This document shows positions 1 through 64,000 of a stretch of 64,000 bases of DNA, one piece after another. The notes below the pieces were generated by a model. That model worked only from the letters and a program-made list of their open reading frames with translations, made no database searches and was not told where the DNA came from. Every line of letters starts with the position of its first letter. Position 1 is the stretch's first letter. Made by a program: the position numbers and the translations under genes. Origin of the DNA: Streptomyces coeruleorubidus (GTDB lineage: Bacteria; Actinomycetota; Actinomycetes; Streptomycetales; Streptomycetaceae); the NCBI RefSeq assembly GCF_008705135.1, contig NZ_CP023694.1, forward strand, positions 7,167,001 to 7,231,000, read 5' to 3'.

Positions 1-1145
1 CCGCCCTCGCCCACGACCTGATGCGCGGCCTGAAGGACGGCGCACCCTTCTGGCTGATGGAGCAGACCCCGTCCACGACGGCCTGCCGTGACGTCAACCC
101 GTTGCGCCGTCCCGGCGAGCTCCGCCTCGCCACCTTCCAGGCCATCGCCCACGGCGCGGACGCGGCCCTCTACTTCCAGATGCGCGCCTCACGGGGCGCC
201 TGCGAGAAGTACCACGGGGCGGTCATCGGCCACGCGGGCCGCGACGACACCCGTGTCTTCCGCGAAGTGGCCGAACTGGGACGGGAGTTGGAGTCCCTGG
301 GCGACCGGACACTCGGCGCCCGCACCCCGGCCCGCACCGCCCTCCTCTTCGACTGGGACAGCTGGTGGGCCCTGGAGATCTCCGACGGCCCGTCCCGGCT
401 GGTCAAGTACCCGGACGTGGTCCACGCCCACTACCGGGCCGCCCGCGAGGCCGGTGCCGACGTGGACGTGATCCCGCAGACCGCCGACCTCACGCCCTAC
501 GACGTGGTGCTCGCCCCCGCCCTCCACATGGTCAAGGGCGACCTCGCCACCCGCCTCGAAGAAGTCGCCGCACGCGGCGGCACGGTCCTGGCCACCTTCC
601 TCTCCGGCCGTGTAGACGAGCACGACCGCGCCTTCCTCGCCGATGTCCCCGGCCCGCTCGCCCCGCTGATGGGCATCCGCGTGGACGAATGGGACGCCCG
701 CCCACCGGAGTTCACCCAGCCCGTCCCCGAACTGCCGGCCGAGGCGCGGCTCGTCTTCGAGCTCGTGCTGCCGCGCGGCGCCGAACCGGTCGCCACCTAT
801 GGCACCGACTTCTACGCCGGCACCCCCGCCGTCACCCGCAACCGCTTCGGCGACGGCGAGGGCTGGTACGTCGCCACCGCCCTCGACCAGCCGGGTGTCG
901 ACCAGGTCGTCCGCCGGATCCTGGCCCGCCACGACCTGCTCGGCCCCTACGCCGGCCACCCCGCGGTGGAGACCGCCACCCGTGTCACCCCCGACGGCAC
1001 CCCCCTCTTCTTCCTCCTCAACCACGCCCCCGAACCGGCCCGTCTGACGGCCCACACCACGGCCACCGACCTGCTCACCGGCAAACGGGTGGAGCAGGGC
1101 GAACCCCTGGTCCTCGACCCCCTGGGCGTCGCGATCCTCCAGTAG
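1..1145 (+). CDS. GH42 beta-galactosidase, C-terminal part (5' truncated by window)
   Basis: Open from the first base (reading frame begins at base 3), so the N-terminus lies outside. The visible part holds the end of the TIM barrel with the motif FWLMEQTPS, whose Glu (codon 60-62) is the expected GH42 nucleophile, then the beta-galactosidase trimerisation domain (around VVLAPALHMV) and the small C-terminal beta domain ending DLLTGKRVEQGEPLVLDPLGVAILQ split over two short stretches (DLLTGKRVEQGE, LVLDPLGVAILQ). GH42 enzymes hydrolyse terminal beta-D-galactosides, usually on intracellular oligosaccharides. It converges with the GH67 gene with only 12 bases between stops. The family call is firm; the exact substrate is not. 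Confidence 0.88.
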   Translation, partial: ALAHDLMRGLKDGAPFWLMEQTPSTTACRDVNPLRRPGELRLATFQAIAHGADAALYFQMRASRGACEKYHGAVIGHAGRDDTRVFREVAELGRELESLGDRTLGARTPARTALLFDWDSWWALEISDGPSRLVKYPDVVHAHYRAAREAGADVDVIPQTADLTPYDVVLAPALHMVKGDLATRLEEVAARGGTVLATFLSGRVDEHDRAFLADVPGPLAPLMGIRVDEWDARPPEFTQPVPELPAEARLVFELVLPRGAEPVATYGTDFYAGTPAVTRNRFGDGEGWYVATALDQPGVDQVVRRILARHDLLGPYAGHPAVETATRVTPDGTPLFFLLNHAPEPARLTAHTTATDLLTGKRVEQGEPLVLDPLGVAILQ

Positions 1146-1157
1146 AGTCGCGATCTC

Positions 1158-3155
1158 TCAGTGGATCCGGCGCCCCCGCTCGTCCGGCATCCCCGACTTG
1201 CGGAAGAAGTAGCTGTTGATCTGGTCGCGCCACTCGCGGGCGCTGCGGAGCTGCTCCTCGTACCGCTCCGCCACCCGCGCGTGGCGTGCCGGGTCCACCA
1301 GCCCGGCCAGCGAAGCCCACACCTCCCGGGCCTCCTCGACTTCCTGCACGCCCTCGAAGTGCGTGTCGTAGATGTGCTGGATCACGGTCTTCCCGCTCTT
1401 CAGCGGATGGCCGTAGGGCACGTGGTGGAAGAAGAGCAGCAGCTCGTCGGGGCAGGTGTCCGGCGACTCGTACAGCTCGGCCCACGGCATGGCGTACTGC
1501 CCGGCGTACCCGGTCCCGCTCGCCACGCTGCGGTCGACGCCGACGCCGTCCCGGTCGGCGAAGTGGTAGGTGCCCCACGGGCTGTACTCGTACCCGTCGA
1601 CGCTCGGCCCGTAGTGGTGGCCCGGCTGCACCATCCAGCCCACGCCGAGGGGAGCGGTGTACTTCTCGTACGTCCGCCAGGAGCCGTCGAGGACCGCGTG
1701 CAGCCCGTCCGGCAGACGCTCCGAGGCCTCCGGGAAGGTCAGCCCGATCCACTCGTCGAGCACCTCACGCGGCTCGGCGTCCGGCCGCCACGCCAGCCGT
1801 CCGAAGGTGTACAGGTTGGCCTGGGCGAGGGGGTGCCCGGTCCAGAACGGGTCGTCGCCGGCGTTGGACACCGCGACCAGCCCGCCCCGCGCCCGTTCCC
1901 CCACGGACGACTCCGGTTCGTGCCGGAAGCGCAGCACCTCGCTCCACATCGGCCCCAGCCAGCAGACGTGCCGCTGCTGTCCGGTGTACTCCTGGGTGAC
2001 CTGCAACTCCACCGCCAGCCGGGTGCGCGGCATCGCGCCGATCAGCGGTGAGACCGGCTCGCGCACCTGGAAGTCCATCGGCCCGTGCTTCACCTGGAGC
2101 ACGGCGTTCGGCGCGAACTCGCCGTCCAGTGGCACGAAGTGGTCGTAGGCGGCCCGGGCCCGGTCCGTCGTGCGGTCCCGCCAGTCCTGGCGGTGGTCGT
2201 AGACGAACGCCCGCCAGTGGACGGTGCCGCCGTACGGTTCGAGCACGGCGGCCAGCGTGTTCGCTCCGTCCGCGTGCGTGCGGCCGTACGCGAACGGGCC
2301 CGGCTGACCCTCCGAGTCGGCCTTCACCACGTACCCGCCGAAGTCGGGGATCGCCTCGTACACCCGTCGTGTCGCCGTGGCCCACCAGCCCCGCACCGCC
2401 TCGTCCAGCGGATCGGCCGTGGGGAGTCCGCCGAGCACCACCGGCGCGGCGAAGGACACGGACAGGTGGGTGCGGACCCCGTAGGGCCGCAACGCGTCGG
2501 CGATCGCGGCGACTTCGCCGATCCGGTCGGTCAGCAGGTGCGCCTCGGTCTCGTGCACGTTGACGTTGTTGACGGCGACCGCGTTGACCCCGCATGCCGC
2601 GAGCAGCCTGCCGTACGCCCGCACCCGCTCCAGGTCGCCGCGCGCCCGCCCGTCCTCCCAGAACAGCGAGCCGCCCGCGTAACCGCGCTCCACCTGGCCC
2701 ATGACCGGGTGCACGGCGACGTTGTCCCAGTGGTCGAGCATGCGCAGGGCGTGGGCGGGGCGATGCGTCTGACGCGCCCACACGCCGGTGAACGCCGCCT
2801 CGCCCAGGCGCACGACGTGGAACAGGCCGTACAGCAGCCCCCGCCCGCCGGAGGCGGTGACGGCCGTCGTGCCGCCCTCACGCGCGCAGGTGAAGCCCTC
2901 TTCACCGAGGCCCTCTTCACCGAGGCCCTCGTCGCCGAGGTCGAGGACCAGGTCGTAGGTGCCGTCCGCTACGGCACCCCGCACGACCCGGCCCCCGAAC
3001 CGCCGGCAGGCCTCCGCCACCTCCCCGTGCACCGTCTCCGCCAGCGGCCCCGAGCCACGGATCAGCGTCCGCCGGCCGCCGACCGCACGGAAGGCGGCGG
3101 GCGGCAGCCAGGCCGGGTCGACACCCTCGGGCGGGACGGGCACGGGAAGCGGCAT
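1158..3155 (-). CDS. GH67 alpha-glucuronidase
   Basis: 665 aa, full family length. GH67 enzymes remove 4-O-methyl-glucuronic acid from the non-reducing end of xylo-oligosaccharides. The motif KADSEGQPGP holds the expected general acid (Glu282), the barrel segments MLDHWDNVAVHPVMG and VNNVNVHETEAHLLT are typical, and the C-terminal helical domain ends SYFFRKSGMPDERGRRIH. No signal peptide, so it is intracellular. The ATG follows a GGGGG about 4 bases upstream. It lies 20 bases downstream of the GH92 gene on the same strand and is probably co-transcribed. A 15-base tandem repeat adds a GLGEE run near residues 74-87. Confidence 0.9.
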   Translation of the reverse strand: MPLPVPVPPEGVDPAWLPPAAFRAVGGRRTLIRGSGPLAETVHGEVAEACRRFGGRVVRGAVADGTYDLVLDLGDEGLGEEGLGEEGFTCAREGGTTAVTASGGRGLLYGLFHVVRLGEAAFTGVWARQTHRPAHALRMLDHWDNVAVHPVMGQVERGYAGGSLFWEDGRARGDLERVRAYGRLLAACGVNAVAVNNVNVHETEAHLLTDRIGEVAAIADALRPYGVRTHLSVSFAAPVVLGGLPTADPLDEAVRGWWATATRRVYEAIPDFGGYVVKADSEGQPGPFAYGRTHADGANTLAAVLEPYGGTVHWRAFVYDHRQDWRDRTTDRARAAYDHFVPLDGEFAPNAVLQVKHGPMDFQVREPVSPLIGAMPRTRLAVELQVTQEYTGQQRHVCWLGPMWSEVLRFRHEPESSVGERARGGLVAVSNAGDDPFWTGHPLAQANLYTFGRLAWRPDAEPREVLDEWIGLTFPEASERLPDGLHAVLDGSWRTYEKYTAPLGVGWMVQPGHHYGPSVDGYEYSPWGTYHFADRDGVGVDRSVASGTGYAGQYAMPWAELYESPDTCPDELLLFFHHVPYGHPLKSGKTVIQHIYDTHFEGVQEVEEAREVWASLAGLVDPARHARVAERYEEQLRSAREWRDQINSYFFRKSGMPDERGRRIH
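2893..2937. repeat. 15-bp in-frame tandem repeat inside the GH67 gene
   Basis: Three consecutive 15-base units (2893-2907, 2908-2922, 2923-2937); the first two differ by one base and the third by three from the second. Translated on the minus strand they give EGLGEEGLGEEG, a short acidic insertion in the N-terminal domain. A slippage-type expansion that keeps the frame. Confidence 0.8.
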
Positions 3156-3175
3156 GGGACCCCCAACTCGGCTGC

Positions 3176-6100
3176 TCAGGCGAGCAGTTCGACCTCCGCC
3201 AGCGTGCCCTCGCCGTCGAGGACCAGGCGGTACTTCTCGTACGTACCCGGCGACCTCACGCTGAACGCGCGTGTCTGTCTGTCCCAGACGAAGGACTCTC
3301 CGGAGCGCCGGTCCAGCGTCCGCCAGGTGGTGCCGTCGGAGGAGCCCTGGAGCGTCCAGCCGCTCGGCGCCTTCGCACGGTCCGCCGACGACGTCAGCGT
3401 GTACTGGACCGCCCTGGCGCGCTCGGATACGGGCAGGTCCACGGACGTCACCGCCGCGTCCGTCGCCGACGTGTCGTCGAACAGGGCGCCCTCACCGTCG
3501 AGCACGTCCGCCCGGGGCGTCGGCACCTCGTCGTCCTGGGTGATCGACACCGGCGCCGCGTGCCCGCCCGTGCCCCAGGACGACGGCCGCGGACCCATGT
3601 CGAACTCCAGGACACCGCCCTTGGCGACCAGCGAGTGGGGCAGCGAGGTCTTCGTCCACGTCCGGCCGTTGACCTTCAGCCCCTGCACGTACACGTTCCG
3701 CGCGCTGTTCTCCGGCGCCTTCACCACCAGCTCGCGTCCGTTCTCCAGATGGACGGTCGCCTTCCTGAACAGCGGGGAGCCGATCGCGTACTCGCCGCTG
3801 CCCATCACCAGCGGGTAGAAGCCGAGCGCGGAGAACAGGTACCAGGCCGACTGCTCGCCGTTGTCCTCGTCGCCGTGGTACCCCTGCCCGATCTCGCTGC
3901 CGGTGTAGAGCCGGGACAGCACCTCGCGGACCTTCTCCTGCGCCTTCCAGGGCTGCCCGGCCGCGTCGTACATGTAGATCGCGTGGTGGGCGACCTGGTT
4001 GGAGTGCCCGTACATGCCCATCCGCACGTCCCGCGCCTCGGTCATCTCGTGGATGACACCGCCGTAGGAGCCGACGAACTCGGGGGAGGCGGTCTCCGGC
4101 GTGGAGAAGTACGCGTCGAGCTTGTCGGCGAGACCCTTCCGGCCGCCGTACAGATTGGCCAGGCCTCGGCTGTCCTGCGGGGCGGTGAACGCGTACCCCC
4201 AGCCATTGGTCTCGGTGTAGTCGTGACCCCACACCCGCGGGTCGTACTTCGAGGACTCGACCCGCCAGTCGCCCTTGGCGTCGCGGCCCTGGAAGAAACC
4301 GGCCTTCGGGTCGAAGAGGTTCACGTAGTCGCGGGCGCGGTCCAGGAAGTACTCCGACTCGTCCTTGTAGCGCCGCTCGCCGGTCTCCTCGTAGAGCTTC
4401 CGTCCCATGCGGGAGATGCCGTAGTCGTTGAGGTAGCCCTCCAGCGCCCAGGACAGGCCCTCGTGGGTCTCGGTGCTCGTGTAGCCGAGGAAGGGGGAGG
4501 TGGCCATGCCCTTGCGGCCGACGCCCGAGTTCGGGGGTACGACCGTGGCGTTCTTCACGGCCGCGTCGTACGCCGCCTTCGCGTCGAAGTCGACGCCCTT
4601 GACGTACGCGTCCGCGAACGCCACGTCCGAGGAGGTGCCGGTCATGAGGTCCGCGTAGCCGGGGGAGGACCAGCGCGAGGTCCAGCCGCCGTCCTTGTAC
4701 TGCTGCACGAACCCGTCGACCAGCTCGCCCGCCCTGCCGGGCGTGAGGAACGAGTACGCCGGCCAGGTCGTCCGGTAGGTGTCCCAGAAGCCGTTGTTGA
4801 CGTACACCTTGCCGTCGACGATCTTCGCGCCGGTGTGCGTCGGGGTGTCCGGGTTCGGCATGGGGGAGAAGGGCGAGGCGTACTTGTACGTCCCGCCGAC
4901 CTTCTCGAAACCGGAGTTCGGGTACAGGTACAGCCGGTACAGGCTGGAGTACAGCGTCGTCATCTGGTCGGGGGTGGCGCCCTCGACCTCCACCTTGCCG
5001 AGCAGCCGGTCCCACTGCCGCTGGGCGCTCCGCTTCACCGCCTCGAAGGAGGTGCCGTCGGGGATCTCCTGGCGGAGGTTGTCCCTGGCCTGGTCGACGC
5101 TGATGAGCGAGGTCGCCAGGCGCAGGGTGACGGTCCGGTCGTCGGCCTTGAAGCGGAGGTGGCCCTTGACGCCGGACGACGAGCCCTCGGTCACCGGCTT
5201 GTCGAACTCGCCGTAGACGAACAGCCGGGTCGCGCCCGTCGACAGGCCGGACTTCACGTCCGAGTAGCCGGTGACGATCCCGTTGTCCTTGTCGAGCGTG
5301 AGCCCCGCCTGATCCGTCACGTTGTCGAAGAGGACACTCGCGTCGTCACCCGGGTAGGTGAAGCGCAGGGCCGCCGCGTGGTCGGTCGGCGCCATCTCGG
5401 CCTTCAGCCCGTTCTCGAACCGCACCCCGTAGTAGTACGGCCGCGCGGTCTCGTTCTCGTGCCGGAAGGCCAGCTCACGGGCCTCCCGGCCGGTGTCCGG
5501 GGTGCCGGAGGCGGCCGACGGCATCACCTGGAACGTCTGGCGGTCGCCCATCCAGGGGCTCGGCTCGTGGCTCGCGCTGAACGCCTGGATCGTCGGCAGG
5601 TTGTCCGCGTTGTTCGCACGTGCGTAGTCGTACAGCCAGCTCAGCGAGCCCGCGTTGGTCACCGGCGTCCAGAAGTTGAAGCCGTGCGGCACCGCCGTCG
5701 CCGGGAAGTTGTTGCCCCGAGAGAAGCCGCCGCTGGAGTTGGTGCCGCGCGTCGTGACCGCGTAGTCGGACAGATGCGCCTTCGGCCGCTCGGGGGCGAC
5801 GGACTCGATGGTCACGTCGTCCAGCCAGCCCCGGAACTTCGCCGGGCCCTTGGGGGAGTCGTACGCCACCAGGATCCGGTCCACGGTCTTCCCGGCCGCC
5901 ACCGACCCGATCCGCGCGACCACGTTGTTCCACTGGTTGACGTAGAGGACCTTCGCCGCGCCCTGCCCCCGCGGGGTCAGCGGGAAGCCGTGCTGGTCCG
6001 TCGCCCTCAGGTCGCTCAGGTGGGTGCCGTCGGTGAAGGCGAGGTCGACGGAGACGTTCGTCGCGTCGTAGTCGAGGTCGCCGTCCGCCATCGACGGGAA

Positions 6101-6973
6101 GACGCGATAGGCCAGCCGCGTGTCCCGGCCCACGGCCACGTTCACGTCGAAGACCTTGTTGTACGAGTACGCCCGTCCGTCGGCGGTGTGCCGGCCGGCG
6201 TAACGCAGGGCGCGCTTTCCGGTGAATCCTGCGCCCGCCTTGGCGGTGGGGGATCCGGTCGGGCCCCGGTCGACGAGGGAGAGCATGTCCTGCGGGACGG
6301 GTCCGTCGCTTCCGCCCGTGGAGAACTGGACGTCGGCGAGCTGGAGGATGTCGCCGCCGTTGTTGCCCGTGACGTCGAGCCGGAAGTGCCGGTACTCGGC
6401 CGGTTCCGCCAGGTCGTACGTCTTCGTCTGGAACCGTTCGGAGAAGGACTCCCCGGAGCGGGTGTCGAGCGTCTTCCACTCCTTGCCGTCGGAGGAGCCC
6501 TTCAGGGTCCAGTCCTTCGGGTCGCGCTCGTCGTGGTCGTTGGCCGATATCAGTGCGTATCGCACTAGTTTGACCGGCTTGTCCAGGTCGAACTCCACCC
6601 AGCCGGTGGGTTCGAAGGTGAGCCACTTGGAGCTCGGCTCGCCGTCGACGAGGTTCTCCTTCACCTCGCCCCCGCCCGTGTTCTCGCCACTGGCCCGCAC
6701 GTCGGTGACCTGGTCGGTCACATTGCCCGGTATGCCGCTGCTGTAGCCGCCGTCGACGCCCGAGGCGCGTTTGCCGCCGTCGGGGCCCGTGTCGACGGTG
6801 TTCGACCAGTCCGGAACCGGGTCGTCCGACTCGAACGAGGAAGCGAACCTCCGGTCGGTCTTCTCGGGGGCTTCGGGCAGTGCGACCGCAACGCCCTGGG
6901 ATCCCAGGGCCAAAGCGAAGGCGGTCGCCGACACGACCGCCGAACCCCATCTGTGCCGAGCTTTCCGCTGCAT
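3176..6973 (-). CDS. Secreted GH92 alpha-mannosidase with F5/8-type carbohydrate-binding domains
   Basis: 1265 aa. Signal peptide at residues 1-32 (basic start, hydrophobic core, VAVALPEAPE). An F5/8C (CBM32-like) domain covers about residues 90-225 (DGEPSSKWLTF, WTLKGSSDGKEW). The GH92 N-terminal beta domain and (alpha/alpha)6 catalytic domain cover about 400-1120: GLSWALEGYLNDYG carries the expected general-acid Glu near 843 and GYHGDEDNGEQSAWYLFSAL the base-proximal acidic cluster near 1035. A second, shorter F5/8-like domain closes the protein (WTLQGSSDGTTW). GH92 enzymes are Ca2+-dependent exo-alpha-mannosidases, often alpha-1,2. An AGGGAGGG ribosome site precedes the ATG, and a perfect 12-bp palindrome lies 26 bases upstream. 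First gene of an operon with GH67. Confidence 0.92.
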   Translation of the reverse strand: MQRKARHRWGSAVVSATAFALALGSQGVAVALPEAPEKTDRRFASSFESDDPVPDWSNTVDTGPDGGKRASGVDGGYSSGIPGNVTDQVTDVRASGENTGGGEVKENLVDGEPSSKWLTFEPTGWVEFDLDKPVKLVRYALISANDHDERDPKDWTLKGSSDGKEWKTLDTRSGESFSERFQTKTYDLAEPAEYRHFRLDVTGNNGGDILQLADVQFSTGGSDGPVPQDMLSLVDRGPTGSPTAKAGAGFTGKRALRYAGRHTADGRAYSYNKVFDVNVAVGRDTRLAYRVFPSMADGDLDYDATNVSVDLAFTDGTHLSDLRATDQHGFPLTPRGQGAAKVLYVNQWNNVVARIGSVAAGKTVDRILVAYDSPKGPAKFRGWLDDVTIESVAPERPKAHLSDYAVTTRGTNSSGGFSRGNNFPATAVPHGFNFWTPVTNAGSLSWLYDYARANNADNLPTIQAFSASHEPSPWMGDRQTFQVMPSAASGTPDTGREARELAFRHENETARPYYYGVRFENGLKAEMAPTDHAAALRFTYPGDDASVLFDNVTDQAGLTLDKDNGIVTGYSDVKSGLSTGATRLFVYGEFDKPVTEGSSSGVKGHLRFKADDRTVTLRLATSLISVDQARDNLRQEIPDGTSFEAVKRSAQRQWDRLLGKVEVEGATPDQMTTLYSSLYRLYLYPNSGFEKVGGTYKYASPFSPMPNPDTPTHTGAKIVDGKVYVNNGFWDTYRTTWPAYSFLTPGRAGELVDGFVQQYKDGGWTSRWSSPGYADLMTGTSSDVAFADAYVKGVDFDAKAAYDAAVKNATVVPPNSGVGRKGMATSPFLGYTSTETHEGLSWALEGYLNDYGISRMGRKLYEETGERRYKDESEYFLDRARDYVNLFDPKAGFFQGRDAKGDWRVESSKYDPRVWGHDYTETNGWGYAFTAPQDSRGLANLYGGRKGLADKLDAYFSTPETASPEFVGSYGGVIHEMTEARDVRMGMYGHSNQVAHHAIYMYDAAGQPWKAQEKVREVLSRLYTGSEIGQGYHGDEDNGEQSAWYLFSALGFYPLVMGSGEYAIGSPLFRKATVHLENGRELVVKAPENSARNVYVQGLKVNGRTWTKTSLPHSLVAKGGVLEFDMGPRPSSWGTGGHAAPVSITQDDEVPTPRADVLDGEGALFDDTSATDAAVTSVDLPVSERARAVQYTLTSSADRAKAPSGWTLQGSSDGTTWRTLDRRSGESFVWDRQTRAFSVRSPGTYEKYRLVLDGEGTLAEVELLA

Positions 6974-6998
6974 CTACGGGTACCCTCCCTGCGCAGTG

Positions 6999-7010
6999 GA
7001 CAACGTTGTC
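6999..7010. promoter_or_regulatory. LacI-type operator candidate upstream of GH92
   Basis: Perfect 12-bp palindrome GACAACGTTGTC with a central CG, the symmetry typical of LacI-family operators. It sits 26 bases upstream of the GH92 ATG, between the possible -35 box and the ribosome site, a position suited to repression. The cognate regulator is not next to it. Confidence 0.65.
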
Positions 7011-7183
7011 AACTTCGACGCGCAAGGACCAGTAGTTGCCCAAGTGCCCGGAGGTGTCAAGGGTGTTGCTTGTGGCGTTCGGGGGTGGTGACCGGGATAT
7101 TTCCGCCGAGAAACAGACGGAGCGCCTGACTTTCCGCCAGGTCTCAACTCGGATAAGACCCATGGCCAACCCTGTGTTCGATC

Positions 7184-7213
7184 TTGATCCGCTGACGGGA
7201 AGTGGACTATACC
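7184..7213 (+). promoter_or_regulatory. Probable ngcE promoter (-35 TTGATC, -10 TATACC)
   Basis: TTGATC (7184-7189) and TATACC (7208-7213) are 18 bases apart, each matching 4 of 6 consensus positions of the housekeeping sigma factor. The -10 lies inside the DasR-like site at 7201-7216. About 128 bases separate the -10 from the ATG. Confidence 0.5.
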
Positions 7214-7216
7214 TGT
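7201..7216. promoter_or_regulatory. DasR-responsive element (dre) candidate
   Basis: AGTGGACTATACCTGT matches 13 of 16 positions of the dre consensus as I know it, A(C/G)TGGTCTAGACCA(G/C)T. DasR is the GntR-family GlcNAc-responsive repressor of Streptomyces that controls chitin and N-acetylglucosamine uptake. The site covers the -10 box of ngcE, as expected for repression, and the downstream genes encode the GlcNAc/chitobiose importer. Confidence 0.75.
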
Positions 7217-7340
7217 CGCACGCTTCACACGATCCGCACGTCACCACCCGCACTTCCCTGCACGACCCAGCTTGACCCGATCGCGGTGCCGGAAGGATCC
7301 GGTTCACCGCCTGAGTCCTGGAGAAGGCGAGGACTTGAGC

Positions 7341-8795
7341 ATGGGATCCACTTCCGCCGAGAACCGCGGCACCGAGGGTGTCGGCCGCCGTGATCTGATC
7401 AAAAGGTCCGCCGCGCTCGGGCTGATCTCCGTTCCCACGATGAGCTTCCTGTCCGCCTGCGCCAGCAGCGGCGGCGATGACAGCGGGGACAAGGCCAAAG
7501 CCGGCAAGAAGACCGCGAAGAACCCGCTCGGCGTCAACGACACCGCGGGCATGGAATTCGTCCTGTTCGACGGCGGTTTCGGCAAGGAGTACGCCGAGGA
7601 CGCCGTGAAGATCTACGAGAAGAACTTCCCCCAGGCGAAGGTGAAGTTCTCCGCCACCCAGAAGATCCAGTCCACCCTCCAGCCCCGCTTCAATCAGGGC
7701 ACCCCGCCGGACCTCATCGACAACTCCGGCGCCGAGCAGATGGACATGGGCGTCCTGGCCGGCAAGAACCAGCTCACCGACCTCACCCCGCTGCTGGACG
7801 CGCCCTCCTACGACGACCCGGCCAAGAAGGTCCGCGACACGCTGCGCCCCGGCATCGTCGAGATGGGCCAGCTCGACGGCGAGAAGGTCTGGATCCTCTA
7901 CTACGCCTACACGGTCTACGGCGTCTGGTACTCGCAGAAGGCCCTGGACTCGCTCGACGAGCAGTACCCGGAGACCTGGGACCAGATGCTCGCCGTCTGC
8001 GAGAAGGCCAAGAAGAAGGGCATGGCGGGCTGGACATACGCGGGCAAATACCCGTATTACCTCCCCTTCTCGCTCTACCCGATGATCGGCAAGGTCGGCG
8101 GCCGCGAGGTCCTCGACGCCATCGACAACCTGGAGCCGAACGCCTGGAAGCACCCGGCCGTCAAGGCCTGCTTCGACGCGTACTACGAGCTCTACAAGAA
8201 GGGCTACGTCCTCAAGGGCACCCCGGGCCTGGACCACATCCAGTCGCAGACCGCGTGGGCCCAGGGCAAGGCGCTGTTCATCCCGAACGGCTCCTGGGTG
8301 GAGAACGAGTCGGCCAACGTCATCCCGAAGGACTTCGATCTGGCCGTCTCCGCGCCCACCGGCATCGACTCCTCCGACAAGCTGCCCTTCGGCACCATCT
8401 GGGCCTCCGGCGGCGAGCCCTTCATCGTCCCGTCCAAGGCGAAGAACGCCGAGGGCGGCATGGAGCAACTGCGCATCATGCTCAGTGAGGCGTCCTCGAA
8501 GAACTTCACCGGCAAGGTGAAGTCGCTGACCGCGTACAACGGCGGCACGGACGGCATCGCCCTCACCCCCGGTCTGAAATCGGGTGTCGCGGCACTGGAC
8601 AAGGCGGGCGAGAACGTGGTGAATCCCCGCCTCCAGGACTGGTACGTCCAGTTGCAGAAGGAAAAGATCGGCGTCTCCGGCCTGGGCGAGATGATGGCCG
8701 GCCGCCTCACCCCGGCCGAGGCCGTCAAGAAGATCCAGGCCTACGCCGACGAGGTCGCCAAGGACGACTCGATCAAGCACTACAAGCACCAGTAA
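7341..8795 (+). CDS. ngcE: N-acetylglucosamine/chitobiose ABC transporter substrate-binding lipoprotein
   Basis: 484 aa. Captures GlcNAc and N,N'-diacetylchitobiose outside the membrane and delivers them to NgcF/NgcG. The N-terminus has a twin-arginine signal (GRRDLIKRS, Arg16-Arg17) and lipobox LSAC (Cys40), so it is probably a Tat-exported lipoprotein. The rest is a family-1 extracellular solute-binding fold (EFVLFDGGFGKEYAEDAV; WTYAGKYPYYLPFSLYP). I chose the ATG at 7341 because the Tat signal begins shortly after it; upstream in-frame codons would add residues unlike a signal. First gene of ngcEFG, with a dre-like site in its promoter. The name rests on family resemblance and on synteny with rok7B7/xylFGH. 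Confidence 0.88.
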   Translation: MGSTSAENRGTEGVGRRDLIKRSAALGLISVPTMSFLSACASSGGDDSGDKAKAGKKTAKNPLGVNDTAGMEFVLFDGGFGKEYAEDAVKIYEKNFPQAKVKFSATQKIQSTLQPRFNQGTPPDLIDNSGAEQMDMGVLAGKNQLTDLTPLLDAPSYDDPAKKVRDTLRPGIVEMGQLDGEKVWILYYAYTVYGVWYSQKALDSLDEQYPETWDQMLAVCEKAKKKGMAGWTYAGKYPYYLPFSLYPMIGKVGGREVLDAIDNLEPNAWKHPAVKACFDAYYELYKKGYVLKGTPGLDHIQSQTAWAQGKALFIPNGSWVENESANVIPKDFDLAVSAPTGIDSSDKLPFGTIWASGGEPFIVPSKAKNAEGGMEQLRIMLSEASSKNFTGKVKSLTAYNGGTDGIALTPGLKSGVAALDKAGENVVNPRLQDWYVQLQKEKIGVSGLGEMMAGRLTPAEAVKKIQAYADEVAKDDSIKHYKHQ

Positions 8796-8837
8796 CGGCA
8801 CCGGAAACCCAATTTCCGCAACGGCACCGGAGTGGCG

Positions 8838-9764
8838 ATGCAGCACGGCAAGTACCGGTTCATCGTGGGCTTCCTCGCGCTGCCCCTGGGACTGTACGCG
8901 CTCTTCGTGATCTGGCCGTTCATCCAGTCCATTTACTACTCGTTCACGGACTGGACCGGCCTGAGTCCCGAATTCAAGATGGTCGGTTTCGACAACTACA
9001 ACCGGATGCTCGACGACGAGATCTTCTGGAAGTCGTTGCAGCACAGCCTGCTGTTCGCGCTCCTGCTGCCGGTCGTGACGATCGGCCTGGCACTGTTCTT
9101 CGCCTTCATGATCAACGTAGGCGGCAGAAAGAGGAAGAACGGCCCGGTCGTTTCCGGCGTCCGCGGCTCCTCCTTCTACAAAATCGTCTACTTCTTCCCG
9201 CAGGTCCTCTCGATCGCCATCGTCGCGCTGCTGTTCGCGTTCGCGTACAACCCGGACAGCGGCGCGATCAACTCGGTCCTGCGCGGAATCGGCCTCGGCG
9301 ACGTCCAGCCCCTGTGGCTCGGCGACCCCGACCTGGCGCTGTGGGCCGTGATGGCGGTGCTCGTCTGGTCCACGGTCGGCTTCTTCGTGGTCCTCTTCTC
9401 CGCCGGCATGGCCTCCATCCCGGCGGAGATGTACGAGGCGGCGCTCCTGGACGGCGCGAACCGGGTCACCACGTTCTTCCGCGTCACGCTGCCCCTGCTC
9501 TGGGACACCGTGCAGTCGGGCTGGGTCTACATGGGCATCCTCGCCCTGGGCGCCGAGTCGTTCGCGGTCGTGCAGATCATGACGACCGGGCCGGGCGGTC
9601 CCGACTACTCGACCACCGTCATGGTCCTGTACGTGTACCAGAAGGCGTTCCGTGACGGGCAGGCCGCCTACGCCACCACCATCGGTGTCGCCCTGCTCGT
9701 CGTCACGCTGGCCTTCGCCGCCGTGGTGATGCGGCTGGGCCGTCGCGAGCGGCTGGAGTACTGA
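8838..9764 (+). CDS. ngcF: GlcNAc/chitobiose ABC transporter permease
   Basis: About 308 aa with six hydrophobic segments, starting FIVGFLALPLGLYALFVIW. The MalF-type EAA loop is EAALLDGANRVTTFFRVTLP, the contact site for the ATPase. I prefer ATG 8838 to GTG 8832 because GGAG (8829-8832) is 5 bases before the ATG but overlaps the GTG. The gene is 42 bases after ngcE; the gap holds a 6-bp hairpin (8802-8818) and a duplicated ACGGCACCGG. No ATPase gene is present in the operon; in Streptomyces the shared ATPase MsiK serves such systems. Confidence 0.88.
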   Translation: MQHGKYRFIVGFLALPLGLYALFVIWPFIQSIYYSFTDWTGLSPEFKMVGFDNYNRMLDDEIFWKSLQHSLLFALLLPVVTIGLALFFAFMINVGGRKRKNGPVVSGVRGSSFYKIVYFFPQVLSIAIVALLFAFAYNPDSGAINSVLRGIGLGDVQPLWLGDPDLALWAVMAVLVWSTVGFFVVLFSAGMASIPAEMYEAALLDGANRVTTFFRVTLPLLWDTVQSGWVYMGILALGAESFAVVQIMTTGPGGPDYSTTVMVLYVYQKAFRDGQAAYATTIGVALLVVTLAFAAVVMRLGRRERLEY

Positions 9765-9768
9765 TCAG

Positions 9769-10692
9769 ATGAAGACGACCGAAACCCCCGCTCCCCTCCC
9801 GGCCGAGTCCGGCGCGCCGATCACCAAGACGGACACGCCACCGCCGCGGCCCCCGAAGGAGAAGAAGGAGGGCACGGTCCTCAACGCCTTCTCCCACGGC
9901 ATCCTCGTCATCTGGGCGTTCATGGTGGTGATGCCGCTGCTCTGGGCGGTCATGACGTCCTTCAAGGACGACCGATCGATCTTCTCCTCGCCCTGGTCAC
10001 TGCCGGACACGCTGCACTTCGACAACTGGTCGCGGGCGTGGACCGAGGCCAACATGAGCGACTACTTCCTCAACACGGTCCTCGTGGTCGGCGGTTCCCT
10101 CGTCGGCACGCTCGTCCTCGGCTCCATGGCTGCCTACGTCCTGGCCCGTTTCGACTTCCCGGGCAACCGCTTCATCTACTACCTGTTCATCGGCGGCATG
10201 AGCTTCCCGATCATGCTGGCGCTGGTCCCGCTGTTCTACGTCGTGAACAACATGGGCCTGCTGAACACCATCCACGGCCTGATCCTCGTCTACATCGCCT
10301 ACTCGCTGCCCTTCACGGTGTTCTTCCTGACGGCGTTCTTCCGCACGCTGCCGACCTCGATCGCCGAGGCGGCCTTCGTCGACGGCGCCTCGCACAGCCG
10401 GACGTTCTTCCAGATCATGCTGCCTATGGCCAAACCCGGCCTGATCAGCGTCGGCATCTTCAACTTCCTGGGCCAGTGGAACCAGTACATGCTCCCCACG
10501 GTCCTGAACACCGACCCCGACAAACGCGTCCTCACCCAGGGCCTCGTCCAGCTGGCGGTCAGCCAGGGCTACAAGGGCGACTGGTCGGGCCTCTTCGCGG
10601 GCCTGGTGATGGCGATGCTGCCGGTGCTCGCCGCGTACATCATCTTCCAGCGCCAGGTGGTGCAGGGGCTGACGGCGGGTGCGCTGAAGTAA
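9769..10692 (+). CDS. ngcG: GlcNAc/chitobiose ABC transporter permease
   Basis: 307 aa, MalG-type inner-membrane permease pairing with NgcF. A proline-rich cytoplasmic tail (residues 1-35) precedes six membrane segments; the EAA loop is EAAFVDGASHSRTFFQIMLP. It starts 4 bases after ngcF and so is translationally coupled. Only a weak 6-bp inverted repeat (CCGGGT 10699-10704 / ACCCGG 10711-10716) follows the stop. Confidence 0.88.
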   Translation: MKTTETPAPLPAESGAPITKTDTPPPRPPKEKKEGTVLNAFSHGILVIWAFMVVMPLLWAVMTSFKDDRSIFSSPWSLPDTLHFDNWSRAWTEANMSDYFLNTVLVVGGSLVGTLVLGSMAAYVLARFDFPGNRFIYYLFIGGMSFPIMLALVPLFYVVNNMGLLNTIHGLILVYIAYSLPFTVFFLTAFFRTLPTSIAEAAFVDGASHSRTFFQIMLPMAKPGLISVGIFNFLGQWNQYMLPTVLNTDPDKRVLTQGLVQLAVSQGYKGDWSGLFAGLVMAMLPVLAAYIIFQRQVVQGLTAGALK

Positions 10693-11021
10693 CGGCTGCC
10701 GGGTCCCAGTACCCGGGCACTCCCAGGTCCTCAAGGCACTGGAGTGGCGCGATCGCCCGCAGCTAGAGCGGCCACGACGCGCCCGGCCCCGACCCACCAC
10801 ACCCCGGCAGGCGCTACGCGCACCCCACCGAAGCAGCCCCAGGCCGCCGCAGGCACCCCGCCCGACCACCGGAGGTACGCGTCGCCCTCTGCAACCACAT
10901 GCACACACCCTGAATCGGTTCAACCTCTTGACGGGAGGCGACCCGAACGGCTCAGCTTAGAGTTCACTAGTTGGACATTGACGGGGCCTCATCGAAGCGG
11001 CCCCGCGCGCAGGAGGTCGTC
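10693..11021. other. Intergenic region before the ROK regulator
   Basis: 329 bases without a supportable gene. A TTGACG at 10928-10933 is the best -35 candidate, but the nearest TAGAGT (10958-10963) is 24 bases away, too far for a normal promoter. Nothing else stands out apart from the weak repeat after ngcG. Confidence 0.5.
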
Positions 11022-12233
11022 GTGGAGACTCCGGGGTCGCAGTCGTCGCTGCACCGAGCCAACCTGGAGCGGGTCGTACGAGCCGTGCGCCTGGCGGGCT
11101 CCCTCACCCAGGCCGAGATCGCGCGGACGACGGGCCTGTCCGCCGCGACGGTGTCCAACATCGTCCGGGAGTTGAAGGAAGGCGGCACGGTCGAGGTCAC
11201 ACCCACCTCGGCGGGCGGCCGCAGGGCCCGCAGCGTGTCCCTCAGCGGGGACGCCGGCATCGTCATAGGGGTCGACTTCGGCCACACCCACCTGCGCGTC
11301 GCCATCGGCAACCTCGCCCACCAGGTGCTCGCCGAAGAGTCCGAGCCACTCGACGTCGACGCCTCGTCGACCCAGGGCTTCGACCGGGCGGAACAGCTGG
11401 TCAGCCGCTTGATCGAGGCCACCGGCGTCGACCGGACCAAGATCGCCGGCGTCGGCCTCGGCGTGCCCGGCCCGATCGACGTGGAGTCCGGCACCCTCGG
11501 CTCGACCGCGATCCTCCCCGGCTGGACGGGGACGAAGCCCGCCGAGGAGCTCCACGGCCGCCTCGGCGTGCCCGTGCACGTGGACAACGACGCCAACCTC
11601 GGCGCCCTCGGCGAGATGGTCTGGGGCAGCGGCCGCGGCGTGCGCGACCTGGCGTACATCAAGGTCGCCAGCGGTGTCGGCGCGGGCTTGGTGATCAATG
11701 GCAAGATCTACCGCGGCCCGGGCGGTACCGCCGGAGAAATCGGACATATTACACTCGACGAATCCGGCCCCGTCTGCCGCTGCGGAAACCGCGGCTGCCT
11801 GGAGACCTTCGCGGCCGCGCGCTACGTGCTCCCGCTCCTCCAGTCCAGCCACGGCACCGACCTGACGATGGAAGGCGTCGTACGGCTCGCGCGGGACGGA
11901 GACCCGGGCTGCCGTCGGGTGATCGCCGACGTCGGCCGCCACATCGGCAGTGGAGTCGCCAATCTCTGCAACCTGCTGAACCCGAGCCGAGTGGTCCTCG
12001 GCGGTGATCTCGCCGAGGCCGGTGAGCTGGTGCTCGGGCCGATCCGGGAGTCCGTGGGCCGCTACGCCATTCCCAGTGCGGCACGCCAGCTTTCCGTTCT
12101 CCCCGGGGCTCTCGGCGGCCGTGCGGAGGTGCTCGGAGCGCTCGCGCTGGCCCTCAGCGAGATGGGCGATTCAACACTTTTGGACGGCACTGCCGTCGGG
12201 GCGCTGCAAGCGGCGACCCCTGCCTTCACTTAG
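11022..12233 (+). CDS. rok7B7: ROK-family transcriptional regulator next to xylFGH
   Basis: 403 aa from GTG 11022, chosen because AGGAGG (11011-11016) lies 5 bases upstream; a TTG at 10971 would add 17 residues without such a site. Winged helix-turn-helix at residues 25-53 (LTQAEIARTTGLSAATVSNI), then a ROK sugar-kinase-like domain with GVDFGHTHLRVAIG, GVGLGVPGPID and the zinc motif CRCGNRGCLE near 251-260. Rok7B7 of S. coelicolor controls xylose uptake and affects carbon catabolite repression and antibiotic production. The xylFGH genes follow directly, supporting the assignment. The effector sugar cannot be read from sequence. Confidence 0.85.
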   Translation: METPGSQSSLHRANLERVVRAVRLAGSLTQAEIARTTGLSAATVSNIVRELKEGGTVEVTPTSAGGRRARSVSLSGDAGIVIGVDFGHTHLRVAIGNLAHQVLAEESEPLDVDASSTQGFDRAEQLVSRLIEATGVDRTKIAGVGLGVPGPIDVESGTLGSTAILPGWTGTKPAEELHGRLGVPVHVDNDANLGALGEMVWGSGRGVRDLAYIKVASGVGAGLVINGKIYRGPGGTAGEIGHITLDESGPVCRCGNRGCLETFAAARYVLPLLQSSHGTDLTMEGVVRLARDGDPGCRRVIADVGRHIGSGVANLCNLLNPSRVVLGGDLAEAGELVLGPIRESVGRYAIPSAARQLSVLPGALGGRAEVLGALALALSEMGDSTLLDGTAVGALQAATPAFT

Positions 12234-12239
12234 AGAACG

Positions 12240-12257
12240 GATGGCACCGTTGCCATC
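12240..12257. promoter_or_regulatory. Palindrome between the ROK gene and xylF, operator candidate
   Basis: GATGGCA and TGCCATC form a perfect 7-bp inverted repeat around CCGT. It begins 6 bases after the ROK stop and ends about 98 bases before the xylF start. It could be the ROK operator on the xylF promoter, or a short hairpin ending the ROK transcript. Two TTGAC boxes (12276-12280 and 12299-12303) follow, but no convincing -10 partner was found. Confidence 0.45.
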
Positions 12258-12354
12258 TCGTTAAGGATTTACTTCTTGACGTCGCACGTGTGGCCGAGTT
12301 GACTTCCAGCCACCTCGGCCGCAATGTCGCGGCCTCGTCAGGGAGGTTTCTGAA

Positions 12355-13467
12355 GTGAACACGCGTATGCGTCGCGCCGCTGTTGCGATTGCCGCCGGTG
12401 CGATGGCCGTTTCGCTTGCTGCCTGTGGCAGCGCCAAGGAGTCGGGCGACAGCGCCGACTCCACCGGGTCCGCCAAGAAGGGCGACGACATCAAGGTCGG
12501 CCTGCTCCTTCCCGAGAACGCGACCGCCCGTTACGAGAAGTTCGACCGGCCGCTCATCGAGAAGAAGGTCAAGGAACTCACCAACGACAAGGGTGAGGTC
12601 GTCTACGCCAACGCCAAGCAGGACGCCAGCACGCAGAACCAGCAGGTCGACACGATGGTGACCAACAAGGTCGACGTGCTGATCGTGGACGCGGTGGACT
12701 CCAAGGCCATCGCCGGCTCGGTGAAGAAGGCCAAGGACGCGGGCATCCCCGTCGTCGCCTACGACCGCCTGGCCGAGGGCCCGATCGACGCCTACACCTC
12801 GTTCGACAACGAGACCGTCGGCAAGACCCAGGGCGAGGCCCTGCTGAAGGCCCTGGGCGACAAGGCCAAGGACGGCCAGATCGTCATGATGAACGGGTCG
12901 TCCACCGACCCGAACGCCGCCCAGTTCAAGAAGGGCGCCCACTCCGTCCTCGACGGCAAGGTGAAGGTCGGCCGCGAGTACGACACCAAGGAGTGGAAGC
13001 CGGAGAACGCCAACTCCAACATGGAGGGCGCCATCTCCGCCCTCGGCAAGGACAAGATCGTCGGCGTCTACTCCGCCAACGACGGCATGGCGGGCGGCAT
13101 CATCACCGCCCTGAAGGCGGCCGGCATCGCCGACATCCCCGTCACCGGCCAGGACGCCGAACTCGCGGGCGTGCAGCGCATCGTCACCGGTGAGCAGTAC
13201 ATGAGCGTCTACAAGCCCTACCCGCAGGAGGCGGACGTCGCGGCCGAGATGGCCGTCGCCCTCGCCCAGGGCAAGTCGCTCGACTCGATCGCCAAGGACA
13301 AGGTCGACAGCCCGACCACCAAGGCCATCCCGTCCGTCCTGGTCCCGGTCGTCTCGCTGACCAAGGACAACATCAACGACACCGTCATCAAGGACGGCAT
13401 CTACACCGTGAGCGAGATCTGCTCCGGCAAGTACAAGGCCGCCTGCGACAAGATCGGCCTCAAGTAG
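12355..13467 (+). CDS. xylF: Xylose ABC transporter substrate-binding lipoprotein
   Basis: 370 aa, GTG start with GGGAGG (12341-12346) 8 bases upstream. Lipoprotein signal with lipobox SLAAC (Cys24). The body is a periplasmic-binding-protein-4 (LacI-like) fold seen in xylose/ribose binders: GLLLPENATARYEKFD, VDVLIVDAVDSKAIA, VVAYDRL, DAELAGVQRI. It captures pentose outside the cell for XylGH. The region around its stop codon is repeated in tandem, and two strong hairpins lie between it and xylG, consistent with making binding protein in excess of the membrane complex. Confidence 0.9.
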   Translation: MNTRMRRAAVAIAAGAMAVSLAACGSAKESGDSADSTGSAKKGDDIKVGLLLPENATARYEKFDRPLIEKKVKELTNDKGEVVYANAKQDASTQNQQVDTMVTNKVDVLIVDAVDSKAIAGSVKKAKDAGIPVVAYDRLAEGPIDAYTSFDNETVGKTQGEALLKALGDKAKDGQIVMMNGSSTDPNAAQFKKGAHSVLDGKVKVGREYDTKEWKPENANSNMEGAISALGKDKIVGVYSANDGMAGGIITALKAAGIADIPVTGQDAELAGVQRIVTGEQYMSVYKPYPQEADVAAEMAVALAQGKSLDSIAKDKVDSPTTKAIPSVLVPVVSLTKDNINDTVIKDGIYTVSEICSGKYKAACDKIGLK

Positions 13468-13511
13468 GCGATCGGGATCGGCCTCAAGTAGGCAATCGGT
13501 CTCAGGCAGGC
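13452..13511. repeat. Tandem triplication of the xylF stop-codon region
   Basis: The 18-base sequence GATCGGCCTCAAGTAGGC, which encodes the last residues and stop of xylF (13452-13469), recurs exactly at 13476-13493 and, with four changes, at 13494-13511. The extra copies are untranslated. This looks like a local slippage or unequal-crossover event just after the gene. Confidence 0.85.
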
Positions 13512-13535
13512 AGTCGCCAGGTCCCTGAGGGAGTA

Positions 13536-13559
13536 CGGGAGTCCGTGTCCGGACTCCCG
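13536..13559 (+). terminator. Hairpin 1 in the xylF-xylG gap (attenuator or mRNA stabiliser)
   Basis: CGGGAGTCCG and CGGACTCCCG pair perfectly over 10 bp around a TGTC tetraloop. With hairpin 2 it probably limits read-through into xylG or protects the xylF mRNA from 3' exonucleases. Confidence 0.7.
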
Positions 13560-13592
13560 CCACTCCCGTACGGGACCCGCTGCCCCGAGTTC

Positions 13593-13641
13593 CTCCGGCG
13601 CCCCGCCATACCAGCCCCGCAAGCTACGCGGGGCGCCGGAG
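13593..13641 (+). terminator. Hairpin 2 in the xylF-xylG gap
   Basis: A perfect 14-bp stem, CTCCGGCGCCCCGC (13593-13606) with GCGGGGCGCCGGAG (13628-13641), encloses a 21-base loop. It lies 66 bases upstream of the xylG GTG and does not cover its ribosome site. Confidence 0.7.
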
Positions 13642-13706
13642 TGATCACTCCTCCCACACTTCTGCACAACCTCCCGCCGGGTCAGGCGGCGAAGGAGATG
13701 GTTCAC

Positions 13707-14489
13707 GTGTCCGCTACGCCCGTGCTGGCGTTGCGCGGGGTCTCCAAGCGGTTCGGTGCCGTACAGGCGCTCACCGACGTAGAGCTTGAGGTCCACGCCG
13801 GTGAGGTGGTCGCCCTGGTCGGCGACAACGGCGCCGGAAAGTCCACGCTGGTCAAGACGATCGCCGGCGTGCACCCCATCGATGAGGGCGTCATCGAATG
13901 GGACGGCAGGTCCGTCCAGATCAACAAACCGCACGACGCCCAGAACCTGGGCATCGCGACCGTCTACCAGGACCTCGCGCTGTGCGACAACATCGACGTC
14001 GTCGGCAACCTCTACCTGGGCCGGGAGATCCGCAAGCGCGGTGTCCTGGACGAGGTGGAGATGGAGCGCCGCTCCCGCGAGCTCCTCGACACGCTGTCGA
14101 TCCGCATCCCCAGCGTCCGCATCCCGATCGCCTCGCTGTCCGGCGGCCAGCGCCAGACCGTGGCCATCGCCCGGTCCATGCTCGGCGAGCCCAAGCTGGT
14201 CATCCTCGACGAGCCCACCGCCGCCCTCGGCGTCGAGCAGACCGCGCAGGTCCTCGACCTGGTCGAGCGGCTGCGCGAGCGCGGCCACGCCGTGATCCTC
14301 ATCAGCCACAACATGGCTGACGTCAAGGCCGTCGCGGACAAGGTCGCCGTACTGCGCCTCGGGCGCAACAACGGCATCTTCGAGGTCAAGTCGACCTCGC
14401 AGGAAGAGATCATCTCCGCCATCACCGGCGCCACCGACAACGCCGTGACCCGCCGTGCGGCGCGCACGAACGGGGAGGGTTCCAAGTGA
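13707..14489 (+). CDS. xylG: Xylose ABC transporter ATP-binding protein, single domain
   Basis: 260 aa from GTG 13707, which has AAGGAG (13692-13697) 9 bases upstream; the ATG at 13698 would abut that site. Walker A GDNGAGKST (39-47), signature LSGGQRQTVAIA (about 145-156), Walker B LVILDEPTAALG and H-loop ILISHN are intact. It powers pentose import through XylH. Enteric XylG/RbsA proteins have two fused ABC domains (about 500 aa); this one has a single domain and must act as a homodimer. GTGA overlap with xylH. Confidence 0.9.
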   Translation: MSATPVLALRGVSKRFGAVQALTDVELEVHAGEVVALVGDNGAGKSTLVKTIAGVHPIDEGVIEWDGRSVQINKPHDAQNLGIATVYQDLALCDNIDVVGNLYLGREIRKRGVLDEVEMERRSRELLDTLSIRIPSVRIPIASLSGGQRQTVAIARSMLGEPKLVILDEPTAALGVEQTAQVLDLVERLRERGHAVILISHNMADVKAVADKVAVLRLGRNNGIFEVKSTSQEEIISAITGATDNAVTRRAARTNGEGSK

Positions 14490-15787
14490 GCATCGACAAG
14501 ACCTCCGCGGCCACGGGAGCCCCCGAAGACCACGTCGTGGAGAACCCCGAGGCGGCCAAGGCGGCCGTGACGGTCGTCGACCCCCGGCTGCTGGTGCGCG
14601 AGCAGGGCCTCGCCGGCTACGTCACCGAGTTCAAGCGCAAGATGAAGTCCGGAGACCTGGGCTCCATCCCGGTCGTCATCGGCCTGGCGATCATCTGGAT
14701 CATCTTCACGAGCCTGAACTCCAACTTCCTCACCGCGGGCAACCTGTCCGACATGTCCGTCGCCATGGTCGGCACGGGCATGATCGCCGTCGGCATCGTG
14801 TTCGTGCTGCTGCTGGGCGAGATCGACCTGTCGGTCGGCTCGGTCAGCGGTGTGGCGGGTGCGAGCTTCGCCGTGCTGAACGTCACCAACGGCATGAACG
14901 AGTGGCTCGCCTTCCTGCTGGCCATCGTCACCGGCACGGTCGCCGGCGCGCTGCACGGCTTCTTCTTCGCGAAGATCGGCGTTCCCGCGTTCGCCGTCAC
15001 CCTGGCCGGACTGCTGTTCTGGAACGGCTTCATGCTCCAGATCCTGGGTGACAACGGCACGATCAACCTCGACCCGGACGGGGTCGTGGCCCAGCTGACC
15101 AGCTACTACTTCTCGGACGTGGCCGCCGCCTACGGGCTGGCCGCGGTGGTGACCGCAGGGTTCTTCCTCAGCTCCTTCCTGGGCAACCGGCGCCGGGAGG
15201 CAGCGGGGGTGCCGTCGCGGCCGCTGAGCGAGACCATCGTGCGGACGGTGCTGCTGGCGGTCGTCGCGTTCGCCGTCGCCATCGTCTTCAACCAGTACAA
15301 GGGCCTGCCGCTGGCCGTGGTAATCTTCATCGTGGTGTTGCTGGTCACGGACTTCGTGCTGCGGCGCACGGCGTACGGCCGGAAGGTGTTCGCGCTCGGT
15401 GGCAGCGTCGAGGCGTCGCGCCGGGCCGGTATCAACGTGGAGATGGTCCGGATCTCGGTCTTCGCGATCTCCGGGACGTTCGCGGCGGTCGGCGGTCTGT
15501 TCATCGCGTCGAAGATCGCCGCGGCGAACCAGGGTGCCGGTGGCGGTGACCTGCTGATGAACGCGATCGCCGCCGCGGTGATCGGCGGTACGTCGCTGTT
15601 CGGCGGTCGTGGGCGGACGTGGAACGCGCTGCTCGGTGTGCTGGTGATCGTGTCGATCCAGTACGGGCTCGCCCTGGAGGGCATCGCTTCTCCCGTGCAG
15701 TACATGATCACCGGTGGTGTGCTGTTGGCCACGGTGGTGATCGACGCGGTGACGCGCAAGACGCAGAAGACCGCAGGGCGCGCGTAG
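14486..15787 (+). CDS. xylH: Xylose ABC transporter permease
   Basis: 433 aa, GTG start overlapping the xylG stop. A 65-residue cytoplasmic N-terminus precedes about ten or more hydrophobic segments of the RbsC/XylH (BPD_transp_2) type: VVIGLAIIWIIFTSLNSNFL, GIVFVLLLGEIDLSVGSVSG, GRKVFALGGSVEASRRAGIN, NAIAAAVIGGTSLFGGRGR. The LSVGSVSG and GGTSLFGGRG loops are family hallmarks. It forms the membrane channel for pentose and ends the operon at a strong terminator. Confidence 0.9.
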   Translation: MSIDKTSAATGAPEDHVVENPEAAKAAVTVVDPRLLVREQGLAGYVTEFKRKMKSGDLGSIPVVIGLAIIWIIFTSLNSNFLTAGNLSDMSVAMVGTGMIAVGIVFVLLLGEIDLSVGSVSGVAGASFAVLNVTNGMNEWLAFLLAIVTGTVAGALHGFFFAKIGVPAFAVTLAGLLFWNGFMLQILGDNGTINLDPDGVVAQLTSYYFSDVAAAYGLAAVVTAGFFLSSFLGNRRREAAGVPSRPLSETIVRTVLLAVVAFAVAIVFNQYKGLPLAVVIFIVVLLVTDFVLRRTAYGRKVFALGGSVEASRRAGINVEMVRISVFAISGTFAAVGGLFIASKIAAANQGAGGGDLLMNAIAAAVIGGTSLFGGRGRTWNALLGVLVIVSIQYGLALEGIASPVQYMITGGVLLATVVIDAVTRKTQKTAGRA

Positions 15788-15797
15788 CTCCGAAGAA

Positions 15798-15838
15798 CAT
15801 GACCGTGCCCGGCACCGTGAGTGCCGGGCACAGTCATG
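15798..15838 (+). terminator. Terminator after xylH
   Basis: CATGACCGTGCCCGGCAC (15798-15815) pairs with GTGCCGGGCACAGTCATG (15821-15838), 17 of 18 positions matched, around a CGTGA loop. It begins 10 bases after the xylH stop. No U-tract, as is common in Streptomyces. Confidence 0.9.
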
Positions 15839-15966
15839 TCGTAGGTGTGGCACAACTTGGGTACAGCCGAACGCGTGACGTACGACGCATGGCCTCGGCG
15901 TCGCCCGCGAAGGCGGAACATTAGACTCGACAAGCCCGGCAACAGCTCTACTGCAAGGAGGCACGG

Positions 15967-17934
15967 GTGCCGCTGCTGACCCGTATCAGGGGACCGCGCG
16001 ATCTGGACCGGCTCAGCCTGGAGGAGCTGAACCAGCTGGCGGAGGAGATCCGGACCTTCCTTGTCGAAGCGGTCTCCAAGACCGGCGGTCACCTCGGCCC
16101 CAACCTCGGCGTGGTGGAGCTCACCATCGCCCTGCACCGGGTCTTCGAATCGCCCAAGGACAAGGTGCTCTGGGACACCGGACACCAGTCCTACGTGCAC
16201 AAGCTCCTCACCGGCCGTCAGGACTTCTCCAAGCTGAAGATGAAGGGCGGCCTGTCCGGCTACCCCTCGCAGGCCGAGTCCGAGCACGACATCATCGAGA
16301 ACTCGCACGCCTCGACCGTCCTCGGCTGGGCCGACGGCATCGCCAAGGCCAACGAGCTCCTCGAGCGCGACAGCCACGTCGTCGCCGTGATCGGTGACGG
16401 CGCGCTGACCGGCGGCATGGCCTGGGAGGCGCTGAACAACATCGCCGACGCCAAGGACCGGCCCCTCGTCATCGTCGTCAACGACAACGAGCGGTCCTAC
16501 GCGCCGACCATCGGCGGTCTCGCCAACCACCTCGCGACGCTGCGGACGACGGACGGCTACGAGCGGTTCCTCGCCCGCACCAAGGAGGTGCTGGAGCGCA
16601 CCCCCGTCGTCGGACGGCCGCTCTACGGCACCCTGCACGGCGCCAAGAAGGGCCTGAAGGACTTCATCGCCCCGCAGGGCATGTTCGAGGACCTCGGCCT
16701 GAAGTACGTCGGCCCGATCGACGGACACGACCTGGAGGCCCTGGAGTCCGCGCTCGCGCGGGCCAAGCGGTTCGGCGGGCCGGTCATCGTGCACTGCCTC
16801 ACCGAGAAGGGCCGCGGCTACCAGCCCGCCCTCCAGGACGAGGCCGACCGCTTCCACGCCGTCGGCAAGATCCACCCCGACACGGGCCTGCCGATCGCCT
16901 CCTCCGGCGCCGACTGGACGTCCGTGTTCGGCGAGGAGATGGTCAAGCTCGGCGAGGAGCGCGAGGACATCGTCGCCATCACCGCCGCCATGCTCCAGCC
17001 GGTGGGCCTGGACAGGTTCGCCAAGCGCTTCCCCGAACGGGTCTACGACGTCGGCATCGCCGAGCAGCACGGCGCCGTGTCCGCGGCGGGCCTGGCGACG
17101 GGCGGTGTGCACCCGGTGTTCGCGGTGTACGCCACGTTCCTCAACCGCGCCTTCGACCAGGTGCTGATGGACGTGGCCCTGCACAAGTGCGGGGTGACCT
17201 TCGTCCTGGACCGGGCCGGTGTCACCGGCACGGACGGGGCGTCCCACAACGGCATGTGGGACATGTCGATCCTCCAGGTCGTGCCGGGGCTGCGGCTGGC
17301 CGCGCCGCGTGACGCCGACCAGGTCCGTGCCCAACTGCGCGAGGCCGTCGCGGTCGATGACGCGCCGACCGTGGTCCGCTTCTCCAAGGGCGCCGTCGGT
17401 CCCGCCGTTCCCGCCGTGGGCCGCGTCGGCGGCATGGACGTGCTGCGCGAGCCCGGCACCGACCGGCCCGATGTGCTGCTGGTCTCCGTCGGCGCCCTCG
17501 CGCCGATGTGCCTGGAGATCGCCGGTCTGCTCGACAAGCAGGGCATCTCCACCACCGTCGTCGACCCGCGCTGGGTCAAACCCGTCGACGAGGCCATGGC
17601 CCCGCTCGCCGAGCGGCACCGCGTGGTCGTCACCGTCGAGGACAACAGCCGGGTCGGTGGTGTCGGTTCGGCGATCGCGCAGGCGCTGCGTGACGCGGGC
17701 GTCGACGTGCCGCTGCGCGACTTCGGCATCCCGCCGCGCTTCCTCGACCACGCCTCGCGCGCCGAGGTCATGGCCGAGATCGGCCTCACGGCACCGGACA
17801 TCGCCCGGCAGGTGACCGGGCTGGTCGCCAAGCTGGACGGCCTCCCCCACTCTCGGCTGCGCTCGAGCGGGGGGACCCCCACCGAGCACTCCGCGGCCGA
17901 CGCCGTCGACTCCGTGGAACCCGCGCGCGACTGA
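15967..17934 (+). CDS. dxs: 1-deoxy-D-xylulose-5-phosphate synthase
   Basis: 655 aa, GTG start with AGGAGG 5 bases upstream. Condenses pyruvate and glyceraldehyde-3-phosphate to DXP, the first step of the MEP isoprenoid route, using thiamine diphosphate. The ThDP motif runs from [16 protein letters not shown] to VIVVNDN; the transketolase pyrimidine-binding domain ([33 protein letters not shown]) and C-terminal domain follow. The usual end of the enzyme is near TGLVAKLDG; beyond it come about 33 residues, the first of which are read from an interspersed repeat at 17841-17883. A terminator hairpin follows. Confidence 0.95.
17841..17883. repeat. Streptomyces-type interspersed repeat inside the 3' end of dxs
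   Basis: The element starts CCTCCCCCACTCTCGGCTGC and ends GGGGGGACCCCCACC, the layout of a short repeat widespread in Streptomyces genomes, normally between genes. The C-rich start can pair with the G-rich middle. Here it is translated in frame as [15 protein letters not shown] related element lies at 19651-19692. Confidence 0.75.
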
Positions 17935-17942
17935 CACCGCTG

Positions 17943-17988
17943 AATGGGCCGGTTCGACCACCGTGAAGGGTGGTGGAACCGGCCCATT
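17943..17988 (+). terminator. Terminator after dxs
   Basis: AATGGGCCGGTTCGACCACC (17943-17962) pairs with GGTGGTGGAACCGGCCCATT (17969-17988), 19 of 20 matched, with loop GTGAAG. It starts 9 bases after the dxs stop. Confidence 0.92.
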
Positions 17989-18070
17989 GGCGTGAATGCG
18001 TCCGTGCCGGGGCATACGGATGGTGCCCCCTCTCGATCATGTCGAGGACGACAAGCGTGGGAGGTACCCC

Positions 18071-19570
18071 GTGAGCAGTACCCTCTTCCGGACGAAGAAG
18101 GTCGAGCAGTCCATCCTCGACACCGAGGAGCCAGAGCACGCGCTCAAGAAATCCTTGTCCGCGCTGGATCTGACCGTCTTCGGCGTCGGCGTGATCATCG
18201 GCACCGGCATCTTCGTCCTCACCGGAACGGTCGCGAAGAACAACGCCGGTCCCGCGACGGCTCTGGCGTTCGTCGCGGCCGGCGTCGCCTGCGCCCTGGC
18301 CGCTCTCTGTTACGCCGAGTTCGCGTCGACGGTCCCGGTCGCCGGGTCCGCCTACACGTTCTCGTACGCCTCCCTCGGTGAACTGTCCGCCTGGATCATC
18401 GGCTGGGACCTGGTTCTGGAGTTCGCACTCGGTACGGCGGTGGTGGCCGTCGGCTGGTCGGGCTACATCCAGTCGCTCATGGACAACGCGGGCTGGGCGA
18501 TGCCCGCGGCCCTGGGCAGCAGAGAGGGCTCCGACGTCTTCGGCTTCGACCTCCTCGCCGCCGCGCTCGTCCTCGTTCTCACGGGCATCCTCGTCCTCGG
18601 CATGAAGCTGTCCGCGCGGATCACGTCGATCGTCGTCGCCATCAAGGTGACGGTCGTCCTCGTCGTGATCATTGCGGGCGCGTTCCTGATCAAGGGCGAG
18701 AACTACGACCCGTTCATCCCGAAGGAGCAGCCCGTGGAGGCCGGGGCGAGTCTCGACTCCCCGCTGATCCAGCTCATGTTCGGCTGGGCGCCCTCCAACT
18801 TCGGCGTGATGGGCATCTTCACCGCCGCGTCGGTCGTGTTCTTCGCGTTCATCGGCTTCGACGTCGTGGCCACGGCGGCGGAGGAGACCCGGAACCCGCA
18901 GCGCGACATGCCGCGCGGCATCCTCGGCTCGCTGTTCATCTGCACCGCGCTGTACGTCGCCGTGTCGATCGTCGTCACGGGTATGCAGCACTACAGCCGG
19001 CTGTCCGTCGACGCGCCGCTCGCCGACGCGTTCAAGGCCACCGGGCATCCCTGGTACGCGGGATTCATCAGCTTCGGCGCCGCGGTCGGTCTGACGACGG
19101 TGTGCATGATCCTGCTGCTCGGGCAGACCCGGGTGTTCTTCGCGATGAGCCGCGACGGGCTGCTGCCCCGCTTCTTCTCCCGCGTCCACCCGCGGTTCAA
19201 GACCCCGCACCGGCCGACCATCCTGCTCGGCGTGGTCATCGCAATCCTGGCCGGTTTCACTCCGCTGACGGAGCTCGCCGCCCTGGTGAACATCGGCACG
19301 CTGTTCGCCTTCGTGGTCGTCGCGATCGGCGTGGTCATCCTGCGTCGGACCCGTCCCGACCTGCCCCGGTCCTTCCGCACCCCCTGGGTGCCGGTCATCC
19401 CGATCCTGTCGGTGTGCGCCTCGCTGTGGCTGATGATCAACCTGCCCGCCGAGACGTGGGTGCGGTTCGGCATCTGGATGGCCGCCGGGTTCGTCGTGTA
19501 CTTCCTGTACGGCCGCACACACAGCCGCCTCGCGAAGGGCGAGGAGACAAGGCCCGAGCAGACGCTCTAG
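18071..19570 (+). CDS. APC-family amino acid permease (cationic amino acid transporter type)
   Basis: 499 aa. GTG at 18071 chosen for GGGAGG (18059-18064) just upstream. About 12-14 membrane segments; the first carries the family motif FGVGVIIGTGIFVLTG, later FFAFIGFDVVATAAEETRNP and MLLLGQTRVFFAMSRDGLLP stretches (FFAFIGFDVVATAAEE; GQTRVFFAMSRDGLLP). These match the CAT subfamily that takes up amino acids with protons; the specific substrate is not readable. It stands alone between the dxs terminator and a repeat-rich gap. Confidence 0.87.
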   Translation: MSSTLFRTKKVEQSILDTEEPEHALKKSLSALDLTVFGVGVIIGTGIFVLTGTVAKNNAGPATALAFVAAGVACALAALCYAEFASTVPVAGSAYTFSYASLGELSAWIIGWDLVLEFALGTAVVAVGWSGYIQSLMDNAGWAMPAALGSREGSDVFGFDLLAAALVLVLTGILVLGMKLSARITSIVVAIKVTVVLVVIIAGAFLIKGENYDPFIPKEQPVEAGASLDSPLIQLMFGWAPSNFGVMGIFTAASVVFFAFIGFDVVATAAEETRNPQRDMPRGILGSLFICTALYVAVSIVVTGMQHYSRLSVDAPLADAFKATGHPWYAGFISFGAAVGLTTVCMILLLGQTRVFFAMSRDGLLPRFFSRVHPRFKTPHRPTILLGVVIAILAGFTPLTELAALVNIGTLFAFVVVAIGVVILRRTRPDLPRSFRTPWVPVIPILSVCASLWLMINLPAETWVRFGIWMAAGFVVYFLYGRTHSRLAKGEETRPEQTL

Positions 19571-19650
19571 CCGCCGGCGGTCGGGCGGGGTGCCTGCGGC
19601 GGCCTGTGCGGCTTCGGTGGGGGTGCGTGTAGGTGAGCTGCGGGCAGTCG

Positions 19651-19692
19651 TGCCTCCCCCAGTGCCTTAAGGGCCTGGGAGGTACCCCCAGG
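19651..19692. repeat. Streptomyces-type interspersed repeat / terminator-like element
   Basis: Starts CCTCCCCCAGTGCCTTAAGG and ends GGTACCCCCAGG with CCCAG/CTGGG pairing around a central CCTTAAGG palindrome. It has the same frame of C-run, hairpin and (G)ACCCCCA as the copy in dxs. Flanking GTGCC and GGCAC can extend the stem. It may terminate the upstream permease transcript. Confidence 0.65.
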
Positions 19693-19710
19693 GCGGCACG
19701 GGTGGGCGCA

Positions 19711-19810
19711 GCGGCACCCCGTTCCGCCGGGCTGCGGACCCACCCCGCCCCGGCAGGAGTTGGCGGCACCCCGCAACGCCGGGTTGCGACACAGCCCGCC
19801 CCGGCAGAAA
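19711..19810. repeat. Two imperfect 48-bp direct repeats
   Basis: Unit 1 (19711-19758) and unit 2 (19763-19810) share GCGGCACCCCG, CGCCGGG(C/T)TGCG and CCCGCCCCGGCAG in the same order and spacing, offset by 52 bases. They fill the gap between the permease and the convergent PIN/NYN gene; no gene lies here. Confidence 0.75.
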
Positions 19811-19821
19811 CGCCCCCGCAC

Positions 19822-20193
19822 CTACGGCCGTACCGACCGCGGTCCCGTCACCTCCGCCCCCAGCTCCCCGACCCGCCTCCGTAGCTCCCGGTCCGCCGTG
19901 ACCACCAGAACCGGACGCGCACCCGCCCCCGCGACCACGTCCACGATGTGGTCGTCGCCACTGCCCGCCGCCGACTCCACCCGCACCCCGGCCACGGACT
20001 CCACCCCCCGCGCCGCCCCCTCCACCACGAGCACGACCTCCACCGGCCCGTCCACCCCCGGCACCCCGTCCGACGCCAACCGGTCCCGCAACCGCTCCGC
20101 CGCCCCCTTCCGGTCGCGCCACCAGCCGTCGGGCACCGAGCCGACGACGTTCGCGGCGTCGACGACGACAAGCAGGGGAGCGTTGCTGTTCAT
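19822..20193 (-). CDS. PIN/NYN-like nuclease-fold protein
   Basis: 123 aa from ATG 20193 (MNSNAPLLVVVDAANVVG). Acidic residues fall where NYN/PIN RNases keep their metal ligands: Asp in VVVDAANV, Asp-Asp in SGDDHIVDVV, and Asp in VVTADRELRRRV. The alternating strands and helices also fit. Similar Streptomyces proteins are often labelled NTP pyrophosphohydrolase, but I see no such motif. Divergent from the next gene with an 81-base gap. Likely an RNA-acting enzyme; activity unproven. Confidence 0.7.
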   Translation of the reverse strand: MNSNAPLLVVVDAANVVGSVPDGWWRDRKGAAERLRDRLASDGVPGVDGPVEVVLVVEGAARGVESVAGVRVESAAGSGDDHIVDVVAGAGARPVLVVTADRELRRRVGELGAEVTGPRSVRP

Positions 20194-20274
20194 GTGGCCA
20201 GGGTCGCACGGCGGATCTCGGCCAGGCAGGGGCGGGCGCGGCGGCCGGCCACCCCGCCCGCGTAAAGTGAACTG

Positions 20275-21291
20275 GTGAACGGCGACTGGCTCATCCGCGG
20301 CCGCGACGGCCGCCTCACCGTCTACCTGCCCTCCGGCGACGCCGTCCTGTGCCGTGCGGAACGCGGCCCCGCCGGCTCCTGGGACGCACCCCGAACCGTC
20401 GGCGGCACCCAGAAGCTGCACCCGGGTGTCGCGGTCGGCCAGGGTGCCGACGGCTACGCCCATCTGGCCGCCTGGCGGCCCACCGTGCCGGGCGAGTCGG
20501 GACTCGTGCACTCCACCCACTTCCGGCCCCGGCTCGCGCCCCTGGACTGGGTCCCGATCGGCCACCCTGACAAGAAGGGCGACCGGACGGGCCCGCCGGC
20601 CGTCGCCGTGGACTCCGCGGGGCGCGCCTACGTCTTCGTCCGCAACAACGGCGGCGGGGTGAGCCTGCGCAACCAGAAGGTGAAGGGCGGCTGGGGGCCC
20701 TGGCAGAACCTGGAGGGGCACGACGTCGAGGGGGAGTTGGCCGCGGTGACGGGGGAGTCGGGGATGGTCGAGGTGTACGCGTCCGGGCCGGGTGGGATCG
20801 TGCACTGGCGGCAGGAGGAACACGGAAAGACGCCGGTGCGGACCGAGGGCGTGGAGGTGGCGGTCCGGGCGGGGACGCTCCGGGCCCTTTCCACGTCCGC
20901 CGAGCACACCACCCTCTTCTTCACGGACGTCTCCGGCGACCTGTGCGCCTGGCGCCCGGGGGAGAAGCCGGTGACGCTCATCGCCTCCGCCGGGCCGGGG
21001 TCCGTGTCCGCCGTGCGCTGTGAGATCGAGGGGCACGACTGCACCGTGCTCGCCCAGCGGTCGTCGAGCGGCCGGGTCGCCTTCGCCGCCTATCCGACCG
21101 AACTGGAGTCCGCCGGGGCCTGGTGGACCGAGTCAGGCCCCCAACTGCCCGCCGACGCCACGGTGTCGCTGGCGCTCGACGAGCACGACGAGGTCGTCGC
21201 GGCCTCCCTCTCCCCGTCGACCGGGAAGCTGCTGCTCACCCGCCGCAAGGACGAGCCGGGGCTCGCGCTGGAGGCCTGGCGGGAGATCTGA
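20275..21291 (+). CDS. PLL-like beta-propeller protein of unknown function
   Basis: 338 aa, GTG start. Made of repeated blades ending in Trp-rich turns: GSWDAPRTVGG, LAPLDWVPIG, GGWGPWQNLEG, GGIVHWRQEEHG, GDLCAWRPGE, GAWWTESGPQLP. Such periodic W.. repeats are seen in PLL-like lectin propellers that bind fucose or other glycans. No signal peptide or membrane segment. It precedes the polysaccharide synthesis genes, so a glycan-binding role is reasonable but inferred. Confidence 0.7.
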   Translation: MNGDWLIRGRDGRLTVYLPSGDAVLCRAERGPAGSWDAPRTVGGTQKLHPGVAVGQGADGYAHLAAWRPTVPGESGLVHSTHFRPRLAPLDWVPIGHPDKKGDRTGPPAVAVDSAGRAYVFVRNNGGGVSLRNQKVKGGWGPWQNLEGHDVEGELAAVTGESGMVEVYASGPGGIVHWRQEEHGKTPVRTEGVEVAVRAGTLRALSTSAEHTTLFFTDVSGDLCAWRPGEKPVTLIASAGPGSVSAVRCEIEGHDCTVLAQRSSSGRVAFAAYPTELESAGAWWTESGPQLPADATVSLALDEHDEVVAASLSPSTGKLLLTRRKDEPGLALEAWREI

Positions 21292-21499
21292 CATCCCGTT
21301 CCTTATGAGGCTCTCGTCGCTTTCGAGACAGCACGTGTGCCGAGGGTTGTCCGGATGTGTGCGTGACGAGATGCACCTCGGGTGAACATGGTCAAGAGGT
21401 GTAGGTCTTGTTAACCTCCTCGCACTGTTCGATTTGCTGGGGGGCCGGTTGTCGCTGCGTCTGGCCGGGGCCGCGGCAACGGGGTTGGGGAATGATGTC

Positions 21500-22771
21500 G
21501 TGAGCAGATCCTCCACGGTGGATCTTGTCGTTGTCGGACTCGGTTACGTGGGGCTTCCGTTGGCCCGGTCCGCGGCCGCGGCGGGCCTGAAGGTGGTCGG
21601 TCTCGACCGCAGCCGACGGGTGGTCGACGATCTGAACGCCGGCCGCTCGCACGTGGACGACATCACCGACTCCGACGTGCGCGGCATGCTGGAGCGGGGC
21701 TTCGAGGCCACCGACCGGGCCGCGGTCATCGCCGACGCCGCCGCGGTCGTGGTGTGTGTGCCGACGCCGCTCACCGACCACGGCGCTCCGGACCTCGGCG
21801 CGGTGCACGCCGCCGTGGACGACATCGCCGCCCATCTCCGGGCCGGTACGCTCGTGGTGCTGGAGTCGACGACGTACCCGGGCACCACCGACGAGGTCGT
21901 CAGGCCCCGTCTGGAGGCCGGCGGGCTGCGCGTCGGCGTCGACTTCCACCTCGCCTTCTCCCCGGAGCGCATCGACCCGGGCAACGCCTCCTACGGGCTG
22001 GAGAACACGCCCAAGGTCGTCGGCGGCAGCACGGCCGACTGCACCAAGGCCGCCCGCGCCCTCTACGAGCGTTTCGTGCACCGGGTCGTCGAGGCCAAGG
22101 GCACCCGCGAGGCCGAGATGGCCAAGCTGCTGGAGAACACCTACCGGCACGTCAACATCGCGCTCGTCAACGAGATGTCGATGTTCTGCCGGGAGATCGG
22201 TGTCGACCTGTGGGACGCGATCCGGTGCGCGTCGACGAAGCCGTTCGGGTTCGCGCCCTTCCACCCCGGCCCCGGCGTCGGCGGGCACTGCATCCCGATC
22301 GACCCCAACTACCTGTCGTACAAGGTCCGTTCGCTGGGCATCCCGTTCCGGTTCGTGGAACTGGCACAGGAGATCAACCAGCGGATGCCCGTGCACGTCG
22401 TCAACCGGGCGGCCGACCTCCTCAACGACCAGGGCAAGGCCGTGCGCGGCTCGCGTGTCCTGCTGCTCGGCGTGACCTACAAGCCGGACATCTCCGACCA
22501 GCGCGAGAGCCCGGCGACACCCGTCGCGGAGAACCTGCTCGCGCGCGGTGCCGAACTCGTCTACTTCGATCCGCGGGTCGAGGACTGGCACGTCGGCGAT
22601 GTGCCCGTCGAGCGTGCCGTCGACTACCTCGCCGCCGCCGAGGCCGCCGACCTCACCATCCTGCTCCAGCCGCACCGCGAGATCGACCTGGACGTGCTCG
22701 CCGACCGGGCCCGGGCGCTCTTCGACACCCGGGGCAGGTCCGCCGATCACCCGCGGGTGGTCAAGCTGTGA
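21500..22771 (+). CDS. Nucleotide-sugar 6-dehydrogenase (UDP-HexNAc/UDP-Glc dehydrogenase family)
   Basis: 423 aa from GTG 21500 (GGGG at 21487-21490). Oxidises a UDP-hexose to a UDP-uronate with two NAD+. Rossmann motif VVGLGYVGLPLA (11-22); FSPERIDPGNA; catalytic Cys264 in GVGGHCIPIDPNYLSYK; C-terminal GVTYKPDISDQRESPA. The GHCIPIDP context resembles WbpA/TviB-like UDP-GlcNAc dehydrogenases more than the GGxCFPKD of UDP-glucose dehydrogenases, so the product may be UDP-GlcNAcA. Overlaps the next gene by GTGA, so the two are coupled. Confidence 0.88.
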   Translation: MSRSSTVDLVVVGLGYVGLPLARSAAAAGLKVVGLDRSRRVVDDLNAGRSHVDDITDSDVRGMLERGFEATDRAAVIADAAAVVVCVPTPLTDHGAPDLGAVHAAVDDIAAHLRAGTLVVLESTTYPGTTDEVVRPRLEAGGLRVGVDFHLAFSPERIDPGNASYGLENTPKVVGGSTADCTKAARALYERFVHRVVEAKGTREAEMAKLLENTYRHVNIALVNEMSMFCREIGVDLWDAIRCASTKPFGFAPFHPGPGVGGHCIPIDPNYLSYKVRSLGIPFRFVELAQEINQRMPVHVVNRAADLLNDQGKAVRGSRVLLLGVTYKPDISDQRESPATPVAENLLARGAELVYFDPRVEDWHVGDVPVERAVDYLAAAEAADLTILLQPHREIDLDVLADRARALFDTRGRSADHPRVVKL

Positions 22772-24534
22772 CAGCCGAGGACACGTACATACCCGGGGCC
22801 GTCGACTCCGGCGGCCGTCGCGCGCACCGCAAACGGCGGCACCTGAAGGTCTCGTACTTCGTCTTCCTGTGCCTGGCCGCGCTCATCGCGACCCGGCTCG
22901 ACGCCGGTTCGCTGCACCTGTACTCCATGGGTGCCATGGGCCTGCTGTCCCTGAAGATGTTCGGCGCCCTCTTCTACCGTCCGGCCAAGGCCGGGCGGGA
23001 GGAACTGGAGTACCTGGAGAACGCCTGGGTCACCGCGGTCATCCCGATCTACAACGAGGACCCGGTGATGTTCGAGCAGGGCATGCGCAGCCTCCTCGCG
23101 CAGAGCCGGCTGCCGAACGAGATCCACATCATCGACGACGCCAGCGCCGACGCCTCCGGCATCCGCGCGGCGAAGAAGATGCGCCGCGAGTTCGAGGCCA
23201 AGGGCGTCAAGTACACCGTCAGCGTGCAGCCCGAGAACAAGGGCAAGCGCGAGGCGCTCGCGCTGGGCTTCGAGGCCGCGCCGTACTCCGACATCTTCCT
23301 GTGCGTCGACTCGGACACCGTGCTGTCCCGGGACACCGTGCGCGAACTGCTGCTGCCGCTGGCCGACGAGAAGATCATGGCCTCCACCGGCATGGTGCTG
23401 GCGCTCAACCACGACAGCAACATCTTCACCCGCCTCCAGGACCTGCGCTACGGCAACTCCTTCCTCTTCGAGCGGGCCGCCTACTCCCGGCTGAAGTCGG
23501 TCCTGTGCTGCTGCGGCGCGCTCTCCGCGTACCGCGGCACGCTGGTGCGCAAGTACCTGCCGGACTTCCTCAACCAGCAGTTCCTGGGCAAGCCGGCCGT
23601 CTTCGGCGACGACCGCCGCATGACCAACTACTGCCTGATGGAAGGCCAGGTCGTCTTCCAGGAGACGGCCGTCGGCTACACCGCCGTCCCCGAGAAGCTG
23701 CCGCACTTCCTGCGCCAGCAGGTCCGCTGGAACAAGTCCTTCTTCCGCGAGTCCCTGTGGGCGTTCCGGCACCAGAAGAAGTACCGGCCCGCCTTCTGGC
23801 TGACCTGCATGGAACTCGCGCTGTGGCTGGTCTTCGGCTCGGCGATGTTCTACTCGATGGTCGTCCTGCCCATCATCAAGCCCGAGCAGTTCGTCCACCA
23901 CATCGGCGACTACCTGATCTTCATGGTGCTGATGGGCTATCTGCGCAATGTGCGCTACCTCGACTTCCCGCGCCGGGGCATGGGCTTCGTCAAGCGGTTC
24001 GGCATGTTCCTGCTCGCGCCGGTCTACGGCGTGATCCAGCTGACCCTGCTGACCCCGCTGCGGTTCTACGCCCTGTTCACGCTGCACAAGGGCAGTTGGG
24101 GCACCCGCCAGGGCGGTGTCGAGGTGTCCGTGGCCGGTGACCACGAGTCCGAGGTGACGGAGATCTTCGAGGAAGAGGACCCGTACTCCGACAAGAAGGT
24201 CACCGAGACGCTCCAGCTCATGCGTCTGGAGGGCGTGGCCCTGCGCACCCGGCCCCGCCCGTCCGGCGGCATCCCGGCCCAGCCGCAGCCCATCCCGGGC
24301 TACGACGAGGAGCAGCACGCGGCCGTCCCGCAGCAGCGCGTGAGCTGGGGGACGCCGGAACCGGCCGGTCAGCAGCAGTGGCAGGGCGGCTACGACGGTT
24401 ACCGCGACCCGTACCAGCAGCAGTACCCGGGCCAGGGCCACGACCCCCGGCAGGGCGGATACCCGCACCCGGACCCCTCCTGGCAGCAGGGCCCGGGCCA
24501 GGGACAGGGATACGGGCAGGGCGGCGGCTGGTAG
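22768..24534 (+). CDS. Hyaluronan-synthase-like processive GT2 glycosyltransferase
   Basis: 588 aa. One or two membrane segments (30-66) precede the GT-A domain with VIPIYNEDP (91-99), DSD (181-183), GDD (280-282) and QQVRW (317-321), the catalytic set of processive synthases. Then come membrane segments (about 342-440) and KGSWGTR (441-447), a signature of class I hyaluronan synthases. It should polymerise and extrude a beta-linked polysaccharide. The dehydrogenase upstream supplies a UDP-uronate. From about residue 495 the protein ends in a disordered tail rich in Gln, Gly, Tyr and Pro. A strong terminator follows. Confidence 0.85.
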   Translation: MTAEDTYIPGAVDSGGRRAHRKRRHLKVSYFVFLCLAALIATRLDAGSLHLYSMGAMGLLSLKMFGALFYRPAKAGREELEYLENAWVTAVIPIYNEDPVMFEQGMRSLLAQSRLPNEIHIIDDASADASGIRAAKKMRREFEAKGVKYTVSVQPENKGKREALALGFEAAPYSDIFLCVDSDTVLSRDTVRELLLPLADEKIMASTGMVLALNHDSNIFTRLQDLRYGNSFLFERAAYSRLKSVLCCCGALSAYRGTLVRKYLPDFLNQQFLGKPAVFGDDRRMTNYCLMEGQVVFQETAVGYTAVPEKLPHFLRQQVRWNKSFFRESLWAFRHQKKYRPAFWLTCMELALWLVFGSAMFYSMVVLPIIKPEQFVHHIGDYLIFMVLMGYLRNVRYLDFPRRGMGFVKRFGMFLLAPVYGVIQLTLLTPLRFYALFTLHKGSWGTRQGGVEVSVAGDHESEVTEIFEEEDPYSDKKVTETLQLMRLEGVALRTRPRPSGGIPAQPQPIPGYDEEQHAAVPQQRVSWGTPEPAGQQQWQGGYDGYRDPYQQQYPGQGHDPRQGGYPHPDPSWQQGPGQGQGYGQGGGW

Positions 24535-24553
24535 CCCGTGTCCGTGAGACGGG

Positions 24554-24593
24554 CATGAGAGAGGGGCGGCCGGGGGGCCGCCCCTCTCTCATG
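24554..24593. terminator. Bidirectional terminator between synthase and deacetylase
   Basis: CATGAGAGAGGGGCGGCC (24554-24571) pairs perfectly over 18 bp with GGCCGCCCCTCTCTCATG (24576-24593), loop GGGG. It lies between convergent genes and can serve both. Confidence 0.93.
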
Positions 24594-24614
24594 TGTCCGG
24601 TCTCATGTGTCCGG
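24587..24614. repeat. 14-bp tandem duplication at the terminator edge
   Basis: TCTCATGTGTCCGG occurs twice in a row (24587-24600, 24601-24614), partly overlapping the terminator arm. Confidence 0.85.
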
Positions 24615-24617
24615 GCC

Positions 24618-26105
24618 TCAGGTGTACGAGGCCATCGCCTCCTCGACCGTCAGCACCGGGATGTCCCGGTCGTCGATCGCCTTCATCAGCGTCTCCAGGC
24701 CCGCCTTGCCGATCTCGGTGCTCGTCGCCGGGGCGCCCTCGGTGACCTTGTGCAGACAGAGGATCAGCCAGTCACCGCTGTTCACACAGCGGTCGAGCCG
24801 GCCGCCCGCGCCCGTCAGCTTCGACAGCGCCGTACCGCCGATGCCGGTGCCGTCGTTGATGCCGGTCAGCGCCTTGAGACGGTACGGCATCGCCGGGGCG
24901 AACGACTCGATCGTCTCGGAGATGATCGACCGGGCCGTGGTGAAGTGCCGGCTCGCGATCTGGTCGACCGGGACACCGTCGGTCGTCTTCTGGAACGCGC
25001 CGTGCGGATAGGCGAAGTGCTCGCTGGTGAAGCCGTTGGACACCAGCCACTCGCGCAGCTTCCGGAAGTCGTCGTCGGCCTCCTCGGCGGTGAGCTTGGG
25101 ATAGCTCGCCGTGTGGACGGCGTTCGCGTACGAGTGGCCCGCCATCTCCCAGCCGGAGAAGTCCTGCATCGAGCGCATCTGGTTGAGCGTCAGGAAGTTG
25201 CCCGTGCCGATGGCGTCGGCGATGTTGTAGACCGTGCCGGGGAAGCCGTAGCGGTCCATGACCGGACGGGCCAGGTCGTGGATCGACTTGTGGGAGTCGT
25301 CGAAGGTGATCGAGACGACGCCCTTGGGGAAGACCGAGACGGTGTCCGGTATCAGCTCGACGGCCTGGAGCCGGTACGTCACCGGGCCGCCCGCGTTGTC
25401 GTACACGGCGAACGACATGTCGGTGAAGCCGGTCTTGGTGGACGGCTTGCCGTCGGCGCCGATGGAGTACGTGCCGGCCGCCGCGTTGACGTCGGCCCAC
25501 TGGAGGTGGACCGTCACCCACTCCCCGGACTGGACGTAGTTGGCCGCCGTCTTGGAGTGGGTGTGCAAGGTCCAGGCGAAGTGGTTCGCGAGGGAGCCGC
25601 TGCCCAGGTAGAAGACCATCTTGGCCAGGTTCGTCACGTCGTCGACGCGGAACACGAGCCGGATCATCTTGCCGCTCATGCTCACGGAGGGCATGCCGGT
25701 CTTGCGGACGTAGGACTGCTTGCCGCTGCCGTTCGTGGTCACCCGGACCGACTGGGTGCCGCGCACGAAGACGGACTTGTCGTTCGCCTCGGCCGACGCG
25801 GTGCCCGCGCCCCCCGGCGTCCAGCCGTGGGAGGCCTGGAACTGCTGGGACCAGCTCGCCCTGCGGTACTTGGGGCGGCGGCCGGAGGGGGCGTAGAGGG
25901 GAGGCGTGGAGAGGCCTCCGATGGCCCCCTCGGCGGCCGGCGCGGCGGCGGGCTGTGCCACCACCTGGCCCAGCCACGCGCCGCCGCCGGCCATCGCGAC
26001 GCCTCCTGTGCCACCCATCAGCAGCGCGGAACGCCGGCTCACCACCGGCTTGTTCTCCGCAGCCTCGGCAGCGTGCCTGTGGGCGTTGGACCGCCTTTTC
26101 CTCAC
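24618..26105 (-). CDS. Tat-exported polysaccharide deacetylase (CE4) with N-terminal beta-sandwich
   Basis: 495 aa from GTG 26105, which overlaps the stop of the upstream gene. Twin-arginine signal SRRSALLMGG (Arg24-25). Residues about 75-260 look like a carbohydrate-binding beta-sandwich (GTQSVRVTTNGSGKQSY; TYRLQAVELIPD). The NodB domain follows: ITFDDSHKSIHD near 265, GWEMAGHSYANAVH, HFAYPHGAF and LILCLHKV. CE4 enzymes remove N- or O-acetyl groups from glycans. Next to a synthase it may trim the exported polymer, as PgaB/IcaB-type enzymes do; this is inferred from context. Confidence 0.83.
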   Translation of the reverse strand: MRKRRSNAHRHAAEAAENKPVVSRRSALLMGGTGGVAMAGGGAWLGQVVAQPAAAPAAEGAIGGLSTPPLYAPSGRRPKYRRASWSQQFQASHGWTPGGAGTASAEANDKSVFVRGTQSVRVTTNGSGKQSYVRKTGMPSVSMSGKMIRLVFRVDDVTNLAKMVFYLGSGSLANHFAWTLHTHSKTAANYVQSGEWVTVHLQWADVNAAAGTYSIGADGKPSTKTGFTDMSFAVYDNAGGPVTYRLQAVELIPDTVSVFPKGVVSITFDDSHKSIHDLARPVMDRYGFPGTVYNIADAIGTGNFLTLNQMRSMQDFSGWEMAGHSYANAVHTASYPKLTAEEADDDFRKLREWLVSNGFTSEHFAYPHGAFQKTTDGVPVDQIASRHFTTARSIISETIESFAPAMPYRLKALTGINDGTGIGGTALSKLTGAGGRLDRCVNSGDWLILCLHKVTEGAPATSTEIGKAGLETLMKAIDDRDIPVLTVEEAMASYT

Positions 26106-27550
26106 CGGGACTCCCGAACCGTGTCGAAGTAGTTCATTCCCTGGCCGGTGAAGTCCTCGACCGCGGACCGGACTTCCTTCACCGACAGGGATTCGTTCGC
26201 GTTGTAGTAGAGCCAGTCGATCTTCATGTCCCACGCGCGGTCGCCCTTGAACGGCAGATCCACGAACCAGTGGTTGAAGTTCACGGACATTCCGGAGCGC
26301 GGGGCGTACTTGCCGTCGCTGGAGAAGAGCTTCTCGCCGTCCATGCGGTAGGTGACGAGGTCGCCCTCGACGGTGATCATCATGGTGTGCCAGCCGTCGA
26401 GGCTCTTGCCGGTCGTCCTGTAGACGCGGTCGTTGCTCTCGTGGTCGTACCAGGAGACGGTGTCGAGCTTGGGACCGGGGCGGCCCCAGCCGCCGTTCGG
26501 CATGTACTCGTTGTCGAGCTCGCTGTACTTCGTGCCGCTGCCGCCGATCGTGTAGAAGGTCTGGTTGACGTGGTCGCCGCCCTCGCCCTTCGCCGGATCG
26601 TCGCTGAAGTGGATACGGGCCGCGTAGGTGCCGTCGCGGAACTCGCCGCTCCGGGTGCCCAGACTCGCCTGCTTCGTGCCCGACCTGGTGCCGTCCGTGC
26701 TCGCCCGCAGGTTGAGCACCGGGCCGTCGCGCAGGGCGCCCTGGGCGGTGGGGAAACTGACGTTCTCCGCCGCCCAGGTGTTCTCGATGCCGGGGCCGCC
26801 CTTGCTGGTGCGGACCAGCCAGCCGTGCTTGAACAGAGCCGGGTCCTTGGGGCCCTGGTAGCTGAAGTCGTCGAACAGCACCCCGGCCGGGGGCGCCGGC
26901 ACCGCGTCGGGTGCGGCCTTCGCCGAGGCCTTCTTCTCGTCGCTCGCCTTGGTGCCGTCCGGCTCCTCACCCCAGGCGAGGACGCCCCGCTTGTACGCGG
27001 TGACCTTCTCCGCCTCCTTGTAGGACGTCATCTCCGCGTCGAAGGAGCGGTCGTCGGACTGCTTCAGCCGCTTGTGGTCGGTGCGGAAGAGCTGGAGGTC
27101 GATGCCCTTGCTGTTGGCGCCCGGCTTCAGGCTGCCCGCGCCGGCCGTGAACCTGACCTCCAGGTAGTGGTCGGCGGTGTCGGTCGCCTTGTCCATGGCG
27201 ACGACCCGGCCGGCGACGTGCGAGCAGCCGAAGGCGGCGTTGACGCAGTTGAAGGCGTACGACGAGGGGCCCGGGGCGCCGTCGGCCGTGAAGTAGTACC
27301 GGAGCGTCACATCGCTCAACGGCAGTGCCTTCTCGGTGTCGTTGAAGACCTCGAACGACGGCTTGGCCGCCGCGGCCGTGGCCGGAGTGCCGGTCCGGTA
27401 GCGGACCTTGAGCTCGGGCGGGTCCGGGTTCGCCGCCTTCCACACGGGATACAGCGCCGTGCCGCCGGCGGCGACCACCGCCACCAGGAGCAGGAGCCTG
27501 ACCTTGGGCCAAACCCGGCGTCGGGGTGGTCGGCGGCGGGAGGACGCCAC
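26102..27550 (-). CDS. Membrane-anchored CBM3 / GH16-like polysaccharide-binding protein
   Basis: 482 aa from GTG 27550 (AAGGAG 6 bases upstream; GTG 27571 is an alternative with GGAG). A basic tail and one membrane segment (about 17-37, KVRLLLLVAVVAAGGTALYP) anchor it outside. A family-3 carbohydrate-binding module follows (PSFEVFNDTEKALPLSDVTL ... VTAYKRGVLAWGEEP), then a concanavalin-like domain (about 230-450) with ELDNE near 345, the ExDxE pattern of GH16 active sites. CBM3 binds crystalline cellulose or similar beta-glucans. First gene of an operon with the deacetylase. Hydrolytic activity is likely but not certain. Confidence 0.78.
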   Translation of the reverse strand: MASSRRRPPRRRVWPKVRLLLLVAVVAAGGTALYPVWKAANPDPPELKVRYRTGTPATAAAAKPSFEVFNDTEKALPLSDVTLRYYFTADGAPGPSSYAFNCVNAAFGCSHVAGRVVAMDKATDTADHYLEVRFTAGAGSLKPGANSKGIDLQLFRTDHKRLKQSDDRSFDAEMTSYKEAEKVTAYKRGVLAWGEEPDGTKASDEKKASAKAAPDAVPAPPAGVLFDDFSYQGPKDPALFKHGWLVRTSKGGPGIENTWAAENVSFPTAQGALRDGPVLNLRASTDGTRSGTKQASLGTRSGEFRDGTYAARIHFSDDPAKGEGGDHVNQTFYTIGGSGTKYSELDNEYMPNGGWGRPGPKLDTVSWYDHESNDRVYRTTGKSLDGWHTMMITVEGDLVTYRMDGEKLFSSDGKYAPRSGMSVNFNHWFVDLPFKGDRAWDMKIDWLYYNANESLSVKEVRSAVEDFTGQGMNYFDTVRESR

Positions 27551-27655
27551 GGAGGACTCCTTCGAGGACACCCGGCGGTCTCCGGTGGAGACCGTCAGAG
27601 CCAGGTAAACAATGGTCGGATTGTGTGAGGATCCTATCCGTGGGCCCATGCAGAA

Positions 27656-27698
27656 GGGGGGCGGGGCATCCGGATCGTTACCGGTCGCCCCACCCCCC
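27656..27698 (-). terminator. Terminator after fadB
   Basis: GGGGGGCGGGGC (27656-27667) pairs with GCCCCACCCCCC (27687-27698), 11 of 12 matched; the 19-base loop contains a second CCGG/CCGG pairing. It lies 15 bases beyond the fadB stop, before the CBM3/GH16 gene. Confidence 0.8.
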
Positions 27699-27712
27699 TC
27701 AGGGGTTACGTG

Positions 27713-29842
27713 TTACGCGGGGACGCTCGCCACGCCCTGCGCCAGGAACCTCTTGCCGTTGACCCGCTCGGAGACACCCTCGCGGTCCAGGTACGGCGTG
27801 ATGCCGCCCAGGTGGAACGGCCAGCCGGCGCCCGTGATCAGGCACAGGTCGATGTCCTGCGCCTCGGCGACGACGCCCTCGTCGAGCATGAGCCCGATCT
27901 CCTGCGCCACCGCGTCGAGCACCCGCTCGCGGACCTGCTCCTCCGTCAGGACGCTGTCGCCCTGCTTCAGCAGCGCCGCGACCTCCGGGTCCAGCTCCGG
28001 CTTGCCGCTGTCGTAGACGTAGAAGCCGCGCTTGCCCGCCTCGACGACCGCCTTGAGGTTCGGGGAGACCGTGAAGCGGTCCGGGAACGCCTTGTTGAGC
28101 GTCTCGGAGACGTGCAGGCCGATCGCCGGGCCGACCAGCTCCAGCAGGACCAGAGGGGACATCGGCAGACCGAGCGGCTCGACGCCCTTTTCGGCGACCT
28201 CGACGGGGGTGCCCTCGTCGATGATGTTCTGGATCTCGCCCATGAAGCGGGTCAGGATGCGGTTCACGACGAACGCCGGGGCGTCCTTGGTGAGGACCGC
28301 GGTCTTCTTCAGCTTCTTGGCGACGGCGAAGGCCGTGGCCAGGGAGGCGTCGTCGGTCTTCTCGCCGCGCACGATCTCCAGCAGGGGGAGGACCGCGACC
28401 GGGTTGAAGAAGTGGAAGCCGACGACCCGCTCGGGGTTCTTCAGCTTCGACGCCATCTCCGAGACGGAGAGGGAGGAGGTGTTCGTCGCGAAGATGGCGT
28501 GCGCCGGGGCGACCGCCTCGACCTCCGCGAACACCTTCTGCTTGACGCCCATCTCCTCGAACACGGCCTCGATGATGAAGTCCGCGTCCGCGAAGCCCTC
28601 GGCCTTGTCCAGGACGCCGGTCACCAGCGCCTTGAGGCGGTTGGCCTTGTCCTGGTTGATGCGGCCCTTGCCGAGCAGCTTGTCGATCTCGGCGTGGACG
28701 TAGCCCACACCCTTGTCGACGCGCTCCTGGTCGATGTCGGTCAGCACGACCGGCACCTCCAGGCGGCGCAGGAACAGCAGCGCGAGCTGACTGGCCATCA
28801 GACCGGCGCCGACGACACCCACCTTGGTGACCGGGCGGGCCAGGTTCTTGTCCGGGGCACCGGCCGGGCGCTTGTCGCGCTTCTGCACCAGGTTGAAGGC
28901 GTAGATGCCGGCCCGCAGTTCGCCGCCCATGATCAGGTCGGCGAGCGCCTTGTCCTCGGCGTCGTAGCCCTGCTGGAGGTCGCCGTTCTTGGCCGCGGCG
29001 ATGATGTCCAGCGCGCGGTAGGCGGCCGGAGCGGCGCCGTGCACCTTGGAGTCCGCGATGAAACGGCCCTTGGCGACGGCCTGGTCCCAGCCCTCGCCGC
29101 GGTCGATCACCGGGCGCTCGACCTCGATCTCGCCCTTGAGGACGGACGCGGTCCAGATCAGCGACTGCTCCAGGAAGTCCGCGCCCTCGAAGATCGCGTC
29201 CGCGATCCCGAGCTCGTAGACCTGCTTGCCCTTGAGCTGCTTGTTCTGGTTGAGGCTGTTCTCGATGATCACCGAGACGGCCTTGTCGGCGCCGATCAGG
29301 TTCGGCAGCAGCGTGCAGCCGCCCCAGCCCGGGACCAGGCCGAGGAACACCTCGGGGAGCGAGAACGCCGGGAGGGCTGCGGAGACGGTCCGGTAGGAGC
29401 AGTGCAGACCGACCTCGACGCCACCGCCCATCGCGGCGCCGTTGTAGTACGCGAAGGTCGGCACGGCCAGCTTGGACAGCCGCTTGAAGACCTCGTGGCC
29501 GCCCTTGCCGATGGCGAGGGCGTGCTCGTGCTCCTTGAGGATCTCCACGCCCTTGAGGTCGGCGCCGACCGCGAAGATGAACGGCTTGCCGGTGATGCCG
29601 ACGCCGACGATCTCGCTGTCCGCGGCCTCCTTCTCGACCTGGTCGATGGCGGCGTTGAGGTTCGCCAGCGAGGCCGGGCCGAAGGTGGTCGGCTTGGTGT
29701 GGTCCAGGCCGTTGTCGAGGGTGATGAGGGCGAAGCGCCCGGCACCCGCGGGGAGGTCGAAGTGGCGTACGTGCGCCTGCGTGACGACCTCGTCCGGGAA
29801 CAGCTCGGAAGCCTGCTTCAGAAGCTCGGCGGTGGTGCTCAC
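27713..29842 (-). CDS. fadB: Fatty acid oxidation multifunctional protein (enoyl-CoA hydratase / 3-hydroxyacyl-CoA dehydrogenase)
   Basis: 709 aa from GTG 29842, overlapping the thiolase stop (GTGA). The crotonase domain (about 1-280) holds FIFAVGADLKGVE and NGAAMGGGVEVGLH; the NAD-binding hydroxyacyl-CoA dehydrogenase domain follows (VGVVGAGLMASQLALLFLRR; GFHFFNPVAVLPLLEIV) with its C-terminal helical domain. It hydrates 2-enoyl-CoA and oxidises the 3-hydroxyacyl-CoA to 3-ketoacyl-CoA, substrate of the adjacent thiolase. Downstream of fadA in the same operon. Confidence 0.93.
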   Translation of the reverse strand: MSTTAELLKQASELFPDEVVTQAHVRHFDLPAGAGRFALITLDNGLDHTKPTTFGPASLANLNAAIDQVEKEAADSEIVGVGITGKPFIFAVGADLKGVEILKEHEHALAIGKGGHEVFKRLSKLAVPTFAYYNGAAMGGGVEVGLHCSYRTVSAALPAFSLPEVFLGLVPGWGGCTLLPNLIGADKAVSVIIENSLNQNKQLKGKQVYELGIADAIFEGADFLEQSLIWTASVLKGEIEVERPVIDRGEGWDQAVAKGRFIADSKVHGAAPAAYRALDIIAAAKNGDLQQGYDAEDKALADLIMGGELRAGIYAFNLVQKRDKRPAGAPDKNLARPVTKVGVVGAGLMASQLALLFLRRLEVPVVLTDIDQERVDKGVGYVHAEIDKLLGKGRINQDKANRLKALVTGVLDKAEGFADADFIIEAVFEEMGVKQKVFAEVEAVAPAHAIFATNTSSLSVSEMASKLKNPERVVGFHFFNPVAVLPLLEIVRGEKTDDASLATAFAVAKKLKKTAVLTKDAPAFVVNRILTRFMGEIQNIIDEGTPVEVAEKGVEPLGLPMSPLVLLELVGPAIGLHVSETLNKAFPDRFTVSPNLKAVVEAGKRGFYVYDSGKPELDPEVAALLKQGDSVLTEEQVRERVLDAVAQEIGLMLDEGVVAEAQDIDLCLITGAGWPFHLGGITPYLDREGVSERVNGKRFLAQGVASVPA

Positions 29843-31056
29843 TTGTCCCCCTCGAAGTGCGGGTTCTCCCAGATGACCGTTGCGCCCATGCCGAAGCCGA
29901 CGCACATGGTGGTCAGGCCGTAGCGGACGTGCGGCTGCTCCTCGAACTGGCGGGCCAGCTGCGTCATCAGACGGACGCCGGAGGAGGCCAGCGGGTGGCC
30001 GAAGGCGATGGCGCCACCGTACTGGTTGACGCGCTCGTCGTCGTCGGCGATGCCGTAGTGGTCGAGGAAGGCCAGCACCTGGACGGCGAAGGCCTCGTTG
30101 ATCTCGAACAGGCCGATGTCGGAGATCGACAGACCGGCCTGGGCCAGCGCCTTCTCCGTCGCCGGGATCGGTCCGTAGCCCATGACCTCCGGCTCGACGC
30201 CCGCGAAGGAGTAGGAGACCAGGCGCATCTTCACGGGGAGGTCGTTCTCCCGCGCGAAGTCCTCGGAGGCGATGAGCGAGGCCGTGGCGCCGTCGTTCAG
30301 ACCGGCCGCGTTACCGGCGGTGACCCGGCCGTGCACACGGAACGGGGTCTTCAGGCCCTGGAGGTTCTCCAGCGTCGTGCCCGGGCGCATCGGCTCGTCG
30401 GCGGTGACCAGGCCCCAGCCCGTCTCACCGGCCTCGGGGGAGGTGCGGCGCACCGAGACCGGCACCAGGTCGGCCTGGATCTTGCCGTTGGCGTACGCCT
30501 TGGCGGCCTTCTCCTGGGAGCGCACGGCGTACTCGTCGGCGCGCAGCTTGGTGATCTGCGGGTAACGGTCGTGCAGGTTCTCCGCGGTCATGCCCATGAA
30601 CAGGGCCGACTCGTCGACCAGCTTCTCGCTGACGAAGCGCGGGTTCGGGTCGACGCCCTCGCCCATGGGGTGGCGGCCCATGTGCTCGACACCGCCGGCG
30701 ATGGCGACGTCGTAGGCACCGAAGGCGACGGAACCGGCGACCGTGGTCACGGCCGTCAGGGCGCCCGCGCACATGCGGTCGATGGAGTAACCCGGGACGG
30801 ACTGCGGCAGGCCGGCGAGGATCCCCGCGGTACGGCCGATGGTGAGGCCCTGGTCGCCGATCTGGGTGGTCGCGGCGATGGCGACCTCGTCGATCTTCTT
30901 CGGGTCGAGACCGGGGTTGCGGCGCAGCAGCTCCCGGATCGCCTTCACGACGAGGTCGTCGGCACGGGTCTCGTGGTAGATGCCCTTCGGGCCCGCCTTG
31001 CCGAACGGGGTGCGGACGCCGTCTACGAAGACGACGTCCCTGACGGTACGAGGCAC
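29839..31056 (-). CDS. fadA: Acetyl-CoA acyltransferase (3-ketoacyl-CoA thiolase)
   Basis: 405 aa, GTG start with GGAGGAG upstream. Nucleophile Cys96 in SIDRMCAGAL, then NEAFA, GGAIAFGHPLASSG and the C-terminal active-site Cys in TMCVGFGMG: the full thiolase set. It cleaves 3-ketoacyl-CoA to acetyl-CoA and a shortened acyl-CoA, completing beta-oxidation with fadB. Two inverted repeats lie upstream of its start and may bind a TetR-type fatty-acid regulator. Confidence 0.94.
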   Translation of the reverse strand: MPRTVRDVVFVDGVRTPFGKAGPKGIYHETRADDLVVKAIRELLRRNPGLDPKKIDEVAIAATTQIGDQGLTIGRTAGILAGLPQSVPGYSIDRMCAGALTAVTTVAGSVAFGAYDVAIAGGVEHMGRHPMGEGVDPNPRFVSEKLVDESALFMGMTAENLHDRYPQITKLRADEYAVRSQEKAAKAYANGKIQADLVPVSVRRTSPEAGETGWGLVTADEPMRPGTTLENLQGLKTPFRVHGRVTAGNAAGLNDGATASLIASEDFARENDLPVKMRLVSYSFAGVEPEVMGYGPIPATEKALAQAGLSISDIGLFEINEAFAVQVLAFLDHYGIADDDERVNQYGGAIAFGHPLASSGVRLMTQLARQFEEQPHVRYGLTTMCVGFGMGATVIWENPHFEGDK

Positions 31057-31083
31057 GATGGCTCTCCTCCAGGGTCCAGGACG

Positions 31084-31098
31084 CTGAGCGCTTGCTCA
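31084..31098. promoter_or_regulatory. fadA operator candidate 1
   Basis: TGAGCGCTTGCTCA (31085-31098) is an inverted repeat TGAGC/GCTCA around a GCTT centre, about 28 bases upstream of the fadA start. The shape fits TetR-family operators found before fatty-acid oxidation genes in Actinobacteria; the regulator is not adjacent. Confidence 0.5.
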
Positions 31099-31104
31099 TC
31101 CCAT

Positions 31105-31125
31105 GCTACTTATGAGTAACGTAGC
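31105..31125. promoter_or_regulatory. fadA operator candidate 2
   Basis: GCTAC and GTAGC flank 11 bases, and inside them TACT/AGTA form a second small inverted repeat. The stretch is locally AT-rich and may include the fadA promoter. Confidence 0.4.
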
Positions 31126-31163
31126 TGCCCAGTCCTGACATGGCGAGCGGTGAACGTCACATC

Positions 31164-32201
31164 TCACCGAGGTGGCGCTGTGGACCCTCTCGGCGTCAGC
31201 ACCGGAGTCGGCACCGGATGCGACCCGGCCGCTTCGTCCCCGGTGATCACCCCGAACAACGTCCGAGCCACCTCCGCTCCAAAACCGTGCACGTCATGAC
31301 TCATCGCCGACAAGGTCGGATGCGTCAGCCGGCACAGCTGCGAGTCGTCCCACGCCAGCAGCGACACGTCCTCCGGCACCCGCAACCCCATCTCCGCCGC
31401 CACCGACAACCCCGCCACCGCCATGATGTCGTTGTCGTACACGATCGCCGTCGGCCGGTCCGGCGGCGCGGCCGTCAGCAGCGACCGCGTCGCCCGCGCC
31501 CCCGCGTCGCCCGAGAAGTCGGTCGCGACCTGCCACGCCCCGGCCAGCGCCAGCGCCCCCGCCGCCTCGTCGAACGCGGCCGTCCGGATGGCCGTGTGCC
31601 CGAGGGCCGCCGCCCCGCCCACCCGGGCGATCCGCCGGTGCCCCAGCGCCGCCAGATACCGCACCGCCTCCGTCACGGCCGTCGCGTCGTCGGTCCACAC
31701 GGAGGTGAGCCCTCCGGTCAGCGAGGGATGCCCCACGGCGACCACCGGCAGCCCGAGCCGCTCCACCAGGCCCACCCGGGGATCGTCGGCCCGGAAGTCG
31801 ACCAGGATCGACCCGCCGATCTGCCGCCCACGCCACCAGGACGCCTGGACCCCCACCTCCTCGTCCAGATTCCGTACGAGTCTCAGCAGCAGGGAACAGG
31901 AGTGCTCGGCCAGGACGCTCTCCACGCCCGAGACGAACTCCATGTACCAGGGTTCGAGCCCGAGCACCCGGGCCGGCCGGCACACCGCCAGCCCCACCAC
32001 GTCCACGCGCGAACCGGCCAGCGTCCGCGCCGTGAGGTTCGGCGCCCAGCCCAGCTCCCGCGCCGCCCGGAAGATCCGGTCCCGGGTCGACTCCGACAGG
32101 CCGGGCTTGTGGTTGAAGGCGAGCGAGACGGCACCCTTGGACACGCCGGCGCGCGCGGCGACGTCCTTGATGGTGACGCGGGGGGTCGGCGCTGCCGTCA
32201 T
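31164..32201 (-). CDS. LacI-family transcriptional regulator of the mannoside locus
   Basis: 345 aa. Helix-turn-helix at 9-30 (VTIKDVAARAGVSKGAVSLAFN) and a periplasmic-binding-like effector domain with VDVVGLAVCRPAR, SILVDFRADDPRVG, IVYDNDIMAVAG, LLAWDDSQLCRLTHP. ATG overlaps the beta-mannosidase stop (ATGA), so regulator and enzyme are made together. It probably represses the mannosidase and the divergent importer at the two ACCGGT sites (34620-34632, 34677-34689), released by a mannoside. The effector is inferred from the neighbours. Confidence 0.85.
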   Translation of the reverse strand: MTAAPTPRVTIKDVAARAGVSKGAVSLAFNHKPGLSESTRDRIFRAARELGWAPNLTARTLAGSRVDVVGLAVCRPARVLGLEPWYMEFVSGVESVLAEHSCSLLLRLVRNLDEEVGVQASWWRGRQIGGSILVDFRADDPRVGLVERLGLPVVAVGHPSLTGGLTSVWTDDATAVTEAVRYLAALGHRRIARVGGAAALGHTAIRTAAFDEAAGALALAGAWQVATDFSGDAGARATRSLLTAAPPDRPTAIVYDNDIMAVAGLSVAAEMGLRVPEDVSLLAWDDSQLCRLTHPTLSAMSHDVHGFGAEVARTLFGVITGDEAAGSHPVPTPVLTPRGSTAPPR

Positions 32202-34609
32202 CGGGTGGGCTCCACGCAGTACAGGGCCGAACGGACGCTCTCCACGTCCGGAGTCTTCCAGCCGCGCACCCCGATGGTCACCTCTTCGCCCGGCAGCAGC
32301 GTGACCAGCCCCCGCTCCGCCCGCGCCCCCGGATCCAGCCGGTCGGCCTGGAGCAGCAGGTCCCGGACCAGGGTGCGGGCGGTGACGATGATGCCGCCCG
32401 GGGCGAGCGCGACGTCGAACCGGGGGGCGGGGTAAAGGACTTCACGGTCCGGCACCGGGAAGTACAAGGCCCGCAACCTGCCCGGATCCGCGCCCCCGCC
32501 CGCTGCCCCGCCCGCGTTCCCGCCCGCATCCGCGACGAGGAACTCCTTCGGCCCGGCCGGCGTCAGCTCGCGCGGGACGTTCACACGTGCCACGCTCCGC
32601 CCCCCGGCCGTCACCTCCACCGCCACCTGCCCCAGCACCTCGCCCTCGACGGACATCCGCCGCAGGGTCACCGTCGCCGTCCAGTCCCCGGCGGCCTGGT
32701 TGACGGCGGCCAGCACCAGCCCGCCGTCCCGCGCCTGGAGCGTCAGCAGCCGGTCCGCGTACAGCCGCTTCAGCTCGTGGTACAGCGGCTTCTCCCGCCC
32801 GTCCCCGTCGACCGCCGCCCAGGAGGTCACCGGCCAGCAGTCGTTGAGCTGCCAGACGACCGTGCCCGCGCACACCGGCCAGTGCGACCGCCAGTGCTCG
32901 ATCCCGGCGGCGACCGCACGCGCCTGGTTGACCTGCATCAGGTAGTGCCAGCGGTCGAAGTCCCCGTCCGGCACGGCGAAATGCCGCGCCAGCCCCCGCT
33001 CCAGCTTCCCGTTGCCGTCGTCGGCCTTCTGGTGGTGCAGCATGCCGGGGGAGTCCGGCGCGAGCTCCTCCCCGGGCAGCGCACGCCGCAGCGTGGCGTA
33101 CGCGGGCGGCGCCTGCCAGCCGAACTCGGCGACGAACCGGGGCACGCTCAACCGGTAGTCGGCGTAGTCCTCACGGTTCCACACCTCCCAGGAGTGGTGC
33201 GTGCCGTGCGCCGGATCGTTGGGATGCCGGTCCCACGAGCCGGACCAGGGACTCCCCGCCGTGTACGGCCGCGTCGGATCCAACTCGGCCACCACGCGCG
33301 GCAGTACGCCCAGGTAGTACCCCTCGCCCCAGGAGTCCCCGGCCAGCCGCGGCTCCCAGCCCCAGTCCCGGAAGCCCCACAGGTTCTCGTTGTTGCCGTT
33401 CCACAGCACCAGCGACGGATGCGGCATCAGCCGTACGACGTTCTCCCGCGCCTCGGCCTCCACCTCACCCCGCAGCGGCTGTTCCTCCGGGTAGGCCGCG
33501 CACGCGAACGGGAAGTCCTGCCAGACCAGGAGCCCGAGTTCGTCGCAGGCGTCGTAGAAGTCCTCGCTCTCGTAGATCCCGCCGCCCCAGACCCGTACGA
33601 GGTCCACGCCCGCCCGGGCCGCCTGCTCCAGCCGCTCCCGGTAGCGCTCGCGGGTGATCCGGGACGGGAAGACGTCGTCGGGGATCCAGTTGACGCCCCG
33701 GGCGAAGAGCCGCTCGCCGTTGACGACGAGCGTGAAGCCGGTGCCGTGCGCGTCGGACCGTTGATCCAGTTCCACGGTCCGGAAGCCGACCCGCCGGCGC
33801 CACACGTCCAGCGTGTCCTCGCCGTGCAGCAGCCGCAACTCCACGTCGTACAACGGCTGTTCGCCGTAACCGCGCGGCCACCACAGCCGGACGTCCGGCA
33901 CGCGGAGCCGTACCACCCCGCCCGTCCCGTCGATCTCCGCCCGGGCCCGCACTCCGCCCACCGTCGCCTCCAGGGCGAGCGGCGCCTCGACCCGGGTCCT
34001 CTCGATGTCCACGGCCAACTCGACGACCCCCACGCCCCCGTCGACGGTGACCAGCGGACGCACCCGGGCGATCCGGGCCGTCGACCAGTGTTCCAGGCGC
34101 ACCGGCCGCCAGATCCCGGCCGTCACCAGGGTCGGCCCCCAGTCCCAGCCGAAGGAGCAGGCCATCTTGCGCAGGTACTGGTAGGGCTCGGCGTAGGCGG
34201 CGGGCCGCTCGCCCAGCCGTCCCCGCACGGCCTCGGCCTCGGCGTAGGCGGAGACGAACCGCACGGACAGCCGCCCGGACAGCCCCGTCACGTCGAACCG
34301 GTACGAGCGGTGCATGTTCCGCACCTTGCCCAGCAGCCGTCCGTCCAGGGAGATCTCGGCGACGGTGTCGAGCCCGTCGAAGACCAGGTCGGTCTGCTCC
34401 CGCGCGGACGCCCCGGTGAGCTCGCGCTCGTACGTCCAGTCCCGGCGCCCCACCCACGCCACCTCGGACTCGCCCAGGCCCAGGAACGGGTCCGGAATCA
34501 CCCCGGCCGCCATCAGGTCGGTGTGCACGCAGCCCGGCACCGAGGCCGGGAGCGCGTCCGGCTCGTGCCGCAGGATCCATCCGTCGCCGAGCGGTGTGGC
34601 CTCCAGCAT
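32198..34609 (-). CDS. GH2 beta-mannosidase
   Basis: About 803 aa. Removes terminal beta-D-mannose from manno-oligosaccharides in the cytoplasm. Sugar-binding domain (VPGCVHTDLMAAG), immunoglobulin-like domain, TIM barrel with acid/base Glu408 in WNGNNENLWG and nucleophile Glu495 in FVAEFGWQ, and C-terminal beta domains; length fits family beta-mannosidases. I prefer ATG 34609 (GGGAG 5 bases upstream); GTG 34615 overlaps that site. No signal peptide. Divergent from the importer genes, with operator-like sites between. Confidence 0.9.
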   Translation of the reverse strand: MLEATPLGDGWILRHEPDALPASVPGCVHTDLMAAGVIPDPFLGLGESEVAWVGRRDWTYERELTGASAREQTDLVFDGLDTVAEISLDGRLLGKVRNMHRSYRFDVTGLSGRLSVRFVSAYAEAEAVRGRLGERPAAYAEPYQYLRKMACSFGWDWGPTLVTAGIWRPVRLEHWSTARIARVRPLVTVDGGVGVVELAVDIERTRVEAPLALEATVGGVRARAEIDGTGGVVRLRVPDVRLWWPRGYGEQPLYDVELRLLHGEDTLDVWRRRVGFRTVELDQRSDAHGTGFTLVVNGERLFARGVNWIPDDVFPSRITRERYRERLEQAARAGVDLVRVWGGGIYESEDFYDACDELGLLVWQDFPFACAAYPEEQPLRGEVEAEARENVVRLMPHPSLVLWNGNNENLWGFRDWGWEPRLAGDSWGEGYYLGVLPRVVAELDPTRPYTAGSPWSGSWDRHPNDPAHGTHHSWEVWNREDYADYRLSVPRFVAEFGWQAPPAYATLRRALPGEELAPDSPGMLHHQKADDGNGKLERGLARHFAVPDGDFDRWHYLMQVNQARAVAAGIEHWRSHWPVCAGTVVWQLNDCWPVTSWAAVDGDGREKPLYHELKRLYADRLLTLQARDGGLVLAAVNQAAGDWTATVTLRRMSVEGEVLGQVAVEVTAGGRSVARVNVPRELTPAGPKEFLVADAGGNAGGAAGGGADPGRLRALYFPVPDREVLYPAPRFDVALAPGGIIVTARTLVRDLLLQADRLDPGARAERGLVTLLPGEEVTIGVRGWKTPDVESVRSALYCVEPTR

Positions 34610-34619
34610 GCGCACTCCC

Positions 34620-34632
34620 TTAACCGGTTCAG
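34620..34632. promoter_or_regulatory. LacI operator candidate, site 1 (mannosidase side)
   Basis: TTAACCGGTTCAG contains the perfect 10-bp palindrome TTAACCGGTT truncated to AACCGGTT plus one matched flank. It begins 11 bases before the mannosidase start codon, overlapping its ribosome-site region. It shares the pattern TTWACCGGTTSAG with site 2. Confidence 0.6.
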
Positions 34633-34676
34633 TGATGAGTCGAGTACAGGTTTCGCATCGTTGGCGGGAATGGGAC

Positions 34677-34689
34677 TTTACCGGTTGAG
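34677..34689. promoter_or_regulatory. LacI operator candidate, site 2 (importer side)
   Basis: TTTACCGGTTGAG repeats site 1 with two changes on the same strand, 57 bases centre to centre. The pair lies in the divergent promoter region controlled by the LacI protein of this locus. Confidence 0.6.
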
Positions 34690-34773
34690 GAAAGCGCTGT
34701 CAGAGTGCCGAACCAGCCATACCGCACGTGCTCTTCCGTCCCGAGTTCCTCTCCGCGAACGGAGCTGATGCAC

Positions 34774-36087
34774 ATGAACCGCCGTACTGTCCTCGCCCTC
34801 GCCGTGGGCGCAGCCCTGCTGGCCTCGGGCTGTACCGGCACCGGAGGCACCTCGAAGGGCGCGGACGCCGACGCGCCCGACGATCCCGCCAAGGTCGACG
34901 GGACCATCACCGTCCTCACCCATCGGACCGACCTCGTGCAGGACGGGACGATGAAGAAGTACGCCGCCGAGTTCAACAAGACCTATCCCAAGGTGAAGGT
35001 CGAGTTCGAGGGCCTCACCGACTACGAGGGCGAGGTCAAGATCCGTATGAACACGGAGAACTACGGCGACGTCCTGATGATCCCGGCCGTGATCGAGAAG
35101 AAGGACTACCCGAAGTTCTTCGCCTCCCTCGGGACCCAGGCCGAGCGCGGCAAGAAGTACCGCTTCACCGACTACACCACCGTCGACGGCAAGGTCTACG
35201 GCCAGAGCCCGCTCGGCGTGGTCCCGGGCTTCGTCTACAACAAGAAGGTGTGGAACGCGGCAGGCGTCACCGACTGGCCCACGACCCCGGCCGAGTTCCT
35301 CGACGACCTCGAGGCCATCAAGTCCAAGTCCGACGCGGTCCCGTACTACACCAACTTCAAGGACATGTGGCCGCTGACCCAGTGGACGAACGTCAACGGC
35401 TCGGTCGGCTGCGACACTCAGGCCACCACCAGGCTCGCCGAGTCAAACCCCTGGGCGCAGGGCGCCGACCTGCGGGTCGGTGACACGCTGCTCCACGACA
35501 TCGTGCGCCGGCAGCTCATCGAGAAGGACCCGACGACCACCAACTGGGAGGCGTCCAAGCCCAAGTTGGCGAAGGGCGAGATCGCCACGATGTGGCTCGG
35601 CTCCTGGGCGATCGTGCAGATGCAGGACGCGGCGAAGCAGGCGGGCACCGACCCGGCCGACATCGGCTTCATGCCGTTCCCCGCCCAGAAGAACGGCACG
35701 TTCTGCGCGGTGACGTCGCCCGACTACCAGCAGGCCGTCAACGTCAACTCCGACCACAAGGCCGCCGCCCGCGCCTGGATCGACTGGTTCACCGACAAGT
35801 CCGGCTACGCGGACGCCAACCTCGCCCTCTCGCCCCTCAAGGACGGCCCGCTGCCCGACGTCCTCAAGCCGTACGAGGAGGCGGGCGTGAAGCTCCTCGA
35901 CATCGACGACACCAAGGGCGCCGAGGTCAAGTCCATCGACAACCAGTCCGAGGTCGGCATCTACAAGCCCGACTACCGCCAGGAGCTCGTCGACCTGGCC
36001 CGCGGCGCCCGCAAGGGCAGCCTGGACGACTTCCTGACCGGGCTGGGCGAGAAGTGGACCGAGGCGCAGAAGAACCTGGGGTCCTGA
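34774..36087 (+). CDS. Sugar ABC transporter substrate-binding lipoprotein (mannoside locus)
   Basis: 437 aa from ATG 34774 (GGAG 34761-34764, 9 bases upstream). Lipobox LLASGC after MNRRTVLALAVGAA. Family-1 extracellular binding fold: ITVLTHRTDLVQDGTMKKYA, YNKKVWNAAGVTDWPTTPAE, IATMWLGSWAIVQMQDAAKQ. It should bind an oligosaccharide outside the membrane; manno-oligosaccharides are inferred from the divergent beta-mannosidase and LacI regulator. ATGA overlap with the next permease. Confidence 0.85.
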   Translation: MNRRTVLALAVGAALLASGCTGTGGTSKGADADAPDDPAKVDGTITVLTHRTDLVQDGTMKKYAAEFNKTYPKVKVEFEGLTDYEGEVKIRMNTENYGDVLMIPAVIEKKDYPKFFASLGTQAERGKKYRFTDYTTVDGKVYGQSPLGVVPGFVYNKKVWNAAGVTDWPTTPAEFLDDLEAIKSKSDAVPYYTNFKDMWPLTQWTNVNGSVGCDTQATTRLAESNPWAQGADLRVGDTLLHDIVRRQLIEKDPTTTNWEASKPKLAKGEIATMWLGSWAIVQMQDAAKQAGTDPADIGFMPFPAQKNGTFCAVTSPDYQQAVNVNSDHKAAARAWIDWFTDKSGYADANLALSPLKDGPLPDVLKPYEEAGVKLLDIDDTKGAEVKSIDNQSEVGIYKPDYRQELVDLARGARKGSLDDFLTGLGEKWTEAQKNLGS

Positions 36088-37037
36088 TGACCGACACCAC
36101 CCGGAAGGCGGCGCGGCCGGCGGCACCGACCGCGCCCGCCGGGCCGACGCCGCCGTCCGCCGCGCGCCGGACGCGGCGGTGGCGGGGCGTGACCCCCTGG
36201 CTGTTCCTGATCGGCCCGCTCGTCCTGCTGATCGCCTTCACCTACGCGCCGATCGTCAACATGGTCGCGTACAGCTTCACCGACTGGGACGGCGTCAGCC
36301 CCGAGCTGCACTACACGGGCGCCGAGAACTACGCCGAACTCTTCACCCGGCCCGAGCTGTTCGAGGTGTTCCTCGTCAGCGGCTACTACCTCGCCGCGTC
36401 CGTGGTGCAGATCGCCGCCGCCCTCTACTTCGCCACGGTCCTGAGCTTCAACGTCCGCTTCCGCAACTTCTTCAAGGGCGTGCTCTTCTTCCCGTACCTG
36501 ATCAACGGCGTCGCGATCGGCTTCGTCTTCCTGTACTTCTTCCAGGACGGCGGCACCCTCGACGCGATCCTGAGCCTGTTCGGCTACGACGGCGACCGTG
36601 CCTGGCTCGGCACGCCCGCCTCGGCAAACGTCTCCCTCGCGGGCGTCTCCGTATGGCGATACATGGGCCTGAACTTCGTCCTCTTCCTCGGCGCGATCCA
36701 GTCCATCCCGGGGGAGCTGTACGAGGCGGCCGAACTGGACGGGGCGAACCGCTGGCAGCAGTTCCGTCACATCATCGCGCCCGGCATCCGGCCCGTGCTG
36801 AGCCTGTCGGTGATCCTGTCCGTCTCGGGGTCGCTGTCCGTCTTCGAGATCCCGTACATCATGACCGGCGGCGCGACCGGCACCGAGACCTTCGTGATCC
36901 AGACCGTGAAGCTGGCCTTCCAGTTCAACAAGACGGGCCTCGCCTCGGCGGCGGCCGTCGTGCTGCTGCTGATCATCCTGGCGGTGACCTGGGTGCAGCG
37001 GCGCCTCGTCCCGGACGACAAGGTGGATCTCGTATGA
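36087..37037 (+). CDS. Sugar ABC transporter permease (MalF type)
   Basis: 316 aa. A Pro/Ala-rich cytoplasmic tail of about 35 residues precedes six membrane segments (WLFLIGPLVLLIAFTYAPIV first). EAA loop EAAELDGANRWQQFRHIIAP. Overlaps its neighbours at both ends through ATGA. No ATPase gene in this operon; MsiK or an equivalent is expected to energise it. Confidence 0.88.
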   Translation: MTDTTRKAARPAAPTAPAGPTPPSAARRTRRWRGVTPWLFLIGPLVLLIAFTYAPIVNMVAYSFTDWDGVSPELHYTGAENYAELFTRPELFEVFLVSGYYLAASVVQIAAALYFATVLSFNVRFRNFFKGVLFFPYLINGVAIGFVFLYFFQDGGTLDAILSLFGYDGDRAWLGTPASANVSLAGVSVWRYMGLNFVLFLGAIQSIPGELYEAAELDGANRWQQFRHIIAPGIRPVLSLSVILSVSGSLSVFEIPYIMTGGATGTETFVIQTVKLAFQFNKTGLASAAAVVLLLIILAVTWVQRRLVPDDKVDLV

Positions 37038-37864
37038 CGCGCCGTGCCGTGGCCCGTGCCCTCGTGTACCTGTCCCTGGTCCTCGCGACGCTGGTCGTGC
37101 TCCTGCCGCTCACCGTGGTCTTCCTGACGTCGCTGAAGACCTCCGGGGAGATGGCGGACGACAGCGGCGCCCTCACGCTGCCCGACGACCCGCTGAACTT
37201 CGGCAACTACGTGACGGCGTTCCAGGACGGCCGGATGCTCTCCGCGTTCGGCAACACGGCGCTGATCCTGGTCGTCGCCATCGGAGGCACGGTCCTCATC
37301 GGCTCGATGACGGCGTACGCCATCGACCGCTTCCGGTTCCGCTTCCGGAAGCTGGTCCTGGCCCTGTTCCTGGTCGCCGCGCTGGTCCCCGGGGTGACCA
37401 CCCAGGTGGCCACCTTCCAGATCGTCAACAGCCTCGGGATGTTCGACAGCCTCTGGGCGCCGATCGCGCTCTACATGGGCACGGACATCGTGTCGATCTA
37501 CATCTTCCTGCAGTTCGTACGGGCCATCCCCGTCTCACTGGACGAGTCGGCCCGCATCGACGGCGCCAACGCCTTCACGGTCTACCGGAAGATCATCTTT
37601 CCGCTGCTCAAGCCTGCCATCGCGACGGTCGTGATCGTGAAGGGGATCAATGTCTACAACGACTTCTACATCCCCTTCCTCTACATGCCCTCCGAAGATC
37701 TTGGCGTGATCTCGACGTCCCTGTTCCGCTTCAAGGGCCCCTTCGGAGCCCACTGGGAGACCATCTCGGCGGGCGCGATCCTCGTCATCGTCCCGACGCT
37801 GATCGTCTTCCTGTTCCTCCAGCGGTTCATCTACAACGGTTTCACGCGAGGCGCCACGAAGTAG
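37034..37864 (+). CDS. Sugar ABC transporter permease (MalG type)
   Basis: 276 aa, six membrane segments, EAA-type loop DESARIDGANAFTVYRKIIF. The second half of the transport channel. Last gene of the operon; a hairpin terminator and an interspersed repeat follow. Confidence 0.88.
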   Translation: MTRRAVARALVYLSLVLATLVVLLPLTVVFLTSLKTSGEMADDSGALTLPDDPLNFGNYVTAFQDGRMLSAFGNTALILVVAIGGTVLIGSMTAYAIDRFRFRFRKLVLALFLVAALVPGVTTQVATFQIVNSLGMFDSLWAPIALYMGTDIVSIYIFLQFVRAIPVSLDESARIDGANAFTVYRKIIFPLLKPAIATVVIVKGINVYNDFYIPFLYMPSEDLGVISTSLFRFKGPFGAHWETISAGAILVIVPTLIVFLFLQRFIYNGFTRGATK

Positions 37865-37870
37865 CGGACC

Positions 37871-37944
37871 CAGGGGCGCGGGGCTGTGTCGATGTGCGGC
37901 TCCGCCGCGTGGGCGCGAACAACCACAAACAGCCCGCAGCCGCC
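37871..37944. repeat. Interspersed GC-rich repeat, copy 1
   Basis: Starts CAGGGGCGCGGGGCTGT and continues TGCGGCTCCGCCGCGTGGGC, then CGCGAACAACCACAAACAGC. Copy 2 (43260-43330, opposite strand) is nearly the same over the first 55 bases. This type of element is common between Streptomyces genes, especially at 3' ends. Confidence 0.8.
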
Positions 37945-37970
37945 GTACGACGAAAAGCTCTACGGCGGCT
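37938..37970. terminator. Bidirectional terminator between permease and RNase D
   Basis: AGCCGCCGTA (37938-37947) and TACGGCGGCT (37961-37970) form a perfect 10-bp stem with a 13-base loop. It reaches the stop codon of the convergent RNase D gene. Confidence 0.8.
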
Positions 37971-39258
37971 AGGCCTCCTTCGCGGACAACGCCTCCACCA
38001 ACACAGGCGTCACCAGCTCCACCTGCCACGGCCGCGCACCGTACCCGGCGAGCGCGGCCCCCACGGACTCGGCATCCACCACCGCCGGCGGCTCCCAGCA
38101 GACCCGCCGCACGGTGTCCGGCGTGATCAGATTCTCCTGCGGCATGGTGAGCTGCTCGGCCAGCGCCGAGACCCCCGCCCGGGCCGCGGACAACCTGGCC
38201 GCGGCGACAGGGTCCTTGTCGGCCCAGGCCCGCGGCGGCGGAGGCCCGGTCACCGGCTGCCCCGGCTGCGGCAACTGCGCCTCGCTCAGCCCCTTGGCCC
38301 GGTCCACGGCCGCCTGCCACTGCTCGAGCTGCCGCTTGCTCATCCGGTGTCCGAAACCGTTCAGCGCGGCCAGCGCGTGCACGTTGGCCGGAACCGCCAG
38401 CGCGGCCTCCACGATCGCCGCGTCCCCGAGCACCTTGCCGGGGGAGACGTCCCGCCGCTGCGCGATCCGGTCCCGGGTCTGCCACAGCTCCCGTACGACG
38501 GCCAGCTGCCGCCGCCGGCGCACCTTGTGCATGCCGGACGTACGCCGCCAGGGGTCCTTGCGCGGCTCCGGCGGCGGGGCCGAGGCGATCGCGTCGAACT
38601 CCTGGCGGGCCCACTCCAGCTTGCCCTGCCGGTCCAGTTCCTTCTCCAGCGCGTCGCGCAGGTCGACGAGCAGCTCGACGTCCAGGGCCGCGTACCGCAG
38701 CCAGGGCTCCGGCAGCGGCCGGGTCGACCAGTCGACGGCGGAGTGCCCCTTCTCCAGGACAAAACCGAGGACGCCCTCGACCATCGCGCCGAGGCCGACC
38801 CGGGGGAACCCGGCGAGCCGCCCGGCCAGCTCCGTGTCGAACAGCCGCGTCGGCACCATGCCTATCTCGCGCAGGCAGGGCAGGTCCTGGGTGGCGGCGT
38901 GCAGCACCCACTCGGCGCCGGACAGGGCCTCGCCGAGGGCGGACAGGTCGGGGCAGGCGACGGGGTCGATCAGAGCGGTCCCGGCGCCCTGGCGGCGCAG
39001 CTGGACCAGATAGGCGCGCTGGCCGTAGCGGTAGCCGGACGCGCGCTCGGCGTCGACGGCGACCGGACCGGAGCCCGCCTCGAAGGCGGCGATCATCCGG
39101 GCCAGGGCAGGCTCGTCCGCGATCACGGGCGGAATGCCCTCACGCGGTTCCAGCAAGGGGATCGGCGCCTCCGTAGCAGAAGATCCGTCGTCGTCCGGAG
39201 GAGCGCCTCCGGTGGTTCGCAGTGAGCTGTCTGCTGCGGTCTCGTGGGCGTCGGTCAC
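37969..39258 (-). CDS. rnd: Ribonuclease D-like 3'-5' exoribonuclease with HRDC domain
   Basis: 429 aa, GTG start without a clear ribosome site. DEDDy exonuclease domain (about 45-230): Asp/Glu in PVAVDAERASGY, Asp in HAATQDLPCL, Asp in FDTELAGRLAGF region and Tyr/Asp in RYAALDVELLVDL. An HRDC helical domain (about 250-330) and an actinobacterial C-terminal extension follow. RNase D trims tRNA and other RNA 3' ends. Separated from the upstream response regulator by a perfect palindrome. Confidence 0.88.
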   Translation of the reverse strand: MTDAHETAADSSLRTTGGAPPDDDGSSATEAPIPLLEPREGIPPVIADEPALARMIAAFEAGSGPVAVDAERASGYRYGQRAYLVQLRRQGAGTALIDPVACPDLSALGEALSGAEWVLHAATQDLPCLREIGMVPTRLFDTELAGRLAGFPRVGLGAMVEGVLGFVLEKGHSAVDWSTRPLPEPWLRYAALDVELLVDLRDALEKELDRQGKLEWARQEFDAIASAPPPEPRKDPWRRTSGMHKVRRRRQLAVVRELWQTRDRIAQRRDVSPGKVLGDAAIVEAALAVPANVHALAALNGFGHRMSKRQLEQWQAAVDRAKGLSEAQLPQPGQPVTGPPPPRAWADKDPVAAARLSAARAGVSALAEQLTMPQENLITPDTVRRVCWEPPAVVDAESVGAALAGYGARPWQVELVTPVLVEALSAKEA

Positions 39259-39284
39259 ATGTCAAGGGTATCCATGTATGGACA

Positions 39285-39318
39285 GCGCCCGCCGACGGAA
39301 CGTTCCGTCGGCGGGCGC
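39285..39318. terminator. Perfect 34-bp palindrome between response regulator and rnd
   Basis: Two 17-base arms meet at AACGTT: the left reads GCGCCCGCCGACGGAAC and the right is its exact complement. On RNA it folds into one uninterrupted hairpin. It lies downstream of the response-regulator gene and 27 bases upstream of the rnd start, so it is best read as that gene's terminator. Confidence 0.8.
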
Positions 39319-39444
39319 CCGAGGGTCGCAAACCAGTCAGGTCGGGGAAGCGGCGGGTTCACGAACCGTGAGTGACATGCACGAGACGCGCGGCCGGTCC
39401 CGTTCACGTGAGTGAATGATCACAAAGGGTCACCATGGAGCGGT

Positions 39445-40107
39445 TCAGTGGATGATTCCGGTCCGCAGCGCCACCGCGACCATCCCGGCGCGGTCGCCCG
39501 TGCCGAGCTTGCGGGCGATGCGGGCGAGGTGGCTCTTGACGGTCAGTGCGGACAGGCCCATCGAGACGCCGATCGCCTTGTTCGACTGGCCCTCCGCGAC
39601 CAGTCGCAGCACCTCGACTTCGCGGCCGGAGAGTTCGCGGTAGCCGCCCGGGTGACTCGGGGCACCCGGGGGGCGGCGGTGCAGGCGGGCGGCGGCGGCG
39701 CCGATGGGGGCGGCGCCCGGGCGGGTGGGGAGCCCGACGTTGGTGCGGGTGCCGGTGACGACATAGCCCTTCACGCCGCCCGCGAGGGCGTTGCGAACGG
39801 CGCTGATGTCGTCGGCGGCGGAGAGGGCGAGCCCGTTGGGCCAGCCCGCGGCGCGGGTCTCCGACAGCAGGGTGAGGCCGGAGCCGTCGGGCAGGTGGAC
39901 GTCGGCGACGCAGATGTCGCGGGGGTTGCCGATGCGGGGACGAGCCTCCGCGATGGACGAGGCCTCGATGACATCGCGCACACCGAGCGCCCACAGGTGG
40001 CGGGTGACGGTGGAGCGGACGCGCGGGTCGGCCACGACCACCATGGCGGTCGGCTTGTTCGGGCGGTAGGCGACCAGGCTTGCGGGCTGCTCGAGGAGAA
40101 CGGACAC
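39445..40107 (-). CDS. Orphan LuxR-type response regulator
   Basis: 220 aa, GTG start with AGGAGG 4-5 bases upstream. Receiver domain about 20-120 with phospho-acceptor Asp69 (VADVHLPDGSG) and Lys114 (GGVKGYVV); the N-terminal acidic pair is reduced to one Asp (VVVADPRV). A Pro/Arg-rich linker of about 35 residues leads to a LuxR (NarL) helix-turn-helix (LSGREVEVLRLVAEGQSNKA ... ALTVKSHLARIARKL). No histidine kinase is adjacent. Preceded by a long AT-richer promoter region with inverted repeats and probably followed by the 39285 terminator. Targets unknown. Confidence 0.88.
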   Translation of the reverse strand: MSVLLEQPASLVAYRPNKPTAMVVVADPRVRSTVTRHLWALGVRDVIEASSIAEARPRIGNPRDICVADVHLPDGSGLTLLSETRAAGWPNGLALSAADDISAVRNALAGGVKGYVVTGTRTNVGLPTRPGAAPIGAAAARLHRRPPGAPSHPGGYRELSGREVEVLRLVAEGQSNKAIGVSMGLSALTVKSHLARIARKLGTGDRAGMVAVALRTGIIH

Positions 40108-40430
40108 CAGGCCTCCTGGGGTGCGGGACGGGGCCGGCTCGTGGGGGTGAAGCCGGGACGAACCGTGCTTTCAAGGTCACAGTCGTCTTCGGCACCCAAC
40201 CCGTCCGCCTTTAGAGAATGATCACGAATCGGTGATAACAATCCGTACAATTCGGACATGCGGTCGATCATTCGAAGGTCGAACGGTTTCGGTCTGCGTC
40301 GGTACGCGGTCGAAAGTGGCCGTATCGACAAAGTGATTCGGCCAAGAGGGGGACGCAGGTGTGATCGTCGACAGGGCATGGTTGACCGCCCCGTACAAGT
40401 TCGATCAGTACGGGGTCGGAACAGGTTCGA
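40108..40430. other. Intergenic region upstream of the response regulator
   Basis: 323 bases. It is AT-richer than its surroundings between 40210 and 40280 and holds the inverted repeat GAATGATC/GATCATTC. No gene or confident -35/-10 pair was found on either strand. Confidence 0.6.
40216..40273. promoter_or_regulatory. Long-spaced inverted repeat upstream of the response regulator
   Basis: GAATGATC (40216-40223) and GATCATTC (40266-40273) are perfect complements 42 bases apart, with TCCG/CGGA nested between them. GAATGATCAC also occurs at 39415-39424, just below the end of the same gene. Possible binding site for the regulator itself; inferred from position only. Confidence 0.4.
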
Positions 40431-41105
40431 TCAGCGGGACTGCGGTCCCCGCCGCTGGGGCAGCGTCACCACCGACGCGTCCCCCGGCCCGGCCGGCGGC
40501 AGCCCCGCGACCTGGGCGAGCAGATCGCACCAGGACGCCAGGTGCGCGGCCGTGTCCGGCACCCCGCCCAGGCCCTCGCGCGGCGTCCACGAGGCACGGA
40601 TCTCGATCTGCGAGGCGGCCGGACGCGCGGACAGACCGCCGAAGTAGTGCGAGCTCGCCCGCGTGACGGTGCCGCTCGGCTCCCCGTACGTCAGCCCGCG
40701 CGCCTGCAGCGCGCCGGTCAGCCAGGACCAGCACACCTCCGGCAGCAGCGGATCCGCGGCCATCTCCGGCTCCAGCTCCGCGCGCACCAGCGTCACCAGC
40801 CGGAACGTGCCCTGCCAGGCCTCGTGCCCCGCCGGGTCGTGCAGCAGCACCAGCCGGCCGTCCGCCAGGTCCTGGTCGCCGTCGACGACCGCGGCCTCCA
40901 GCGCGTAGGCGTGGGGGGCGAGCCGCTGCGGCGGGCGCGTCGGCTCGGCCTCGATCTGGGGCCGCAGCCGCGCCGCCCTGAGCGCGTCGACGGCGGCCCG
41001 GAAGGGCAGCGGGGTGGTGTCCGCCTCCCGCCGGTCTTTCTCGGTGTCCTTCGCTTCGTCCATTCCGCCAGCGCCGTCCGACAGTGGTCCCTGAGCCGCA
41101 GCCAT
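40431..41105 (-). CDS. DUF3000 family protein
   Basis: 224 aa; ATG 41105 used, with a second ATG at 41063 possible. Soluble, with core segments PLPFRAAVDALRAARLRPQI, DGRLVLLHDPAGHEAWQGTF, SWLTGALQARGLTYGEPSGT and IEIRASWTPREGLG, typical of the actinobacterial DUF3000 family. Function unknown. It is divergent from hemE, and in many Actinobacteria this family sits next to hemE and RNase D genes, which suggests only conserved synteny. Confidence 0.8.
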   Translation of the reverse strand: MAAAQGPLSDGAGGMDEAKDTEKDRREADTTPLPFRAAVDALRAARLRPQIEAEPTRPPQRLAPHAYALEAAVVDGDQDLADGRLVLLHDPAGHEAWQGTFRLVTLVRAELEPEMAADPLLPEVCWSWLTGALQARGLTYGEPSGTVTRASSHYFGGLSARPAASQIEIRASWTPREGLGGVPDTAAHLASWCDLLAQVAGLPPAGPGDASVVTLPQRRGPQSR

Positions 41106-41206
41106 GCCGGAAGGTTACGGGGACCGGAGCCCGGGTGCCGGGCTAGACACCCCGCGCCTCTCCAGGGGCTGAATCCCGCCCCTCGGGGGCGTGCGAAACT
41201 TGGCCC

Positions 41207-42274
41207 GTGAGTGCCAACGACGCCCCCCGGGCCCAGCAGCCGTCCGCCCCGTACGACTCAGCCTTCCTCAAGGCCTGCCGGCGCGAGCCCGTGCCGCACA
41301 CGCCGGTGTGGTTCATGCGGCAGGCCGGGCGCTCACTTCCGGAGTACCGCAAGGTGCGCGAGGGCATCGGGATGCTCGAGTCCTGCATGCGGCCCGAGCT
41401 GGTCACCGAGATCACGCTCCAGCCGGTGCGCCGGCACGGCGTCGACGCGGCGATCTACTTCAGCGACATCGTCGTCCCACTCAAGGCCATCGGCGTCGAC
41501 CTCGACATCAAGCCCGGCGTCGGCCCGGTCGTCGAGCGCCCGATCCGCACCCGCGCGGACCTCGCCCAGCTCCGCGACCTGACCCCCGAGGACGTCTCCT
41601 ACGTCACCGAGGCCATCGGCCTGCTCACCCGCGAGCTCGGCGCCACGCCCCTCATCGGCTTCGCCGGTGCCCCCTTCACCCTCGCCAGCTACCTAGTCGA
41701 GGGCGGCCCGTCCCGCACGTACGAGAACGCCAAGGCGATGATGTACGGCGACCCCGAGCTGTGGGCCGACCTCCTCGACCGCCTCGCCGAGATCACGGCC
41801 GCCTTCCTGAAGGTGCAGATCGAGGCCGGCGCCTCGGCGGTCCAGCTGTTCGACTCCTGGGCCGGCGCCCTCGCCCCCAGCGACTACCGGCGCTCGGTGC
41901 TGCCGGCGTCGGCGAAGGTCTTCGAGGCCGTGGCCGGTTACGGCGTCCCGCGCATCCACTTCGGCGTCGGCACCGGGGAGCTGCTGCGGCTCATGGGCGA
42001 GGCCGGCGCGGACGTCGTCGGCGTCGACTGGCGCGTCCCGCTGGACGAGGCCGCCCGCCGCGTGGGCCCCGGCAAGGCGCTCCAGGGCAATCTCGACCCG
42101 ACGGTGCTGTTCGCCACGACGGAGGCCGTCGAGGCGAAGACCCGCGAGGTCCTGGACTCGGCGGCGGGGCTGGAGGGGCACGTCTTCAACCTCGGCCACG
42201 GCGTCATGCCGTCGACGGACCCGGACGCGCTGACGCGGCTCGTGGAGTACGTGCACACGCACACCGCCCGCTGA
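41207..42274 (+). CDS. hemE: Uroporphyrinogen decarboxylase
   Basis: 355 aa, GTG start without an evident ribosome site, so possibly near-leaderless. Decarboxylates the four acetate groups of uroporphyrinogen III to give coproporphyrinogen III. Signature [17 protein letters not shown] near the N-terminus, the catalytic Asp in [12 protein letters not shown], and [17 protein letters not shown]. The later heme genes hemY and hemQ lie 3.6 kb downstream on the same strand. Confidence 0.95.
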
Positions 42275-42275
42275 C

Positions 42276-42797
42276 TCACCAGGTGTGCCGGGGCCGCGCC
42301 CGCCTGCCGAAGAGGATGCCGCGCGGCTCCGGCGGCGGCGGTGTGCCGGGGCGCAGCGGCCAGGCGATCAGCATGCCGGCGAGGAAGCCGGCGATGTGCG
42401 CCGCGTACGCCACCGTGCCGGCGTCGGAGAGGCCGCCGCCGGAGGAGTACACCGCCTGGAGCACGAACCACAGGCCCAGCACGGTCCAGGCGGGCAGCCG
42501 CAGCGGCAGGAAGACCAGGAACGGGACGAGGACCCCAGCCGCCGTGCAGGAACATCGCGGTCAGGACGCTCAGTTCGGGCGACTTGTCGTAGGGCGGCGG
42601 GCCGACCACGCAGCCGGGTCCCTGCGGGCCCACCCGATGTCGCCCGTGGGTACCAGCCGGGGCATCTGATGGTGGATCAGCTCCCGTGGCACCGCCGCGT
42701 ACTGGTCCAGGAACGCCTGGAGGTGACACAACTGGGCCAGGCTGCCCTCGTCCACCACGCCACACGTGTGCCCGGGGCGCCGCCGGTGAATCGGCAC
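42276..42797 (-). pseudogene. Decayed rhomboid-family intramembrane serine protease
   Basis: Rhomboid fragments lie in three frames. N-terminal piece: LAQLCHLQAFLDQYAAVPRE and MPRLVPTGDIGW in one frame; after one lost base near 42630 the next piece GCVVGPPPYDKSPELSVLTA MFLHGGW follows in a second frame; at about 42535 it jumps straight to VLVPFLVFLPLRLPAW and the C-terminal part (AHIAGFLAGMLIAWPLRPGT) in a third. The first membrane helix and the central helices with the catalytic GxSG serine are gone, though the histidine-bearing helix remains. It cannot be an active protease. It ends one base after the hemE stop. Confidence 0.8.
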
Positions 42798-42892
42798 CGC
42801 TGGTGAACGCAGCCGTCCGGGCGTGCGTATGTGTCGGCAACCGCCCGCGGCGCGGGGAAGGCGGGTCGCGGGGCCGACGTGAGGAACAGGCG

Positions 42893-43228
42893 ATGAACGA
42901 CCGAGTTACTCCTCCGATGCACGCCCTGCCCGACGGCGAGGCGGAGCTGACGCTGGTGGTGCGGCTGCCGTGGGAGGACGTGGCCCGCCTCGGCCAGGAG
43001 GCCGGGCGGCTGGCGACCCAGATGCGGCGGCCCGTGACGCTGGACGAGGCGGTGAGTCACCGGTTGCGTTCGTCCAGGATCGCCGCGCATGCGAAGCCGG
43101 CGGGGGAGCAGCCGCCGCCGGCGGTGACGGCGGCGTCGGCGTCGGTGTCGTCCTTGCCGTCCCGGCCGCCGGCGGAGCAGGCGCGGCAGGCGATTGACCG
43201 GATCAACGGCACTGCTGGGACCGCGTAG
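42893..43228 (+). CDS. Small conserved-looking protein with ribbon-helix-helix-like region
   Basis: 111 aa from ATG 42893 (GAGG 42881-42884, 8 bases upstream). Residues about 17-60 (ELTLVVRLPWEDVARLG ... PVTLDEAVSHRLRSS) have the strand-helix-helix pattern of ribbon-helix-helix DNA-binding proteins; the rest is Ala/Pro/Ser-rich. I do not recognise the family. It stands alone between the rhomboid remnant and an interspersed repeat. Confidence 0.6.
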   Translation: MNDRVTPPMHALPDGEAELTLVVRLPWEDVARLGQEAGRLATQMRRPVTLDEAVSHRLRSSRIAAHAKPAGEQPPPAVTAASASVSSLPSRPPAEQARQAIDRINGTAGTA

Positions 43229-43259
43229 GGCTTCGCCGTAGGGGTGCGGGTTCGCTGCC

Positions 43260-43330
43260 GGGTGCGGGTTTGTGGTGGCTGGTCGCGCCCACGCGGCGGA
43301 GCCGCAGATCGGTACAGCCCCGCGCCCCTG
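43260..43330. repeat. Interspersed GC-rich repeat, copy 2 (reverse orientation)
   Basis: Read on the minus strand it begins CAGGGGCGCGGGGCTGT and continues TGCGGCTCCGCCGCGTGGGC and GCGACCAGCCACCACAAAC, matching copy 1 at 37871-37944 closely. It lies between two convergent genes. Confidence 0.8.
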
Positions 43331-43346
43331 ACCCCCACACCGTCCC

Positions 43347-44738
43347 TTACTGAGAACTACGCACCTTTGCCGCCGCCTTGCGGGCCGCCACCAACACCGG
43401 GTCCCAGACAGGGGAGAACGGCGGGGCGTAGCCCAGGTCCAGGGTCGTCATCTGCTCCGCCGTCATGCCCGCGGTCAGGGCGACCGCCGCGATGTCGACC
43501 CGCTTGCCCGCGCCCTCCCGGCCGACGATCTGCACGCCGAGCAGGCGGCCCGTGCGGAGTTCGGCGAGCATCTTGACCGTCATGGGGGAGGCGTCCGGGT
43601 AGTAGCCCGCGCGGCTGGTCGACTCGATGGTGACCGCCTCGAAGCGCAGGCCCACGCGGTGGGCGTCCTTCTCGCGCAGTCCCGTGCGCGCGATCTCCAG
43701 GTCGCAGACCTTGCTGACCGCCGTGCCGACCACGCCCGGGAAGGTGGCGTAGCCGCCCCCGGCGTTGGTGCCGATGACCTGGCCGTGCTTGTTGGCGTGG
43801 GTGCCGAGCGCGATGTGCCGTTCCTGGCCGGAGACCAGGTCGAGGACCTCGACGCAGTCGCCGCCCGCCCAGATGTTCTCGTGCCCGCGCACCCGCATCG
43901 AGCGGTCCGTGAGGAGGCCGTCGTGGGCGCCGAGGGGGAGGCCGGCCGCCTGCGCGAGGGTCGTCTCGGGGCGCACGCCGATGCCGAGCACGACGACGTC
44001 CGCCGGGAAGTCGCGGTCCTGGGTGGCCACCGCCCGTACCCGCCCGTCGTCACCCGTGAGGATCTCGGTGACCTCGGCGTCGTTCACCATCGTGATGCCC
44101 AGGCCCTCCATGGCCTTGTGCACCAGGCGGCCCATGTCCGGGTCGAGGGTCGACATGGGCTCGCTGCCGCGGTTGACGACCGTCACCTCGTAGCTGCGGT
44201 TGATGAGCGCCTCGGCCATCTCCACGCCGATGTAGCCGGCCCCGACGACCACCGCGCGGCGGCCACGCGTGCGTGCCAGCGTGTCGAGCAGCGCCTGGCC
44301 GTCGTCCAGTGTCTGCACGCCGTGCACCCCGGGGGCGTCCATGCCGGGAAGGTCCGGCCGGATCGGCCGGGCGCCGGTCGCGATCACGAGTTTGTCGTAC
44401 GACGTCCAGGACTCGGTGCCCGACTCGAGGTCACGCGCGCGTACCCGCTGTCCGTCGGGGTCGAGCTCCGTGACCTCGGTGCGCAGCCGCAGGTCGATGT
44501 CCCGCGCGCGGTGCTCCTCGGGTGTGCGGGCGATGAGCCGGTCCCGGTCCGGGACGTCGCCGCCCACCCAGTACGGGATGCCGCACGCCGAGTACGACGT
44601 GAAGTGGCCGCGTTCGAACGCCACGACCTCCAGCTCGTCGGGGCCCTTCAGACGGCGTGCCTGCGACGCCGCGGACATCCCCGCGGCGTCGCCGCCGATC
44701 ACGACCAGTCGCTCCCTGCGCGTACGGCTCATGTTCAT
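43347..44738 (-). CDS. FAD-dependent pyridine nucleotide-disulfide oxidoreductase, CoA-disulfide reductase/NADH oxidase type
   Basis: 463 aa. FAD-binding LVVIGGDAAGMSAASQA (11-27), redox Cys52 in SYSACGIPYWVGG, NAD-binding VVVGAGYIGVEMAEALI, and ENIWAGGDCVEV. The single active Cys in SxxxCGIPY is the hallmark of CoA-disulfide reductases and NADH oxidases/peroxidases. It probably keeps a low-molecular-weight thiol reduced or removes oxidant in the cytoplasm. No strong ribosome site at ATG 44738; ATG 44732 is an alternative. Downstream of the DUF4349 gene, 27 bases away, possibly co-transcribed. Confidence 0.86.
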   Translation of the reverse strand: MNMSRTRRERLVVIGGDAAGMSAASQARRLKGPDELEVVAFERGHFTSYSACGIPYWVGGDVPDRDRLIARTPEEHRARDIDLRLRTEVTELDPDGQRVRARDLESGTESWTSYDKLVIATGARPIRPDLPGMDAPGVHGVQTLDDGQALLDTLARTRGRRAVVVGAGYIGVEMAEALINRSYEVTVVNRGSEPMSTLDPDMGRLVHKAMEGLGITMVNDAEVTEILTGDDGRVRAVATQDRDFPADVVVLGIGVRPETTLAQAAGLPLGAHDGLLTDRSMRVRGHENIWAGGDCVEVLDLVSGQERHIALGTHANKHGQVIGTNAGGGYATFPGVVGTAVSKVCDLEIARTGLREKDAHRVGLRFEAVTIESTSRAGYYPDASPMTVKMLAELRTGRLLGVQIVGREGAGKRVDIAAVALTAGMTAEQMTTLDLGYAPPFSPVWDPVLVAARKAAAKVRSSQ

Positions 44739-44765
44739 GCGAACACGCTACGGGAGCACGGCATT

Positions 44766-45758
44766 TCAGTCCTGCTCGTCAGGGGTCCGCGCGGGCGGGG
44801 ACTGCGGGGCCGGACGGGCCGTCGGCAGCGGGCCCAGGGCGCTCGTGGCGGGCGCGGGGCGCGGGCGGCGCGGGAGGCGGGGGCGTACGACGCGCAGCCA
44901 CAGCAGCGCGAGCAGGGCGGCCACCGCCGCGAACGGCAGGACCGCGCCGAGGGCCACCGCGAGCCAGCGCACCATCGTCACGAAGGCGTTCCAGCCACCC
45001 GCGAGCGCGTCCACGAACCCCGGGTCGTCGTCCTTCGCCTCCTTCTTCACCGGCGTCTCGGACAGCGACAGGGTGATGGTGGCCAGGCTCGTGCGGTCCT
45101 TCAGGGTCTCCTGGCGCGCGAGGAGAGCCTCCAGGTCGGCCTGGCGGGTGCTCAGCTCGCCTTCCAGGGTGACCACGTCGCTGAGCTTGGTGGCCTGGTC
45201 CATCAGCTCGCGGATCCGGGCCACACTCGCGCGCTGCGACTTGATGCGGCTCTCCACGTCCACGACCTGGTCGGTGACGTCCTCCGCCTTCGCGCTGCGG
45301 TCGAGGAGCTTGCCCGCGCCCTCCAGCTCGGTGAGGACCTCGTCGTACTTCTCGGCGGGCACGCGCAGCACGACGCGGGTGCGCTCGTGGCCCTCCTCGT
45401 CCCGGGTGGTGGTCTCGTTGCCGACGTAGCCGCCCGCGTTCTCGGTGCCGGCGCGGGCCTCCTCCAGGGCCTTCGGGACGTCCTTGACCTGCACGGTCAG
45501 TGAGGCCGTGCGGATGATGTGGGCCGTGGGGAGCTTCGCGGGCGCGGTCGCCCTGGCCCCGCTTCCGGCGCCGCCGGGTGCGGCCTCGTTCGCGCCGGCC
45601 TTGCCGTCGGCGTCCGGGGCGGCGACTCCCCGGTCGGCGGCGCTGCTGCCGGCGGAATCCTCGCCCGCGCCGCTGCATCCGGTGAGCGCGAGGGCCGCGG
45701 CCAGCAGGAGCGCGGCGAGGGCCGGGACGGGGTGGCGGGCGGGTCGTCGTGTGCGCAT
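44766..45758 (-). CDS. DUF4349 lipoprotein
   Basis: 330 aa from ATG 45758, chosen because the lipoprotein signal (MRTRRPARHP ... ALALTGC) starts there. An Ala/Gly-rich linker, then the DUF4349 domain (about 90-240): HIIRTASLTVQVKDVPKALE, VVLRVPAEKYDEVL, and a coiled coil around DQVVDVESRIKSQRASVARI. One membrane segment (about 265-290) and a basic tail at the C-terminus suggest a lipid-anchored protein whose end also spans the membrane. Function unknown. Confidence 0.85.
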   Translation of the reverse strand: MRTRRPARHPVPALAALLLAAALALTGCSGAGEDSAGSSAADRGVAAPDADGKAGANEAAPGGAGSGARATAPAKLPTAHIIRTASLTVQVKDVPKALEEARAGTENAGGYVGNETTTRDEEGHERTRVVLRVPAEKYDEVLTELEGAGKLLDRSAKAEDVTDQVVDVESRIKSQRASVARIRELMDQATKLSDVVTLEGELSTRQADLEALLARQETLKDRTSLATITLSLSETPVKKEAKDDDPGFVDALAGGWNAFVTMVRWLAVALGAVLPFAAVAALLALLWLRVVRPRLPRRPRPAPATSALGPLPTARPAPQSPPARTPDEQD

Positions 45759-45916
45759 GTGGGCTTCCCCCGGGGATCGGTTCGGCTGACGTTTCTTCGA
45801 CGCCCGGGCGGGGCCGGACGTTTGGTCCCGGACGGTTCCGATGCGGTCACGGTCGGGACTCGTGAAGGACACCGGGGCGCGGCGGCGCTGTCAGTGGGGT
45901 CTGAGAGGCTGGGGGC

Positions 45917-47383
45917 ATGCGCGAAGTTCAAGCCAGTGCGGGCATGGGGCAGGTCGTCGTCATCGGGGCGGGCATCGCGGGACTGGCCGCAGCGCACCGG
46001 CTGCTGGAGCGCGGGGCGCGGGTGACCGTGCTGGAGGCCTCCGACCGGGTCGGCGGCAAGCTGCTGCCCGGGGAGATCGCGGGCGCCCGCGTGGACCTCG
46101 GCGCCGAGTCGATGCTGGCCCGCCGCCCCGAGGCGGTGGCGCTCGCCCGGGAGGTGGGCCTCGCCGACCGGCTCCAGCCGCCCGCGACGGCGACGGCCTC
46201 GATCTGGACCCGGGGCGCGCTGCGCCCGATGCCCAAGGGACACGTGATGGGCGTGCCCGGCACCGCCGCGGCCCTGTCCGGCGTGCTGTCCGACGAGGGC
46301 CTCGCCCGCATCGACCGCGACGCCGAGCTGCCCCGCACGGAGGTCGGCGACGACGTGGCCGTCGGGGAGTACGTGGCCGCGCGCCTCGGCCGCGAGGTCG
46401 TCGACCGCCTGGTGGAGCCCCTGCTGGGCGGCGTCTACGCGGGCGACGCGTACCGCATCTCGATGCGCTCGGCCGTCCCGCAGCTCTTCCAGGCCGCCCG
46501 GAGCCACACCTCCCTCACGGAGGGGGTCCGCGAGATCCAGGCGAAGGCGGCCGCCGGCCGGCAGACCGGCCCGGTCTTCATGGGCATCCAGGGCGGTGTC
46601 GGCACGCTGCCCCTCGCGGTGGCGGAATCGGTGCGGGCGCGCGGGGGCGAGATCCTGACGGGGGCGCCGGTGACGGAGCTGAGCCACAGCGCGGCGGACG
46701 GCGGCGGGTGGCGCGTGGTCACGGACGGGCGGATGCTGCAGGCGGACGCGGTGGTGCTCGCCGTCCCCGCCCCCGCGGCCGCCCGGCTCCTGCGCACCGA
46801 GTCCCCCGAGGCCGCCGCCGAGCTCGGCGGCGTCGAGTACGCCTCCATGGCCCTGGTCACCCTCGCCTACCGCCGCGCCGAGGCGGGCCTGCCCGAGGGC
46901 AGCGGCTTCCTCGTGCCGCCGGTGGACGGGCGCACCATCAAGGCGTCCACCTTCGCCTCGCAGAAGTGGGGCTGGATCGCCGACGAGAACCCGGACCTGG
47001 TCGTCCTGCGCACCTCCGTCGGGCGGTACGGCGAGACGGAGATCCTCCAGCGCGACGACACCGAGCTCGTGGCGGTCTCCCGGCACGACCTGGAGGCGGC
47101 GACCGGCCTGGACGCCACACCCGTCGCCACCCGCGTCACCCGCTGGGACGATGGCCTGCCGCAGTACCCCGTCGGCCACCACGCGCGCGTGGCCCGCATC
47201 CGCGCGCACGTGGCGAAGCTCCCGGGGCTCGCCGTGTGCGGCGCGCCGTACGACGGCGTCGGCATCCCGGCGTGCATCGCGAGCGCGTACGCCGCCGTCG
47301 ACCAGATCCACGGCGACCTGCGGGGTGTGCAGGAGCTCACCGCCCACCCGGTGCAGAGCCTGCACGGCGGAGCGGGAGAATGA
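45917..47383 (+). CDS. hemY: Coproporphyrinogen III oxidase, HemY type (often annotated protoporphyrinogen oxidase)
   Basis: 488 aa. FAD-binding [21 protein letters not shown] near the start, FAD/substrate segments [40 protein letters not shown] and the C-terminal [20 protein letters not shown]. In Actinobacteria HemY oxidises coproporphyrinogen III to coproporphyrin III in the coproporphyrin-dependent heme route (also named cgoX). The hemQ gene beginning within 10 bases of its stop supports this. ATG 45917 has AGAGG and GGGGG upstream; GTG/ATG codons further in would cut the FAD motif close. Confidence 0.9.
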
Positions 47384-47388
47384 GGAGC

Positions 47389-48132
47389 ATGAGTGACGAC
47401 GCCTCCACCACGGCCTCCAGCGCCACGCCCGACCGCATCGCGAACAAGGGCAAGCTGGCCAAGGACCTCAACGAGGTCATCCGCTACACGCTCTGGTCCG
47501 TCTTCAAGCTGAAGGACGTCCTCCCCGAGGACCGCGCCGGGTACGCCGACGAGGTCCAGGAGCTGTTCGACCAGCTCGCCGCCAAGGACGTGACCATCCG
47601 CGGCACGTACGACGTCTCGGGCCTGCGCGCCGACGCAGACCTCATGATCTGGTGGCACGCGGAGACCAGCGACGCGCTCCAGGAGGCGTACAACCTCTTC
47701 CGCCGCACGAAGCTGGGCCGGGCGCTCACGCCGGTGTGGTCGAACATGGCGCTGCACCGCCCCGCCGAGTTCAACCGCTCGCACATCCCGGCGTTCCTCG
47801 CCGACGAGACGCCCCGGAACTACGTGAGCGTCTACCCCTTCGTGCGTTCCTACGACTGGTACCTGCTGCCCGACGAGGACCGCCGCCGCATGCTCGCCGA
47901 CCACGGCAAGATGGCCCGCGGCTTCCCGGACGTGCGCGCCAACACGGTCGCCTCGTTCTCCCTCGGCGACTACGAGTGGATCCTCGCCTTCGAGGCCGAC
48001 GAGCTGTACCGCATCGTCGACCTGATGCGTCACCTGCGCGCCTCGGAGGCCCGTCGGCACGTCCGCGAGGAGGTCCCGTTCTTCACGGGCCGCCGCAAGG
48101 ACATCGCGGAGCTCGTCGCGGGTCTGGCCTGA
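47389..48132 (+). CDS. hemQ: Coproheme decarboxylase (chlorite dismutase family)
   Basis: 247 aa from ATG 47389 (GGGAG 47374-47378, 10 bases upstream); an ATG at 47380 overlapping the hemY stop would add 3 residues. HemQ (ChdC) converts iron-coproporphyrin III to heme b by oxidative decarboxylation. Expected residues are present: reactive Tyr149 in VSVYPFVRS and proximal heme ligand His172 in [30 protein letters not shown] follows. Translationally close to hemY, and its stop abuts the stop of the convergent hydrolase gene. Confidence 0.92.
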
Positions 48133-49749
48133 TCAGCGGAGCGGTCGTCCGGCCCCGGGCTTCTCCGGGGCCGCCGAACGCGGCTTCGGCTTCGGTTCCG
48201 GACGCGCGGCGCAGTCCGCAGCCCGTCCCGGCAGCCGGCCCTCCAGCAGATACGCCTCCATGTGGCCGTTGACGCAGGCGTTCGACCCGCCCGCCAGGCC
48301 GTGCGTGCCCGTGTCCCGTTCCGTCACCAGGACGGAGCCCGCGAGGCGGCGGTGGAGTTCGAGGGCGCCGTCGTACGGCGTGGCGGCGTCCCGCTCGGCG
48401 GCCAGGATCAGCGTCGGCGGCAGTTCGCCCGGCCCGGTGCCGACGTCGAGCGGGCGCTGCCGCGGCCCCTCCCAGTAGGCGCAGGGCAGGTTCGTCCACA
48501 CGTTGTCCCAGGTCTCGAAGGGCGCCACCCGCGCGAGCCGGGTGTTGTCCCGGTCCCACACCTCCCAGTCCGTCGGCCAGGGGGCGTCGTTGCACTCGAC
48601 GGCCACGTAGACGGCGCGTGAGTTCTCCGCCTCGGCGGCGGCCTCCGGGTGCTGTGCCGCCTGCTCGACCAGTGGCCCCGGATCGCCCTTGAGGTACGCC
48701 GACAGTGCGTGCGCCCGGTGCGGCCACTGGTCGTCGTAGTACCCGGCCTGGAGGAACGCCTCCTGCAACTGCCCGGGCCCGACCTTCCCGCCGGCCGGCT
48801 CGGCGGCCAGCCGGGCCCTCGCCCGCTCGTAGCTGCGCCGCACCTCCCGCGCGGTCCTGCCCAGCCCGTACACGTCGTGGTGCCGGGCGATCCACTTGCG
48901 GAAGTCCTTCCAGCGGTCTTCGAACGCCGCCGACTGGTCGAGGTTGTTGCGGTACCAGATCTCCGCCGGGTCGGGATCGACCGCCGAGTCGAACACCATC
49001 CGCCGTACGTGGGTGGGGAACAGCGTCGCGTACAGGGCCCCGAAGTACGTGCCGTACGACGAGCCCATGAAGGTCAGCCGTTCCTCGCCGAGCGCGGCGC
49101 GCAGCACGTCGAGGTCGCGGGCGTTGTTCAGCGAGTGGTAGTGCCGCAGAGCTCCGCCGGCCCGCTCGGCGCAGCCGCGCGCGTACGCCTTGGCCTGCGC
49201 GATGCGCTCCTTCTTGTACGACTCGGAGGGGTGCGTCGGCGACTGGGTGGGCCCCTTGAAGAACTGCTTGGGGTCCTTGCAGGACAGCGGCGCGGAACGG
49301 CCGACCCCGCGCGGGGCGTAGCCGACGAGGTCGTACGCCGCCGCGAGCCGCTTCCACTCGGGCAGCAGGCCGACGAGGGGGAAGTGCAGGCCGGAGGCGC
49401 CCGGGCCGCCCGGGTTGTAGACCAGGGCGCCCTGGCGGCGGACCTTGCGCTTGCTGTTGTGCGGGTCCTTTTGTGTGGCCCGGGCGCGAGCGACGGCGAG
49501 CTCGATCTGTCTGCCGTCGGGGTGTGCGTAGTCCAGCGGGACGGGGACCGTGCCGCACCGCATGCTGCCGGGAAGGTCCTCCGCGTCGGGGCACGGGCCG
49601 AAGTCGATGCCGGCCGCCTTCGCCCGCGCCGCGGCCACCGCGGTGCCGCGCAGCTCGGCCGTCGCCCGCGAGCCGTCGGAGTCCGGGGCGGCGGTGAGGG
49701 CGCTCAGCAGCAAGGACCCTGCTGCCGAGTAGAGGAGGGCGGCTCTCAT
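48133..49749 (-). CDS. Secreted alpha/beta-hydrolase, tripeptidyl aminopeptidase-like (S33)
   Basis: 538 aa from ATG 49749, where a signal peptide begins (MRAALLYSAAGSLLLSALTA). Oxyanion segment QGALVYNPGGPGASG, nucleophile Ser231 in FMGSSYGTYFGALYA, later LILAAERDAATPYDGAL (Asp) and DTGTHGLAGGSNACVNGH (His). This matches the Tap/SlpD/SlpE mycelial aminopeptidases of Streptomyces, which remove N-terminal peptides from proteins outside the cell. The exact peptide length removed is not readable. Confidence 0.88.
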   Translation of the reverse strand: MRAALLYSAAGSLLLSALTAAPDSDGSRATAELRGTAVAAARAKAAGIDFGPCPDAEDLPGSMRCGTVPVPLDYAHPDGRQIELAVARARATQKDPHNSKRKVRRQGALVYNPGGPGASGLHFPLVGLLPEWKRLAAAYDLVGYAPRGVGRSAPLSCKDPKQFFKGPTQSPTHPSESYKKERIAQAKAYARGCAERAGGALRHYHSLNNARDLDVLRAALGEERLTFMGSSYGTYFGALYATLFPTHVRRMVFDSAVDPDPAEIWYRNNLDQSAAFEDRWKDFRKWIARHHDVYGLGRTAREVRRSYERARARLAAEPAGGKVGPGQLQEAFLQAGYYDDQWPHRAHALSAYLKGDPGPLVEQAAQHPEAAAEAENSRAVYVAVECNDAPWPTDWEVWDRDNTRLARVAPFETWDNVWTNLPCAYWEGPRQRPLDVGTGPGELPPTLILAAERDAATPYDGALELHRRLAGSVLVTERDTGTHGLAGGSNACVNGHMEAYLLEGRLPGRAADCAARPEPKPKPRSAAPEKPGAGRPLR

Positions 49750-49874
49750 CGGGAATCCCTTCGGTGCACGGTGGCGACAAAAGGGATGTTTCGTGGGGTG
49801 GTTGGGGAAGGCAAGCACCATCCGCCGGTGTCGGCCTCAATGCCTCCGCGCGCCCCGGTCTGTCAATCGTGTGC

Positions 49875-50633
49875 TCAGCGGTGCGTGAAGGCGGCGCGCA
49901 GGTCCGGCTCGCCGATCGCGCGGACGCCGCGTACGGCCACGGAGGTGAGGTACGTGCGGTCGTCGGCGGTTCCGTCCGCGTTCCGGGTCAGTGCGCCGAG
50001 CAGCCGCTGGCCGGCCGGGGAGGCCCAGCGTGAGTACGGGTGGACCTCGATGCGGGCGATGCCGAGGCAGCTCAGGGTCAGGGCGAGCGGCAGCGCGAAC
50101 CACAGGGCCACCAGATGCCGCGGCAAGTCCGGCGGAGGGGGCGTCAGCAGCGCGGCCGCGCCGAGGCCGAGTACGGCGACGGCCGCCGAGCGCACCTGCC
50201 GGACGGCCGCCGCGACCGTCGTACGGGCACTGTCGGGCACGGCGAGCCCCGCGCGCTCCAGCCGGTCGGCGATGCCGCGCACCGCGTCCGCCGTGGAGGC
50301 GGTGGCCCGCAGCGGCGCTATCCGGGACTGCCCCTCGGGGCCGATGGCCCCGATGACCGACCGCTCCATCTCGTCGCGCCCGCGCGGATCGACGACCGTC
50401 GCCCAGCCGGTGTGGGCCAGGAGCAGCCGGCGCTGGCGTGCCATGGCGACGAGCGTCACGTCGGCGACCCGTCGGGGTCCGCCGGAGAGGAACGCGGCCT
50501 CGTAGAGCGTGAGTTCATGGACGCGGCCGGTGTCCGCGTCGGCGGCCGCGGCGCGTACGGCGGCCAGGCACAGGCGCGTGCACGCCGTGCCGGCCACGAC
50601 CCAGGCCGCCAGCAGGAAAAGAACCCAGAGCAT
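49875..50633 (-). CDS. TIGR04222-domain membrane protein
   Basis: 252 aa from ATG 50633. One N-terminal membrane segment (MLWVLFLLAAWVVAGTACTR), the TIGR04222-like region (VHELTLYEAAFLSGGPRRVA ... LAHTGWATVVD), a soluble stretch, then two membrane segments (about 150-195). Many family members end in a Gly/Cys-rich tail; this one stops at PDLRAAFTHR with no such tail. No ribosome site is visible; instead a copy of a 17-bp repeat ends 1 base upstream of the start. 44 bases downstream of the DUF4142 gene. Function unknown. Confidence 0.72.
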   Translation of the reverse strand: MLWVLFLLAAWVVAGTACTRLCLAAVRAAAADADTGRVHELTLYEAAFLSGGPRRVADVTLVAMARQRRLLLAHTGWATVVDPRGRDEMERSVIGAIGPEGQSRIAPLRATASTADAVRGIADRLERAGLAVPDSARTTVAAAVRQVRSAAVAVLGLGAAALLTPPPPDLPRHLVALWFALPLALTLSCLGIARIEVHPYSRWASPAGQRLLGALTRNADGTADDRTYLTSVAVRGVRAIGEPDLRAAFTHR

Positions 50634-50634
50634 A

Positions 50635-50651
50635 TGTTGTTTGTATGTGAC
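50635..50651. repeat. 17-bp direct repeat, copy A
   Basis: TGTTGTTTGTATGTGAC lies just upstream of the TIGR04222 start codon. Copy B at 50695-50711 differs at two positions. Confidence 0.75.
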
Positions 50652-50677
50652 ACGGTCTCGGAAACACCATGCCTTGT

Positions 50678-51472
50678 TCACGATCCGGACGGAGTGTTGT
50701 CGGTATGTGACGTTCCGTTTCGCTGCTCCGGCGGCGGGCGGAAGGTGGGCGGCGGAAGAGTGAAGGCCGGGTCCGGCGCCGGGGCCGGAGTCGTGGGCGA
50801 GGCCGGAGCCGGGCCCGCCGCCGGGGGAGTGCTCCCGGTGGCCAGGTCGCGGGCCACGGCGTCGAAGTCGACGTAGCCCGTGGCCTCCAGGACCTTGATG
50901 TGGTCGAGGACGGTCGTGTTGGCGTCGTCGGCGAGGTCGCGCACCAGCGAGTTGCGGGTGCTCGCGCGGACCTGGGCGACGACCGAGAAGACCCTGCCGT
51001 GAGCCAGCCGCAGGATGGTGGCGAACTGGCGGTCGTACTCGGCACCCTGTGCCTCGTCCAGGGTTTCCAGCCACTGCTTCTGCTGGTCACCGGGCTCGTC
51101 CGGCAGGGTGAGGTTCAGCCGTGCGGCGACACCGCGGACCCGTTCGTCGAGGAACCTGTGTCCCTCGACGAGATGCCGGCCCGCCGTCCGGACGGCCGGT
51201 GTGGTCCCCTTGGCCCGCGCCTGCTGCCCGGCGGGCAGTTCCCACAGCCCGGCCAGCCGGACCTTGACGAGGAAGTCCTGGTCGAGCGCGGACAACGGGC
51301 CGTAGCTCGTGCGCAGGGTCTGGGCGCTGAGCACGTCCGGTCCCGTCCCCGGCCGGTCGGTGTACGGCCAGAGGGAGAAGACCAGCGCGGCGAACGTCGC
51401 CGCCAGACACGTGACGATGAGCCCCGTGCCGCTGACGATGCCTCGGCCCTTGACGGGGGGTCGCGGTCGCAT
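50678..51472 (-). CDS. DUF4142 membrane-anchored protein
   Basis: 264 aa. One N-terminal membrane or signal segment (VSGTGLIVTCLAATFAALVF), then the helical DUF4142 domain (about 55-205): LSALDQDFLVKVRLAGLWEL, HLVEGHRFLDERV, EYDRQFATILRLAHGRVFSV. DUF4142 is a predicted extracytoplasmic four-helix domain of ferritin-like shape; function unknown. A Pro/Ala-rich tail ends it, and the last codons overlap copy B of the 17-bp repeat. Probably co-transcribed with the TIGR04222 gene. Confidence 0.82.
   Translation of the reverse strand: MRPRPPVKGRGIVSGTGLIVTCLAATFAALVFSLWPYTDRPGTGPDVLSAQTLRTSYGPLSALDQDFLVKVRLAGLWELPAGQQARAKGTTPAVRTAGRHLVEGHRFLDERVRGVAARLNLTLPDEPGDQQKQWLETLDEAQGAEYDRQFATILRLAHGRVFSVVAQVRASTRNSLVRDLADDANTTVLDHIKVLEATGYVDFDAVARDLATGSTPPAAGPAPASPTTPAPAPDPAFTLPPPTFRPPPEQRNGTSHTDNTPSGS
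50695..50711. repeat. 17-bp direct repeat, copy B
   Basis: TGTTGTCGGTATGTGAC, 15 of 17 identical to copy A, 60 bases away on the same strand. It lies within the last codons of the DUF4142 gene. Confidence 0.75.
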
Positions 51473-51669
51473 GGTGGTGCCTCCTGGTACGGCACCGCAC
51501 GCTAGTGCGCTTCGGGGCCGGAGTTGACATGTTACTGCGGGGTCTACGTCAACTGCCGTACGAGGGCGAAGGGTTGTATCGGGGGCAGGGCGGGACGATT
51601 GGGGGAGGCGGAACAGGGGACTCGCCGGGGCAAAGAGGCTTAAAACATTCCATGGTTCCAGGCGGGCGT

Positions 51670-51738
51670 GACCCGGGTGTTAGCCCCGGCACACTCGCGT
51701 GCGCACGGGCGAGGCCGGGTGACTAGCCCACCCGGGTC
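51670..51738 (+). promoter_or_regulatory. Large structured hairpin in the leader of the ALDH operon
   Basis: GACCCGGGTG (51670-51679) and CACCCGGGTC (51729-51738) form a perfect 10-bp base stem. Inside stack TTAG with CTAG (U-G at one end), CCCGGC (51685-51690) with GCCGGG (51714-51719), CTCG with CGAG, and CGT/ACG around GCGC. About 27 pairs in 69 bases. It lies between divergent genes, where a terminator is not needed, and 119 bases before the ALDH start. Not a riboswitch class that I recognise. Confidence 0.6.
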
Positions 51739-51743
51739 CTCTG

Positions 51744-51782
51744 GGCCACCGGGACGCCGCCGGGGCGGTGCGCCCCGTGGCC
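51744..51782 (+). promoter_or_regulatory. Second hairpin in the ALDH leader
   Basis: Outer GGCCAC/GTGGCC (51744-51749, 51777-51782) and inner GGGGCG/CGCCCC (51762-51767, 51771-51776, loop GTG). The ALDH ribosome site AAGGAGG (about 51844-51850) is free. Confidence 0.55.
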
Positions 51783-51856
51783 GCCGCCCGCCCGATGGGC
51801 CATGTTGCTGACCGTCGAGCCGATCGGCACCGGCCGGATGCGAAGGAGGCCCCGCG

Positions 51857-53323
51857 GTGGGCGAGCTGTACATCGACGGCGAGTGGACCCAGGCGGCGGC
51901 CGGTGGCCGGCGGGAGGTGGTCAACCCCTACGACGCGTCCGTCGTCACCACCGTCGACGAGGCCGACGCCACCGACGTGGACCGCGCCGTGCGCGCCGCC
52001 CGGCGCGCCTTCGACGAGGAGGACTGGGCGAACGCCACCTCCCGCCACCGGGCCGACCTCCTGCTGCGCGTCCGCGACCTGCTGCTGCGCGACCAGGAGG
52101 ACATCGCCCGCACCGAGACCCTCGACACCGGCAAGACGCTGGCCGAGGCCCGCATCGACGTGGAGGACGTGGCGAACGCCTTCCGCTACTACGCCGAACT
52201 CGCGGGCAAGGACGGCGGCCGGGTCGTGGACGTCGGCCCGGACGTCCTCAGCCGCGTCGTCTACCAGCCGGTCGGCGTCTGCGCGCTCATCGCCCCCTGG
52301 AACTACCCGCTGCTCCAGGCCTCCTGGAAGGTCGCCCCGGCGCTGGCCGCCGGCAACACCTTCGTCCTCAAGCCCAGCGAGACCACACCGCTCACCACGA
52401 TCGCCATGATCCGGCTCATCGAGGAGGCCGGCGCACCGCCCGGCGTCGCCAACCTGGTGCTGGGCTCCGGGGCGACCGTAGGCGCGGCCCTGATCAGCCA
52501 CCCCGAGGTCGACCTGGTGTCCTTCACCGGCGGCCTGACCACCGGGCGGTCCATCATGGCCGGCGCCGCCGAGGGCCCGCGCAACATCGCGCTCGAACTC
52601 GGCGGCAAGAACCCCAACATCGTCTTCGCGGACGCCGACTTCGACGCCGCCGTGGACTACGCGCTGGACGCCGCCTTCCTGCATTCCGGGCAGGTCTGCT
52701 CGGCCGGTTCGCGCCTGCTGGTCCAGGACTCGCTGCACGACGGGTTCGTCGAGGCCCTCGCCCGCCGCGCCCAGGCCATCCGGCTCGGCAACGGCATGGC
52801 GGAGGGCACCGAGAGCGGCCCGCTCAGCTCCGCCGAGCACCGCGAGAAGGTCGAGCGCTACATCGCCATCGCCCAGGAGGAGGGCGCCCGCCTCGTCACC
52901 GGCGGCACCCGCCCCGACGACCCCGCCCTGAGCCGCGGCTTCTTCCTGCTGCCGACGATCTTCGCCGACTGCGACCGGTCGATGCGGATCGTCCAGGAGG
53001 AGGTCTTCGGCCCGGTGGTCACCGTCGAGCGCTTCGGCACCGAGGACGAGGCGGTGGAACTGGCCAACGACACGCGCTACGGCCTGGCCGGCGGGGTGTG
53101 GACCTCCGACGCGAGCCGCGCCCAGCGCGTCGCCCAGCGGCTGCGGCACGGCACCGTCTGGATCAACGACTTCCACCCCTACGTGCCGCAGGCGGAGTGG
53201 GGCGGCTTCGGCCGCTCCGGCGTCGGACGCGAACTCGGCCCCACCGGGCTGCGCGAGTACCAGGAGGCCAAGCACATCTACCAGAACCTCGCCCCCGCCC
53301 CCTCCGGCTGGTTCAAGGGCTGA
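51857..53323 (+). CDS. betB: Aldehyde dehydrogenase, betaine-aldehyde dehydrogenase type
   Basis: 488 aa, GTG start with AAGGAGG 6 bases upstream. NAD-binding and catalytic motifs [20 protein letters not shown], Glu in [13 protein letters not shown], nucleophile Cys281 in [19 protein letters not shown]. The GQVCSA context is common in betaine-aldehyde dehydrogenases, which make glycine betaine. The next two genes (choline-oxidase-like GMC enzyme, permease) support a choline-to-betaine route; another amino-alcohol is possible. Confidence 0.82.
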
Positions 53324-53347
53324 ACGACACAGAAAGCAGGGCACCGC

Positions 53348-54928
53348 ATGGCCCCCACCACCGCGCACGGCGCCGAGTCCGCCTACGACTACGTCATCGT
53401 CGGCGGCGGCACCGCCGGCTGCGTGCTCGCCGCCCGCCTGAGCGAGGACCCCGACTGCCGCGTCTGCGTCGTCGAGGGCGGCCCCAGCGACGTCGGCGAC
53501 GAGCGCATCCTGCGCCTGCGCAACTGGATCAACCTGCTGGGCTCGGAGTTCGACTACGGCTACACCACCGTCGAGCAGCCGCGCGGCAACTCCCACATCC
53601 TGCACTCACGGGCCCGCGTCCTCGGCGGCTGCTCCTCGCACAACACCCTGATCAGCTTCCTGCCGCTGCCGCAGGACCTCGACGACTGGGTGAACGGGGG
53701 CTGCACCGGCTGGGACCCGGCGACGATCCTCCCCTACCGCGACCGGCTGCTCACCCGGATCGTCCCGGTGGCCGAGGCCGACCGCAATCCCATCGCCAAG
53801 GACTTCGTCACCGCCGCCTCCCGCGCCCTCGGCGTCCCCGTCGTCGACGACTTCAACGCCGAGCCCTTCGCCGACGGCACCGGCTTCTTCTCCCTGGCCT
53901 ACCAGCCCGAGGGCAACCTGCGCTCCTCCGCGTCCGTCGCCTACCTCCACCCCGTCCTGGACCGGCCCAACCTCACCCTCCTGCTGGAGACCTGGGCGCA
54001 CCGGCTGCTCCCCGACGAGTCGGGCCGGCTGACCCGCGTCGCCGTCCGTGGCGCCGACGGCGAACCCGGCACCGTGCGCGCCGAGCGTGAACTCCTCCTG
54101 TGCGCGGGTGCCATCGACACCCCGCGCCTGCTGATGCTCTCCGGACTCGGCCCGGCCGACGACCTGCGCGGCCTGGGCATCGACGTCCGGGCCGACCTGC
54201 CCGGCGTGGGCGAGAACCTGCTGGACCACCCCGAGTCCGTGATCGTCTGGGAGACGGAGGGGCCGCTGCCGCCCAACTCCGCGATGGACTCCGACGCCGG
54301 CCTGTTCCTGCGCCGCGACCAGGGCCAGCCGCGCCCCGACCTGATGTTCCACTTCTACCAGGTGCCGTTCACCGTCAACACCGAGCGCCTGGGCTACCCC
54401 GTGCCGCCGTACGGGGTGTGCATGACGCCCAACGTGCCGCGCGCCCGCTCCACCGGCCGCATGTGGCTGCGCAGCTCCGACCCCGCCGAGCATCCCGCCC
54501 TGGACTTCCGGTACTTCACCGACCCCGAGGGGCACGACGAACGCACCATCGTGGAGGGGCTGAAGGTCGCCCGCGAGGTCGCCGCCACCGCCCCGCTGCG
54601 CGACTGGCTCGTCCGCGAGGTGGCGCCCGGCCCGGACGTCGTCTCCGACGCCGACCTCTCGGAGTACGGCCGCCGCGCGGCGCACACCGTCTACCACCCG
54701 GCGGGCACCTGCCGCATGGGCGCACCGGACGACCCGATGGCCGTGTGCGACGCGGAGTTGAGACTGCTCGGCGTCGAGGGCGTGCGGATCGTCGACGCGT
54801 CGGTGTTCCCGACGATGCCCACCATCAACCCGATGGTGACCGTCCTGCTCGCCGCCGAACGCGCCGCCGATCTGATCAGCGACCGCCCCGGCCCCACGGA
54901 ACAGTCGAAACAGGAGGCCCGCCAGTGA
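53348..54928 (+). CDS. betA: GMC-family flavin oxidoreductase, choline dehydrogenase-like
   Basis: 526 aa. ADP-binding [20 protein letters not shown] at about 15-34, GMC signature region [12 protein letters not shown], second signature [16 protein letters not shown], and the active-site segment HPAGTCRMG with a second conserved region [22 protein letters not shown] enzymes oxidise alcohols with FAD. With the ALDH 24 bases upstream and an overlapping permease, oxidation of choline to betaine aldehyde is the best guess. Confidence 0.8.
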
Positions 54929-56412
54929 CCGGTCAACAGCCCCCCGCACCGGCGGCCGGGGCCCCCTCGGCCGAGCCCGGCTCGGAGTTCCGCAAGGACA
55001 TGGGCCCCTGGGCCAACTTCGCCCTCGGCTTCACCTATCTCTCCCCGGTGGTGGGCACCTACACCCTCTTCGGCATCGCGATCGCCGACGGCGGACCGCC
55101 GATGATCTGGGCGTTCCTGGTCGCCGGCTGCGGCCAGTTCCTCGTCGCGCTGATCTTCGGCGAGATCGTCGCCCAGTACCCGATCGCGGGCGGTGTCTAC
55201 CCCTGGGCCCGGCGGCTGTGGGGCAAGCGCTGGGCGTGGATGACCGGCTGGGTGTACATGTGGGCGCTGCTGGTGACCATCACCTCCGTCGCCTACGGCG
55301 CCGGCCCCTACATCGCCATCCTCTTCGGCTTCAGAGCCACCGTGCACACCACCGTGCTGTGCACCGCCGTGCTCATCGTCGTCGCCATCCTCATCAACTA
55401 CCTGGGCACCAAGGCGTTGTCGGTGGCGGCGCTCATCGGTTTCGCCGGCGAGCTCATCGGCGCCCTCGTCGTCGGCGTCTACCTGCTGGCCACCCACCGT
55501 CACCAGGGCCTCGGCGTCATCTTCGACTCCTACGGCACCGGGGGAGACGGCTCCTACCTGCCGGCGTTCCTGGCAGCCGCCATCATCGGCCTCTACCAGT
55601 ACTACGGCTTCGAGGCGTGCGGCGACACCGCCGAGGAGGTCGCCCACCCCGGCCGGGTCATCCCCCGCGCGATGCGCCGCACCATCTACATCGGCGGCGC
55701 GGCGGCCACGTTCACCTGTATGTCGCTGCTGCTGTCGGTCACGGACTTCAACGCGATCATCTCAGGCGAGCAGGCCGACCCGGTGGTGGACGTGCTGTAC
55801 GACGCCATGGGCGAGACCGGGGCGCGGCTGGTGATGGCCGTGGTGCTGATCTCCTTCCTGTCCTGCACGATCAGCCTCCAGGCCGCGGCCGGGCGGCTCA
55901 TCTACTCCTACGCCCGTGACGAGATGATCGTCGGGTACCGGCTGCTGCGGCGGTTCGTCCACACCCGCGCCGTGCCGAGCTGGGCGCTGTTCGTGTCCGC
56001 GGCGGTGCCGCTGATCATCGCCTTCGCCTCGCTGCTCTCCGAGGACGCCCTCACCAACATCGTCTCGTTCGCGATCCTCGGCATCTACGGCTCGTTCCAG
56101 ATGGTGGTCCTGGCCGCGCTGCGCGCCCGGCTCAAGGGCTGGAAACCGGCGGGGGAGTTCACCCTGGGCCGCTGGGGACTCACGGTGAACATCGCCGCGC
56201 TGGCCTACGGCATCCTCGCCATCATCAACATCTGCTGGGCCCGCACCCCGGAGAAGTCCTGGTGGGAGAACTGGATCGTCCTGCTGTGCGGAGCGGTGGT
56301 GGTGGGTACCGGCGTGCTGTACATGTTCACCACTCACCACTACGGCCGCGGCGACGCACTTGCCGGTGACGCGGTGCCGAAGGAGGAGAAGGAGGCCGCG
56401 TCGAAGGGCTGA
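54925..56412 (+). CDS. APC-family permease of the choline-type cassette
   Basis: 495 aa from GTG 54925, overlapping the GMC stop; AGGAGG (54912-54917) lies 7 bases upstream. About 12 membrane segments; motifs YLSPVVGTYTLFGIAIADGG, IVAQYPIAGGVYPWARRLWG, YQYYGFEACGDTAEEVAHPG, AGRLIYSYARDEM. This is the GABA/choline permease branch of the APC superfamily. It probably brings in the alcohol or amine oxidised by the two upstream enzymes. Confidence 0.85.
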   Translation: MTGQQPPAPAAGAPSAEPGSEFRKDMGPWANFALGFTYLSPVVGTYTLFGIAIADGGPPMIWAFLVAGCGQFLVALIFGEIVAQYPIAGGVYPWARRLWGKRWAWMTGWVYMWALLVTITSVAYGAGPYIAILFGFRATVHTTVLCTAVLIVVAILINYLGTKALSVAALIGFAGELIGALVVGVYLLATHRHQGLGVIFDSYGTGGDGSYLPAFLAAAIIGLYQYYGFEACGDTAEEVAHPGRVIPRAMRRTIYIGGAAATFTCMSLLLSVTDFNAIISGEQADPVVDVLYDAMGETGARLVMAVVLISFLSCTISLQAAAGRLIYSYARDEMIVGYRLLRRFVHTRAVPSWALFVSAAVPLIIAFASLLSEDALTNIVSFAILGIYGSFQMVVLAALRARLKGWKPAGEFTLGRWGLTVNIAALAYGILAIINICWARTPEKSWWENWIVLLCGAVVVGTGVLYMFTTHHYGRGDALAGDAVPKEEKEAASKG

Positions 56413-56427
56413 CGGGCGGTCCCCGCG

Positions 56428-57867
56428 TCAACGCCGCAGCAGTACCTTCCGGGTGGCGCGGGCCAGCCGGCGGACCGGGCGTCGCGATCGCGGCGCCGGT
56501 CCCGACCGGTCCAGCCACCACTCCCGGAGTTCCCGGCGCGCCGCGACGTCCCCGGGCCGCCCGGCGGACAGGAGGCGCTCGGCGAAGGTGAGGGCGTCGC
56601 GCCGGTAGCCGCCGGTCATCGGCTGGGTCTGGGCGTACGCGAGGAAGGCCGTACGGTAGTCCACCCCGAGGATCTCCGGCAGTTCGGGCGCGACCTTCGC
56701 CACGACATCCGCCCGCTTGGCGGCCAGGGCCCGCGCCTGTACGCCGACCCGCGCCCGGTCGAACCCCTCGGGCACGGGCGTCCCCGCGACCAGCGCGGAC
56801 AGCAGTGCGGCCTGCGCGAGCCCGAGCCGCTGCCGGGCCTCGTCGACGCCCGTGTGTTCGGGCCGGCCGGAGGCGCCCCGTGTCGCCCCGGCCGCCCCGG
56901 TCTGATGGCCCTGCGGCGTCGCCCCGTAGCCGCGCGCGGGAACGTCGGCGCGGACCTCGCTCCAGCCTCCGGCCGCCGCCTCCGGTCGCCCCGCGGCGAC
57001 CGCATGGCCCGCCGCGCGCACCTCCGCCTTCACCCGCTCGACGGCCCCCGCCTCCACGGCCCGCCGGATCGAGGCCAGCTCGGCCTCCAGCTCCGCCGGT
57101 TCCGGGAAGTTCTCGTCGCGTTCCAGCAGGACCCCCGGAGGGGAGACGCGGGATGCGAGGTCGGTCAGGACGTCCAGGACCGGACGGGGGACGGGGTGGG
57201 CGTGACTGTCGTGCCAGACGCCGTCGCGTTCGAAGCCGCCGGCGACATGGACGTAGGCGATGGCCTCCAGGGGCAGCTCGGCGAGGGCCTTGGCCGGGTC
57301 CTCGGCGCGGTTGACGTGGTTGGTGTGCAGGTTGGCCACGTCGATGAGGAGCCGGACGCCCGTGCGGTCGGCCAGCTCGTACAGGAACTGGCCCTCCGTC
57401 ATCTCCTCGCCGGGCCAGGAGAACAGCGCGGCGATGTTCTCGACGGCCAGCGGCACCGGCAGCGCCTCCTGCGCGATGCGCACGTTCTCGCACAGCACGT
57501 CGAGCGCGTCCCGGGTCCGGGGGACGGGCAGCAGATGGCCCGCCTCCAGGTGCGGGGTCGCCGTCAGAGCACCGCCGGCCCGTACGAACGCGATGTGCTC
57601 GGTGACCAGCGGCGAGCCGAGTGCCTCTGCCCGTTCGGCCAGCGCGGTCAGACGGCCTTCGTCGGGGCGGTCCGCACCTCCGAGGCCGAGCGAGACGCCG
57701 TGCGGCACCACGGTGACGCCGCGCTCGCGCAGCCGCCGCAGCGAGTCGGGCAGATGGCCGGGGCAGACGTTCTCGGCCACGGCCTCGACCCAGTCGATGC
57801 CCGGCATGCGCTCTATGGCGTCCGCGATCTCCGGTCGCCACCCGATGCCCGTCCCCAGTCGCTCCAT
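56428..57867 (-). CDS. DUF692 / MNIO-family multinuclear non-heme iron oxidase with C-terminal partner-like domain
   Basis: 479 aa. TIM-barrel DUF692 domain (about 1-275) with the metal-ligand stretches [69 protein letters not shown] and [14 protein letters not shown] enzymes such as MbnB and TglH modify cysteines in small peptides. An Ala/Gly linker (about 290-335) leads to a helical domain ([14 protein letters not shown] ... [17 protein letters not shown]) that resembles the DUF2063-like partners of MNIOs, so the partner may be fused. No Cys-rich precursor is adjacent; the nearest candidate context is the TIGR04222 gene 5.8 kb away. Confidence 0.8.
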
Positions 57868-57978
57868 CGTCCCCTCCTCCGCACCGCCGGTTCCTCGAAC
57901 GTGAGGGGGGTATGGCCCAGCCGCCCGTCCCCGAACCCCGCCACGGGCACCTTCAGAGGAACATTTGAGGTTCGGCCC

Positions 57979-58011
57979 ACCGACGGATCACCGACGGATC
58001 ACTGACGGATC
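57979..58011. repeat. 11-bp tandem triplicate
   Basis: ACCGACGGATC at 57979-57989 and 57990-58000, then ACTGACGGATC at 58001-58011. It lies between the divergent MNIO and K+ channel genes and may be a regulatory array or simple slippage product. Confidence 0.85.
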
Positions 58012-58074
58012 TCCGGCTCCACCGTCGGAGGCGCCGGGGTCGCGCCACCCCCTGATGCGTCGTAGACCGGACGC

Positions 58075-58614
58075 ATGAGCGACGGCAGCGAACAGGCGGC
58101 CCCGGTCTCGACGCGGCGGCTGTGGGCCGGGGCCGGGGGACTGGTGGTGGTCGTCGGCACGGCCTATTTCCTGCTCCCGCTGGAGGGGCTCGGCGCCGAC
58201 CGCCCCTGGCTGGGCTGGCCGTTGTTCGCATTGTGCCTGGGGTTGCTGGCCGCGCTGCTGCTGCGCCAGGTGCGCGACGTCGTGCTGGAGAAGCCGCATA
58301 CCCGGCCGGGCGTGATGATCCCGCTGCTGATGTGCCTGGCCGTGCTGGTCTTCTCGTCGGGGTACTACGCCCTCGCCCAGCGGCCGGGCCAGTTCACCGG
58401 CCTGAACACCCGCGTGGACGCGCTGTACTTCACCGTCGTCACGCTCGCGACCGTCGGCTACGGGGACATCACCCCGAGCGGGCAGGAGGCCCGCCTGGTG
58501 GCCGTCGCCCAGATCCTTTACGCGTTCGTCTTCCTCACGGCGGCGGCCACCGCGCTGTCGCGCCGGCTGCACGCGGTGGTCGCCGCGCGCGACCGGCGCC
58601 CGCCGCCCTCCTGA
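58075..58614 (+). CDS. Two-pore-domain-like small potassium channel protein
   Basis: 179 aa. Hydrophobic segments at about 15-35, 45-65, 78-100 and 145-165, with the pore helix and selectivity filter TLATVGYGD (filter 126-131) before the last. This is the minimal ion-channel (Ion_trans_2) fold; four pore loops must assemble from separate subunits. The short tail lacks an RCK domain, so no ligand gating is evident. Confidence 0.88.
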   Translation: MSDGSEQAAPVSTRRLWAGAGGLVVVVGTAYFLLPLEGLGADRPWLGWPLFALCLGLLAALLLRQVRDVVLEKPHTRPGVMIPLLMCLAVLVFSSGYYALAQRPGQFTGLNTRVDALYFTVVTLATVGYGDITPSGQEARLVAVAQILYAFVFLTAAATALSRRLHAVVAARDRRPPPS

Positions 58615-58647
58615 CCCGGGGCGGCCGGGGACGGCAGGGCGCGGCGC

Positions 58648-59103
58648 CTACGCCGAGCGGGTGGAGCGGTAGTTGAACAGCGACCACAGCACGAACAGGC
58701 CGGTCAGGATCATGATGATCGACCAGAACGGCTGGTAGGGCAGCCACATGAAGTTCGCGATCAGCGCCAGTCCGACCACGACCGCGCCCACGACCCGGGC
58801 CCAGCCGGCCCCGGTGAACAGGCCGAACCCGGCCGCCACCACGAGCACACCGACGATCAGGTGGATCCAGCCCCACGCGGTCAGGTCGAACTCGAAGACG
58901 TACTCGCCGAAGCTCGTGTACACCTCGTCGTCGGCGATGGCCGTGATGCCCTGGAGCACCGCGAACAGGCCGTAGACGACCATCAGGGTGCCGCCGAGAG
59001 CGAGACCCCCGGTCGCCAGGGGGTCGCCGGAACCGCCGGGGCCGCCGGGCGTCCGGTCGTCGGGGGCGGGCGGGGCGGGGGGAGGGGGCGCGGCGCTGGA
59101 CAT
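58648..59103 (-). CDS. DUF7144-type four-helix membrane protein
   Basis: 151 aa from ATG 59103 (AGGAGG 6 bases upstream). A Pro/Gly-rich cytoplasmic start of about 35 residues, then four membrane segments: GTLMVVYGLFAVLQGITAIA, WGWIHLIVGVLVVAAGFGLF, VVGAVVVGLALIANFMWLPY, FWSIIMILTGLFVLWSLFNY. The DVYTSFGEYVFEF-like loop (EVYTSFGEYVFEFDLTAWGW) is characteristic. Widespread in Actinobacteria; function unknown. Confidence 0.8.
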   Translation of the reverse strand: MSSAAPPPPAPPAPDDRTPGGPGGSGDPLATGGLALGGTLMVVYGLFAVLQGITAIADDEVYTSFGEYVFEFDLTAWGWIHLIVGVLVVAAGFGLFTGAGWARVVGAVVVGLALIANFMWLPYQPFWSIIMILTGLFVLWSLFNYRSTRSA

Positions 59104-59173
59104 GGCTGCCTCCTGGGTCGGGGTTGTCTGGTAACCCCACTGGAGCACCCGCCCGCCACCGGCGCGCCTGCGG

Positions 59174-59935
59174 CTACTCCGAACGGGTGGGCGCCGGACC
59201 GCCGGGCGCGTACGGTTCCCGGCGCAGCGCCGGGTGGTCCGCGACCACCGTGCACGAGCCGGGCGCGATCTCCGTGAACCCCGCGTCGCGGACCAACGGC
59301 AGGCCGCTGCGCGTCAGTCCGGGCCAGCGGGCCGGGTCGGCCGTGCGTACGGAGAGCGGGAAGCCCGCGTCCTGCCAGGCGGCCCGCTCCTCGTCGGGCA
59401 GCTCCCACCAGGCCAGTTGCGCGGCGTGCCCGGCCTGCGCCATCGCCTTGCCGGCCGACATGCCGAGGTCGGGGTTCAGCCACAGCACGGCGGCGGTGGG
59501 GTCCGCGTCCACCGGCGGTTCCGGGTCGTCCAGGTCGGTGCCGGAGACCTGGAGCCGGGCCAGGTCCTTGGGCCAGCCGTCCAGCGGGACCGGCGGGAAG
59601 ACCCGCACCTCGGCCGCCTTGCCGGTGATCGTGATGCCGGGCAGGGCCTCCGCCCGCCGCCATTCGGCGCCGCGGGCCCGTCGCACCACCTTGCGGATCC
59701 GGGTGTCCTGCCAGTCCCGCATCGCCTCGGCCCACGCGCCGTCGCCGGCCGACCGCTCGTCGCCGAGGATCGTCAGCACGGCCCGCGCGGCCGTCTCCAG
59801 CGCGTCCGTACGCGCCGGCGGGTCCGCCCGCTCGATCCGCACGACCAGGGGCAGCACGAACTGCGGTGCCGTGTCGCGGTCCGAGTGCTCGGAACGGAAG
59901 GGGCTGTCACTCACGGGCGTCGGGTCTTCGCTCAC
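59174..59935 (-). CDS. Peptidyl-tRNA hydrolase 2 family protein
   Basis: 253 aa. The C-terminal half carries the Pth2 motif LNPDLGMSAGKAMAQAGHA (154-171) and the PGSCTVVADHPALR end; the Lys and surrounding Gly/Ala fit the catalytic site. The N-terminal about 140 residues are an actinobacterial addition. It should release peptides from stalled peptidyl-tRNA, though the family also includes divergent proteins of unproven activity. Divergent from the ABC pair. Confidence 0.8.
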   Translation of the reverse strand: MSEDPTPVSDSPFRSEHSDRDTAPQFVLPLVVRIERADPPARTDALETAARAVLTILGDERSAGDGAWAEAMRDWQDTRIRKVVRRARGAEWRRAEALPGITITGKAAEVRVFPPVPLDGWPKDLARLQVSGTDLDDPEPPVDADPTAAVLWLNPDLGMSAGKAMAQAGHAAQLAWWELPDEERAAWQDAGFPLSVRTADPARWPGLTRSGLPLVRDAGFTEIAPGSCTVVADHPALRREPYAPGGPAPTRSE

Positions 59936-59977
59936 GAATCCCAGTGTGCCAGCCGGAAGATCGTGGAGGATGGGCCC

Positions 59978-60844
59978 ATGCGACCCGACCTGTGCCTGGA
60001 GAACGCGGGCCGCCGCTACGGCCTGCGCGGCCCCTGGGTGTTACGTGGTGTCGACCTGACCGTGGCACCCGGCCGGCTCGTCCGCGTCGAGGGCGGCAAC
60101 GGCACCGGCAAGTCCACCCTCCTGCGGCTGCTCGCCGGCATCGACGCCCCCAGCGAGGGCCGGATCACCGGCCGCCCGCGCACCGCGTACGTCCCCGAGC
60201 GGTTCCCGCCGGCCCTGCCGTTCACCGCCGCCGGCTACCTCACCCACCTCGGCACCGTGCACGGCCTGACCCGCGCGGCGGCCACCCGCGCCGCCGCCGA
60301 GTGGCTGGAGCGCCTCGGCGCCGCCGCCTACGCCGATACGCCGCTGGCACGGCTGTCGAAGGGCAGCAGCCAGAAGGTCGCGGTCGCCCAGGCCCTGCTC
60401 GGGGAGCCGGAGCTGCTGGTGCTGGACGAGGCGTGGACCGGCCTGGACACCGACGCCCGTGCCGAGCTGGAGCGGGCGGTCGCCGAGCGTACGGCGGCCG
60501 GCGGATCCGTGGTGTTCGTCGATCACGACCCGCGCCGCCTCGCGGGCCTGCCCGACGCGACGTACACCGTGCGCGACGGGAGCCTCGCCGAGCGCGCCGG
60601 GCCGGGACCGCTGCCGTCCGGACCACAGGTCACGGTCGAGGTCCAGGGCCCGCCGGACGGACGGCTTCCCGACGACGTGCGGCGGACCGTCACCGCCGCC
60701 GAGGAGACCGCGCCGGGCAGCCACCGCCTCACCGTCCCCGCCCCGCACTCCGACGTCCTGCTCCGCGCCCTGCTCACGGCCCACCCGCCCTGGCACGTGG
60801 TGCGTGTGGAGCGGCAGGCTGACGCCCCCGGGAGCCGCCGGTGA
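59978..60844 (+). CDS. ABC transporter ATP-binding protein with a TTA codon
   Basis: 288 aa, ATG with GGAGG (59965-59969) 8 bases upstream. Walker A GGNGTGKSTL (39-48), a variant signature LSKGSSQKVAVAQALLG, Walker B LLVLDEAWTGLD and H-loop VVFVDHD. Leu22 is encoded by TTA (60041-60043), the only in-frame TTA that I noticed in the window; in Streptomyces this codon is read by the developmentally controlled bldA tRNA. About 80 residues after the ATPase core are of unknown role. GTGA overlap with its permease. Substrate unknown; the layout suggests an exporter. Confidence 0.86.
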   Translation: MRPDLCLENAGRRYGLRGPWVLRGVDLTVAPGRLVRVEGGNGTGKSTLLRLLAGIDAPSEGRITGRPRTAYVPERFPPALPFTAAGYLTHLGTVHGLTRAAATRAAAEWLERLGAAAYADTPLARLSKGSSQKVAVAQALLGEPELLVLDEAWTGLDTDARAELERAVAERTAAGGSVVFVDHDPRRLAGLPDATYTVRDGSLAERAGPGPLPSGPQVTVEVQGPPDGRLPDDVRRTVTAAEETAPGSHRLTVPAPHSDVLLRALLTAHPPWHVVRVERQADAPGSRR

Positions 60845-61512
60845 CCGCCCTGCTGCGCTACCACGCCGCCCTGCTGCTGCGCTCCCAGCGCTGGCTGCCG
60901 CCGTTCCTGCTGTACGCCGCCTTCCTCGCCGTCAGCGTCCAGGCCGGACAGCCGGTGCTCGACTCGCTCGGCTACTCCGCCGCCGCGCTGCTGCCCGTCG
61001 CCGCCTGGCTGGCGCGGATCTGCGCCACGGCCGAGCCGCAGGCCGCGCGCGGCTGCGTGGCGGCGGCCGTCGGGCCCGCGCGCGCCCATGTGGCCTGCCT
61101 GCTGGTGGCGTTGTCCGGTGCGGCGGCGCTCGGCACGGTCGCGACCCTCGGCGTGACGCTGCTGAGCGCTCCGGTCGCCTCGGACCACCGCACCCCGGTG
61201 CCGCTCGCCCCCGCCTGCGGGGCCGGGCTGCTCGCCGCCCTGGCCTGCGCCCTGCTGGGCACGGCCGTCGGCGCGCTCACCAGCCGGCCACTGCTGCGGT
61301 CGCGGGGCCGTGCCGTCCTGGCGATGCTGCTCGCGGCGCTGCTGTCCCTCGTCGCGACGGGCTCCCCGGCGCAGGCGGCGGTGCAGGGCCTGGTGACCGG
61401 CTCACGGTCGGGCACCGTCCCCCTGCCGCTGCTGCCCCTGGCCGCGGCAGCCCTGCTCACGGCCGCCGCGCTGGCCCTGGCCGGTGCGCTCGCCGCCCGC
61501 AGGTCACCCTGA
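60841..61512 (+). CDS. ABC transporter permease subunit
   Basis: 223 aa, GTG start overlapping the ATPase stop. Six hydrophobic segments (first PPFLLYAAFLAVSVQAG, last LPLAAAALLTAAALALAGAL) separated by short loops, no binding-protein docking EAA loop, which fits an ABC-2-like exporter. It converges with and overlaps the small CxxC gene by 9 bases. Confidence 0.78.
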   Translation: MTALLRYHAALLLRSQRWLPPFLLYAAFLAVSVQAGQPVLDSLGYSAAALLPVAAWLARICATAEPQAARGCVAAAVGPARAHVACLLVALSGAAALGTVATLGVTLLSAPVASDHRTPVPLAPACGAGLLAALACALLGTAVGALTSRPLLRSRGRAVLAMLLAALLSLVATGSPAQAAVQGLVTGSRSGTVPLPLLPLAAAALLTAAALALAGALAARRSP

Positions 61513-61683
61513 GCAGGCGGTGCGCTGCGCCTCCTGCCACTCGCAGACCGGGCAGAGGGTGATGCCCTTGTACGACTCCGGATACTCCGTCGGCTCCCGG
61601 CACAGCACGCACTCCGCGTACGGCGGCCCCTCCGCCCGGGGCGGCCTGGTCGCGTCGATCAGGCAGTAGTCGTTCTCGCTCAT
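61504..61683 (-). CDS. 59-aa protein with two CxxC pairs (zinc-ribbon-like)
   Basis: Starts MSENDYCLIDATRPPRA; the pairs ECVLC (25-28) and LCPVC (44-47) are 16 residues apart, the spacing of a small zinc ribbon, and further Cys are at 7 and 57. GGAGG lies immediately before the ATG. It follows the deacetylase gene by 18 bases on the same strand, and its end overlaps the convergent permease. I do not know the family; a zinc-binding structural or adaptor role is inferred. Confidence 0.68.
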   Translation of the reverse strand: MSENDYCLIDATRPPRAEGPPYAECVLCREPTEYPESYKGITLCPVCEWQEAQRTACSG

Positions 61684-61701
61684 ACCTCCAGCGTAGGCCG
61701 G

Positions 61702-62553
61702 TCAGCGTGCCTCCGGGCGGGTCCGCGCACCGCTGTCCGCCGCCCCGATCAGCTCGGACACCTTCACGAACCTGTAGCCCTCGCGGCGCAGCTCGGGCAC
61801 GATCGCGCGTACCGCCCGTTCGGTCGCCGGGGCGGCGCTGCGCGTGCAGTGCAGCACCACCACGGACCCCGGCCGCACCCCGTCCAGCACCTGCCGGGCG
61901 ACCACGTCCGGGTCCGACTCGAACGCGTCGCCGCCGACCACGTCCCACTGCACGGCGGTCACGCCGGCCGGTGTCAGCGCCTTCAGGGCCCGCCGGTCGT
62001 AACAGCCTCCGGGGAAACGGAAGTACGGCATCGGATCCGTCACGCCGGCCTTCCGGAAGGCGGCGTACGCCCGCTCCACGTCCGACCGCATCCGCCCCTC
62101 GGGCACGGTCGGCAGGCCGTAGCAGTCCCGTGTGTAGGCGTAGTGGCTGTAGGAGTGGTTGGCGACCTCGAAGAGCGGGTCCCGGCCGATGGAACGGGCC
62201 TGGTCCGGGTACTGCTCGGCCCACCGCCCGGTCATGAACACGGTGGCGGGCACCTTCAGCGCGCGCAGCGTGGAGATCAGGCGCGGATGGTCGAACCGCT
62301 CACCCGCCGCCGCCCGTGCCCCCTGCCCGGCGGTCATGTCGGCGTCGAAGGTGAGCGCGACGGTCCTGCCGCGGGTGCGGGGACCGTGTTCGAAGACGGG
62401 GGTCAGGCCGGCGGGGCCGGGCACGAGGGTCGGAGGGCGCGAGGGTGGTGCGGACGCCGGCGGGGCCGCCCGCGGGGGCCGGCCGGTCCCGCAGGCGGCG
62501 AGGACCGCGCTCAGGGCGCACACGGCGGCGACACGGCGGAGGAGAATGATCAC
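61702..62553 (-). CDS. Polysaccharide deacetylase lipoprotein (CE4, NodB domain)
   Basis: 283 aa, GTG start. Lipobox VLAAC at about 17-21, a Pro-rich linker, then NodB motifs: VALTFDADMT (catalytic Asp and metal Asp), ANHSYSHYAY (metal His pair HxxxH), YFRFPGGCY, QWDVVGGDAF and VVLHCTRSAAP. CE4 lipoproteins act on cell-wall peptidoglycan or surface glycans outside the membrane. Upstream of and likely co-transcribed with the CxxC gene. Confidence 0.88.
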   Translation of the reverse strand: MIILLRRVAAVCALSAVLAACGTGRPPRAAPPASAPPSRPPTLVPGPAGLTPVFEHGPRTRGRTVALTFDADMTAGQGARAAAGERFDHPRLISTLRALKVPATVFMTGRWAEQYPDQARSIGRDPLFEVANHSYSHYAYTRDCYGLPTVPEGRMRSDVERAYAAFRKAGVTDPMPYFRFPGGCYDRRALKALTPAGVTAVQWDVVGGDAFESDPDVVARQVLDGVRPGSVVVLHCTRSAAPATERAVRAIVPELRREGYRFVKVSELIGAADSGARTRPEAR

Positions 62554-62615
62554 CGTATGAAGATATGAACGGGATCGTCCTCTTATGCGCGTCGGCTGCG
62601 GGCGTCACCCGGCCG

Positions 62616-64000
62616 TCAGAGGTCCCGCTGCTCCAAGGGCTTGGTCGCCGGGCCCTGGATCACCTTGCCGTCCGTGTCGAAGCGGGAGCCGTGGCAGGGG
62701 CACTCCCAGGCGCGTTCGGCGGAGTTGAAGGCGACCAGGCAGCCCAGGTGGGTGCAGCGGGCGGAGAAGGAGTGCAGGTTGCCGTCCTCGTCCCGGTAGA
62801 CCGCGAGGCGGTGGTGGCCGTCGGCGCGGACCACGGCCCCCTCGCCGGGCGGCAGGGACTCCACCGGCGGCGAGGGCCGCAGCCGGTCGCCGAGGAAGTG
62901 GCCGGCGACCTTGGCCTGGGTCTTGAGGAACGACGGCGCCTCCCGCACGGCGGGCTTCAGCCGGCGCGGGTCGTACAGCCCGCTCCACTCGCGCTCCTCG
63001 CCCGTGATCTGCGCGGCGAGGAGGCTGCCCGCCATGATGCCGCCGGTCATGCCCCAGCCGCCGAAGCCGGTGGCCACGTAGGCGTGCCGGGCGCCCGGGT
63101 GCAGCGGGCCGACCATCGGCACGGTGTCGGTCGGAGTGTTGTCCTGCGTGGCCCACCGGTTGGTGACATGCAAGTCCGGGAAGTGCTCGACGGCCCAGGC
63201 GGTGAGGCGCTCGAAAGCGGCCCGCGGGTCGCCCGTGCCCGGCGTGAAGTGCTCACCGGTGACGATGAGCAGCCGCCGGCCCTCGTCGTACGGTGCCGTG
63301 CGCACCGAGCGGGTGTTCTCGTCGGGCGTGATGAACATGCCGTCCGGGTCCTGGTCCGCGGGGATCGTCCCGGCGACGACCAGTTCGCGCTTCGGCGTGA
63401 GCCGGGTGAACAGCAGGGCCCGGTCGAAGATCGGGTAGTGCGTCGCGACGACGACGTCCCGGGCCCGCACCGTCGCCCCGGCCCTGGTCGACAGCCGGCA
63501 CGGCTCGCCCTCGTCCAGGCCGAGGACCGTGGTGTCCTCGAAGATCCGCCCACCGTGCTCGACGAGGTCGGCGGCGAGGGCCAGCAGGTACTTGCGGGGG
63601 TGGAACTGGGCCTGGCCGGTGACCTTGACCGCGCCCGCCACGGGGAAGGGCAGCCCGGTCTCCTCCACGAACTCGGCGGGCAGCCCGGCCTCGGCGGCCG
63701 CCCGCGCCTCGGCCCGCAGCTCGTCGACCCGGCCGGGGTCGCACGCGTAGGTGTAGGCGCTCCTGGTCTCCCAGTCGCAGTCGATGCCCAGTTCCCCGGC
63801 GATCCCGGCCGCGCGCTCGATCGCCTCGGACTGGGAGCGGGCGTACAGCCGCGCGCCCTCGGGGCCGCGGGTGCGGCGCAGCTTGTCGTAGACGAGTGTG
63901 TGCAGGGCGGTGACCTTGGCAGTGGTGTGCCCGGTGACCCCGGCCGCGACCCGCCCGGCCTCCAGCACCGCCACGCTCCGCCCGGCCCGCGTCAGTTCCC
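62616..64000 (-). CDS. FAD-dependent oxidoreductase with C-terminal Rieske [2Fe-2S] domain (N-terminus beyond window)
   Basis: Open through the right edge, reading ELTRAGRSVAVLEAGRVAAG there, so the first tens of residues are missing. D-amino-acid-oxidase-like FAD fold (about 1-350: VTGHTTAKVTALHTL, VVVATHYPIFDRALLF, GFGGWGMTGGIMAGSLLAAQ). The Rieske domain at the end has CTHLGC and CPCHGS, giving the Cys-His/Cys-His ligands. Such FAD-Rieske fusions probably pass electrons from an amine- or acid-type substrate; the substrate is unknown. Confidence 0.86.
   Translation of the reverse strand, partial: ELTRAGRSVAVLEAGRVAAGVTGHTTAKVTALHTLVYDKLRRTRGPEGARLYARSQSEAIERAAGIAGELGIDCDWETRSAYTYACDPGRVDELRAEARAAAEAGLPAEFVEETGLPFPVAGAVKVTGQAQFHPRKYLLALAADLVEHGGRIFEDTTVLGLDEGEPCRLSTRAGATVRARDVVVATHYPIFDRALLFTRLTPKRELVVAGTIPADQDPDGMFITPDENTRSVRTAPYDEGRRLLIVTGEHFTPGTGDPRAAFERLTAWAVEHFPDLHVTNRWATQDNTPTDTVPMVGPLHPGARHAYVATGFGGWGMTGGIMAGSLLAAQITGEEREWSGLYDPRRLKPAVREAPSFLKTQAKVAGHFLGDRLRPSPPVESLPPGEGAVVRADGHHRLAVYRDEDGNLHSFSARCTHLGCLVAFNSAERAWECPCHGSRFDTDGKVIQGPATKPLEQRDL

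Follow-up and report, generated by a model that had tools for sequence, protein, structure and literature searches.

A conserved four-gene Streptomyces module that probably directs an acidic surface polysaccharide related to hyaluronan and chitin

In the stretch of 64,000 nucleotides from Streptomyces coeruleorubidus analyzed here (the window), positions 21500-27550 carry four genes that probably serve to synthesize, trim and retain on the cell surface an acidic polysaccharide akin to hyaluronan and chitin. Open reading frames and Pfam and NCBIfam matches place a nucleotide-sugar dehydrogenase (DH) and a membrane synthase (GT2) in front of a convergent pair encoding a deacetylase and a CBM3-GH16-like protein. 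The best reading, which we regard as having about even chances of being right, is a GlcNAc polymer with N-acetylglucosaminuronate that loses some of its acetyl groups, is processed and is retained on the cell. Directly in hand are the gene content, the gene overlap, the conservation of the unit at more than one site, the enzyme families and the catalytic-type residues. The features are as follows:

20275..21291, plus strand: upstream gene, termed a beta-propeller gene in the sequence-only reading that preceded this work; no family match, not a module member
21500..22771, plus strand: DH, predicted UDP-N-acetylhexosamine-type nucleotide-sugar 6-dehydrogenase; GTG start; TIGR03026, 420 bits
22768..24534, plus strand: GT2, predicted processive membrane synthase, hyaluronan-synthase (HAS)-like by PDB matches, trees, motif table and AlphaFold model
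24555..24592, no strand: inverted repeat (17 bases, 4-base loop) in the gap separating the convergent genes, read by eye
24618..26105, minus strand: deacetylase, CE4-like, with a twin-arginine signal; PF01522, 41 bits
26102..27550, minus strand: CBM3-GH16-like protein, predicted to be membrane-anchored; PF00942, 65 bits

The genes and motifs named in the sequence-only reading were all recovered by sequence and Pfam, including the GTGA overlap shared by the DH stop and the GT2 start and the convergent deacetylase/CBM3 pair, in which the deacetylase start overlaps the CBM3-GH16-like stop, again at GTGA. GC3 of the four genes is 0.93-0.96. The called start of DH is 21500 (the translations used in the analysis began at 21497), and the CBM3-GH16-like reading frame extends to 27649, a start at approximately 27550 being favoured by the starts of homologues. 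The inverted repeat is possibly a two-way terminator, judging from its sequence; it has no T-run, and a promoter and terminator scan of the convergent junction reported nothing.

The arrangement is not a chance one, since among 49 related loci DH is present in 48, the CBM3-GH16-like protein in 45 and the deacetylase in 42, and half of the 12 partner misses (6) fall at contig ends. The base immediately preceding the DH stop codon is also the first base of GT2 in 40 of the 49, and the module genes are also found together elsewhere on the chromosome. Four loci (L066, L078, L085 and L088) lack the deacetylase, so that deacetylation is not always needed. The upstream gene was rejected as a module member: it is present in 11 of 18 congeners chosen because they lack this GT2 (62-74% identity) and occurs in none of the 12 loci where the module is not seen at the window's site. 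Its supposed beta-propeller fold was not confirmed either, as neither Pfam nor NCBIfam gave a match and no PDB sequence match was better than E 0.067. A Pfam search of positions 19670-20209 also returned nothing, and that frame is probably not coding. Of the proposals in the sequence-only reading, the HAS-like synthase, the UDP-HexNAc-group dehydrogenase and the conservation of four genes as a unit, with their named functions, are supported; the propeller gene is not.

GT2 is HAS-like in sequence, motifs and predicted fold. It has the traits of class I HAS, namely a single processive GT2 domain with DXD (DSD, residues 181-183), GDD (280-282), QxxRW (QQVRW, 317-321) and a WGTR-type gating loop (KGSWGTR, 441-447), together with hydrophobic segments corresponding to membrane helices. 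Its best PDB sequence matches are HAS (E 1.9e-32), and identity to CvHAS and XlHAS1 is only 28-29% within the aligned portion of the GT domain. The comparison of a predicted structure with HAS, which had been proposed earlier, agrees: with the AlphaFold model, the 13 best-ranked Foldseek chains are HAS without exception, and HAS chains reach Z 28.9-32.2, an archaeal mannosyltransferase tying at 31.2; the C-terminal tail (residues 490-588) is predicted with low confidence. A cellulose-synthase-like origin, which the earlier reading had raised against its own proposal, was rejected. CslA of the same genome, identified by its likeness to BcsA and an adjoining galactose-oxidase-like gene, is 16.6% identical to GT2 and is placed beside BcsA (14% identical to GT2), and a tree forcing the window clade together with both was rejected (p-AU 0.004). 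In the fuller tree, CslA, BcsA, PgaC and three NodB-GT2 fusions of the same genome lie outside a 33-row clade (support 99/99) that includes the window group, CvHAS, XlHAS1, an Enterococcus enzyme (L106) and NodC; in an earlier tree, where CslA was not among the rows and the three own-genome paralogues were these fusions, the clade of window group, HAS and NodC had support of 100/100. Because NodC falls inside the same clade, the tree does not decide between HAS and NodC, and the fuller version gives no definite branching order for these two, the Enterococcus enzyme and the window clade.

DH is assigned by motif signatures and tree to the UDP-N-acetylhexosamine (WecC/Cap5O) group, as had been proposed, rather than to the UDP-Glc group. 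Its best PDB match is Cap5O (3ojl, E 9e-63), and it carries the UDP-HexNAc-type signatures GVGGHCIPIDP and KLLENTYRHVNIAL, showing the GVGGHC-type catalytic Cys motif, the ENTYRxVNIA helix and the separation from UDP-Glc dehydrogenases typical of that group. In a tree whose rows did not include a characterised UDP-GlcNAc dehydrogenase, it groups with WecC, Cap5O and 4r16, UDP-Glc-type enzymes being excluded with support of 100/100 and CalS8 with 98/93. Scores against the NCBIfam equivalogs are far below the cut-offs for both WecC (249.6 bits where 459 are required) and TviB (190.7 bits against 592). Since no UDP-GlcNAc 2-epimerase (PF02350) was matched in the complete genome of this strain, UDP-ManNAc is unlikely there and UDP-GlcNAc is the likeliest substrate. 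UDP-ManNAc as donor precursor is disfavoured only for this genome, G139 and G336, PF02350 being present in the other six of nine module-bearing genomes.

The deacetylase is assigned on sequence criteria to the CE4 polysaccharide deacetylases. PF01522 is matched with 41.1 bits against a cut-off of 23.1, whereas the NCBIfam matches to HfsH (42 bits) and IcaB (38 bits) are each below their own cut-offs, and D269 and D270 (TFDD), H324, H331 and H452 are invariant in 12 of 12 aligned homologues, the spacing of H324 and H331 being wider than in the usual CE4 motif. The Tat export claimed for it is in keeping with a twin-arginine sequence (SRRSALL), from which export is predicted.

The anchor protein of the earlier reading was likewise recovered: besides the PF00942 match, one transmembrane stretch is predicted (helix 47-73), followed by a CBM3 domain (77-231; predicted structure against 6d5b, Z 24.7, 151 residues) and a GH16 fold (254-486; against GH16 5nbo, Z 18.2 over 208 residues). 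Pfam gave no GH16 match for this protein; the C-terminal domain is assigned to GH16 by its predicted beta-jelly-roll and an ExDxE motif (E377, D379, E381) invariant in 20 of 20 aligned homologues, in a model that is poor near the catalytic motif (pLDDT below 50 at 367-370 and 385-387). Known GH16 substrates are mostly glucans and galactans. Here, the gene neighbourhoods of GH16-like relatives point to GlcNAc-type substrates. A GH20 hexosaminidase gene adjoins them in 22 of 25 genomes, which were the first full-length, approximately 40%-identical matches in list order rather than a random draw; 21 of these lie within 0.3 kb and one (G349) at 1.5 kb, and in the remaining three GH20 is not nearby (G161, G352) or the relative is at a contig edge (G189). 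Single-domain relatives (49-54% identical, those at 38-47% being left out) adjoin MatB-like NodB-GT2 fusions in 17 of 18 genomes, the only miss being G189, where the two genes are on different contigs.

Putting these assignments together, DH would oxidise UDP-GlcNAc to UDP-GlcNAcA in the cytoplasm, and GT2 would polymerise UDP-GlcNAc and UDP-GlcNAcA and push the chain out by way of a membrane channel formed by the synthase itself. On the outer side, the CE4 enzyme, exported by Tat, would strip some N-acetyl groups, leaving free amines beside carboxylates, while the membrane-anchored CBM3-GH16-like protein may bind the chain, or a cellulose- or chitin-like partner, and may cut or transfer it, setting its length or fixing it to the wall. 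In this scheme we infer the substrates, the polymer composition (GlcNAc and uronate), the linkage, export, processing order, surface retention, attachment and biological role. A more specific version, which is tentative and in our view possible rather than probable, is a partly deacetylated, zwitterionic hyaluronan analogue in which N-acetylglucosaminuronate replaces glucuronate, the donor choice of a HAS relative having changed together with its partner dehydrogenase, and which is tailored by an uncharacterised CBM3-GH16-like family acting on GlcNAc polymers across Streptomyces.

Alternatively, the product might be true hyaluronan or another GlcA/GlcNAc copolymer, with GT2 as an ordinary class I HAS and UDP-GlcA supplied by DH or by another UDP-Glc-type dehydrogenase of the genome. 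In its favour are the HAS-like sequence and fold of GT2. The synthase resembles CvHAS and XlHAS1 in its one GT2 domain with membrane helices, in the HAS motifs examined and in its top structural matches; in the streptococcal hasA-hasB operon a nucleotide-sugar dehydrogenase is adjacent to the synthase, as in the window. Three other dehydrogenases of the genome are UDP-Glc-type by motif (a further PF03721 match, L007, is unclassified), and UDP-Glc-type enzymes are paired with related GT2s on an Enterococcus plasmid (L106), on an S. canus plasmid (L107) and in L092 and L094, where GT2 is 44-46% identical in the GT domain. L092 and L094 are the closest relatives outside the clade together with L093 and L095, in which no dehydrogenase was found; with no HexNAc-type DH in these four, which counts against the preferred reading, either the donor has changed or DH does not set the product. 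However, the dehydrogenase that overlaps GT2 in the window has HexNAc-type signatures and groups with WecC/Cap5O, and the partners of GT2 include a CE4 deacetylase and a GH16-like protein, neither of which is known from hyaluronan operons. We regard true hyaluronan as unlikely.

Next in order, and improbable, is a neutral chitin-like or chitosan-like GlcNAc homopolymer made in the NodC or chitin-synthase mode, the DH product being used elsewhere or as decoration. NodC is the best NCBIfam family for GT2 at 172 bits (171.9 of the 550 required by TIGR04242), shares its larger clade and has a CE4 deacetylase partner; CBM3 domains bind crystalline cellulose or chitin, and the association of the GH16-like family with GH20 and MatB-like genes indicates GlcNAc polymers generally. 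Against a neutral chain, DH is the most constant partner and is overlapped by the GT2 start in most loci, and residues common to GT2, CvHAS and XlHAS1 in the motif table (FLG, GDD, TN, KS, RE and WGT) differ in the one NodC compared; no dehydrogenase was present among the six features examined in the nod stretch compared. CvHAS Lys177 and Arg341 were reported near the GlcA carboxylate (PMC12987647), and GT2 has their counterparts in K160 and R320; the NodC compared carries both too, so these contacts were rejected as a discriminator between HAS and NodC. Vi antigen is an N-acetylhexosaminuronate homopolymer built from the product of a UDP-GlcNAc dehydrogenase. A comparable homopolymer from UDP-GlcNAcA alone (carboxylated chitin, Vi-antigen-like in composition) would fit a module core of one DH and one GT2, but is quite improbable, as two different sugars are incorporated by HAS enzymes of class I (PMC10939387), GT2 keeps the HAS motifs examined, and the genes that accompany the GH16-like family in other places suggest polymers of GlcNAc.

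The uronate-containing GlcNAc polymer that we prefer can also be set beside two other systems. In some fungi and chloroviruses, a chitin-synthase-like gene is clustered with a UDP-GlcNAc 6-dehydrogenase gene and, in part, a deacetylase gene (PMC4059230, PMC5122149). Phylogeny led both studies to class the synthases as chitin synthases or chitin-synthase-like; the outgroups in PMC5122149 were HAS and NodC. Compared by description, these clusters likewise place a GT2 of the wider chitin/HAS group, a UDP-GlcNAc-type dehydrogenase and a deacetylase side by side, whereas the window GT2 is HAS-like, bacterial and accompanied by a CBM3-GH16 partner; an acidic product is putative in both. The MatAB system (poly-beta-1,6-GlcNAc) likewise provides Streptomyces with a GlcNAc polymer at the surface, through a GT2 and a deacetylase, and loci of MatB-like architecture carry a single-domain relative of the GH16-like protein. 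In contrast, the three NodB-GT2 fusions of this genome form a clade separate from the window GT2, and MatB is described as a NodB-GT2 fusion of the PgaC type, with no dehydrogenase mentioned in the relevant parts of the report (PMC4391728).

Among surface-glycan genes, those met repeatedly in the Streptomyces papers surveyed are CslA and MatAB, and the present module, if read correctly, would add a further Streptomyces surface glycan, this time acidic, which might matter for pellet formation, attachment and fermentation. The earlier description of it as not known in Streptomyces needs qualifying: limited and partial searches, a weak basis for a negative, found no paper describing the locus or its polymer, but the locus already occurs in dozens of sequenced Streptomyces. 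Because related GT2s pair with either UDP-Glc-type or UDP-HexNAc-type dehydrogenases, the family offers a natural test of uronate donor choice by HAS-type enzymes. If the proposal is right, the module would be a compact, cloneable tool for obtaining a hyaluronan-like zwitterionic polymer, and the GH16-like family, with its ties to GlcNAc polymers, would be a second useful tool. Independent parallels support the preferred reading: Paenibacillus has the gene order deacetylase-DH-GT2-deacetylase-GH18, and in a viral collection scanned by DH alignment (the best 80 of 97 relatives), 6 of these 80 loci, all with a DH of this type, have a GT2 relative in their flanks.

The polysaccharide locus comprises four genes in two convergent pairs on the single contig of a 9.34-Mb genome rated 100% complete, and is bordered by a dxs/amino-acid-permease region on one side and a fadJ/thiolase pair on the other. 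The genes of both pairs overlap by GTGA.

Features of the module
21500-22771, + strand: nucleotide-sugar dehydrogenase (DH), first gene of the + pair
22768-24534, + strand: GT2 synthase, second gene of the + pair
24555-24592: 17-base inverted repeat in the 83-base gap between the convergent pairs, read by eye, with no T-run after it and absent from the output of the terminator scan
26105-24618, - strand: CE4 deacetylase, second gene of the - pair
27550-26102, - strand: CBM3-GH16-like protein, first gene of the - pair

Scanning of genome contigs with the GT2 identified 47 loci, of which 46 are from Streptomyces and the other is from Catenulispora; two (L072 and L073) come from one species and apparently represent the same stretch. 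Adding a locus each from genomes G139 and G090 gave a set of 49. DH was found in 48 of them, the CBM3 protein in 45 and the deacetylase in 42, and the polysaccharide module proposed in the sequence-only reading is therefore real and conserved. Of the four loci lacking the CBM3 protein, three (L062, L067 and L069) are at contig ends, as are three (L067, L069 and L074) of the seven lacking the deacetylase; the only locus lacking DH (L082) is not so placed. In 40/49 loci, GT2 residue 1 falls on the base immediately preceding the DH stop codon. The genes flanking the window site are visible in 36 loci and not in the other 13, which include a short contig (L069) still showing the propeller gene; these 13 contain DH and GT2 throughout, the CBM3 protein in 11 cases and the deacetylase in eight. 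Four loci examined more closely (L075, L077, L091 and L128) lie between what we take to be truA and ribosomal-protein genes. At the truA-rplM site of L124 (6913-9777), a CBM3-GH16 protein adjoins a different GT2 and DH was not found, which looks like an exchange of synthase at a single site.

Distribution of the module is sporadic. Among 150 genomes of the family, three have a GT2 of >70% identity; among 295 of the genus, 12 have a CBM3-GH16 protein that is 57% or more identical along most of its length. Both counts include the own genome. The propeller gene upstream of DH (20275-21291, + strand), which had been read as part of the locus, also turns up (62-74% identity) in 11 of the 18 congeners that were chosen as lacking the window GT2; it is therefore a bystander and was rejected as a module member.

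The best sequence matches of the GT2 among solved structures are hyaluronan synthases (HAS; 7sp7, E 1.9e-32; 8smm, E 3.5e-27). In Pfam it matches general GT2 families and, weakly, Chitin_synth_2, and its score against NCBIfam NodC (171.9 bits) is far under the cut-off of 550. A maximum-likelihood tree of 39 sequences, for which the programme warned of long branches, places it within a 33-row clade (99/99) containing the HAS enzymes CvHAS and XlHAS1, an Enterococcus plasmid synthase, NodC and other actinobacterial GT2s. Within that clade the tree gives no firm order of branching among HAS, NodC and the window group. Outside this clade are Escherichia coli BcsA and PgaC, three NodB-GT2 fusions of the same genome and its CslA, which was picked out by its likeness to BcsA and an adjoining galactose-oxidase-like gene, presuming the CslA-GlxA pairing. 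A single clade of the window group, CslA and BcsA was rejected (p-AU 0.004), and the grouping with CslA that the sequence-only reading had named as contrary evidence was thus not found. In six short motifs (FLG, GDD, TN, KS, RE and WGT), the window enzyme agrees with CvHAS and XlHAS1 and differs from the single NodC compared (residues from PMC12987647 and PMC11750622; HAS classes are set out in PMC10939387). For an AlphaFold2 model that averages pLDDT 75 and has an unreliable tail (490-588), the top 13 Foldseek chains are HAS without exception; VIA Z values are 28.9-32.2 with HAS, 24.5 with BcsA and 24.1 with chitin synthase, and an archaeal mannosyltransferase ties with HAS at 31.2. The synthase is accordingly HAS-like, with NodC in the same clade.

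DH belongs to TIGR03026 (420 bits), passes no equivalog cut-off in NCBIfam and is closest among solved structures to Cap5O and an archaeal WecC-like enzyme. Its motifs GVGGHCIPIDP and KLLENTYRHVNIAL are near those of WecC and Cap5O, whereas UDP-Glc-type rows carry GG[SGY]C[LF]PKD and CalS8, which we take to be a UDP-Glc dehydrogenase, carries GGSCLTKD. In a 25-sequence tree, DH groups with WecC, Cap5O and 4r16 (98/93) with CalS8 outside, and UDP-Glc-type enzymes lie outside both (100/100). The sequence-only reading thus interpreted the dehydrogenase well, as one of the UDP-N-acetylhexosamine rather than the UDP-Glc group. Since the module has no epimerase, UDP-GlcNAc is the simplest substrate; UDP-GalNAc could also serve. 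A UDP-GlcNAc 2-epimerase match is present in six of nine module-bearing genomes tested and absent in the other three (own genome, G139 and G336).

Related GT2s are partnered by HexNAc-type dehydrogenases in the window clade, Catenulispora and a Paenibacillus plasmid, and by UDP-Glc-type enzymes in L092, L094, an Enterococcus plasmid and S. canus; therefore, the wide synthase group couples to either donor type, which supports uronate use in general. No dehydrogenase was found by similarity within the stretch compared in L093 and L095. Of 80 loci with a HexNAc-type dehydrogenase in a viral collection (the best 80 of 97 relatives), six have a GT2 relative nearby. The Paenibacillus cellulositrophicus plasmid (L110, 2547-10177) encodes in a row a deacetylase, a HexNAc-type dehydrogenase missing from the listed annotation, GT2, a deacetylase and GH18, and is an independent parallel to the module. 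On an Enterococcus faecium plasmid typed as conjugative (L106, 773-3190), a UDP-Glc-type dehydrogenase precedes a GT2 that shares 36% identity with the window enzyme, and the two look like a HAS-type pair. The own genome has a second HexNAc-type dehydrogenase and GT2 pair outside the window near the chromosome end (G000:C1 ~9228400-9231300; L100:8404-11213, - strand), 48% and, for the distant GT2, 28% identical to those of the module.

A model of the CBM3 protein built on 20 sequences has a mean pLDDT of 77. Residues 47-73 form a predicted helix with a hydrophobic stretch (48-70), which would fit a membrane anchor; 77-231 are modelled as CBM3 (Z 24.7 to 6d5b) and 254-486 as a GH16 fold (5nbo, Z 18.2 across 208 residues), for which Pfam gave no match. 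Its ExDxE motif (E377, D379 and E381) is unchanged in 20/20 aligned sequences, the model being poor nearby. A fragment at G160:C10:123765-124160, 71% identical to residues 19-152 with two internal stop codons, looks like a decayed copy of its gene. The deacetylase has a twin-arginine signal, and its TFDD, two metal-type histidines and C-terminal LxLH-type histidine are kept in 12/12 aligned homologues.

From these families and their linkage we infer the polymer chemistry and role of the module, whose product is most likely a partly deacetylated GlcNAc/GlcNAcA (N-acetylglucosaminuronate) polymer. The closest functional precedent is in fungi and algal viruses, where chitin-synthase-like genes cluster with UDP-GlcNAc 6-dehydrogenase and, in part, a polysaccharide deacetylase, as described in PMC4059230 and PMC5122149; a limited literature search found no paper on the Streptomyces locus.

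Relatives of the GH16-like protein (E <=1e-40) occur in 134 of 295 genus genomes. Full-length relatives (~40% identity) adjoin a same-strand GH20 hexosaminidase match in 22 of 25 genomes tested, forming apparent operons; full-length relatives also lie beside HAS-like GT2s 44-46% identical to the window enzyme (L092-L095) or a third GT2 type (L124-L127). Because these neighbours appear to share GlcNAc polymers, the protein may be assigned to GlcNAc-polymer processing. In 17 of 18 genomes, single-domain relatives (49-54% identity) and a NodB-GT2 fusion with the architecture of MatB are divergently oriented and ~1.1 kb or less apart (MatAB is described in PMC4391728 and PMC5972031); these relatives possibly represent an unrecognised partner of such synthases. 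The same divergent arrangement is seen in L121, L123 and L131.
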